A stretch of 37,349 bases of DNA from Prochloron didemni P4-Papua_New_Guinea (GTDB lineage Bacteria; Cyanobacteriota; Cyanobacteriia; Cyanobacteriales; Prochloraceae): the NCBI GenBank assembly GCA_000252485.1, contig JH611016.1:1-37349 (forward strand), in the 5' to 3' direction. Under the pieces are notes generated by a model. That model ran no database searches, had not been told where the DNA came from, and saw only the letters and a program-made list of their open reading frames with translations. Position 1 is the stretch's first letter; every line of letters starts with the position of its first letter. A program made the position numbers and the translations under genes. This document shows, in pieces, positions 1-37,349 of this stretch.

Positions 1-49
1 ATAAAGTATCTTATGGAAAATATTCAGCCAAAAGCGGTTAAAACAGCAG

Positions 50-119
50 GAGCCGGATACTTGGAAACTTGTACGTCCGGTACTGTGGAGGGGAAAACTT
101 GTAAGAGTCTACCTATTCC
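50..119 (+). mobile_element. Group II intron 3' end relic (domains V and VI)
   Basis: Positions 50-83 match the 34-nt domain V layout: GAGCCGGAT at the 5' side with the AGC triad, a GAAA tetraloop at 64-67 and GTCCGGTAC at the 3' side. Positions 87-119 can fold as domain VI, GGAG and GGG pairing with TTCC and CCT and leaving A115 bulged like a branch point. The second base pair of domain V is A-A and two upper pairs are U-U, so it looks decayed. No intron-encoded protein is visible; the rest would lie before the window. Recognised by eye only. Confidence 0.5.
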
Positions 120-337
120 GAGAAGTCCTACCCTGGGATGCGTGCCAGTCCCAGGCTCTAGAACCGAGCCGTTAAACAGCTCTACGAGGGGCAAGGCAGT
201 GCGGCTTGGATAGTACCGACCGATAACTTTGGCGAGGCAAACTTTACCCCAGAAATGGGAGTTTATGGGAAACTTTGCGGTTTCCCTCCCCTAATGGGGA
301 AGGCTAATAAATTAGTCGAGCGGTCACTGAGCGATAG

Positions 338-403
338 CCCTGAGCGAAGTCGAAGGGTAGTCGAAGTGTCGAATTTCGTCCGCTCCCCCCCTAGGGGGGG
401 CGG
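338..403. repeat. Dispersed GC-rich repeat and C/G palindrome before the first gene
   Basis: Positions 338-357 hold CCCTGAGCGAAGTCGAAGGG, a dispersed module that recurs with one base change at 15158-15177, 15182-15201 and 22668-22687. Positions 380-403 form a near-perfect palindrome of C and G runs around CTAG (one T/A interruption). The rest of 120-427 shows no convincing gene. Confidence 0.6.
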
Positions 404-427
404 TTTCCATTCTCCCGTGAGGTTTAG

Positions 428-1858
428 ATGAGTATTGCGAAGCAAGCCAAGATAAAATTCGGTACAGATGGATGGCGAGGAATAATTGCCAATGACTTCA
501 CTTTTCCCAACGTCTGTAAGGTAACGAGAGCGATCGCCAGCTATCTGGATAGCGCCTATGCCAAAGACCGTCCGGTTTTAATTGGCTATGATACCCGCTT
601 TCTGGCAGATGAGTTTGCACGAACCGCTGCAGAAATTTTAGCTGAGGAAGGTTGGACAGTATTGATTGTAGAACGAGATTGTCCTACGCCAGTCATCGCT
701 TATAATGCTCGTTTCCTCAACTCGGCGGGAGCTTTAATGTTTACCGCCAGTCATAACCCAGCTCCCTATTGTGGTATTAAATATATCCCCGATTATGCCG
801 GACCTGCAACCCCGGAAATCACAGATACCATTGTGGCTAATATTGAAAGCTCTTCTGATGCTCTTCCTGCTGGTAAAAATGAGGATAGGATTTCTAAATT
901 TGACCCGAAACCAGAATATCTCAAGTTTATTTACTCTCTCCTAGATCTAGAGCGAATTCGCACTGCTAAATTAAAGGTGAAGTACGATGCTCTCTACTCC
1001 ACTTCTCGAGGCTATCTGGATGAGGTGTTAAATCAATCCGGTTGCTCCACGGAAGTTTTCCATGCTACCAGAGATGTCTTATTTGGTGGTGGGATGCCAG
1101 AACCCAAGGGAGACCAATTAGAAGAATTGGTGGCAGCAGTGAAAAATGATAACGCTGACTTAGGTTTAGCTACCGATGGAGATAGCGATCGCTTTGGCAT
1201 AGTGGATGAATTAGGAAACGTTCTCACTCCCAATACGGTACTGCTGCTTTTAGCTCGTCACCTGATTAAAAATAAAGGCAAAACTGGAGCTATTGTGCGC
1301 ACCGTGGCTACAACCCATCTGTTAGATAACTTTGCTCGCAAACACAATTTAGAAATTTTTGAGACTGCTGTCGGGTTTAAATACATCGGTGAGAAAATGC
1401 GGCAAACAGACGTTCTGATTGGTGGAGAAGAATCGGGAGGCTTGAGCATCATCGAGCATATCCCTGAAAAAGATGGTGTTTTGGCAGATATGCTGGTGGC
1501 AGAGGCCATCGCCTACGAAGGGAAACCTCTATCTCAGTTAGTAGAAGAGGCCATCGCCGAAGCAGACGGTCCCGCTTATAACCAGCGCCTAGATTTGCAC
1601 TTGGAGGAAGCACATAAAGCTGCTGTACTGGAGTATTGCAAAACTACTCCTCCTACTCAAGTGGCTGGTATTAAAGTCAAAGAAGTAGGTCGTAAAGATG
1701 GGATTAAACTTTACCTAGAAGAAGGAAGTTGGGTTTTGCTCCGTCCTTCGGGTACGGAACCCCTGATGCGAGTCTACATTGAAACCAACTCTTTGGAAAA
1801 ACAAGAACAAATTGCTGAATCAATGAAAGTGACAATTAAGCAGTTAGAACCTGTTTAG
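428..1858 (+). CDS. Phosphoglucomutase/phosphomannomutase family protein
   Basis: This 476-residue cytosolic enzyme belongs to the alpha-D-phosphohexomutase family, which moves phosphate between C1 and C6 of sugar phosphates in sugar-nucleotide and glycogen metabolism. All four hallmark loops are present: TASHNP with phosphoserine Ser108, the metal loop DGDSDR at about 250-255, the sugar loop GGEESGG at 332-338 and the phosphate loop RPSGTEP at 439-445. The N-terminus KFGTDGWRG is also typical. A GAGG ribosome site at 420-423 supports the ATG. Whether glucose, mannose or glucosamine phosphate is the substrate cannot be read from the sequence. A paralog lies at 6988. Confidence 0.93.
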   Translation: MSIAKQAKIKFGTDGWRGIIANDFTFPNVCKVTRAIASYLDSAYAKDRPVLIGYDTRFLADEFARTAAEILAEEGWTVLIVERDCPTPVIAYNARFLNSAGALMFTASHNPAPYCGIKYIPDYAGPATPEITDTIVANIESSSDALPAGKNEDRISKFDPKPEYLKFIYSLLDLERIRTAKLKVKYDALYSTSRGYLDEVLNQSGCSTEVFHATRDVLFGGGMPEPKGDQLEELVAAVKNDNADLGLATDGDSDRFGIVDELGNVLTPNTVLLLLARHLIKNKGKTGAIVRTVATTHLLDNFARKHNLEIFETAVGFKYIGEKMRQTDVLIGGEESGGLSIIEHIPEKDGVLADMLVAEAIAYEGKPLSQLVEEAIAEADGPAYNQRLDLHLEEAHKAAVLEYCKTTPPTQVAGIKVKEVGRKDGIKLYLEEGSWVLLRPSGTEPLMRVYIETNSLEKQEQIAESMKVTIKQLEPV

Positions 1859-1917
1859 GTTTAAATTTATTGAGAAGGGGGAAAGCATTGCTTTACCCCT
1901 GACTGTGGTAAAATCCG

Positions 1918-2238
1918 ATGATAACTTCATTTAAACTTTTTAATTCTCTGATAATTACCTTTTGGATTGTAGCGATCGCCGTTTTCTCCATCCAAAACAT
2001 AGAAGGTGTTTCTGTTAAATTATTTTTTTTACAATCAATTAATTTACCAGTAGGAATTCTCTTAGCTTTTTGTTTTTGCTTGGGTATGGTTCTACAGATT
2101 GTTTTGCCTTTTTTAGTGCAACTTTCTCTAGGGAAGAAAAAACAGATTAAAAACAAAACCAGACAAAAAAAAGTAGAATACCGGGAAAGAGAATCCTCTC
2201 AGGAAGATTGGCAAGAAGAAGTATCTCAAAATTGGTGA
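1918..2238 (+). CDS. LapA-domain (DUF1049-like) small membrane protein
   Basis: This 106-residue protein has two hydrophobic helices (about residues 8-27 and 41-72) separated by a short loop, then a strongly charged tail rich in Lys, Arg, Glu and Gln. That layout, with the FSIQN motif at the end of the first helix, fits the LapA/DUF1049 family of inner-membrane proteins, named for lipopolysaccharide assembly proteins in enterobacteria. It follows the mutase on the same strand by 59 nt and could be cotranscribed. The role in cyanobacteria is unknown to me; the family call is by pattern. Confidence 0.7.
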   Translation: MITSFKLFNSLIITFWIVAIAVFSIQNIEGVSVKLFFLQSINLPVGILLAFCFCLGMVLQIVLPFLVQLSLGKKKQIKNKTRQKKVEYRERESSQEDWQEEVSQNW

Positions 2239-2351
2239 TCTTATTGTAGGCGATCGCTGCGGTAAAAAGGCACACCACAGTTGATCTAATATGAAATCCA
2301 AAAATATTTGCTACAGATATAATATGGAATTAATAATCCAATCAATCCTCA

Positions 2352-3050
2352 ATGCCATTACCAACAGTAATTTTACCGGGCTATTTAGCTAGGGCTACCG
2401 ACTATCAACACTTAGAAAAAGCTTTGAACGAGCGAGGTATTCCTACAGTAACAGTACCTTTACGCAAAAGAGATTGGCTGCCAACTCTCGGCGGTCGTTC
2501 GGTAACACCAATTATTAGACAAATTGACCGAACAGTCAAAAAAATGTTAAGCAAATACAGAGTTGATTCGGTCAACTTAGTAGGTCACTCTGCTGGAGGT
2601 TGGATTGCCCGGATTTATTTAGGAGAAAAATCCTACAATATTCACGGCGATGTTACCTACCTTGAAGGTATTTGGGAAGCTCGATCTTATGTTAGCACCT
2701 TGTTGACATTGGGAACTCCCCATATAAGCAAAGAAAGATGGACAAAGCGCAATCTAGATTTTGTCCAAGATAATTATCCAGGAGCTTTCTATCCTGACGT
2801 GCGTTATATTTGTGTAGCAGGAAAAGCAGTATACGGTGGAAAACTGAGTAATTGGTTAGCCTACAGCAGCTACAAACTAACTTGCGGCCAAGGAAACTGC
2901 TGGGGAGATGGGATTACGCCGATCGCCGCTGCTCATTTGGAAGGAGCAACTAATCTTACTTTGGAAGGAGTAATGCATTCTCCTAAGTCTCCTGGTACTT
3001 GGTACGGTTCCCCAGAACCGCAACAAGCCTGGGTCTCTTATTTACTCTAG
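2352..3050 (+). CDS. Alpha/beta hydrolase (lipase-like)
   Basis: A 232-residue alpha/beta-hydrolase-fold protein. It opens with PTVILPGYLA, an oxyanion-type start, and carries the nucleophile elbow GHSAGG with Ser80, followed by LGTPH, which is common in lipase and triacylglycerol-lipase-like members. A C-terminal GVMHSP supplies a plausible catalytic His. No signal peptide or membrane segment is seen, so it is probably cytosolic. The substrate cannot be inferred; cyanobacterial relatives are usually annotated only as alpha/beta hydrolase or permease-like lipase. It is 113 nt downstream of the LapA-like gene, probably with its own promoter. Confidence 0.85.
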   Translation: MPLPTVILPGYLARATDYQHLEKALNERGIPTVTVPLRKRDWLPTLGGRSVTPIIRQIDRTVKKMLSKYRVDSVNLVGHSAGGWIARIYLGEKSYNIHGDVTYLEGIWEARSYVSTLLTLGTPHISKERWTKRNLDFVQDNYPGAFYPDVRYICVAGKAVYGGKLSNWLAYSSYKLTCGQGNCWGDGITPIAAAHLEGATNLTLEGVMHSPKSPGTWYGSPEPQQAWVSYLL

Positions 3051-3099
3051 CGCTACATTTTCAGAAGCTTGAGAGAATTATAAGATAACTCCTAATTTT

Positions 3100-3387
3100 T
3101 CATTGCTCATTGTCATAGATTGATTGTCGATTCCAAGAACCATATAACCCAGCGTAATAAGCCAATATTTCTTCCAAGCGCTCTTGATAAAAACTATCTA
3201 GATTTTTGGGATATTCAATCCACAAACCTTTCACTTGGCGAGTATTGTAATCAAAAGACGAAGAATGTCGTTCTAGTAATCCGGTTTTAACCCCTTGGAC
3301 TTGACGTAAATGAGCAGAAATCTCGCGATATACTGCTAAAGGCAAAGAGGGATGAAAAATATGCTCTTTTTGCGGTGCAACTTTCAT
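3100..3387 (-). CDS. Conserved hypothetical protein, 95 aa
   Basis: I do not recognise a named family. The protein is small and soluble, with a Tyr- and Arg-rich C-terminal helix (about residues 63-85) and no signal or transmembrane segment. Its ATG lies 18 nt after the stop of the lipoprotein gene at 3406-4023 on the same strand, with a purine-rich AAGAGA just upstream, so the two are probably one transcription unit downstream of sigF. Codon use and composition look like the neighbours. Function unknown. Confidence 0.7.
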   Translation of the reverse strand: MKVAPQKEHIFHPSLPLAVYREISAHLRQVQGVKTGLLERHSSSFDYNTRQVKGLWIEYPKNLDSFYQERLEEILAYYAGLYGSWNRQSIYDNEQ

Positions 3388-3405
3388 ATATTTTATCTCT
3401 TAGAA

Positions 3406-4023
3406 TTAAACAGCTTTATTTCCCACTTGCTTAATCACTTCAATCCCTAATTGTTCTAATACCACCATAGGGTTACTACCTTCGGTTTCAATACGTTTGA
3501 CTAGCACTTGTCCGTTAGAAAGATACTGTCCTGATTCGACGTAGCGACTGTATTTCTCGTCTGGAGCCTTAACAATTATCTTTGTCACGTCTCCCACTTG
3601 TATTAGTCCGGTTACGGTCACTCCTTGTGCCAGAACTGGTTGAGGGGGTGGGGGTGGAAGTGGTGGTTCAGAACGAATCGTCGGTTGTGGTGGGGTAGAA
3701 GCTTTTGGTGCTGGAGTAGAAGCTTTTGGTGCTGTAGGCTTTATGGTGATTATTGGCCCTACTGGGATTAAACCAAAGGGATCGTTTCTACCTTCAACGT
3801 TTTTAGTTCGATCGTGGGCGTCAGTAGGGGAGATAAAAGGCGAAAATTTCTGTTCTCCTGGTACAGTTGGAGGGGAGAATTCTGGGTTTTCATCAGATGA
3901 GGTATCTGGACGGATTTTTTCTTTTTGGGAAATTTTTTCGGAGTCTTTGTTTGTACCAGTGAAAAAACCGCAACTGGAAAGAGATATCATTATCAATGAT
4001 AATATAAATGTTTTTTTGTTCAT
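3406..4023 (-). CDS. Proline-rich lipoprotein with PilP-like C-terminal domain
   Basis: The 205-residue product starts with a signal peptide and lipobox LSSC, giving Cys18 as the lipidated residue. Residues about 60-128 are low-complexity and Pro/Thr/Ala-rich, with a PKAST repeat and a polyproline run, as expected for a spacer crossing the periplasm. The last 70 residues (GVTVTGLIQVGD, then VESGQYL and VLEQLGIEVI) resemble the small beta-barrel of PilP-type pilus lipoproteins. That resemblance is by eye and is inference. The gene sits next to a SigF-type sigma factor, and SigF controls pili in Synechocystis, so a pilus-assembly role is a reasonable hypothesis. Confidence 0.7.
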   Translation of the reverse strand: MNKKTFILSLIMISLSSCGFFTGTNKDSEKISQKEKIRPDTSSDENPEFSPPTVPGEQKFSPFISPTDAHDRTKNVEGRNDPFGLIPVGPIITIKPTAPKASTPAPKASTPPQPTIRSEPPLPPPPPQPVLAQGVTVTGLIQVGDVTKIIVKAPDEKYSRYVESGQYLSNGQVLVKRIETEGSNPMVVLEQLGIEVIKQVGNKAV

Positions 4024-4258
4024 AACAAATTCCCTTATCTAAAAACTTTCCTAAACACTTACATGGAAACAAGAGGAAGACAATCAATTCTTCTTTCCTA
4101 AAAAGGGACAAGTAACATAGAGAACTATTTGTGGATTACTTCCCATTATTTAGCCAGAAAACCCTGAGTGTACTTGAAGTAGAATATTGATAGTCTTTAT
4201 CTTAACCTTAAAGCTGTAATTTTGACAATTGCTGTTTATCTATTACAGACCTCCAATA

Positions 4259-5029
4259 TTATTCTGTTGCGATTAACTTTTTTAACTTATTGACTCCTTT
4301 TTTTGCATGGCGAGCTACTGTTACCACACTAATTCCCAGTAATTGAGCTGCTTCTTTTTGAGTTAAGTCATGTAAAAAAACAAATTCAAGTACTTTTTGA
4401 GTCCGCTCTTCTAATTGAGTGAGAGCTTGTTGTAAGCGAATTCTATCTTCTTCGGCTAACTGAAAACTACGATATCGAGGATCTGCGACCAGTTCCCCTA
4501 AGCTGGTTGTACCATCGTCACCATCACCTACTGATAAGTCTAAGCTTAGAGGTTCTCTATTTTGGTGGGCCAGTTTTATATCTTCCCATTCTTTTAAAGA
4601 AATATCTAGTCCCTTTGCTATTTCTGAGTCTGTTGGTTGTCTGTGGAACTGTTCCCGTAAATCCCTTATTATCGCCACCGCTTGCCTTCTTAGCTCTAAC
4701 CAGCGTCGGGAAATCCTAACAGGATTACTCTTATCTCTTAAATAGTGTTGAATTTCTCCCCTAATATAGGGCATAGCAAACGAACTAAAAGCATTGCCTC
4801 TTGCTGAATCAAATCTTTCAATTGCTCTAATTAAGCCTAAACAGCCTATTTGAAGCAAGTCTTCGTAGCTTTCATTACACTGAGCAACCCAATGATGTGC
4901 TTCTTTTCTCACCAATCCAAAGTTTAGTTCCACTAGCTTATTACGCAGCTCTATCCTCCTAGATTGCTGATAATCTTGAAACAAATGCAAGCTTGAGAGC
5001 TTAACTTTATCGGTAAGGTTAGGAGACAT
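4259..5029 (-). CDS. sigF: Group 3 RNA polymerase sigma factor, SigF type
   Basis: A 256-residue sigma-70 family protein lacking region 1. Region 2 is clear (LVRKEAHHW, EDLLQIGCLGLIRAIERFD, FSSFAMPYIRGEIQHYLRD), followed by region 3 (PTDSEIAKGL) and region 4 with a C-terminal helix-turn-helix (LTQKEAAQLLGISVVTVARH). The RGEIQHYLRDK core and overall length match the cyanobacterial SigF group, which in Synechocystis drives type IV pilus genes. An AAGGTGAT ribosome site precedes the ATG. The two genes downstream on the same strand are a lipoprotein and a small protein, 235 nt and more away. Confidence 0.9.
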   Translation of the reverse strand: MSPNLTDKVKLSSLHLFQDYQQSRRIELRNKLVELNFGLVRKEAHHWVAQCNESYEDLLQIGCLGLIRAIERFDSARGNAFSSFAMPYIRGEIQHYLRDKSNPVRISRRWLELRRQAVAIIRDLREQFHRQPTDSEIAKGLDISLKEWEDIKLAHQNREPLSLDLSVGDGDDGTTSLGELVADPRYRSFQLAEEDRIRLQQALTQLEERTQKVLEFVFLHDLTQKEAAQLLGISVVTVARHAKKGVNKLKKLIATE

Positions 5030-5250
5030 GTTTAAATCACCTTAGTCTAGAGTTCTGCTACTATATCTTTATTGCTAATAATTTCTGATAAGGGTCTGAA
5101 ATCCTCAAAGTCAAATAATTTTGATTATTGAACTGACTTGATGTAGTACGGATGTGGTCCAAACCAGTTGAGTAGGAGATCTAGTTTTTTCCGAATATTG
5201 TAACTGCAGGGAGTTAGGAGATTATTGATGCTGCTTTTGACGGAGGCGAT

Positions 5251-5280
5251 AGATGTTGTGGTGGGCATTGCCCACTCTAC
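5251..5280. repeat. 30-bp dispersed palindrome (GTGGGCATTGCCCAC type)
   Basis: The module is centred on GTGGGCATTGCCCAC. The same 30-bp module is found in the opposite orientation at 19808-19837, with two base differences, and partly at 32465-32485. The rest of 5030-5477, between sigF and the psbO terminator, contains no gene that I can support. Confidence 0.65.
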
Positions 5281-5477
5281 TCAAAAACTCTATCAACTAC
5301 TTTTAAACACACCCATCCAGTACTCACTACCTCAAAATATCACTTTTTCTAATTATTTGCAACAGTATTTTTACTAGATATATCTAGTAATCAATTCTCG
5401 TGATCTCAACTAGTCTGTTGCCACTTAACCAGTCTTAATTATAATTAAAAGTTTTTCTTGTTTTTTAATCTGTAAAT

Positions 5478-5519
5478 AAAATAGTGTATAGCATATAATA
5501 ACTATCTATACACTATTTT
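5478..5519 (-). terminator. psbO transcription terminator hairpin
   Basis: A perfect 14-bp inverted repeat (5478-5491 and 5506-5519, AAAATAGTGTATAG and its complement) encloses a 14-nt loop, 12 nt past the psbO stop. Read on the minus strand the stem ends in a TTTT run, as in an intrinsic terminator, although the stem is AT-rich. Confidence 0.75.
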
Positions 5520-5531
5520 TGTTTCTGTTAA

Positions 5532-6365
5532 TTATGCTTTTGATTGAATGCGACCGTAGAAAATACCCTTGATTTTTACTTCTTCAGGTTCATCAGCACC
5601 TAAATCCGTATCTGAAGGTTGTTCGCTTTCAAAAACTCCTGCAATCTCACCTGTTGTGCCATCAACCTTTGTGATTTGCAAAGAGATGTTTCCTTTCCCG
5701 GTATCAATCTGCTTCATATTAGAACGAGCGTACTCATCCCTATCTGCTCCTGCTGGTAGTGCCACAGCATTCTCATAACCAGTAGCAGCTCCGCGACCTT
5801 TGGGGTCGAGAAATCCAGCTCCTCGATAGGAAGGTACTTTGAATTCTCCTTCAAAGTCAGTGGAGGAGTCAATCTTGTCTTGACCGGGCTTGGTTGTAGC
5901 CACTAAGTTTTTAATGGTGAAAAAGAAAGGTGTTTGCTCTCCTCCAGGAACCTGAACCGTAATTGCCTGAAAGTCAATGCCATCTTCTTCCAAGAAAGTT
6001 AGACTTCCATCTTCGTTGACCTTGATGCTACCGCTAACCTGGTCCAGACTTGATGTAGATCTGGTTAGTAACTTGCCAGGAACAAATTCTGCTTCTTTGC
6101 GCTTATTAATAGGTTCTTCCTTGACAAAAAAGGCATTTGGCTCTAGGCAGAGATCGGTTAAAACGTATGATTTCTGCGGATCTATCGCAATGGAACCAAG
6201 AGCGGTTTCATCTAACTGAAGGCAGGTATTTGCTATCCCAGTGTTAAGAATATCGTCGTAGGTGAGTTCCTCTCTGCTAAGACGATCAAGTGGACTTTGA
6301 CTACAAGCTGTTAATATTCCCAGGCACAAAGCCATAAAGGCTACAATTAATGCTCGGTACCTCAT
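5532..6365 (-). CDS. psbO: Photosystem II manganese-stabilizing protein PsbO
   Basis: PsbO is the lumenal extrinsic subunit that stabilises the Mn4CaO5 cluster of photosystem II. The 277-residue product has a signal peptide ending in LTAC, so Cys21 may be lipidated; several cyanobacterial PsbO proteins are lumenal without a lipobox, so this is worth noting. Diagnostic PsbO segments follow: LTYDDILNTG, the disulfide cysteines in NTCLQL and TDLCLEP, FVKEEPINKRKEAEFVPGKL, EEDGIDFQ, NVPSYRG-like KVPSYRGAGFLDPKGRG, and a C-terminal TGEIAGVFESEQPSDTDLG. The ribosome site ACGAGG lies 6 nt before the ATG. It is divergent from the gene at 6505 and shares a short upstream region with it. Confidence 0.97.
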   Translation of the reverse strand: MRYRALIVAFMALCLGILTACSQSPLDRLSREELTYDDILNTGIANTCLQLDETALGSIAIDPQKSYVLTDLCLEPNAFFVKEEPINKRKEAEFVPGKLLTRSTSSLDQVSGSIKVNEDGSLTFLEEDGIDFQAITVQVPGGEQTPFFFTIKNLVATTKPGQDKIDSSTDFEGEFKVPSYRGAGFLDPKGRGAATGYENAVALPAGADRDEYARSNMKQIDTGKGNISLQITKVDGTTGEIAGVFESEQPSDTDLGADEPEEVKIKGIFYGRIQSKA

Positions 6366-6504
6366 TTTAAACCTCGTTTAGTTAATCTCCAATTCTAACA
6401 GACTTGCCCCAATCAACACCATATTTAGGTTGCTGGATAAGTTTGGCTAGTTTCATCGGGATCTACTCTACCAGAGATTGACACTTGTCATATATAAATA
6501 AGTT

Positions 6505-6837
6505 GTGCAAATGAACTGCGACCGAGATTTGGAAAAAAATAACCGACCCAACGAACTACAAGCAATTAATGCCGATGTTTGGGCTTTGGCCAAGAGGTAT
6601 GAAAGGGAACCTTTGGTTTTGTTGTCTTTACTGCAAAACCTAGAGCGATTACATCGAGAAATTTCTGAACAGGTATTCAAGCCTTGTCTGCCAGATACCC
6701 GCCACGAACTTTACCGCTTGCTCAAAGAAATTGAAGAAACAGGAGGTTGGCCGTATATTGAGCGGATGAGGCTTCAAGATTGTCTGGCTAATTTAAAGGT
6801 AAATTCGGCTGCTCCCTCTGAATCTAACGAGATATAG
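6505..6837 (+). CDS. Conserved hypothetical protein, about 110 aa
   Basis: A soluble, mostly helical, charged protein with the core LQAINADVWALAKRYERE and a Leu-rich helix LVLLSLLQNLERLHREI. I do not know a function for it, although such short proteins are conserved in cyanobacteria. The start may be GTG at 6505 or ATG at 6511; the ATG gives 108 residues and is the more ordinary choice. It is transcribed divergently from psbO and ends 18 nt before a strong hairpin (6855-6893), which separates it from the mutase downstream. Confidence 0.65.
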   Translation: MQMNCDRDLEKNNRPNELQAINADVWALAKRYEREPLVLLSLLQNLERLHREISEQVFKPCLPDTRHELYRLLKEIEETGGWPYIERMRLQDCLANLKVNSAAPSESNEI

Positions 6838-6854
6838 CTTTCAGCTTTGATCAA

Positions 6855-6893
6855 GAACAACAAATCCTGCAATGTTCCCAGGATTTGTTGTTC
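6855..6893. terminator. Perfect 15-bp hairpin between two genes
   Basis: GAACAACAAATCCTG (6855-6869) is followed by a 9-nt loop and its exact complement (6879-6893). There is no T-tract on either side, so it is either a T-less terminator for the gene ending at 6837 or an RNA-processing or attenuation structure ahead of the mutase. Confidence 0.55.
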
Positions 6894-6987
6894 TGGCTGA
6901 ACTGACGAGACCACATTTGATGGTATTGTGGAAAAAAGATCTTGCCCTAAGAGGCTCGAACAGCTATTCCGGGAACATTCAAAAGTC

Positions 6988-8466
6988 ATGTCAGTTGCCG
7001 TAAATCCCATCAAGTTTGGTACAGATGGTTGGCGAGGTAAAATCGCTGCTGATTTCACATTCGATCGCCTAGCAAGAGTATCTCGTGCTGCAGCTCTGGT
7101 ATTAGCGGATCGTTACGCCGAAACAGATGGCGATCGCCTGATCGTTATTGGCTACGATCGCCGATTCATGGCAGAAGATTTTGCCAAAACGGCTGCTGAA
7201 GCGGTCCGCTCCGCAGGATTTGATGTTCTGCTGTCTCAAACTTATGCTCCTACTCCGGCTTTTAGCTGGGCAGCTAAAGCACAAAAGGCTCTGGGGGCTT
7301 TGGTCATTACGGCTAGTCACAATCCCGCGAATTATTTGGGATTAAAAGTGAAAGGCGCTTTTGGTGGTTCCGTTTCTGGAGATGTAACTCAAGAGATAGA
7401 GGATAATTTATACAAGCAAAACAAAGTAATTGATGCCAAGGGAAAGCTCGAATTGTTCGATCCTTGGCCGAGTTACTGCGAAGAGTTGCGCTCTAAGGTG
7501 AAAATTGGGGCTATTGAAGAGGCAGTTGCCACTAAGAAACTGGAGATTTATGTTGATGCTATGCACGGTACAGCGGCTAGTGGATTGGGTCGTTTGCTGG
7601 GGCAAAGTATTGAGGAAATTAATAGCGATCGCGATCCAACTTTTGGTGGTGGTACGCCGGAACCGCTGCCTCGCTACCTCAGCGAGTTATTTCGGACTAT
7701 CAGAACTGCAGCTCGTAGAAATTCTAATAATTTGAGGGTTGGTTTAGTCTTCGATGGAGATGCAGATCGCATTGCTGCCGTGGATGGTCAAGGCAATTTT
7801 CTCAGTCCACAAATCTTAATCCCGATTTTAATTCAACACTTAGCGGGACGGCTCCGATTGACTGGAGAAGTAATTAAAACTGTTAGCGGTTCCGATCTGA
7901 TTCCTCGGGTTGCCCAACTTTATAATAGAAGTCTAGTGGAAACGCCCATAGGTTATAAGTATATTGCCGAGCGAATGCTAACTGCTGAGGTATTAATTGG
8001 CGGGGAGGAATCGGGAGGGATTGGCTATGGCAGCCATATTCCAGAAAGAGATGCTTTATTATCCGCTCTTTACGTGCTGGAGGCCATAGTAGAATCAGGT
8101 TGGGATTTAAGCGAGATATATAAGGAATTACAAGAAAAAACTAATTTTAATTTTGCCTATGACCGGATTGATTTGCCTTATTGCAGTATGGATGTGCGAA
8201 CAATATTGCTGGAGCTAGGACAAACTTCCCAGCTTGAGGAAATAGCGGGAATCTCAGTGGTAGATTGTTTGTCTATAGATGGTTATAAGTTTCGTTTAGA
8301 GGATGGCAGTTGGCTGCTGATTCGCTTTAGCGGTACGGAACCAGTACTGCGTTTGTACTCTTTGCGCCCACTTTACTTCAAGTGCGTCAAATTTTATCTT
8401 GGGCGAAGGACTGGGCTAGTTAATGGAAAGAAAAAAGCTAATCGTTGCCACGAGCAATCCCGGTAA
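6988..8466 (+). CDS. Second phosphoglucomutase/phosphomannomutase paralog, 3' frameshift
   Basis: Another phosphohexomutase with every loop present: ITASHNP (phosphoserine Ser110), DGDADR (256-261), GGEESGG and RFSGTEP. I chose ATG 6988 because the family N-terminus (IKFGTDGWRG) follows at once; a GTG at 6928 would add 20 unmatched residues. After RLYS near 8361 the reading frame changes to an unrelated tail that runs into rdgB. In the alternative frame from 8364 the family C-terminus APTLLQVRQILSWAKDWAS appears and ends at TAA 8421-8423, overlapping the rdgB ATG. One base missing at 8359-8363 explains this, either a true mutation or a sequencing error. The corrected gene spans 6988-8423. Confidence 0.9.
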   Translation: MSVAVNPIKFGTDGWRGKIAADFTFDRLARVSRAAALVLADRYAETDGDRLIVIGYDRRFMAEDFAKTAAEAVRSAGFDVLLSQTYAPTPAFSWAAKAQKALGALVITASHNPANYLGLKVKGAFGGSVSGDVTQEIEDNLYKQNKVIDAKGKLELFDPWPSYCEELRSKVKIGAIEEAVATKKLEIYVDAMHGTAASGLGRLLGQSIEEINSDRDPTFGGGTPEPLPRYLSELFRTIRTAARRNSNNLRVGLVFDGDADRIAAVDGQGNFLSPQILIPILIQHLAGRLRLTGEVIKTVSGSDLIPRVAQLYNRSLVETPIGYKYIAERMLTAEVLIGGEESGGIGYGSHIPERDALLSALYVLEAIVESGWDLSEIYKELQEKTNFNFAYDRIDLPYCSMDVRTILLELGQTSQLEEIAGISVVDCLSIDGYKFRLEDGSWLLIRFSGTEPVLRLYSLRPLYFKCVKFYLGRRTGLVNGKKKANRCHEQSR

Positions 8467-9001
8467 ACTGAGGGAAATGCAGGAATATTTAGCTGGTTTA
8501 AACTGGGAATTACAGTTAAAGCCCAATAGCTTGGAAATAGAGGAAACTGGAGATACCTTCATGGCTAATGCTTGTTTGAAAGCATCTCAGGTAGCTGTGG
8601 CTCTGGGAGAGTGGGCGATCGCTGATGATTCTGGTTTGGCGGTAGATGCTCTTCATGGCGCTCCGGGGCTTTATTCTGCTCGTTACGGTTCTACAGATGA
8701 AGAACGGATTGGGAGATTGTTGCGAGAACTGGGAGACAGGGAGGATCGACAAGCTAGGTTTATTTGTGCGGTGGCGATGGCTACTCCTGATGGTTTGATC
8801 GCTTATCAAAGTGAGGGGGTTTGTGAAGGGGAAATTCTCTTTCAACCTCTGGGAAATAAAGGTTTTGGTTACGACCCTATTTTTTACGTGCCTCAAGAAC
8901 AAAAAACTTTTGCTCAAATGTTGCCTGCCATCAAGCGCGAATTGAGTCATCGGGGCAAAGCTTTTGAGGCTTTGCTCCCTCAATTAAAAAAAATTGTCTA
9001 G
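8423..9001 (+). CDS. rdgB: XTP/dITP diphosphatase (RdgB/HAM1 family)
   Basis: This 192-residue cytosolic enzyme hydrolyses non-canonical purine triphosphates (dITP, XTP) to monophosphate and pyrophosphate, keeping them out of DNA and RNA. Family motifs are complete: VATSNPGKLREM at the N-terminus, the acidic DDSGLAVDAL, GAPGLYSARY, GFGYDPIFYVP and KRELSHRGKA near the C-terminus. Its ATG overlaps by one base the repaired stop codon of the upstream mutase (TAATG), which implies translational coupling. It converges on glnB with only 9 nt between the two genes. Confidence 0.95.
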   Translation: MERKKLIVATSNPGKLREMQEYLAGLNWELQLKPNSLEIEETGDTFMANACLKASQVAVALGEWAIADDSGLAVDALHGAPGLYSARYGSTDEERIGRLLRELGDREDRQARFICAVAMATPDGLIAYQSEGVCEGEILFQPLGNKGFGYDPIFYVPQEQKTFAQMLPAIKRELSHRGKAFEALLPQLKKIV

Positions 9002-9010
9002 AGTGAGAGA

Positions 9011-9361
<351 letters not shown>

Positions 9362-9519
9362 TTATTTTGTTGTTTTGTTGTTTTCTCTTGAGGATTTCTT
9401 CCAAACCATCTATTTGCCAGTTAAACCTGCTTTCATTTTAGATGACAGCAGCATTGAGGGGAAATATTAAGATTTAACTACTGCTGGATAGATGTTCTCC
9501 AAAATAAGAATACATCATT

Positions 9520-9800
9520 CTGGTTGATGCTAAGTTTCCAACTGTTGTGAATCGGTTTAATAACTTAGTCAAAGCTAAGAAGGAATTGACCGGATTCTAG
9601 AGAAGTTATTTTTCGGATTTTGCAAGAAACAATTATGGAATTGCATAATGGGTTAAATAACTTTCACAAAAAAGGAGTTTTGGCTTTATTTATTTTCTTT
9701 AATACAGATGAGCAATTGCAATCTCTTGTTTTTTCTAAGTTTCAAGCAAATTTAATAACCGAATAGCATATTAAGCTTTTTAAGCTAGAATAAATTTATA
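9520..9800 (+). pseudogene. Possible transposase remnant in a long gap
   Basis: In the 670-nt gap 9350-10022 the only coding-like stretch begins near 9525, reading DAKFPTVVNRFNNLVKAKKE before a stop. It weakly recalls the D-x-F-H-V...N segment of ISL3-type transposases. The rest is broken by stops in all frames. This is a weak call. Confidence 0.2.
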
Positions 9801-10022
9801 TAAATTTTCATTGTAACTTTTGATTTGTTAGAACAAGATTCCAGAAGGTGATCATGTCATATGTTAAGATTGCCAATCTATAATTTTTGTAAAGATTTAA
9901 TACAAATAATTATAACAGAAGAGGGCAGATGTGAAAAGATTCCTGTATAGTTGGTGTAAAATAGGCAATTCTTGTAAACGCTTATTTTTAATAAACGGAC
10001 TCGTAACTCTACAATAAAACTG

Positions 10023-10121
10023 TTATACCAAATCCGCTTTACAGAGTAGAGGAAAAAACAGCCTGTAACCCAGACAGTGTCTAGAGCGTTGACTATACTT
10101 TTTAACCCGGATTTGATATTA
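10023..10121. mobile_element. MITE-like element with TTATACCAAATCCG ends
   Basis: A 99-bp segment is bounded by TTATACCAAATCCG (10023-10036) and CGGATTTGATATTA (10108-10121); the ends match as inverted repeats at 12 of 14 positions. There is no coding capacity. It abuts a heptamer array. Confidence 0.55.
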
Positions 10122-10122
10122 G

Positions 10123-10198
10123 TTGTTAATTGTTAATTGTTAATTGTTAATTGTTAATTGTTAATTGTTAATTGTTAATTGTTAATTGTTAATTGTTA
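10123..10198. repeat. Heptamer tandem array (TTGTTAA), about 11 copies
   Basis: Nearly 11 perfect copies of TTGTTAA. The array runs into the 3' end of the thioesterase gene: on the minus strand it supplies the last codons (Asn-Asn) and the TAA stop. Confidence 0.9.
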
Positions 10199-10614
10199 TA
10201 CTCGCTACTAGCAAAATTATACAACCATTCAATCATTGAAGTAGGAACAGACATTCTCTTTCTGCTGTCAGTAGCTATACAAACATGCTTAGTAGTAGCT
10301 TTTGCTAATAGTTTCTCAGAGCTAGAATTAAAAATTTGATAATTAATCTCAAATTCATTGTCGCTTAATTGCTGCGGTTGTAGCTGAATTGACAGTTTAT
10401 CTCCGCAACGTATGGGAAGAAAATAGTTGGCAGAACTATGAACTATGGGAATAGCCAGCTCGGTATCTCTTACCAATTGGTTAAAATTGATTCCTACTGT
10501 CAATAGAGATTCTTCATAGGCTTCATGACAGATGACTAAAAGATTGGCAAAATAAAGTACTCCCGCCGCATCAGTATCTGATAAATGAACTGTACGACTA
10601 TAAGAAAATATCAT
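10189..10614 (-). CDS. 1,4-dihydroxy-2-naphthoyl-CoA thioesterase family (hotdog fold)
   Basis: A 141-residue single-domain hotdog thioesterase. The N-terminus VHLSDTDAAGVLYFANLL carries the family's catalytic Asp in DTDAAGVLYF, and CHEAYEESL follows, both typical of the cyanobacterial DHNA-CoA hydrolase that releases 1,4-dihydroxy-2-naphthoate for phylloquinone synthesis. Specificity is inferred from family resemblance; a generic acyl-CoA thioesterase is possible. It lies 16 nt after the coiled-coil gene on the same strand, so it is probably the third gene of an operon with the DUF815 ATPase. Its last codons and stop come from the heptamer array. Confidence 0.85.
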   Translation of the reverse strand: MIFSYSRTVHLSDTDAAGVLYFANLLVICHEAYEESLLTVGINFNQLVRDTELAIPIVHSSANYFLPIRCGDKLSIQLQPQQLSDNEFEINYQIFNSSSEKLLAKATTKHVCIATDSRKRMSVPTSMIEWLYNFASSEYNN

Positions 10615-10630
10615 AATTTAAATGAAGCGA

Positions 10631-11527
10631 TCAGTTTATTCCTACTGGATGGTTTTGGCTGATGTTATTGGCTAAATTATCATCTATTTGTTGCTTCAGT
10701 TTCTGTTTGCTATAAATTTGGTCTAGGAGAATATCTAGAGCTTCTTTTCCAGCCACCAAGCTAGTTTCAATTTTTGCTTTTTCTTCTCGTAATTGAGATA
10801 TGCGATAATTCAAATTCAAGAACTGAATATTCAATTCATCTTGGCGTTGTTTCAGAACCTTTATTTGAGTTTGTAAATCGTATTTTTCTCCTTCTAACTC
10901 TTGTTTATTCCGTTCTAAGTTAGTAAAGTATTGATTGAGTTGGTCTCGGTGCTTTTGTTTCTCTGTCAGCTTAATTTGCAAGATTGCTAATTGCCGTTTC
11001 AAAAGATTTAATTTAGTTTGAGCAGGATAAATTAACAGTGTTTTCACTGAGAGTGATTGATTCAGTTCCGCTTGTCTTTGCTCTAGTTTTTGCAATTTTT
11101 GGTGTAATTGTTCTTCTTGCTCAAGCTTTTCTTCTTGGAAATACCTGATTTCCCCATAGAGTTCATTTCTATGCTCGTGAAGTTCTGCAACTCGATCTAG
11201 CAGGCGATCGCGCTCTGCTTTTAAGGATTTAGTGTTAGCTTCTAGTTCTTGTTGAATTATTTTGGCGTTGGAAACGGATTGGTATAGTTCTGTTTTCTTT
11301 TCTTCGAGGACTTTAATCTGATTTTGCAGAGACCCTTTCAACTTTTTTTCCTGAGCGATACGTCGTTGATCGGCAACGACAAATCCGGCGTAACTTGCTG
11401 GAATGGTAATTAACCCAATCAGTAAGGCATTGTTCAAGTTTTCCCGGGTCACTAGCCCCAATGCCAAGCTGGTGGAGAAAGCCACCGAAACGAGAATAAT
11501 TTGATTGACTAGCTTAGATGATTCCAT
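10631..11527 (-). CDS. Membrane-anchored long coiled-coil protein
   Basis: From ATG 11527 the product is about 298 residues (a TTG at 11548 would add seven). Two hydrophobic helices near the N-terminus (about residues 7-25 and 33-52) are followed by some 230 residues of nearly uninterrupted Leu/Glu/Lys/Gln heptads, so a long coiled coil should project from the membrane. I do not recognise a named family. It lies between a DUF815 ATPase and a thioesterase with tight spacing (28 nt and 16 nt), which suggests cotranscription. A structural or tethering role can only be guessed. Confidence 0.75.
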   Translation of the reverse strand: MESSKLVNQIILVSVAFSTSLALGLVTRENLNNALLIGLITIPASYAGFVVADQRRIAQEKKLKGSLQNQIKVLEEKKTELYQSVSNAKIIQQELEANTKSLKAERDRLLDRVAELHEHRNELYGEIRYFQEEKLEQEEQLHQKLQKLEQRQAELNQSLSVKTLLIYPAQTKLNLLKRQLAILQIKLTEKQKHRDQLNQYFTNLERNKQELEGEKYDLQTQIKVLKQRQDELNIQFLNLNYRISQLREEKAKIETSLVAGKEALDILLDQIYSKQKLKQQIDDNLANNISQNHPVGIN

Positions 11528-11555
11528 ATTATTTCTAGCTGGATGCAAATCTACT

Positions 11556-12854
11556 CTACAAACTTAATTCCCCCTGGAGTTCGTCAATAAATTGTCTTGC
11601 AGTGCGTCCAGAACGCCCATTATGCTTGGTTGCCCATTGTTTGGCACGTTGCTCTAACTCTTGGTTAGTTAGAGCAATTTTAGCTTGCTCTGCCAAATGA
11701 CGGACGATTTTCAGATAGGTATCTTGGTTGGCTGGTTCAAAAGTGAGAGTCAAACCAAAGCGATCGCTGAAAGACAATTTCTCTTGAACTGTATCCCAAG
11801 TATGTACTTCATCGCCAGCAGCAGGACTCCGGCGATCTGCAAAAAACTCCCGCACCAAATGACGGCGATTAGATGTAGCATAAACCACAACGTTTTCCGC
11901 TCTCGCAGTAACACTTCCTTCTAATACCACTTTTAATGCTTTAAAGGCATCGTCATCTTCTTCAAAAGAGAGATCATCTACAAAGATAATAAATTTTTGC
12001 GGTACGTGCCGCAATTTTTCCATAATAGTAGGCAAGTATTGTAACTCAGATTTGGTTACTTCAATCAGTCTTAGTCCCTTGTCCCTATATTTTGGTAATA
12101 ATCCTTTGACGAGGGAAGACTTTCCGGAACCGCGACTGCCATAGAGCAGAACGTGGAGTGCTGGATATCCAGCCAGGAAGAATTGGGTATTTTTCAGCAA
12201 AGCTTCTTTTTGGGCATCATAACCCACGATGGAACTTAGGTTAACCGGATCGGGATGCTCGATGCCGAGCAAATTTCCGGAATGCCAACGGAAAGCGCCA
12301 TATGCAGCAAATATTCCTACACCTTGCTGTTTATAATAGTTGGCTAATTCTTCTAAAGCATCAGCCCAATTATCTTGCTGATGTAGAAAAGTTTTTGGTT
12401 CTGTGGAACAAAACCAAGCTACTGGGTTTACTGGAAGTTGGCAGGCAGTTTGTACCCAATAACTTAACTGTTGTGGATTTAAATTAGATAAACTCTGCAA
12501 AACTTGCAGATCTTGTTTTACTGCTGTGATGGTAGATGGGGGCAAATCTTCCAGGGAAACTTTCTGAACTTCACGACTAAAAGGATTATCGTCTTCCAGA
12601 ATTTGACTCTCTAGATAGTCTTGCCAACTTTGATTCCTCGCAGCTAAGGTTCTAAACCACTTACCGTAAGCTTCTAAACAGAGAATTGGAGTAGAAGTAC
12701 TTTTTTGGATATAGTGATTATTGAGGGTTTGCAACAGATTAACAAAGGCTTGACCAACTTCGTCGTGGAAAACAGATTGATAGAGTAACAGGGATGCGAC
12801 TTTGAGGTTAATCGCTCTACTGGAAAGAATTTCGGAATCGGTAAAATTGGACAT
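11556..12854 (-). CDS. DUF815 family AAA-type ATP-binding protein
   Basis: A 432-residue protein with an N-terminal helical region (about 1-205) and a C-terminal P-loop ATPase. Walker A is GSRGSGKSS at 239-247, Walker B is FIIFVDDLSF at 288-297, with a sensor-like YATSNRRH and the arginine-containing HNGRSGRTARQF near the C-terminus. This pattern is the DUF815 family, whose cellular role is not established. It heads a minus-strand run with the coiled-coil and thioesterase genes. The start has no strong ribosome site. Confidence 0.88.
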   Translation of the reverse strand: MSNFTDSEILSSRAINLKVASLLLYQSVFHDEVGQAFVNLLQTLNNHYIQKSTSTPILCLEAYGKWFRTLAARNQSWQDYLESQILEDDNPFSREVQKVSLEDLPPSTITAVKQDLQVLQSLSNLNPQQLSYWVQTACQLPVNPVAWFCSTEPKTFLHQQDNWADALEELANYYKQQGVGIFAAYGAFRWHSGNLLGIEHPDPVNLSSIVGYDAQKEALLKNTQFFLAGYPALHVLLYGSRGSGKSSLVKGLLPKYRDKGLRLIEVTKSELQYLPTIMEKLRHVPQKFIIFVDDLSFEEDDDAFKALKVVLEGSVTARAENVVVYATSNRRHLVREFFADRRSPAAGDEVHTWDTVQEKLSFSDRFGLTLTFEPANQDTYLKIVRHLAEQAKIALTNQELEQRAKQWATKHNGRSGRTARQFIDELQGELSL

Positions 12855-12938
12855 AGAAACTATTCTAGTGGATATTATGATATCGGTCTATGAAAGTGTT
12901 TAGTACTGAGTTCCAGCAACCGGTTGGTTGCTGTATAA

Positions 12939-12998
12939 CTATCAACTGTCCACTATCAACTGTCAACTGTCAACTGTCAACTATCAACTATCAACTGT
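12939..12998. repeat. Heptamer array (CAACTGT/CAACTAT)
   Basis: About eight units of a 7-bp repeat, lying just beyond the stop of the AAA gene that ends at 13006. In the sense of that gene the units read GTTGATA and GTTGACA. Confidence 0.85.
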
Positions 12999-13005
12999 TA
13001 TATAA

Positions 13006-14448
13006 CTAATTTTTAAGGCGATCGCGAAAATAACGTCGATATAAATCGCAACTGACAGTGACCCGATTTCCTTGGAGATTTACCAGTCCCATACTGTGTA
13101 ATTTAAACCCTTGCACTTGCTCTAACTCCACAGTCGCTGCTGCTTTTAAAACCCGTTGAAAAGCTGTGGCAAGGTCAGGATTTTGTTGTAAATTCCACAA
13201 GTGACGGTGTAAGTGGTCGCGATAAATTCCTGTATCTGTAGCTGCAGTGGAAACTAACTCCTTGAGGGGAATAGTTTGTCTTGCCAAATGGTGTAAAGAG
13301 AGGCGCACTAGATAAGGATGACCTGCTAGTAACTGCATTAACTGAGAAATAATTTCCTGCTCTTGAGGGAGTCCGTGACGCTGGGTTAAGTCTCTTAACT
13401 GTTCTGGAGTAAATGGTTTTAACTCAATTGCCAAACCTAGATTAAAAGGGGATTGATTAATATTTAAGGGAATGTAAATTTCTGTACATTGAACCAAGAG
13501 CAACCGCAGTTTTTGCCAGATTGGTTGATTTTTACCTTTTTCGTGCCAGGAACGGACCAAGGAAAAAAATTCTGGAGCTATTTTTAGATGCTTGAACAGT
13601 TGGTTGACTTCTTCTAAAGCTAAAACTATGGGGGAGGGTATTTGTTGCAGTAAATATGCTTCCAGGTAGAAAGTGCAACTCATTTTACTACCCAGATCTT
13701 GATCCCAATAATCGTTTAGTTTTGGTTCTAACTCCAGTTGACGAGTCAGATTGGCGCAAAACCAGCGCAACAATTTTTCTAAATCTGTCAGTACGCTTTC
13801 TTCTGCTTCCTGAAAATCTAAAAGTGCGGTTTTGTAGTTGCCCGTGCCAGCGCGAGCTAAAATTCTATTCATTAAGGAAGTTTTGCCCATCTGTCTAGGT
13901 GCTTTCAGTTGGATCAACGCCCCTGGTTTGAGGATTTCTTCGTAACATCTCTGTTCCTGAGGAACTCGCTCCACATAAAAAGTAGAATTTAAAGGAACGC
14001 TGCCATCAGGCAATTCTAGTTCTAGCAAATCTTCAGCACTAGGAGTTTGTGAAGTTGGGCCGGTTTGTTTTGGATCAGTTGGCAAGATAGAAGCCGATTG
14101 ATCTGGTTCTAACTTTTGCCTTACTTTCTCAGCAATGCGATCGATTGTCAGCTCCTTCATGAGAGAATTTTGGTCATGGCTAATTTGTCTTTCTAGTACT
14201 GAGTGAAGGTTAGCTTTAGAAACTTTTTCTCCTATTACCTCTGAAAGCAATCTCCATAGTTTAGGGGCAACTCCTTGTTTGATATAATTGGCAGAATAGC
14301 CATATTCTTCTGCTATCTGGTCATAGGTCTTTTTTGCCGCTTGCCAAGATTCTCGCAGGATTATTCTTTGAATATCATTTAAATGCTCTCCTGTTTGGCT
14401 ATAAACCAATTTTTCCGCAAATTCCAGAACTTCTTCTATAGCCCTCAT
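13006..14448 (-). CDS. vMAP-type HTH plus AAA-like NTPase
   Basis: A 480-residue, two-part protein. Residues 1-85 (VLEFAEKLVYSQTGEHLNDIQ, QIAEEYGYSANYIKQ) match the N-terminal helix-turn-helix found on cyanobacterial vWA-MoxR-associated and AAA-35 proteins. After a Pro/Thr linker comes an AAA-like NTPase with Walker A APRQMGKTS at 183-191, Walker B IVLALEEV at 274-281 and a C-terminal winged-helix-like region. Such proteins are often seen next to effectors in predicted signalling or conflict systems; here no WD40, CHAT or TIR effector is fused or adjacent. The partner and substrate are unknown. Confidence 0.82.
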   Translation of the reverse strand: MRAIEEVLEFAEKLVYSQTGEHLNDIQRIILRESWQAAKKTYDQIAEEYGYSANYIKQGVAPKLWRLLSEVIGEKVSKANLHSVLERQISHDQNSLMKELTIDRIAEKVRQKLEPDQSASILPTDPKQTGPTSQTPSAEDLLELELPDGSVPLNSTFYVERVPQEQRCYEEILKPGALIQLKAPRQMGKTSLMNRILARAGTGNYKTALLDFQEAEESVLTDLEKLLRWFCANLTRQLELEPKLNDYWDQDLGSKMSCTFYLEAYLLQQIPSPIVLALEEVNQLFKHLKIAPEFFSLVRSWHEKGKNQPIWQKLRLLLVQCTEIYIPLNINQSPFNLGLAIELKPFTPEQLRDLTQRHGLPQEQEIISQLMQLLAGHPYLVRLSLHHLARQTIPLKELVSTAATDTGIYRDHLHRHLWNLQQNPDLATAFQRVLKAAATVELEQVQGFKLHSMGLVNLQGNRVTVSCDLYRRYFRDRLKN

Positions 14449-14505
14449 TTATACAAACCTATTGTCACAAATTCAATGCGGTCACGAAGTGGCGCTGCGT
14501 GTGCT

Positions 14506-14536
14506 GCGAAGCAGATCCCGCAGGGATCAGCTTCGC
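14506..14536. repeat. GC-rich hairpin upstream of the AAA gene
   Basis: GCGAAGC and GATCCC at 14506-14519 pair with GGGATC and GCTTCGC at 14523-14536 around a 3-nt loop, with one mismatch. The flanking 14449-14784 stretch has no gene; it also holds a spaced inverted repeat, AATTGACC at 14596-14603 and GGTCAATT at 14643-14650, which could be an operator. Confidence 0.55.
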
Positions 14537-14784
14537 TGGCACTGCGGGATCGCCTCTGAGAAAATAGCATCATTTATTGACCTATCGGGGGTAGTAATTG
14601 ACCCAAGTTATTTAGGAGTAATTTATAATTGTTGATTAATTTGGTCAATTTGTACAAAGTTTCTATACTTTCACCCAATCAGTTTTTAGATTCGTTTTAA
14701 GCGAAGTCAAAACCAACTTTGGCCCAATAAAAGATCTAACTCTAAATGCTATCATATCAGCCTACCATCTATGGTAGCTAAAGC

Positions 14785-14931
14785 TATAGCAATGAGCAAT
14801 GAACAATTAACAATTAACAATTAAGAGGTTCATAAGAAACATGCACATGCACGCTTTGTACAAAGGTGATACAGCAGATGCAGTACTTTTGTAGAAAAAT
14901 GTAGCGTGTAACGACACTTTAGGACGCTATA
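14785..14931 (+). mobile_element. MITE copy M1 (TATAGC...GCTATA family)
   Basis: It starts TATAGCAATGAGCAATG with short heptamer-type repeats, has a core that forms an imperfect palindrome (TACAAAGGTGATACAG / GTACTTTTGTA) and a TGTAGCGTGTAACGACAC motif, and ends GACGCTATA. The core is shared with copies at 17261, 22343 and 26377. Confidence 0.65.
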
Positions 14932-14937
14932 TATAGC

Positions 14938-15300
14938 AGTTGACAGTTGATAGCTCCTGACGGAGAATTCAAAATTCAAAATTCAAAAATTCAAAATTTA
15001 ATTCGTGGCGAATGTCTCCGCAAAAAATGGCAGAAACTAGAAAAGCCTTATTCCTCTTGGGTTTTAGCTTGTTGTCAATTTCAAGTTTCTGGAGAGTGGA
15101 CAGTTGATAGTTATACTGCTTGCGGTGCCCTTCAACTACGCGGCCCCTGAGCGCTTGCCCTGAGCGTAGTCGAAGGGCTTGCCCTGAGCGTAGTCGAAGG
15201 GTAGCCGAAGGGCAGGGACCGGGTCGTCGAACTGCTCTCCAAGGTTGCTCTGATATCATAGTAAACACTTTCATAGGCCAGTATATATAGCATTTCTCAT
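14938..15300 (+). repeat. Composite interspersed repeat R2, copy a
   Basis: A long repeat also present on the other strand at 22577-22850 and 22851-23031. It contains an AATTCAA heptamer array, a conserved block starting ATGGCAGAAACT that reads MAETRKALFLLGFSLLSI, the CCCTGAGCGTAGTCGAAGGG module twice, and a right end GCATTTCTCATACTTG. It may be a non-autonomous element; no transposase is present. Confidence 0.55.
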
Positions 15301-15319
15301 ACTTGTTCGCTCATCAGAA

Positions 15320-15356
15320 ATAGGTGCAGAAGCAGTCCGCAGGTTTATAGGTGTAC
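15320..15356 (+). repeat. 37-bp repeat R3, copy a
   Basis: ATAGGTGCAGAAGCAGTCCG plus 17 more bases are repeated exactly in reverse at 22309-22345. Between here and 15577 I see no gene. Confidence 0.7.
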
Positions 15357-15577
15357 ATATTGACCAAGGAACCCTATATATAGGATTATAAAAAACTATT
15401 CTGAACCCGGGAAGGAAACATAGAACAACGAGGGAACTGGAAAACAAATAATATCAAATAAAAATACAAGCTCCAAATTTTATTGCTTATCTTGGCTGGG
15501 ATGAAAATTTCTAGGCTGGTTGCAGATTTATTGATTATAATTTCCGTGAAGCGAGGTTTAGTTAGTTGTAGAAGAAG

Positions 15578-15733
15578 ATATAGCGCTACGCGCAATTAAA
15601 AATTAAAAATTAAAAATTAAAAATTAAAAATTAAAAATTAAAAATTAAAAATTAAAAATTAAAAATTCATTCAGAGGCTATGACTAGGTTTCAGGCTTTA
15701 TTAATGTCCTAACCTAAATGCGTAGTGCTATAT
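15578..15733. mobile_element. MITE copy M5 with an ATTAAAA heptamer array
   Basis: Terminal inverted repeats ATATAGCGCTACGC (15578-15591) and GCGTAGTGCTATAT (15720-15733) match at 13 of 14 positions. The left half is a heptamer array (ATTAAAA, about ten units); the right half has GGCTATGACTAGGTTTCAGGC, as in the copies at 26377 and 34087. Confidence 0.75.
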
Positions 15734-15805
15734 ATATAGTTTTATAGTTTTAGAGAATTATACCGTTTATAATATTAATAAGGAGCGCAAAGATGTTTGA
15801 GACTC

Positions 15806-16073
15806 TTATGCTAGCAGTGAATAAGTGCGTTTCAAAATAGCTACCTCTTTATCATCCTCAGCTTTAAGATAGCGATCGTAGTATTCTTCAATGGGACTGG
15901 GACTCTGAATCATGAGAATTGTTGATAAACTTCTTGAGACGACCGTTTTTTATTTCTTCTATCAATCTCTCGATCGCGTACTGCTCCGACTCAATCAAAA
16001 CCTGTCCCACAGGAGACTGAGCTTCTACTTCGGCGATCACTCTTTCTTTATTGATAACTCCAGTGCCTATCAT
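15806..16073 (-). pseudogene. Frameshifted small protein, about 89 codons
   Basis: The first frame, from ATG 16073, reads MIGTGVINKERVIAEVEAQS and continues through a helical, acidic segment to a stop at 15888. The next frame continues without a break as PIEEYYDRYLKAEDDKEVAI and ends at TAA 15806-15808, so a single indel near 15890-15900 seems to split one gene. I do not know the family; size and charge would suit an antitoxin-like protein. The 61-residue upstream part could still be translated alone. Confidence 0.5.
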
Positions 16074-16149
16074 TGATACTTTCAGCTAAGGTTTCCCAGT
16101 TCTGTTCGTAGTCTAGATTAGACAAAAAAATGATTGCTTAAACAAAAAA

Positions 16150-16219
16150 CCAACAACCAACACTTCGGCTACGTGCAGGGCAAGCGCTCAGTGCAGGCAA
16201 CCAACAACCAACAACCAAC
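16150..16219. repeat. CAACAAC heptamer array before ydcF
   Basis: CAACCAA-type units interrupted by an ACTTCGGCTACGTGCAGGGC module. The last units end 2 nt before the ydcF ATG, so no classical ribosome site exists there. Confidence 0.8.
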
Positions 16220-16221
16220 TC

Positions 16222-17013
16222 ATGAGCTTTTTATTTCTTTCTAAGTTACTGGTCTTATTTGTATATCCCGTAGGACTAACTTGCCTTCTCCTAGTTGTGG
16301 CTTTACTATTGTGGTGGAAAAATCCTCGCTGGGTTCCCTATCCCATCGCTTTAGCTTTGCTAGTATTGCTATTAACAAGTAACGGTTGGGTTAGCAATAC
16401 TTTAATCAAATCCCTGGAATGGCAAAATCTCCCAGCAAATCTACCTAACGCCGATGCCATAGTCGTTCTGGGAGGAGCCACTAGGTCGAAAATCGAACCT
16501 AGACCCATGGTAGATGTGGCAGAACAGGGCGACCGCGTTATTTATGCGGCCCAACTCTACAAGCAAAACAAAGCCCCTCTTATCATTATTAGTGGGGGAC
16601 GCATTAGTTGGCGCGGTGGCGGTTCTCCAGAAGCGAAGGACATAGGGGACTTGTTAGAATTTATGGGAGTTCCCCGCAGCTCTATTATCGAAGAACCGAA
16701 GTCTCTCAACACCTATGAAAATGCTTTCTACGTGAAGGATATTCTGGCTGAACGAGGGATTGAGCGAATTTTGCTGGTCACCTCCGCCATGCACATGCCT
16801 CGGGCTTTGGCCATTTTTAAGCATCAGGGAATAGATGCTATTGCTGCACCCACGGATTTTTTGGTGAGCCAACAGGAAGTAATGGAAACCGGTAGCAGCA
16901 TCCAAGCAGTAATTTTGTATAATTTACCTGATGCAGATCGCATTGCTAAAACTACGAAAGCAATTAAAGAATATATCGGAACCGTAGTTTATCGCCTTAA
17001 AGGCTGGCTTTAA
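16222..17013 (+). CDS. YdcF/ElyC (DUF218) family membrane protein
   Basis: A 263-residue protein with two N-terminal transmembrane helices (about 5-27 and 34-53) and a C-terminal DUF218 domain. The domain shows the family strands and loops: DAIVVLGG, APLIIISGG, AKDIGDLLEFMGV, SLNTYENA and LLVTSAMHMPRA. DUF218 proteins include SanA, ElyC and YdcF, linked to envelope integrity and undecaprenyl-carrier metabolism in E. coli, but the biochemical role is unsettled. A 74-residue gene follows by 22 nt. The start lies directly after a CAACCAA array. Confidence 0.88.
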   Translation: MSFLFLSKLLVLFVYPVGLTCLLLVVALLLWWKNPRWVPYPIALALLVLLLTSNGWVSNTLIKSLEWQNLPANLPNADAIVVLGGATRSKIEPRPMVDVAEQGDRVIYAAQLYKQNKAPLIIISGGRISWRGGGSPEAKDIGDLLEFMGVPRSSIIEEPKSLNTYENAFYVKDILAERGIERILLVTSAMHMPRALAIFKHQGIDAIAAPTDFLVSQQEVMETGSSIQAVILYNLPDADRIAKTTKAIKEYIGTVVYRLKGWL

Positions 17014-17035
17014 TTTTAGTTACTAAGATTGGTTT

Positions 17036-17260
17036 ATGTTAGAAGAATTTCGTCAAATTATACCCCCTTCTACTCCCGCTGCGGAGATTTTAGTTCGCCA
17101 TCAATTAGCCTTTGAGTTTCGTCGAGAAGTAGAATATCGAGCAGAATTTAAGCAATATTGTCAATGGTATCGGGAAACTGCAGCTCGACATCAAGAAGAG
17201 TTAGCCAAAATGCAGGGGGATATTAATATTTTCCGTTGGTTTTCGGGTAGGAGGAAATAA
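17036..17260 (+). CDS. Conserved hypothetical protein, 74 aa
   Basis: A small charged protein, largely helical, with a core FEFRREVEYRAEFKQYCQWY and a basic tail GRRK. No signal or membrane segment. It follows ydcF by 22 nt and may share its transcript. A MITE copy begins at the base after its stop codon. I cannot assign a function. Confidence 0.65.
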   Translation: MLEEFRQIIPPSTPAAEILVRHQLAFEFRREVEYRAEFKQYCQWYRETAARHQEELAKMQGDINIFRWFSGRRK

Positions 17261-17423
17261 GATAGCAATGAGCAATGAACAATTAACAATGAACAATGAA
17301 CAATGAACAATTAAGAGTTCGTGCAGAAAAATGCTCCTTTCGCTTTTTACAAAGGTGATATAGCAAATGCAGCACCTTTGTAAAAAAATGTAGCATGTAA
17401 CGACACCAGCGCGAAGCGCTATA
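17261..17423 (+). mobile_element. MITE copy M2, adjacent to a stop codon
   Basis: Starts GATAGCAATGAGCAATG immediately after the TAA at 17258-17260 and ends GAAGCGCTATAA. It shares the core palindrome TACAAAGGTGATATAGC / GCACCTTTGTA and the TGTAGCATGTAACGACAC motif with M1 and M3. Confidence 0.65.
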
Positions 17424-17474
17424 AATATCTCAAGGTTGTTTTAATTATAATTGCTGTTATTAATTGATAAGCTA

Positions 17475-17610
17475 TTATTCAATAACCAAAACACGAGCTT
17501 CTGATTCTGGCCAAGTATGAAAGTCATCAGGAATTATAGCTTCCCCTTCCATATAAACAAATTTTACTAGACGATGAGAGAATGGATTGATGTGGGGCTT
17601 GTATCAGATT
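17475..17610 (-). pseudogene. Short coding remnant upstream of the SMI1 gene
   Basis: On the minus strand a frame reads KFVYMEGEAIIPDDFHTWPE and continues SEARVLVIE to a TAA at 17475-17477. From its only ATG (17552) it would be 25 residues. The composition looks like protein rather than random sequence, but the 5' part is missing. The family is unknown. Confidence 0.3.
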
Positions 17611-17627
17611 GACCTAAGAGGAGAACA

Positions 17628-18104
17628 ATGCTAAAAGACATATTGGATGAAATTGATACGTTACTAGCTAATAATTATAAACATGTGTTTGACTCATTGC
17701 AGATAGGAGCAACTGAGAGTGAACTTGAACTTTTAAGGATCAAGTGCTTTTCAGGTGAGCAAGTCCCACAGGATTTAGAAACCCTATACAAGTGGCATAA
17801 TGGTCAGACTGGATACTACTCTCTCAACCAAGAGGATAACCGAACCTTGTTGTCTATCAGTGAAGTTATCGAGGCATGGAAATTTATGAACGATCCTATG
17901 GAAGAGATCTTAGAGCCATGGTCTAAATCCTGGATACCAATCTTAGACAATGGTGCAGGTGATTATATTGTATATGAGAGTGAGGGAATCCAAACGGGCA
18001 AGCTTATTAGTTATTGGCATGATGATGAAGAGCGTTGGGTTGAATTTGAAAATCTAGAAAGCTGGGCTCAAGCTGTATTAAAATATACAAAAGATGTAAA
18101 TTAG
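17628..18104 (+). CDS. SMI1/KNR4 (SUKH) family protein
   Basis: The 158-residue protein has the SUKH superfamily pattern: a helical N-terminus, the core ESELELLRIKCF...VPQDLETLYKWHNG, then LLSISEVIEAWKFM and WIPILDNGAGDYIVYE, with a C-terminal FENLESWAQAVLKY helix. Bacterial members often are immunity proteins that neutralise polymorphic or contact-dependent nuclease toxins. No toxin gene is adjacent, so it may be an orphan immunity gene or a housekeeping member. A strong AGGAG lies 7 nt before the ATG. Confidence 0.85.
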   Translation: MLKDILDEIDTLLANNYKHVFDSLQIGATESELELLRIKCFSGEQVPQDLETLYKWHNGQTGYYSLNQEDNRTLLSISEVIEAWKFMNDPMEEILEPWSKSWIPILDNGAGDYIVYESEGIQTGKLISYWHDDEERWVEFENLESWAQAVLKYTKDVN

Positions 18105-18335
18105 GAATAGTTCTCTTCAACTCAATGTTTTTTTACCCAATAGATTTCATAGCCAAGAAACCGGGTTTCTAACCCCGGCCTTTAGTCTAAATTTAGTCTA
18201 AATCTAGACTAGCGATCGCTTCTAGAAAAAGCCACACAATAAAGAATAAAGAGTTTTTTTATTAGTTACTAAAGAATCTTGATCGCAGTCTTCTGTCGTT
18301 TCAATTTGATTATTTTAGAAATTATTTGCTCTATA

Positions 18336-18560
18336 CTACTCGATTTTCCATTCACTTTCTGGAATTTTGGCACTAAGCATAATGTTGCGTAGAGTGCCGA
18401 TGGGAATATTTCGTCCTTTGTGATAAGGAACAATAGCTTTCAGTTTTGATTCCAGATTGCGCCACTTACGATGACTTCCTTTCTGAGAAACTAACTCAAA
18501 TCCATATCGCAATAAAATACTTTCTACCTCATCAGCATTCATCCGTCTAATACGAGTCAT
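18336..18560 (-). CDS. hicA: HicA family mRNA interferase toxin
   Basis: A 74-residue toxin with the double-stranded-RNA-binding fold of HicA. The catalytic His is in the family motif GSHRKW, preceded by NADEVESILLRYGFELVSQK and followed by VPYHKGRNIPIGTLRNIM. HicA cleaves mRNA and is blocked by HicB. Its ATG overlaps the end of hicB by 4 nt, giving an antitoxin-first operon. Length is normal, so it may be active. Confidence 0.93.
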   Translation of the reverse strand: MTRIRRMNADEVESILLRYGFELVSQKGSHRKWRNLESKLKAIVPYHKGRNIPIGTLRNIMLSAKIPESEWKIE

Positions 18561-18760
18561 CCTATTGATACCTCTCGTACAACAGTGCCCGATTTTAATT
18601 CGATGGGATCTGGTTCTAAATAAAGAGCGATCGCCTCGCGAATATTTTCTAAGGCTTCTTCTTCAGTTTCCCCCGCTGAGGCGCAACCGGGTAATTCCGG
18701 ACACCAAACCGCCCAATCTCCCGTTTCTGAATCGATTTCAAGAATAACACGCCATTTCAT
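18557..18760 (-). CDS. hicB: HicB family antitoxin
   Basis: A 67-residue HicB antitoxin with the partial RNase-H-like fold: a Trp- and acid-rich strand pair (DWAVWCPELPGCASAGET) followed by EEEALENIREAIALYLE. It lacks the C-terminal DNA-binding domain that longer HicB proteins have, so autoregulation may differ. It precedes hicA and overlaps it by 4 nt. Immediately before its ATG, in the coding sense, lies a long AACAAAC array with no ribosome site. Confidence 0.9.
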   Translation of the reverse strand: MKWRVILEIDSETGDWAVWCPELPGCASAGETEEEALENIREAIALYLEPDPIELKSGTVVREVSIG

Positions 18761-18852
18761 GTTGTTTGTTGTTTGTTGTTTGTTATTTGTTGTTTGTTGT
18801 TTGTTGTTTGTTGTTTGTTGTTTGTTATTTGTTGTTTGTTATTTGTTGTTTA
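18761..18852. repeat. TTGTTTG heptamer array, about 12 copies
   Basis: Tandem 7-bp units TTGTTTG with TTATTTG variants. On the coding strand of hicB the array reads AACAAAC and touches the ATG. A TTGTTTGTGAATTTT unit recurs at 18900. The gap to 18954 holds nothing else. Confidence 0.9.
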
Positions 18853-18954
18853 TGAATTTTGGCTGCTGTTCTCAATCATAGTGTTCATTGAATCATAGTT
18901 TGTTGTTTGTGAATTTTCGCTGCTGTTTTCAATATATTATATTATTCAATAATC

Positions 18955-19575
18955 TTACAACTGTAATTCTCTAATAGCAACTCCCGTACCTACCTCTGCA
19001 GCTCGCTGCAAAACGAAATCGCTTATCTGGAATAAATCAATCTTGGGAAAATAAAGGCTGAGGGAGCGTAACTCATACCCACCCTGTTGCAAACCGTAAA
19101 TTTTCAATTTCTTGTTCTTCAATAACCAAACTTCCGGTACTTGATAAGCAAGATAATCATTAATGTTAGTATAATTAGTAACATCAATTTCAATGGCTAA
19201 ATCCGGGGGTGGTTCAACTTTCCAATTAATCCGGTCTTTCCCTACTGCTGCCTGCCAATTATTGATATAAAAGCAATAATCTGGTTCAATTCCATGTTCT
19301 TGGGGCAACTCCATGGTTATAGGAGTAAATGCTTCGTAATTACGATTCTGTTTATCTAGCAGTACTTCAACTATTCTGGCTAACAAATGGGCTTCTCGTC
19401 CATGTCTGGGCATGGGACTCATAAGAAAAATCCCTCCATTGCAATATTTTATCCGGGGAATCGAACCATCCCCTCGACTTTCACAAAGTGCTTGATAATC
19501 TTCCCAAGTTCCCGGTATTTGTACCACGGTTCCCGGTGGTAGTTTGGTTTTTTCTTTCGAGATAACTGCGTACAT
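18955..19575 (-). CDS. Uma2 family (DUF820) endonuclease-like protein
   Basis: The 206-residue protein has the PD-(D/E)XK-like Uma2/DUF820 fold, expanded in cyanobacteria. Visible motifs are GTWEDYQALCE, MSPMPRHGREA, the acidic EPDYCFYI and DLAIEIDVTNY with catalytic Asp/Glu, and PEVWLLKN. Family members are predicted nucleases of uncertain role, many associated with mobile DNA. It stands alone between repeats. The ATG at 19575 has a weak purine stretch upstream. Confidence 0.9.
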   Translation of the reverse strand: MYAVISKEKTKLPPGTVVQIPGTWEDYQALCESRGDGSIPRIKYCNGGIFLMSPMPRHGREAHLLARIVEVLLDKQNRNYEAFTPITMELPQEHGIEPDYCFYINNWQAAVGKDRINWKVEPPPDLAIEIDVTNYTNINDYLAYQVPEVWLLKNKKLKIYGLQQGGYELRSLSLYFPKIDLFQISDFVLQRAAEVGTGVAIRELQL

Positions 19576-19807
19576 TATCTTTTCCTTTAATTAATATCAT
19601 CCTAGTCATTTGTAGGGTGCGTTACGAACGCACCACACTACCCATAGCTACAGATACAATAGTGTTATAAACATTAGCATTTGCAATAATTCGATAATTT
19701 TTGGTATAGCTAGGTGAAAGACTAATTTTTAACCACAGACTTCGACTCCGCTCAGTCGAACGATGAACACAGATAAACACAGATGATTTAATTGATAGAA
19801 TTTTTTC

Positions 19808-19837
19808 GTAGGGTGGGCATTGCCCACCACAACATCT
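19808..19837. repeat. 30-bp dispersed palindrome, second copy
   Basis: Inverted copy of the module at 5251-5280, differing at two bases. A related GTAGGGTGCGTTACG module lies at 19613. Confidence 0.65.
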
Positions 19838-19858
19838 ATGGCTATGTTAGATTTGAGA

Positions 19859-20104
19859 TTATTTTAACCCCATAAAAGCATTGATTTCCTCCTCCAACCA
19901 GTATTTCTCCCCTTTAGTCAGCAAACCTCCTAACTTTGAGACTATTTTCTTAGGCTCATTCTTATTTTCTTTTCTTTTACTGACCACTTTAGAAAATAAA
20001 AACTGTTCCCATTGAAATGTTTTGCTAGTTTTGCTAGTTTCAGTCGTAGGTTGGGTTGAGGTAACGAAACCCTTCGGCGACCCTCTGGGCAACGCCCTAC
20101 ACAA
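19859..20104 (-). pseudogene. C-terminal fragment of an unidentified protein
   Basis: The 81-codon frame starts in dispersed-repeat sequence (about residues 1-20) and only its C-terminal half looks like protein: KKIVSKLGGLLTKGEKYWLE followed by EEINAFMGLK. It is probably the 3' end of a gene cut off by repeat insertion. I do not recognise the family. Confidence 0.35.
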
Positions 20105-20210
20105 CTTGGTGCTGTTGGGTTTCGCTATCGCTTAACCCAACCTACAATTACTGTATTAACTCTATAATTTTTTAATTATAGTTATTTTTCGTAAGTTCCA
20201 CAAGAGAGAT

Positions 20211-20244
20211 AACTATCAACTGTCAACTGTCAACTATCAACTAT
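20211..20244. repeat. Heptamer array (CAACTGT/CAACTAT) beyond the peptidase stop
   Basis: About five 7-bp units lie 7 nt past the stop of the S9 peptidase; in that gene's sense they read GTTGATA and GTTGACA. Confidence 0.8.
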
Positions 20245-20250
20245 TAATGA

Positions 20251-22143
20251 TTACTTTAACTCAAAGACATCGGTGTAAAAGTTAAACTCAGCTTCTATGG
20301 CCTGTTTAATATTCTCTGCTTTCCGAAAACCGTGCTGTTCTCCGGGAAAAGCTACGTAAGCCACCTTCAAACCTTTCTTTTGCAACTGTTCCACCATCAT
20401 TTCTGCTTGATTGGGCGGAACCACTTTATCTTCCAGTCCTTGGAAAAAGATGATGGGACAGGAAAGACGGTCTGAAAAATGAATGGGCGATCGCGCTTCA
20501 TAAACTTCCTTGGCTTCCGGATATGGTCCCACCAAGCGATCTAAATAGCGAGACTCGAACTTGTGTGTATCTCGAACTAAGGCGAATATATCGCTAATAC
20601 CGTAATAACTGGCCCCGGCATGGAAAACATCTCGGAAAGTGAGGGCAGCTAAAGCAGTATAACCTCCCGCACTGCTGCCCGTGATCGCCAACCTCGTCCC
20701 ATCTACTTTTCCCTGTTCTACCAAATATTTGGCTCCGTTAACGCAATCATCCACATCTACAATCCCCCAGTTCCCCTCCAACCGCTGGCGATACTGCCGA
20801 CCATAGCCACTACTACCGCCATAGTTAACATCGAGTACGCCAAAACCTCGACTGGTCCAATATTGAATCTTTAAATTCAAATTCACAGAAGCCGCCGCAG
20901 TTGGTCCCCCGTGGCTTTTTACTAGTAGAGGGGGTAAAGAGCCAGCCGGTGCAGTATAGTTTTTATTTTTCGGGGCATAATACCAACCGTAGGCAGTTAA
21001 ACCTGATTCTGTGGGAAAGGCGATGGCTTCGGGAACGGAAAGAAATGCTGGGTCAATTTCTAATTGGCTAGAACGCTTTAAAATCTGAATCTGTCCCAGG
21101 GAGTTGTTCTTCAACTCCTGACTAACTACCGCTGTGCTTTCTGTAGGAGAACCACCGATAAAAACAATCTCCTTTTCCCTAACTTGAAGACACCAAATAT
21201 TGGTATAAGGACTGTCTAACTTCTGCAGTTGCTTGTTCTTGAGGTCAATATAAGCCAAATGCCAGCTACCGTTGTGACTGTAAGTACAAACCAAACTATC
21301 AGTACCAGCAAAACCATAGGTGGAAATGCCAAACACCCAATGGGGATAGTTAAACTCTCCTTCTATAGAGGATAAACAGTCAATCTGGCCTTGTTTACTA
21401 TAGCGATAGAGATGCATCCAACCAGAGCGATCGCTAGAGAAATACAACTTCCCATCTGGGGACCATTTCGGTTCTGCCACCGACTCACCTGTTCCACCAG
21501 CAATTAACTCCGCCTCTGCCAACACACCATTTTCCTCAATCTCAGCCAACCACAACTGAGAACTATCCCAAGGCATATCCGGGTGATTCCAACTGATCCA
21601 GGCTAACTGAGTTCCATCTGGACTGAGACGAGGAGAAGAATAAAAATCCTCACCGGAAACCAACACTGACACCTTACCCGAGTCTAACGCCACCGCCACT
21701 AGAGTATTTTCTGCTTCTTCATCGGCTTTACTATGGTCTTCACAGACGCAGATGAGGCGATTTCTTGGAGAATCTAAAATAAAATCTGTATAGCGTCGTT
21801 TCCCTTCCTCTGTCAGCGGTTCCGGTGGAGAATTGAGTTCTTGACGATAGATACGTTGGTCCTGATAATTGGAGAAATAAACAATACCGGACTCTACCAG
21901 AAAAGCCCCTCCGCCATATTCGTGGACCCGAGTGCGCACGTTATAAGGTTCCGGAGTCACCTGGGTTACTTCACCATCTTTGGTGCGTCGCATCAGGACG
22001 TTGCGACCCCCTTCCTCCGGTCTTCCCTCCAACCAATAGATATGGTCCCCGTCCAGGCTAACTGCCGATAGTGAAATAGTACTGGCAACGATGGAATCTG
22101 CTGAAATTGGGGATTTCCAAGAACCAAAAGGGGCGAATCTCAT
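20251..22143 (-). CDS. S9 family prolyl-oligopeptidase-like peptidase
   Basis: A 630-residue cytosolic serine peptidase. The N-terminal 350 residues form a beta-propeller with TolB-like blades (SPDGTQLAWISWNHPD, EPKWSPDGKLYFSSDRSG). The C-terminal alpha/beta-hydrolase domain has the nucleophile elbow TGSSAGG with Ser491, Asp572 in GLEDKVVP and His604 in GEQHGF. This fits the acylaminoacyl-peptidase/dipeptidyl-aminopeptidase branch of S9, which removes blocked or short N-terminal peptides. There is no signal peptide. Length is normal and no neighbour suggests a pathway. Confidence 0.94.
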   Translation of the reverse strand: MRFAPFGSWKSPISADSIVASTISLSAVSLDGDHIYWLEGRPEEGGRNVLMRRTKDGEVTQVTPEPYNVRTRVHEYGGGAFLVESGIVYFSNYQDQRIYRQELNSPPEPLTEEGKRRYTDFILDSPRNRLICVCEDHSKADEEAENTLVAVALDSGKVSVLVSGEDFYSSPRLSPDGTQLAWISWNHPDMPWDSSQLWLAEIEENGVLAEAELIAGGTGESVAEPKWSPDGKLYFSSDRSGWMHLYRYSKQGQIDCLSSIEGEFNYPHWVFGISTYGFAGTDSLVCTYSHNGSWHLAYIDLKNKQLQKLDSPYTNIWCLQVREKEIVFIGGSPTESTAVVSQELKNNSLGQIQILKRSSQLEIDPAFLSVPEAIAFPTESGLTAYGWYYAPKNKNYTAPAGSLPPLLVKSHGGPTAAASVNLNLKIQYWTSRGFGVLDVNYGGSSGYGRQYRQRLEGNWGIVDVDDCVNGAKYLVEQGKVDGTRLAITGSSAGGYTALAALTFRDVFHAGASYYGISDIFALVRDTHKFESRYLDRLVGPYPEAKEVYEARSPIHFSDRLSCPIIFFQGLEDKVVPPNQAEMMVEQLQKKGLKVAYVAFPGEQHGFRKAENIKQAIEAEFNFYTDVFELK

Positions 22144-22232
22144 GATATTAGATTAAATACAAAAATATTTACTAGAAATAGTTTATTGCATTATAGTACC
22201 AATTATCTAAAAAATGATAAACTATTGCCAAG

Positions 22233-22282
22233 ATCGAGATAACCTTAAAGCTAGTTCCGAGTTAATAGGTTAATTTCCATTT
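22233..22282 (-). pseudogene. Relic of a higA antitoxin gene
   Basis: Read on the minus strand this gives NGN-stop-PINSELALRLSR, identical apart from the stop to part of HigA at 31232-31555; the DNA matches over about 50 bp. It sits in a gap with no other gene (22144-22308). Confidence 0.6.
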
Positions 22283-22308
22283 ATTTCATAGGGTTTCTCG
22301 GTCATGAG

Positions 22309-22345
22309 GTACACCTATAAACCTGCGGACTGCTTCTGCACCTAT
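22309..22345 (-). repeat. 37-bp repeat R3, copy b
   Basis: Exact reverse complement of 15320-15356; its end overlaps the TATAGC end of M3. Confidence 0.7.
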
Positions 22346-22564
22346 AGCAATGAGCAATGAACAATTAACAATGAACACTCTCGCGTAGCGGCCCCTGCAC
22401 TTCGGCGACCCTCTGTGACCGCGAAGTCGAAGGGCAGTGCAGGCAATTAAGAGGTTGATAAGAAAAATGCGCATGCACGCTTTATACAAAGGTGATCCAG
22501 CCGATGCAGTACCTTTGTATAAAGAATGTAGCATGTAAAGACACTTTACTCGCGAAGCGCTATA
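22343..22564 (+). mobile_element. MITE copy M3, with an extra internal repeat
   Basis: Begins TATAGCAATGAGCAATG, carries the TACAAAGGTGATCCAGC / GTACCTTTGTA palindrome and TGTAGCATGTAAAGACAC, and ends GCGCTATA. About 70 bp of CTTCGGCGACC-type dispersed repeat is inserted in its left half. Confidence 0.65.
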
Positions 22565-22576
22565 TTTCTCTATACC

Positions 22577-23031
22577 TCACAAGTATGAGAAATGCTATAT
22601 ATACTGGACCATGAACCTGTTTACTATTTCCTCAGAGCAACCTTGGAGAGCAGTTCGACGACCCGGTCCCTGAGCGTAGTCGAAGGGCACCGCAAGCAGT
22701 ATAACTCGACCGAATCTGAAAATTGACAACAAGCTAAAACCTAAGAGTAATAAGGCTTTTCGAGTTTCTGCCATAATAGCCCAGATGTTCTTCAATTCAA
22801 CATGTTTGAATTTTGAATTTTGAATTTTGAATTCGACGGTCGGGAGCTATCAACTGTCCACTCGACCGAATCTGAAAATTGACAACAAGCTAAAACCTAA
22901 GAGGGATAAGGCTTTTGCAAGTTTCTGCCATTTTTTGCCCAGATGTTCGCCACGAATTAAATTTTGAATTTTGAATTTTGAATTTTGAATTCGACCTCAG
23001 GAGCTATCAACTGTCAACTGCTATATATAAT
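22577..23031 (-). repeat. Repeat R2, copies b and c in tandem
   Basis: Two reverse copies of the element at 14938-15300. Copy b (22577-22850) includes the right end and an open MAETRKALLLLGFSLLSI frame. Copy c (22851-23031) is shorter, and a one-base change after ATGGCAGAAACT breaks that frame. GAATTTT heptamers lie in both. Confidence 0.6.
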
Positions 23032-23054
23032 TACAGTAATCATCATAATAGACA

Positions 23055-23333
23055 ATGTTTGGTCAAATTCACTATTTAATTAGGTCTAGACAGGACGGCA
23101 AGTATTTGGTTGCCCGTCCAAAACAACATCCAGCCACCTATTTATTAATCTTCCGGGAGCATTTCGATGCTCTCTCCTATCTCAATAACCACAGTGGAGG
23201 ACTCACAGACCGTTTCGCTGTAGAGTCGTTATCGGGAACTCAGTTAAAAGGGTTGCTACAACGCTGGGATTATCAAGGTATCGGTTTGGTGGAAGATCCC
23301 CTTATACCAACAATTCAATTTCTCTCCTCATAG
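23055..23333 (+). CDS. Conserved hypothetical protein upstream of dnaE
   Basis: A 92-residue soluble protein with YLIRSRQDGKYLVARP and LLIFREHFDALSYLNNH; the product ends at LSS. I do not recognise a named family, but it looks like a genuine cyanobacterial protein. It lies 71 nt before dnaE-N on the same strand and could be cotranscribed with it. Confidence 0.7.
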   Translation: MFGQIHYLIRSRQDGKYLVARPKQHPATYLLIFREHFDALSYLNNHSGGLTDRFAVESLSGTQLKGLLQRWDYQGIGLVEDPLIPTIQFLSS

Positions 23334-23404
23334 AGAACCTTTCCCTGCCCCTAGAATGCCATAGAACAAATCAAAATACCCACATTACTCAATGACTGAC
23401 TGCT

Positions 23405-26029
23405 ATGTCCTTTGTTTGCTTGCACGTTCACAGCGATTACAGCCTCTTAGACGGAGCCTCCCAACTTCAACCCCTGGTCGATCGCGCCGTAGAGTTGGGC
23501 ATGTCCGCCATCGCCCTCACCGACCACGGTGTCATGTACGGGGCGATCGAGTTAATGAAGGTTTGCCGCAATAAGAATATCAAACCCATTATTGGCAATG
23601 AAATGTATGTCATTAATGGAGATATTGAAGTTAAAAAGTCTAGAATTAGGAAATATCATCAAGTTGTTTTAGCCAAAAATACTCAAGGCTATCAGCATTT
23701 AGTTAAACTCACTACTCTTTCTCATCTCAAAGGTATCCAAGGAAAAGGGATTTTCTCTCGTCCTTGTATTAATAAGGAATTACTGCAAGAATATCATGAA
23801 GGTTTAATTGTCACCAGTGCTTGTCTGGGAGGCGAAATTCCCCAACAAATTCTTGCTGGGAAAGTAGAATCAGCCAAGGAAACTGCTAGTTGGTATAAAG
23901 AAGTATTTGGAGAAGATTTTTATTTAGAAATTCAAGACCACGGTTCCCAGGAAGATAGAATAGTTAATGTAGAAATCGTCAATCTTGCTCGGGAATTAGA
24001 GATTAAAATTGTCGCTACCAACGACTCCCATTTTACCTCATGTTACGACGTAGAAGCCCACGACGCTCTTCTTTGCATTCAAACAGCAAAATTAGTTACT
24101 GACGAAAAACGTTTGCGTTACAGCGGAACGGAATATGTTAAATCCGAAGAAGAGATGAAACTGCTGTTTCGGGACCACTTGGAAGATGAAGTTATTGCAG
24201 AGGCGATCGCCAACACCCAAGAAGTTGCCGACAAAGTTCAACCCTATAAAATCATGGGAGAACCCCGCATTCCCGAATATCCTATTCCCCCAGGTCATAC
24301 TGCGGATACTTACCTGGAAGAACAAACTTGGTTGGGACTGAAAGAAAGATTTAATTGTAGTAAAAGAGAAAAAATAAAACCTGTCTATACAGATAGATTG
24401 CGCTACGAGCTAAAAATGCTCCAGCAAATGGGTTTCTCCACTTATTTTTTAGTAGTTTGGGACTACATTAAACACGCGCGAGATAATGGCATTCCCGTGG
24501 GTCCCGGTCGGGGTTCTGCTGCCGGTTCTCTGGTAGCTTATGCCCTGAGAATTACCAATATTGACCCAGTACATCACGGTCTTTTATTCGAGCGTTTTCT
24601 CAACCCAGAAAGGAAATCCATGCCAGATGTAGATACGGATTTCTGTATTGAAAGAAGGGACGAAATGTTGGCATATGTGACGGAAAAATATGGAGAAGAT
24701 AAAGTAGCCCAAATTATCACTTTCAACCGCATGACTTCCAAAGCAGTATTGAGAGATGTCGGTAGGGTTTTAAACGTTCCCCTCAGCCAAGTTAATACCA
24801 TGGCGAAAATGATTCCTGTCGCTAGGGGAAAACCCGCTAAATTAAAAGTAATGATTTCAGAGGAAACCCCGGAACCTACATTTAAAGAAAGATACGATAG
24901 CGATGATAAAGTTCGCCGTTGGCTGGATATGGCCATGCGCATTGAAGGAACTAATAAAACCTTCGGCGTTCACGCAGCGGGAGTAGTAATTTCTTCCCAA
25001 CCTTTAGATGAAATAGTTCCTCTCCAAAGAAATAACGATGGAGCAGTAATTACCCAGTATTACATGGAAGATTTAGAAGCTCTGGGACTGCTGAAAATGG
25101 ATTTTCTCGGTTTGCGAAACCTCACTACCATTCAAAAAACTGTCCAATTAATTGAACAATATCAAGGACACCAATTAGATTTAGAGCAATTACCCTTAGA
25201 CGATCTCAAAGCATGGCAAGTTTTAGCTAAAGGCAGGGTCAAAAAATTACCCCCTGATGTAACTGAAACTTATCACCTTTTGAAAGACGGAAATTTAGAA
25301 GGAGTTTTTCAATTAGAATCGGAGGGAATGCGTCAAATCGTCAGGGACTTAAAGCCTACGGGAATAGAAGATATTTCCTCTATTTTAGCCCTCTATAGAC
25401 CCGGTCCTTTAGATGCAGGTTTAATACCCAAATTTATTAATCGGAAACATGGAAAAGAAGCAATTCAATATCAACACAAATTATTAGAACCAATCCTAGA
25501 AGAAACCTACGGAGTACTTTGCTACCAAGAGCAAATTATGCGCATGGCTCAAGATTTAGCAGGTTATTCTTTAGGACAGGCTGACTTATTGCGGCGGTGC
25601 ATGGGTAAAAAGAAAGTGGCTGAAATGGAAAAGCATCGAGAAAGGTTTATCGATGGTTCAGCTAAAAATGGGGTTAAAACAGAAATCGCCCAAGAATTAT
25701 TCGAGGAAATGATTAAGTTTGCTGAATATTGCTTGAGCTACGATACGGAAGTTCTGACTGTTGAATATGGTCCTATGCCTATTGGTAAAATTGTGGAAGA
25801 AAGAATTGATTGTACTGTCTATAGTGTAGATAAAAATGGCTTTATCTATACTCAACCTATCGCTCAATGGCATAATCGAAATACCCAAGAAGTATTTGCT
25901 TATTCCTTGGAAGATGGTTCCATTATTCGCGCTACTAAAGACCACAAGTTTATGACTGTGGAGGGGGAAATGGTTACTATTGAGGATATATTTCAGCAAG
26001 GATTAGAGTTGAAAATAGTTGATAGTTGA
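23405..26029 (+). CDS. dnaE-N: DNA polymerase III alpha subunit, N-terminal half, fused to split intein
   Basis: This gene encodes the first part of the replicative polymerase. Residues 1-775 contain the PHP domain ([22 protein letters not shown]) and the polymerase core with [16 protein letters not shown] and the catalytic PDVDTDF. At residue 776 the polymerase is interrupted after KFAEY by an intein N-fragment (99 residues). The C-terminal half must be encoded elsewhere with the matching intein C-fragment; trans protein splicing then yields intact DnaE, as in many cyanobacteria. The last residues and stop fall in an ATAGTTG array. Confidence 0.97.
25730..26026 (+). other. Split DnaE intein, N-terminal fragment
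   Basis: The 99-residue segment starts with the catalytic Cys1 ([14 protein letters not shown], block A) and carries block [15 protein letters not shown] with Thr69 and His72. It is close to the Npu and Ssp DnaE inteins and, like them, has no homing endonuclease domain. The known intein-N fragments of this family are about 102-123 residues, so this one is near the short end and finishes in LKIVDS. Confidence 0.95.
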
Positions 26030-26056
26030 TAGTTGATAGTTGATAGTTGATAGTTG
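26015..26056. repeat. ATAGTTG heptamer array across the dnaE-N stop codon
   Basis: Six perfect units of ATAGTTG. The final VDS codons and the TGA stop of dnaE-N lie inside the array. Confidence 0.9.
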
Positions 26057-26121
26057 GCGTTGCATCTCTGTGGGAGCATTTGGATATATGCCCAAAATTT
26101 TTTCTTTATTTATCAATAGTT

Positions 26122-26316
26122 TCAGCTCATTGAAATTGGACTATCATCCCGCAATTGTGCAACGCCGTTTCCCCCAGTGGGGGGGACCAAGGGGGGGATG
26201 GGGCTAGACAAATTATAGGTACGATCTAAACGGACATGATATGAGAAATTCTTTCGGTAGGTGCGATGTTGCCCTTTTGCGGTATTCATGGTTATACTTA
26301 GTTCATCTGTTTTCAT
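26122..26316 (-). CDS. Short ORF behind a third copy of the repeat-gene leader
   Basis: A 64-codon frame beginning MKTDELSITMNTAKGQHRTY. Only the first 37 or so residues look coding; the rest (PIPPLVPPTGG) runs through G/C-run repeat sequence. I include it because the sequence directly upstream, 26317-26376, resembles the leaders of the two giant repeat genes. It may be the decayed start of another gene controlled the same way. No family recognised. Confidence 0.3.
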   Translation of the reverse strand: MKTDELSITMNTAKGQHRTYRKNFSYHVRLDRTYNLSSPIPPLVPPTGGNGVAQLRDDSPISMS

Positions 26317-26376
26317 AAATTGCTGGGGTATTTCCCCAGCACTTCACTTGTTTGTTCTACAACAAAAACTGCAATC
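26317..26376 (-). promoter_or_regulatory. Third, decayed copy of the repeat-gene leader
   Basis: The hairpin TGCTGGGG-TATTT-CCCCAGCA (26321-26341) followed by ACTTGTTTGTTCTA and CAATCTA aligns in order with 28490-28548 (roughly three quarters identical over the last 33 bases by eye). It is cut off by MITE M4 at 26377. Confidence 0.5.
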
Positions 26377-26523
26377 TATAGCGCTTCCCGCTGGTGTCTT
26401 TACATGATAAGTTGTAGTATATACTACAGCTGCTGTATCACCTTTGTATAAAGCCTGAAACCTAGTCATAGCCATCTTTATGAATTTTGAATTTTAAATT
26501 TTGAATTGTGCGTAGCGCTATAT
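26377..26523 (-). mobile_element. MITE copy M4, full-length, ending at a stop codon
   Basis: About 147 bp bounded by TATAGCGC and GTAGCGCTATA. It combines the GGTGTCTTTACATG / CACCTTTGTATAAAG half shared with M1-M3 and the CCTGAAACCTAGTCATAGCC half shared with M5 and M6, so it links both sets. It reaches the TGA of the repeat protein gene. The flanks fit a TA target. Confidence 0.75.
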
Positions 26524-28439
26524 CATTCCAAATCTCCCTGAACTACACCTGCACGTATTAATCCCCGTAAAAGTAGGTTTTGTGCATAGGTTCGAGTAAT
26601 CTTTCCTGGTTCTATTGTTCTAGTAGGATTATCTGAAGCACGATCCCGTGCAATCTCTCTATCTTCATTATATATTCCTTCCGGCCAAGGCACTTTTTGT
26701 ACAGGAGTGTTCTTTCCAGATTCATGCCCCAGTTTTTCCATTAATTGCGCTTCCAGTTTGCCTCTTGTATTGCTCATGACCCCTTGGGACTTACCGGTAA
26801 CAGCTGAATAAACAGCACGCAAAACAAGATTGCTGTCCGCTAAAGAAAGAACTTGAGCATTTTTGTAAATAAAATTAAATACAGGCCATAAGTCTGATGG
26901 GTCATTAGGGGCATCTGCCTCTTTACCCTTTTTCCCAAATGTTACCAAATTATCTTGATAAAAACTGATTATCAAATTGAAATGACCTATTAAAGTCTCT
27001 GGTCTTAGGTAGAAGAGGGGAGGCTGCTTAACTGCCATTGTTAGGTAATCTTCCAGAGATAATCCCTTATCTTTAAAATGCTCATAAACCCCTTCTATAT
27101 TACCTATCAAAGTCTCTGGTCTTTGGGTGAAGAGCCCAGGCTGCTTAAGGGCTGCTTTTAGGTAATCTTCCAGAGATAATCCCTTATCTTTAAAATGCTC
27201 ATAAACCCCTTTTATATTACCTATCACACTCTCTGGTCTTCGGCAGAAGAGCGAGGGCTGCTTAACTGCCACTTTTAGATAATCTTTCAGAGATAATCCC
27301 TTATCTTGAAAATGCTCGTAAACCCCTTCTATATTACCTATTAAAGTCTCTGGTTTTTGATAGAAGAGGGTAGGCTGCTTAACTGCGGCTTTTAGGTAAG
27401 CTTGCAGAGATAATCCCTTATGTTTAAAATGCTGATAAACCCTCTTTATATTACCTATCACAGTATCTGGTTTTTGATAGAAGAGCTGAGGCTGCTTAAC
27501 TGCTACTTTTAGGTAACCTTCCAGAGATAATCCTTTATCTTGAAAATGCTGATAAACCCCCTCTATATTACCTATCACACTCTCTGGTCTTCGGCAGAAG
27601 AGCGAGGGCTGCTTAACTGCCACTTTTAGATAATCTTTCAGAGATAATCCCTTATGTTTAAAATACTCATAAACCCCTTCTATATTACCTATCACAGTAT
27701 CTGGTTTTTGATAGAAGAGCGAGGGCTGCTTAACTGCTGCTTTTAGGTAATCTTTCAGAGATAATTCTTTATCTTGAAAATGCTCATAAACCCCTTCTAT
27801 ATTACCTATTAAAGTCTCTGGTCTTTGGTAGAAGAGCTGAGGCCGCTTAACTGCTGCTTTTAGGTAATCTTCCAGAGATAATCCCTTATTTTTAAAATGC
27901 TCATAAACCCCTTCTATATTACCTATTAAAGTCTCTGGTCTTTGGCTGAAGAGCGGAGGCTGCTTAACTGCTGCTTTTAGGTAGTCTTCCAGAAATAATC
28001 CCCTATGTTTAAAATGCTGATAAACCCCTTCTATATTACCTATTAAAGTCTCTGGTTTTTGATAGAAGATGGGAGGCTGCTTAACTGCTGCTTTTAGGTA
28101 ATTTTCCAGAGATAATCCCTTATATTGAAAATGCTGATAAACCCCTTCTATATTACCTATTAAAGTCTCTGGTCTTTGGTTGAAAAGCTGAGGCCGCTTA
28201 ACTGTTGCTTTTAGGTAATCTTCCAGAGATAATCCTTTATGTTGAAAATGCTCATAAACCCTTTCTATATTCTCTATTAAAGTCTCTGGTTTTTGGGTAA
28301 AGAGCGAGGGCCGCTTAACTGCTGCTTCCATCAGCATTTCCGCTGTGGGAACGGTTGTATTAAAATATCTTGTCAATTCTTCAGAATAGATCGTCGCAGA
28401 ATTCAAAAATTTTTCATTATAATCAACTTTTTTTTCCAT
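26523..28439 (-). CDS. Giant 39-residue helical repeat protein B (11 full repeats)
   Basis: The 638-residue product has a 41-residue N-cap (MEKKVDYNEKF...PTAEMLMEAAV), eleven full 39-residue repeats, a twelfth partial one, and a C-terminal cap; everything after the last full repeat is 168 residues. The repeat consensus is K-Q/R-P-x-L-F-x-x-R/K-P-E-T-L/V-IGN-IEGVYEHF, then a Gln/Lys-Asp/His pair, then KGLSLEDYLKAAV. The spacing of Leu35, Pro3 and Phe6 (positions 1, 8 and 11) is that of mTERF helical modules, so an alpha-solenoid is likely; binding of nucleic acid is a hypothesis. Differences cluster at positions 4, 7, 22, 25, 26 and 33. There is no signal peptide and no clear ribosome site. 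Confidence 0.85.
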   Translation of the reverse strand: MEKKVDYNEKFLNSATIYSEELTRYFNTTVPTAEMLMEAAVKRPSLFTQKPETLIENIERVYEHFQHKGLSLEDYLKATVKRPQLFNQRPETLIGNIEGVYQHFQYKGLSLENYLKAAVKQPPIFYQKPETLIGNIEGVYQHFKHRGLFLEDYLKAAVKQPPLFSQRPETLIGNIEGVYEHFKNKGLSLEDYLKAAVKRPQLFYQRPETLIGNIEGVYEHFQDKELSLKDYLKAAVKQPSLFYQKPDTVIGNIEGVYEYFKHKGLSLKDYLKVAVKQPSLFCRRPESVIGNIEGVYQHFQDKGLSLEGYLKVAVKQPQLFYQKPDTVIGNIKRVYQHFKHKGLSLQAYLKAAVKQPTLFYQKPETLIGNIEGVYEHFQDKGLSLKDYLKVAVKQPSLFCRRPESVIGNIKGVYEHFKDKGLSLEDYLKAALKQPGLFTQRPETLIGNIEGVYEHFKDKGLSLEDYLTMAVKQPPLFYLRPETLIGHFNLIISFYQDNLVTFGKKGKEADAPNDPSDLWPVFNFIYKNAQVLSLADSNLVLRAVYSAVTGKSQGVMSNTRGKLEAQLMEKLGHESGKNTPVQKVPWPEGIYNEDREIARDRASDNPTRTIEPGKITRTYAQNLLLRGLIRAGVVQGDLE

Positions 28440-28614
28440 TAATTGAGGTATTTGTTATTTACTAGAATAGGTTTATTGTTTTTCTTCGCTGCTGGGGGTA
28501 ACCCCGGCAGATGACTTATTTATTCTAAAGCAGAAACCGAAATCTAGATCTAGAGTTTGTAATATTTCTTTACATTAAATGAAATGAATTTTTGAGTTTA
28601 TTGGTCAAGCGATA
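28440..28614 (-). promoter_or_regulatory. Leader/promoter region of repeat gene B
   Basis: About 175 bp nearly identical (a handful of differences) to 31074-31248. It contains a hairpin, TGCTGGGG (28490-28497) with CCCCGGCA (28502-28509) and loop GTAA, and the 12-bp palindrome TCTAGATCTAGA (28543-28554), a possible operator. Its outer end (28600-28614 onward) still encodes the higA C-terminus (RIS..SLDQ-stop). Nothing else is seen up to 28688. Confidence 0.65.
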
Positions 28615-28688
28615 TCTTTGAGATCCGCGAAGAGTGCGCGAAGAGTCGCGGGTTTATAAATTTCAGAAGCTTGCCTCTGAGTCTTTTA

Positions 28689-31073
28689 TCATTCCAAATC
28701 TCCCTGGACTACACCTGCACGTATTAATCCCCGTAAAAGTAAATTTTGTGCATAGGTTCGAGTAATCTTTCCTGGTTCTATTTTTCTAGTAGGATTATCT
28801 GAAGCACGATCCTGTGCAATCTCTCTATCTTCATTATATATTCCTTCGGGCCAAGGCACTTTTTGTACAGGAGTGTTCTTTCCAGATTCATGCCCCAGTT
28901 TTTCCATTAATTGCGCTTCCAATTTGCCTCTTGTATTGCTCATGACCCCTTGGGACTTACCAGTAACAGCTGAAAAAACAGCACGCAAAACAAGATTGCT
29001 GTCAGCTAAAGAAAGAACTTTAGCATTTTTGTAAATAAAGTTAAATACAGGCCATAAGTCTGATGGGTCATTAGGGACATCTGCCTCTTTACCCTTTTTC
29101 CCAAATGTTACCAAATTATCTTGATAAAAACCGATTATCAAATTGAGATGACCTATTAAAGTCTCTGGTCTTAGGTAGAAGAGGGGAGGCTGCTTAACTG
29201 CTGCTTTTAGGTAACCTTCCAGAGATAATCCCTTATTTCTAAAATGCTCATAAACCCCTTCTATATTAGCTATTAAAGTCTCTGGTCTTTGGCAGAAGAG
29301 CGAGGGGTGCTTAACTGTGGCTTTTAGGTAATCTTTCAGAGATAATCCCTTATTTCTAAAATGCTCATAAACCCCTTCTATATTACCTATCACAGTCTCT
29401 GGTCTTTGGCGGAAGAGCGAGGGGTGCTTAACTGTGGCTTTTAGGTAATCTTTCAGAGATAATCCCTTATTTCTAAAATGCTCATAAACCCCTTCTATAT
29501 TACCTATTAAAGTCTCTGGTCTTTGGGTGAAGAGGGGAGGCTGCTTAACTGCCAATTTTAGGTAATCTTTCAGAGATAATCCCTTATTTCTAAAATGGTC
29601 ATAAACCCCTTCTATATTACCTATCAAAGTCTCTGGTCTTTGATAGAAGAGCTGAGGGTGCTTAACTGCCACTTTTAGATAATCTTCCAGAGATAACCCC
29701 TTATTTTTAAAATGCTCGTAAACCCCTTCTATATTACCTATCAAAGTCTCTGGTCTTTGGGTAAAGAGCTGAGGCTGCTTAACTGCTGCTTTTAGGTAAT
29801 CTTCCAGAGATAATGCCTTATCTTGAAAATGCTCATAAACCCTCTCTATATTACCTATTAAAGTCTCTGGTCTTTGATAGAAGAGCTGAGGCTGCTTAAC
29901 TGCCAGTTTTAAGTAATCTTCCAGAGATAATGCCTTATCTTGAAAATGCTCATAAACCCTCTCTATATTACCTATTAAAGTCTCTGGTCTTTGGGTGAAG
30001 AGCGAGGGCTGCTTAACTGCTGCTTTTAGGTAATCTTTCAGAGATAATCCCTTATCTTGAAAATGGTCATAAACCCCTTCTATATTACCTATTAAAGTCT
30101 CTGGTCTTTGGCAGAAGAGCTGAGGCTGCTTAACTGTCACTTTTAGATAACCTTCCAGAGATAATCCCTTATCTTGAAAATGCTCATAAACCCTCTCTAT
30201 ATTACCTATCACAGTCTCTGGTCTTTGGCTGAAGAGCGAGGGCTGCCTAACTGCCACTTTTAGGTAATCTTCCAGAGATAATCCCCTATGTTTAAAATGC
30301 TGATAAACCCCTTCTATATTAGCTATCACAGTCTCTGGTCTTAGGCAGAAGAGCGGAGGCTGCTTAACTGCTGCTTTTAGGTAACCTTCCAGAGATAATC
30401 CTTTATCTTGAAAATGCTCATAAACCCCTTCTATATTACCTATCACAGTCTCTGGTCTTTGGGTGAAGAGCGAGGGCTGCTTAACTGCTGCTTTTAGGTA
30501 ACCTTCCAGAGATAATCCCTTATCTTGAAAATGGTCATAAACCCCTTCTATATTACCTATCAAAGTCTCTGGTCTTTGGGTGAAGAGCGAGGGCTGCTTA
30601 ACTGCTGCTTTTAGGTAATCTTCCAGAGATAATCCCTTATCTTGAAAATGGTCATAAACCCCTTCTATATTACCTATTATAGTCTCTGGTCTTTGGCAGA
30701 AGAGGGCAGGCTGCTTAACTGCTGCTTTTAGATAATCTTTCAGAGATAATCCCTTATTTTTAAAATACTCATAAACCCCCTCTATATTACCTATTAAAGT
30801 CTCTGGTCTTTGATAGAAGAGCTGAGGCTGCTTAACTGCTGCTTTTAGGTAACCTTCCAGAGATAATCCCTTATCTTGAAAATGGTCATAAACCCCTTCT
30901 ATATTACCTATCACAGTCTCTGGTTTTTGGGTAAAGAGCGAGGGCCGCTTAACTGCTGCTTCCATCAGCATTTCCGCTGTGGGAACGGTTGTATTAAAAT
31001 ATCTTGTCAATTCTTCAGAATAGCTCGTAGCAGAATTCAAAAAGTTTCCATTATAATCAACTTTTTTGTCCAT
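28689..31073 (-). CDS. Giant 39-residue helical repeat protein A (15 full repeats)
   Basis: A 794-residue paralog of protein B with the same 41-residue N-cap, fifteen full 39-residue repeats, a sixteenth partial and the same 168-residue C-cap. The size difference from B, 156 residues, is exactly four repeats. The caps are nearly identical at DNA level, while the repeat arrays differ in order and content, so the array evolves by unequal exchange. The C-cap (DLWPVFNFIYKNA, VLRAVFSAVTGKSQGVM, then PVQKVPWPEGIYNEDREIA and a basic end TYAQNLLLRGLIRAG) matches no family I know. I infer a modular ligand-binding solenoid, possibly mTERF-like. Confidence 0.85.
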   Translation of the reverse strand: MDKKVDYNGNFLNSATSYSEELTRYFNTTVPTAEMLMEAAVKRPSLFTQKPETVIGNIEGVYDHFQDKGLSLEGYLKAAVKQPQLFYQRPETLIGNIEGVYEYFKNKGLSLKDYLKAAVKQPALFCQRPETIIGNIEGVYDHFQDKGLSLEDYLKAAVKQPSLFTQRPETLIGNIEGVYDHFQDKGLSLEGYLKAAVKQPSLFTQRPETVIGNIEGVYEHFQDKGLSLEGYLKAAVKQPPLFCLRPETVIANIEGVYQHFKHRGLSLEDYLKVAVRQPSLFSQRPETVIGNIERVYEHFQDKGLSLEGYLKVTVKQPQLFCQRPETLIGNIEGVYDHFQDKGLSLKDYLKAAVKQPSLFTQRPETLIGNIERVYEHFQDKALSLEDYLKLAVKQPQLFYQRPETLIGNIERVYEHFQDKALSLEDYLKAAVKQPQLFTQRPETLIGNIEGVYEHFKNKGLSLEDYLKVAVKHPQLFYQRPETLIGNIEGVYDHFRNKGLSLKDYLKLAVKQPPLFTQRPETLIGNIEGVYEHFRNKGLSLKDYLKATVKHPSLFRQRPETVIGNIEGVYEHFRNKGLSLKDYLKATVKHPSLFCQRPETLIANIEGVYEHFRNKGLSLEGYLKAAVKQPPLFYLRPETLIGHLNLIIGFYQDNLVTFGKKGKEADVPNDPSDLWPVFNFIYKNAKVLSLADSNLVLRAVFSAVTGKSQGVMSNTRGKLEAQLMEKLGHESGKNTPVQKVPWPEGIYNEDREIAQDRASDNPTRKIEPGKITRTYAQNLLLRGLIRAGVVQGDLE

Positions 31074-31248
31074 TGATTGAGGTATTTGTTATTTACTAGA
31101 ATAGGTTTATTGTTTTTCTTCGCTGCTGGGAGTAACCCCGGCAGATGACTTATTTATTCTAAAGCAGAAACCGAAATCTAGATCTAGAGTTTGTAATATT
31201 TCTTTACATTAAATGAAATGAATTGTTGAGTTTATTGGTCAAGCGATC
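31074..31248 (-). promoter_or_regulatory. Leader/promoter region of repeat gene A
   Basis: The counterpart of 28440-28614, with TCTAGATCTAGA at 31177-31188 and the same hairpin position, here with a GGGA instead of GGGG arm. It overlaps the 3' end of higA, which lies upstream on the same strand, so higA and gene A may be partly cotranscribed. Confidence 0.65.
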
Positions 31249-31555
31249 TCGAAGAGATCCGCTTTGCGGTGCGCCTTCGCTCTGCCAACCTTTCCTCACT
31301 ATTTATTTGTCTTGCTATTTTCAAATTATATCGTTGTTGTAAATTGAGCCAAAATTCAGCAGAGTTACCAAAACATCGAGATAATCTTAAAGCTAGTTCC
31401 GAGTTAATAGGTTGATTTCCATTTAGAATTGCATCAATATGAGATAGAGGAAGATTTAGAGCCTCAGCAAGTTTAATATTTGTGAGGTTCAAGGGTTCCA
31501 TAAACTCGTAACGTAGGATTTCACTTGGGGTGATAGGAGATAGTTTTTCTGCCAT
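31232..31555 (-). CDS. higA: HigA family antitoxin (XRE type)
   Basis: A 107-residue HigA/VapI-type antitoxin. The helix-turn-helix reads NLTNIKLAEALNLPLSHIDA and the family segment INSELALRLSRCFGNSAEFW follows. It begins with the characteristic TPSEILRYEFMEPL. In a HigBA pair the toxin HigB is encoded just upstream; here only a C-terminal HigB fragment exists (31569-31697), so this antitoxin seems orphaned. The C-terminal codons lie in the sequence duplicated in front of gene B. Confidence 0.9.
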   Translation of the reverse strand: MAEKLSPITPSEILRYEFMEPLNLTNIKLAEALNLPLSHIDAILNGNQPINSELALRLSRCFGNSAEFWLNLQQRYNLKIARQINSEERLAERRRTAKRISSRSLDQ

Positions 31556-31568
31556 TATTTTATTTTAA

Positions 31569-31697
31569 CTAATGATAGTCTACAATTTCAACATTATAAG
31601 CATGATTGTCATGCCAGTTAAAACAGATACGCCATTCCCATCGATAATTTGCTCGTTTTTCTCCTAATTGCCGTAAGGAAGTAGAAATATAAGTCAT
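31569..31697 (-). pseudogene. Chimeric ORF: HNH-endonuclease start joined to HigB toxin end
   Basis: A 42-residue frame overlapping the preceding gene by ATGA. The first part, MTYISTSLRQLGEKRANYR, resembles the start of cyanobacterial HNH endonucleases that follow this kind of upstream gene. The second part, WRICFNWHDNHAYNVEIVDY plus H, is the HigB toxin C-terminus. It lacks the HNH motif and the HigB N-terminal half, so neither activity is expected. It lies 13 nt before higA. Confidence 0.6.
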
Positions 31698-32047
31698 TGA
31701 GATTGGGATGGATTCAAATAATGTAAATTTCCTGTTTTCAACATCACTACAAGATGTTCGATGCGCTCGTATTCAGCCAATTCTTGTTGTTCCCAAGAGG
31801 TTAAATCTCCTGCTAGGTTTCGATCTAGCAGTTGCTTCAATCGATTTTTCATTTCAGGAGTTGGACCGAAAGCGGCAATTTCTTCTGGAGTTGGATTGCT
31901 GGCGATAAAGTCCAAAATATAGCGGTAAATTTGCGAGGATAGAGGGGGTTGTTGAAGGCTGAGATTGAGAAGTTCCGGGAGTCGCTCTTCCATCCCCGAT
32001 AAGCGTTCGGCTAGTTCGGAAGGTATTTCAACCGTAAGTTTAGGCAT
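31694..32047 (-). CDS. Conserved hypothetical protein, antitoxin-like
   Basis: From ATG 32047 the protein has 117 residues; a TTG- or ATG-led extension to 32065 would add six and lacks support. It starts like a small DNA-binding antitoxin (MPKLTVEIPSELAERLSGME), then is helical and ends EQQELAEYERIEHLVVMLKT. Genes of this kind are often followed in cyanobacteria by a small HNH endonuclease, overlapping at ATGA; here the partner is a chimera. Function is unproven, and the gene-pair idea comes from recollection of such neighbourhoods. Confidence 0.65.
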   Translation of the reverse strand: MPKLTVEIPSELAERLSGMEERLPELLNLSLQQPPLSSQIYRYILDFIASNPTPEEIAAFGPTPEMKNRLKQLLDRNLAGDLTSWEQQELAEYERIEHLVVMLKTGNLHYLNPSQSQ

Positions 32048-32209
32048 TAGGCAATCTTGATACAATAGAAATTACTCAATTACAATTATAATATCACAAT
32101 AGAGAAACCCGGTTTCTGCGTAAGTCCTACCATTGTCAAATCTATACCACCATGGCTATAATTAAATAGTTGATTCTTTAATTGATAATTGTTAATTGCA
32201 AAAGCTACT

Positions 32210-32383
32210 ATGGCACGAGATGAGGCATACCGGGAAGCAGAAAGAAAAATTGAACAAGCAAGGTGATCGCAGGCAACTGAACTGGATCTCAGTAATATGA
32301 GGTTGACTGATTTTCCAGATGATTATCCTTTTTCCGCCCATGTGGACGAACTTTTAACTCAAAAGTTTTGGCTGATGCGGTAG
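32210..32383 (+). pseudogene. Relic of an LRR-type protein N-terminus
   Basis: The frame reads MARDEAYREAERKIEQAR, then TGA, then SQATELDLSNMRLT, the typical start of cyanobacterial leucine-rich-repeat (ROCO/COR-like) proteins. The TGA lies where GCGATCGC would be expected, changed to GTGATCGC (C to T). After about residue 34 it joins unrelated sequence (DFPDDYPFSAHVDELL) ending at TAG 32381. Positions 32066-32209 hold no gene. Confidence 0.6.
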
Positions 32384-32510
32384 TATTGTACTATAATCTA
32401 AAAATATGCTTTATAAAACATCAATGTTATTAATTTAACTTTTCCATTTTCAATAAACAGCTATGGTGGGCGATGCCCACCCTACAAGTATCAAATATTA
32501 ACTATAAACC

Positions 32511-32614
32511 ATGAAGCCGATAGACTATGAAACTGACTTTTACGCCTGGACGCAACAACAAGTTCAACTCATCAAAACAAAACAATTTCATCAACCCCCT
32601 CGCTAGTCTCAACA
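32511..32614 (+). pseudogene. DUF29 gene, N-terminal fragment
   Basis: From ATG 32511 the frame reads MKPIDYETDFYAWTQQQVQL and continues IKTKQFHQ, the conserved DUF29 start. It is then joined to CCCCTCGCTAGTCTCA (32596-32611), a piece of the DUF29 C-terminal coding region, in the wrong frame, and a stop follows at 32604. The matching C-terminal half is at 34820-35011. Confidence 0.7.
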
Positions 32615-32622
32615 TCAAAAAA

Positions 32623-32774
32623 CCAACACTTCGGCTCCGCTCAGTGCAGGCAACAAATAACCAACACTTCGGCTCCGCTCAGTGCAGGCAACAAATAACC
32701 AACACTTCGGCTCCGCTCAGTGCAGGCAACAAACAACCAACACTTCGGCTCCGCTCAGTGCAGGCAACAAACAA
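32623..32774 (+). repeat. Four tandem 38-bp repeats
   Basis: Units start at 32623, 32661, 32699 and 32737, each CCAACACTTCGGCTCCGCTC plus 18 bases. Since 38 is not a multiple of three, the frame rotates with each copy, yet all frames stay open, so a reading frame passes through them into the methyltransferase. Confidence 0.9.
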
Positions 32775-32784
32775 CCAACAACAA

Positions 32785-33612
32785 ATGAAAAATATCTATA
32801 GTAAAGATATAGAAGAGAAAAAAATCTGGTATTCTTCCGTAGCCCATGCCTACCATAAGACCAGACCTGGCTATTCCAAGAAATTAATCCAGCGCATTTT
32901 ATCATTAGCTCAACTGCCGCAAAATGCAAAAGTATTAGAAATAGGTTGTGGACCGGGAACTGCCACCACAACCTTTGCTAGTTTTGGTTTATCCATGGTT
33001 TGTCTGGAACCCTGTTTAGAATCTTGCCAACTGGCGAGGGAGAACTGCCAGCCATATCCCAATGTAGAAATTATCAATACTACTTTTGAAGAATGGCCGT
33101 TAGAAAAAAATAAATTTGCTGCTGTTATTGCCGCTACTTCTTTTCATTGGGTTTCCCCAGAAACCGTTTATAAAAAAGCAGCACAAGCTTTGCAAGAAAA
33201 TGGTTCTCTTATTTTACTTTGGAATACTCCCCCTCAACCTAATTTTCAAGTTTGCCAAAGCTTGAATCAACTATATCAAACCTACGCTCCTTCTGTCACG
33301 CCTCATCAAGATATCCCTACTCACCAAGAAAACTTGAGCAAGTTGAAGCAAAAAGTAATTGACTCCGGTTACTTCCATGAGTTAGTTTTGGAACAGTCCA
33401 TCTGTTCTGCCACCTATAGCATTGATGATTATCTGACTTTCCTAACTACCTTGTCCCCCTACATAATGCTAGAACAACATCAGCGAGATGCTTTGTTAGC
33501 AGCTATTGGGGAAACTTTAGAGGAGAACTGCGGCAACACCATGGAAACCTCCTATCTTTCAGTGTTTCAGATAATGGGGAAGAGGCAAGAGGCAAGAGAC
33601 AAGAAGGGGTAA
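32785..33612 (+). CDS. Class I SAM-dependent methyltransferase
   Basis: The 275-residue protein has the Rossmann-type methyltransferase fold. Motif I is VLEIGCGPGTAT, the acidic motif II is VCLEPCLES, and the post-motifs are FAAVIAATSFHWVSPE and GSLILLWNT, which fit the UbiE/Methyltransf_11 type. The acceptor substrate is unknown. An open frame extends upstream to 32527, but those 86 codons are DUF29 relic and 38-bp repeats, so I start at ATG 32785, directly after AACAACCAACAACAA. It lies inside the segment bracketed by DUF29 fragments. Confidence 0.88.
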   Translation: MKNIYSKDIEEKKIWYSSVAHAYHKTRPGYSKKLIQRILSLAQLPQNAKVLEIGCGPGTATTTFASFGLSMVCLEPCLESCQLARENCQPYPNVEIINTTFEEWPLEKNKFAAVIAATSFHWVSPETVYKKAAQALQENGSLILLWNTPPQPNFQVCQSLNQLYQTYAPSVTPHQDIPTHQENLSKLKQKVIDSGYFHELVLEQSICSATYSIDDYLTFLTTLSPYIMLEQHQRDALLAAIGETLEENCGNTMETSYLSVFQIMGKRQEARDKKG

Positions 33613-33648
33613 AGTTTTTTTATAACTAATTAACCAAACATGATATAA

Positions 33649-33703
33649 CCAACAACCAACAACCAACAACCAACAACCAACAACCAACAACAAATAACCA
33701 ACA
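33649..33703 (+). repeat. CCAACAA heptamer array before the SnoaL-like gene
   Basis: Seven or eight 7-bp units in the sense CAACCAA run directly into the ATG at 33704, with no purine-rich ribosome site. Confidence 0.9.
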
Positions 33704-34087
33704 ATGTCAAAAGAAATCACTCAAAAGCTTGTAGATACTTATTTTACCAACATGGCAGCTATGAATGCTGATGGTTGGTTGTCAATCTTTGCCGAAGATG
33801 CTCTGATTTACGATCCTGTAGACAATCCTCCTAAAAAAATCTATGAAGATGCCAAAGATTTTTTTGCTTTAATTTCTTTCTTTTTTGCTAAAATGGAAGT
33901 TACACAGGACTACGTTTTTATTGCTAGTAATGAGGCAGCAGCCAAGTGGAAAATGTCAGTAGTGGCCAAAAATGGCAAAACTGCTAGTTGCGATGGAATT
34001 AGTGTTTTTACTATTAATGAAGCTGGTAAGATTCAAGAGGTTCGTTCTTATTGGAATCGAGATGAGATGATGGCTAAATTAAAGTAA
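33704..34087 (+). CDS. SnoaL-like / nuclear transport factor 2 family protein
   Basis: A 127-residue single domain with the NTF2-like cone fold: an N-terminal helix (KLVDTYFTNMAAMNADGWLS), IFAEDALIYDPVDNPP, and C-terminal strands SCDGISVFTINEAGKIQEVR followed by SYWNRDEM. NTF2-like proteins are small ligand-binding or isomerase folds, and the specific role is unknown. It follows the methyltransferase by 91 nt on the same strand, which could mean a shared biosynthetic role, but this is only positional. The MITE M6 begins on its TAA stop. Confidence 0.85.
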   Translation: MSKEITQKLVDTYFTNMAAMNADGWLSIFAEDALIYDPVDNPPKKIYEDAKDFFALISFFFAKMEVTQDYVFIASNEAAAKWKMSVVAKNGKTASCDGISVFTINEAGKIQEVRSYWNRDEMMAKLK

Positions 34088-34194
34088 TATAGCGCTACTT
34101 AAGCGTCAAAATTCAAAATTCAAAATTCAAAAAGATGGCTATGACTAGGTTTCAGGCTTTATTAATGTCCTAACCTAAATGGGTAGTGCTATAT
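34087..34194 (+). mobile_element. MITE copy M6, overlapping a stop codon
   Basis: 108 bp from ATATAGCGCTAC (34087-34098) to GTAGTGCTATAT, ends matching at 11 of 12 positions. The interior has AAATTCA units and GGCTATGACTAGGTTTCAGG. The last base of the SnoaL-like TAA is the first base of the element. Confidence 0.75.
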
Positions 34195-34205
34195 CAAATA
34201 CAAAA

Positions 34206-34271
34206 GTGTTTGCTATCCCCCTAAATCCCCCTTATCAAAGGGGGACTTTGATTTTAAGCATTTACAAACAC
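34206..34271. repeat. Nested hairpin repeat
   Basis: GTGTTTG at 34206-34212 pairs with CAAACAC at 34265-34271, enclosing a CCCCCT...AGGGGG stem near 34227-34244. No coding content. Confidence 0.5.
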
Positions 34272-34304
34272 TCTCAAACTATTATTGTAATTGTTGTCGA
34301 AGGC

Positions 34305-34825
34305 TTATGAATCAGGTTGGGAATCACTACAACTACCAACAATAATTATCGCAGTAGAGCCTCTTTTAGGACATACCATGACTTTTCGTTCTCTTTGTTC
34401 ATCCCGATCGCAATATTTTTTATCATCAGGACAATAGGTTTCTGTCTGTTATACTTTTTTCCTTGCTCTGACTATTTTCTGTCTTTCTACATGGGCGATA
34501 AACTTGCCGGAATCTATGACCGTATTCCCATCTTTTATCTCATAGTAAAATTCATTGTCACCTGCCAATACTTTAAAACGATTCCGGTCATGACGAAAAC
34601 CAAGATTCACTTTCGCTTCCTCAGAAGATCTCCCTTCATCATATTCGTGCGATCGCTATAAGGAAAAGGAGCGCTCGCCACTCCAATAGTCTGATTTTCA
34701 ATTCTAACTCTTCTACCTTTTTTTGGCGTAATTTTCTGGTTATAAAACCCCACCGAAGTATAACCCTGTGCTTCTCCAGGACATTCCCCGGTATAGACAT
34801 AATAGGGGATAGTTAAAAAGAACAA
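34305..34825 (-). pseudogene. Decayed gene with frameshift, stop and missing 5' end
   Basis: On the minus strand the frame starts in LTIPYYVYTGECPGEAQGYT and runs through VGFYNQKITPKKGRRVRIEN to SDRTN near 34640. There the frame shifts by one missing base and continues DEGRSSEEAKVNLGFRHDRN to KKV, a TAA at 34449-34451, and then in the same frame QTETYCPDDKKYCDRDEQRE, finishing at GSCSDSQPDS (stop 34305-34307). One indel, one nonsense codon and no start make it a pseudogene. The product is unknown. Confidence 0.6.
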
Positions 34826-35011
34826 CGCCTAAGACTAGAAAAACTCCTTAGAAAAAACCCCAGCCTACGCCCCAGTGTAACGGAAGTTATTGAGGAAGTC
34901 TATCCCCTCGCTAGTCTCAGCGCGGAACGAGAAACAGGATTATCTACCTTTCCCGATACCTGTCCCTACAGCCCGAAGGAAATCCTATCTTCTAAATTTC
35001 TACCAGAGTAA
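34820..35011 (+). pseudogene. DUF29 gene, C-terminal fragment
   Basis: The frame reads EQRLRLEKLLRKNPSLRPSV, TEVIEEVYPLASLSAERETG, and LSTFPDTCPYSPKEILSSKF up to LPE-stop, the familiar DUF29 C-terminus. It has no start. The CCCCTCGCTAGTCTCA within it (34904-34919) recurs at 32596-32611 in the N-terminal fragment. It also overlaps the broken 5' end of the decayed gene on the other strand, at 34820-34825, which marks the junction. Confidence 0.7.
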
Positions 35012-35039
35012 ATCTTTTATAAGAACAAATAACAAATAA

Positions 35040-36116
<1,077 letters not shown>

Positions 36117-36180
36117 TAGCAATTGAACAATTAACATTGTTCATTGTTCATTGTTAATTGTTCATTGCTCATTGCTATAG
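36117..36180. mobile_element. Mini MITE hairpin M7 between convergent genes
   Basis: It begins TAGCAATTGAACAATTAAC directly after the por TAA and ends TTCATTGCTCATTGCTATAG; the two halves are inverted repeats of the M1-M3 left end. The other end supplies the TAG stop (36175-36177) of the EamA gene on the minus strand. It may double as a bidirectional terminator. Confidence 0.7.
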
Positions 36181-37068
36181 AATAAATAAAACCCCAATCC
36201 CTCCTACAGCGATTAAAGCACCCAAAACAGCTCGCCAACTAATAGTTTCTCCTCTAAAAACCACGATAGGCAAAACAAATAAAGGACTAGTAGCTAGCAA
36301 AGTTTGGGCTATTCCCGCAAGAGAAAATTTGAGAGAAGTCTGTTGCAACCAAATACCCAAATAAGTACTAAAAAAAGCCGCTATTAAGATGGAAAGTAGC
36401 AGTTTTTTAGATTTAAATTGTTCTTGCCAATGTTCCCTGGGATTATTGCTGAAAGGCAACAAACAGGAAACCGCTATAGTTCCCCCAATTAATCTTATCA
36501 AAGTACTCAATAAAGGATTAAAATTGGATTCGATTAAAGCAAAACGAGACAGCACAGCACCGTTAGCCTGAGCAACTGCAGCCAACACTGCCCAAATAAT
36601 TCCTTTGAGAGAAGTTTCCTTGTTTTCCTTTGAATCTGGATTTCTTTCAGAGATTACCCAAGCTACTCCACTAACAGTTAAAATAATACCTAACCAAGCA
36701 GTATAATTCAATCTTTCTTGTAAGAAAACTAATGCTATTAAAGCTGTCATGGGAGGAGCTAAAGTTTCGATTAATAAGGTTCGCCTCGCTCCTAAATTAT
36801 TGAGAGCAGTAAAAAAAGCTGTATCTCCCAAACCAATGCCAATAATACCGCTGAGTAAGAGGACAGAAACGGGGATTAAGTCTAGTCTGGGTAAGGGAGA
36901 GTTGAGGAAAAGCAAGGTGAGGAAAATGAAGATTATTCCTGCTATTCCTTTGCCTAAATTTAATTGCAAGGGGGGTATTTCTTGTCCTAAGATGCCGTAA
37001 ACTACAGAAGATACGGCCCAGAGCAGTGCTGCAGTTAATGCTGCTATTTCTCCCGTGAAATCAGTCAT
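36175..37068 (-). CDS. EamA (DMT superfamily) transporter
   Basis: A 297-residue integral membrane protein with about ten transmembrane helices in two EamA repeats (about residues 4-140 and 155-295). It starts MTDFTGEIAALTAALLWAVS, where the family's N-terminal helix is typical, and has LNYTAWLGIILTVSGVAWVI at the end of the first repeat. DMT transporters export metabolites, amino acids or drugs; the substrate here is unknown. It converges on por, and its stop lies in a MITE end. A GTGGATA array lies directly upstream of its start. Confidence 0.9.
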   Translation of the reverse strand: MTDFTGEIAALTAALLWAVSSVVYGILGQEIPPLQLNLGKGIAGIIFIFLTLLFLNSPLPRLDLIPVSVLLLSGIIGIGLGDTAFFTALNNLGARRTLLIETLAPPMTALIALVFLQERLNYTAWLGIILTVSGVAWVISERNPDSKENKETSLKGIIWAVLAAVAQANGAVLSRFALIESNFNPLLSTLIRLIGGTIAVSCLLPFSNNPREHWQEQFKSKKLLLSILIAAFFSTYLGIWLQQTSLKFSLAGIAQTLLATSPLFVLPIVVFRGETISWRAVLGALIAVGGIGVLFIL

Positions 37069-37070
37069 TA

Positions 37071-37104
37071 GAGTGGATAGTGGATAGTGGATAGTGGATA
37101 GTTA
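37071..37104. repeat. GTGGATA heptamer array
   Basis: Four to five units of GTGGATA lie between the EamA start and the end of the small membrane gene; in the sense of EamA they read TATCCAC. Confidence 0.85.
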
Positions 37105-37329
37105 ATACAGCAACCTGCGGTTGCTCCGACCTCTAGCAATCCTTCTGGCAACTGCTATAGTGTGATAAATAGTAGAGCCAATTAAGACGTAACCTTGAAT
37201 TAGAGTTAAAGCCACTAAGAGCGATCGCCAGCTTCCAGCATATTTGCTACAAATAGTTTTTACATCGTAGTATAGATTAAGGTTATCCCGTGGATTGAGA
37301 AACCGGGTTTCTTCCCAAAGTTTTAGCAT
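37102..37329 (-). CDS. Small hypothetical membrane protein, 75 aa
   Basis: One hydrophobic helix (about residues 36-58, SLLVALTLIQGYVLIGSTIY) lies between a charged N-terminus and a basic tail (RRIARGRSNRRLLY), so a single-pass protein with the positive end inside is likely. A TTAAGGAA ribosome-site-like stretch lies just before the ATG. The N-terminal coding region carries the common cyanobacterial AGAAACCGGGTTTCT palindrome (37300-37315), so part of the frame may be repeat-derived. No family recognised. Confidence 0.5.
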   Translation of the reverse strand: MLKLWEETRFLNPRDNLNLYYDVKTICSKYAGSWRSLLVALTLIQGYVLIGSTIYHTIAVARRIARGRSNRRLLY

Positions 37330-37349
37330 TATTCCTTAAAATAATAAGA

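Follow-up and report, generated by a model that had tools for sequence, protein, structure and literature searches.

What do two adjacent and almost perfectly repetitive genes do in a cyanobacterium, and what might their products bind? The genes lie in a contig of Prochloron didemni P4-Papua_New_Guinea, and the window, by which we mean the whole stretch of DNA analysed, is 37,349 nucleotides long. Each gene encodes an N-cap, an array of 39-residue repeats and a C-terminal region (Table 1). In the register used here, KQPxLFxQRPETLIGNIEGVYEHFQDKGLSLEDYLKAAV (39 columns), the array starts at residue 42 in both proteins, all spacings are exactly 39 residues, there are no indels and the C-terminal region opens with a partial extra copy of 28 residues. 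A sequence-only reading had described 11 and 15 full repeats, near-identical caps and a size difference of exactly four repeats, and every one of these statements holds, the two proteins differing by 156 residues or 4.0 repeats. It had also called the proteins giant, a term that masses of 73 kDa for A and 90 kDa for B do not merit. The fraction of residues matching at a lag of 39 is 0.54 in A and 0.64 in B, against a mean of ~0.06 (0.063) and a maximum of 0.10 for shuffled sequence. Repeats resemble each other equally within each protein and between A and B. As the 187-nt leaders are duplicated too, gene and leader were duplicated together in tandem. A third copy is split between two contigs: its N-cap lies at the end of C514, running off it, and contig C421 begins with its C-cap (83% identical). 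The genome is a draft of 690 contigs that breaks inside this third array, and assembly may have affected the exact repeat numbers. The proposal that a bacterium uses a modular, expandable array is supported as regards modular expansion.

Table 1. Features of the tandem gene pair, in positions of the window
Feature	Position	Strand	Description
Gene A	26523..28439	-	638-aa mTERF-like repeat protein: N-cap, 11 full 39-aa repeats, C-terminal region
Gene A N-cap	28317..28439	-	Residues 1-41; end resembles second half of a repeat
Gene A repeat array	27030..28316	-	Residues 42-470, 11 x 39 aa; hypervariable columns 4, 7
Gene A C-terminal 168 residues	26526..27029	-	Partial repeat, then C-terminal domain
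Region upstream of A	28442..28628	-	187 nt, 96.8% identical to region upstream of B
Gene B	28689..31073	-	794-aa mTERF-like repeat protein: N-cap, 15 full 39-aa repeats, C-terminal region
Gene B N-cap	30951..31073	-	Residues 1-41; 37/41 identical to A N-cap
Gene B repeat array	29196..30950	-	Residues 42-626, 15 x 39 aa; hypervariable columns 7, 4
Gene B C-terminal 168 residues	28692..29195	-	161/168 identical to A
Region upstream of B	31076..31262	-	Copy of the region upstream of A; far end overlaps 3' end of HTH_3 gene

Which fold do the repeats adopt? An AlphaFold2 model of the gene A protein, built with 13 relatives, is an alpha-solenoid in which each repeat forms three helices of ~18, ~10 and ~4 residues; pLDDT is ~95 over most of the array, with overall values of 81 for pLDDT and 0.64 for pTM. 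When the model was compared with the PDB by Foldseek, all eight matches at E<=1e-3 were human MTERF1 (best 3.8e-6), with a Tetrahymena mitoribosome chain, MTERF3 and MTERF4 ranking next. VIA-align gave a Z of 18.1 over 316 residues for MTERF1 and of 15.4 for MTERF3. Model, Foldseek matches and VIA alignments all fit an MTERF1-like superhelix of stacked three-helix modules. Profile searches against PDB sequences also place MTERF1 and MTERF3 first, weakly, with marginal E-values for MTERF1 (0.04; 0.12). The Pfam mTERF family (PF02536) scores 35 and 48 bits on A and B. Five column-permuted repeat decoys exceeded the cut-offs of random Pfam families by up to 20 bits, none of them matching mTERF; since periodic decoys pass the cut-offs of other families similarly, the Pfam match of A and B is not safe evidence. 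Matches of the two proteins to DUF4003, PrgI, PRK families and others in Pfam and NCBIfam were discarded as repeat-inflated, because the decoys produce spurious matches alike. A divergent relative, L019, gives a clean mTERF match (77 bits, 1.2e-21, profile positions 6-262). The mTERF motif, as defined in Hu et al. (PMC11417379), has Pro at position 8 and Leu or a hydrophobic residue at positions 1, 11, 18 and 25. Positions 1, 8, 11, 18 and 25 are all kept, as columns 35 (L in 26/28 copies), 3 (P, 28/28), 6 (F, 28/28), 13 (L/V/I, 28/28) and 20 (V/I, 28/28). The Leu/Pro/Phe spacing of 1, 8 and 11 from which the mTERF affinity had been read is thus right, with Leu at column 35, Pro at column 3 and Phe at column 6. 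Two outcomes that would have refuted that affinity did not arise: the model is not something other than an alpha-solenoid, and the confident structural relatives are solely mTERF proteins (MTERF1, MTERF3, MTERF4 and mitoribosomal relatives) rather than an unrelated family. Fold model, structural matches and motif positions together support the reading of A and B as predicted prokaryotic mTERF-like alpha-solenoids, for which nucleic-acid binding is inferred.

Where do the near-identical modules differ? Over the 26 full repeats, column 4 holds S, Q, P, T, G or A and column 7 holds Y, T, C, S, N or R. These columns switch whole codons, as with TCG, CAG and CCC at column 4, and at least two nucleotides differ at them in ~60% of repeat pairs; the neighbouring columns are constant, and columns 10 and 14 use a single codon in every copy. 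Columns 4 and 7 have a pN of 0.52, the other columns, without 2 and 8, one of 0.084, and pS is 0.157 overall, although concerted evolution within one genome can distort pN/pS. The pattern is not confined to the window. Across eight homogenised prokaryotic arrays from several lineages, columns 2, 7 and 4 lead all 39 by mean entropy rank (permutation p of 0.0008, 0.0036 and 0.019, respectively). The array of an Aenigmatarchaeota-labelled MAG (L039), whose repeats are 90% identical, varies only at columns 1, 2, 4, 7, 8, 26 and 39 and shows the same pattern independently. Columns 7, 4 and 2 still come top in a wider set of 19 proteins of greater divergence, where surface column 19 ties with column 2 and column 15 is close behind. 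Might all this reflect unselected expansion, in which a horizontally acquired array drifts, columns 4 and 7 are under relaxed constraint and gene conversion holds the others? The equal similarity of repeats within and between A and B would agree with it, as would the existence of three copies, one of them broken by gaps in the assembly, and the presence of the family in only one of the 391 genomes sampled in the order (Cyanobacteriales), namely this one. We nevertheless regard drift as improbable: relaxed constraint does not explain multi-nucleotide codon swaps concentrated at two of 39 codons, the reading frames are all open and free of indels, the caps have been kept, constraint acts on most columns (pN/pS of 0.58 once columns 2, 4, 7 and 8 are set aside) and the same hypervariable columns recur in other lineages.

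What could the variable residues contact? When MTERF1 is aligned to the repeat profile with HMMER, R162 falls on column 1, and R202, F243 and R350, from three different modules, all fall on column 4. Residue numbers of MTERF1 were obtained by adding 72 to the chain index, as the 324-residue chains span 73-396, and were checked against chains 5crk (F243A) and 5cky (R162A), both of which have Ala at the expected place. F243 stacks on everted bases. Direct readout by MTERF1 is assigned to R162, R202, R251, R350 and R387, and its conserved prolines line the major groove (PMC4705650); the conserved proline of the window repeats is column 3. Net charge per repeat is +2.1 to +2.5 in columns 1-9, the remaining columns being negative, and the pI values are 9.0 and 8.5. 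Because variable column 4 aligns with MTERF1 base readers and columns 1-9 are basic, the variable residues sit at the place where MTERF1 reads DNA. The base reader R251 aligns with column 12, a nearly invariant Thr in the window repeats, and this counts against a DNA-reading view. Many alpha-solenoids bind proteins, and A and B might do likewise, or hold another repetitive polymer, their variable residues then being a protein-interaction surface under diversifying selection. MTERF4 does bind NSUN4, in a complex among the structural matches listed, and divergent arrays vary at further surface columns besides 2, 4 and 7, but a basic strip beside the conserved proline, the correspondence with MTERF1 base contacts, the sigma-type domains fused to the array in relatives and the DNA binding shown for prokaryotic relatives (PMC11417379) make such a role hard to credit.

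Double-stranded DNA remains the most probable ligand, by inference, and the relatives bear on the use to which it may be put. Elsewhere in the phylum, the true relatives belong to a single family with genomes of 1.7-2.2 Mb, identified from named records as Candidatus Gastranaerophilales; they occur there in 20 of 146 genomes, spread over 11 of 41 genera. Eight array proteins of the Gastranaerophilales type (L010, L009, L013, L017, L018, L021, L024 and L045) have a sigma-70-type domain within their N-terminal ~250 residues. In PDB profile searches the N-terminal region of many Gastranaerophilales members leads to SigA (3.4e-7), and Pfam Sigma70_r4 is present in 5 of 8 members. In an AlphaFold2 model of L010, residues 58-252 superpose on sigma factors with a Z of about 8 (16-22% identity among the better matches) and residues 261-623 on MTERF1 with a Z of 16. 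The sigma Z values are middling and rmsd is large, probably owing to inter-domain movement; the sequence evidence is independent of them. The Gastranaerophilales relatives qualify as carrying a domain like sigma regions 3-4, whereas A and B lack a sigma domain. Fusion of a sigma-70-type domain to the array in relatives points to transcription. A ruminant-gut MAG holds two adjoining sigma/mTERF-like paralogues (L045:6466-9789), a tandem pair like that of the window.

Some plant mTERFs have been linked to RNA metabolism, and we asked ourselves whether the arrays bind RNA instead of DNA, for example to help group II intron splicing or to stabilise transcripts. A group II intron domain (Rfam RF00029) does lie at the start of the contig (window 48-122, +), and the splicing of group II introns involves a plant mTERF (PMC4005652). 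We still consider RNA an unlikely target, since the variable column coincides with the DNA base readers of MTERF1, the sigma-70 fusions in relatives point to promoters, the prokaryotic relatives tested so far bind dsDNA (PMC11417379) and there is no conclusive evidence of direct RNA binding behind mTERF RNA phenotypes (PMC13126933).

How might the genes have reached this cyanobacterium? Further relatives occur in two Alphaproteobacteria MAGs (L044 and L048), a third genome of the alphaproteobacterial class (L087, from the search of that class), a Planctomycetota-labelled MAG (L040) and the Aenigmatarchaeota-labelled MAG, the contig of which carries archaeal-type genes. L040 shares the C-terminal domain of A and B at 47% identity, L044 and L048 more weakly. 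This distribution points to horizontal spread. Phage, plasmid and viral-contig collections yielded no relatives, and the best E in a viral fold library was only 0.04, mostly for tape-measure-like proteins; a phage, plasmid or viral origin was rejected on these grounds. Neighbouring genes differ in every lineage examined, none being conserved, and the neighbourhoods supply no functional clue. In the single complete congeneric genome dnaE and the methyltransferase gene lie ~115 kb apart, so that no clean empty site could be read. Apparent relatives from other cyanobacteria with 22-30% identity (L006-L008) were excluded, as they read as TPR-CHAT or TPR proteins. In the Planctomycetota-labelled MAG the mTERF-like gene (L040:716-7069) adjoins a serine recombinase and a RepA-like replication initiator, both recognised by eye, and the contig is perhaps a plasmid. 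The repeats of L087:7006-8787 (-) are very close to those of the window (IIANIEGVYNHFKDKGLKLEDYLKAAV) and are preceded by a long N-terminus; XRE-type HTHs suspected by eye in that N-terminus matched nothing in Pfam and PDB searches and were dropped.

Based on these observations, we propose that A and B are most likely modular dsDNA-binding proteins in which repeat-variable residues set specificity, and that they were acquired horizontally and expanded in situ; binding, code and target are inferred. The proposal rests on computed features: the fold, the modularity, the way in which variation concentrates in few columns and coincides with MTERF1 base-contact positions, the basic strip and the sigma-70 fusions of relatives. 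For A and B themselves, DNA binding and a code are inferences with good support, and targets and a regulatory role are inferred as well. The solenoids would bind double-stranded DNA along the major groove, module after module, with the conserved proline and the short helix that follows it facing the DNA. Base preference would be set by the variable residues around the proline, those of columns 2, 4 and 7 together with 1 and 8, and the order of modules would spell the target. As A and B differ in the number (11 versus 15) and order of their modules, they should read different sites, and their most likely role, by inference, is that of transcription regulators or roadblocks. Horizontal transfer probably brought the family to the cyanobacterium, after which whole genes and modules would have been duplicated in tandem. 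Besides the invariance of column 12, the similar variation of surface columns 19 and 15 to that of columns 2 and 4 in divergent arrays argues against DNA reading, as do the absence of a sigma domain from A and B and the uninformative neighbourhoods. More tentatively, it is possible that prokaryotic mTERF-like arrays follow a base-reading code independent of that of TALEs, residing mainly in columns 2, 4 and 7, and that the sigma-70 fusions of Gastranaerophilales are modular promoter-specificity factors.

How does this compare with known systems? The sequence-only reading knew of no described function, and here it was overtaken by Hu et al. 2024 (NAR, PMC11417379), whose DNA-binding screen of tandem repeat proteins showed specific binding by what they named prokaryotic mTERF-like proteins, or 'pTERF'. 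In that article, pTERF1, from a ruminant-gut Clostridia MAG, binds the motif ACTNNNAGTC with a Kd of 1.87 nM, pTERF2 binds a different specific DNA motif, and reprogrammability is suggested. Like pTERFs, A and B are bacterial and consist of tandem, directly adjacent three-helix mTERF-like units. The main text describes 3-11 units, mostly from Bacillota MAGs, whereas B has 15, and canonical mTERF Pro/Leu features, reported there as absent in pTERF1, are kept in A and B. It mentions neither cyanobacteria, Gastranaerophilales nor sigma, and its pTERF section names no specificity-determining residues or columns. An earlier TALE-inspired screen does not mention mTERF (PMC5472282). Prokaryotic mTERF-like DNA-binding repeat proteins are therefore already known, and A and B are a variant, not a new fold; what is new are larger canonical-motif arrays in a cyanobacterium, hypervariable columns matching MTERF1 base readers and the sigma fusions.

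With human MTERF1 and MTERF3 (PF02536), A and B have in common the three-helix module, the conserved proline, the superhelix and the position of base-contacting residues. The human proteins are eukaryotic and organelle-targeted, with eight degenerate 33-residue modules and ~15% identity, in contrast to the 11 and 15 nearly identical 39-residue modules of the bacterial proteins. An organellar mTERF in the strict sense, nucleus-encoded in a eukaryote and imported into its mitochondria or plastids, was excluded, as A and B lie on the contig of a bacterium, which also carries a split-intein dnaE-type gene. TAL effectors, BurrH and other TALE-like proteins are a functional analogy, as DNA-reading solenoids with long homogenised arrays and few variable columns. 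Relationship to TALEs was rejected on structure (Z at most 7.2 versus 18 for MTERF1), and TALE-like membership on architecture: the TALE repeat has 33-35 residues, two helices and a variable di-residue 12/13 in the inter-helix loop, that of A and B 39 residues, three helices and variable columns 2, 4 and 7 around a conserved proline. PPR and OPR organellar solenoids are also modular helical repeats with variable base-contact positions, but their units are two-helix, of 35 or 38 residues, and RNA-binding, and they are absent among the structural matches listed.

What are the implications? If the variable columns are a code, they would constitute another natural modular DNA-reading system besides TALEs and zinc fingers and would provide a concrete residue set for the recently reported pTERF family. 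The sigma fusions predict array-directed transcription initiation. A 2021 review still described mTERFs as eukaryotic modular proteins (PMC7909791); the origin of organellar mTERFs is touched by the close modular forms in a cyanobacterium, Alphaproteobacteria, Gastranaerophilales and Planctomycetota- and Aenigmatarchaeota-labelled MAGs.

The contig has other features of note. An AAA_35 protein (window 13006-14448, -) has a weak sigma-70 region-4-like N-terminus (19 bits, below the cut-off). A HicA/HicB toxin-antitoxin pair (18336-18760, -) adjoins a Uma2 gene (18955-19575) and lies near an SMI1/KNR4 gene (17628-18104). An N-terminal fragment of DNA polymerase III alpha (23405-26029, +) ends, judged by eye, like the N-half of a cyanobacterial DnaE split intein. 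The 5' part of a methyltransferase ORF (32527-32800, +) consists of short repeated DNA (LRLRSVQATNNQ...), which makes it probable that the true start is further in.
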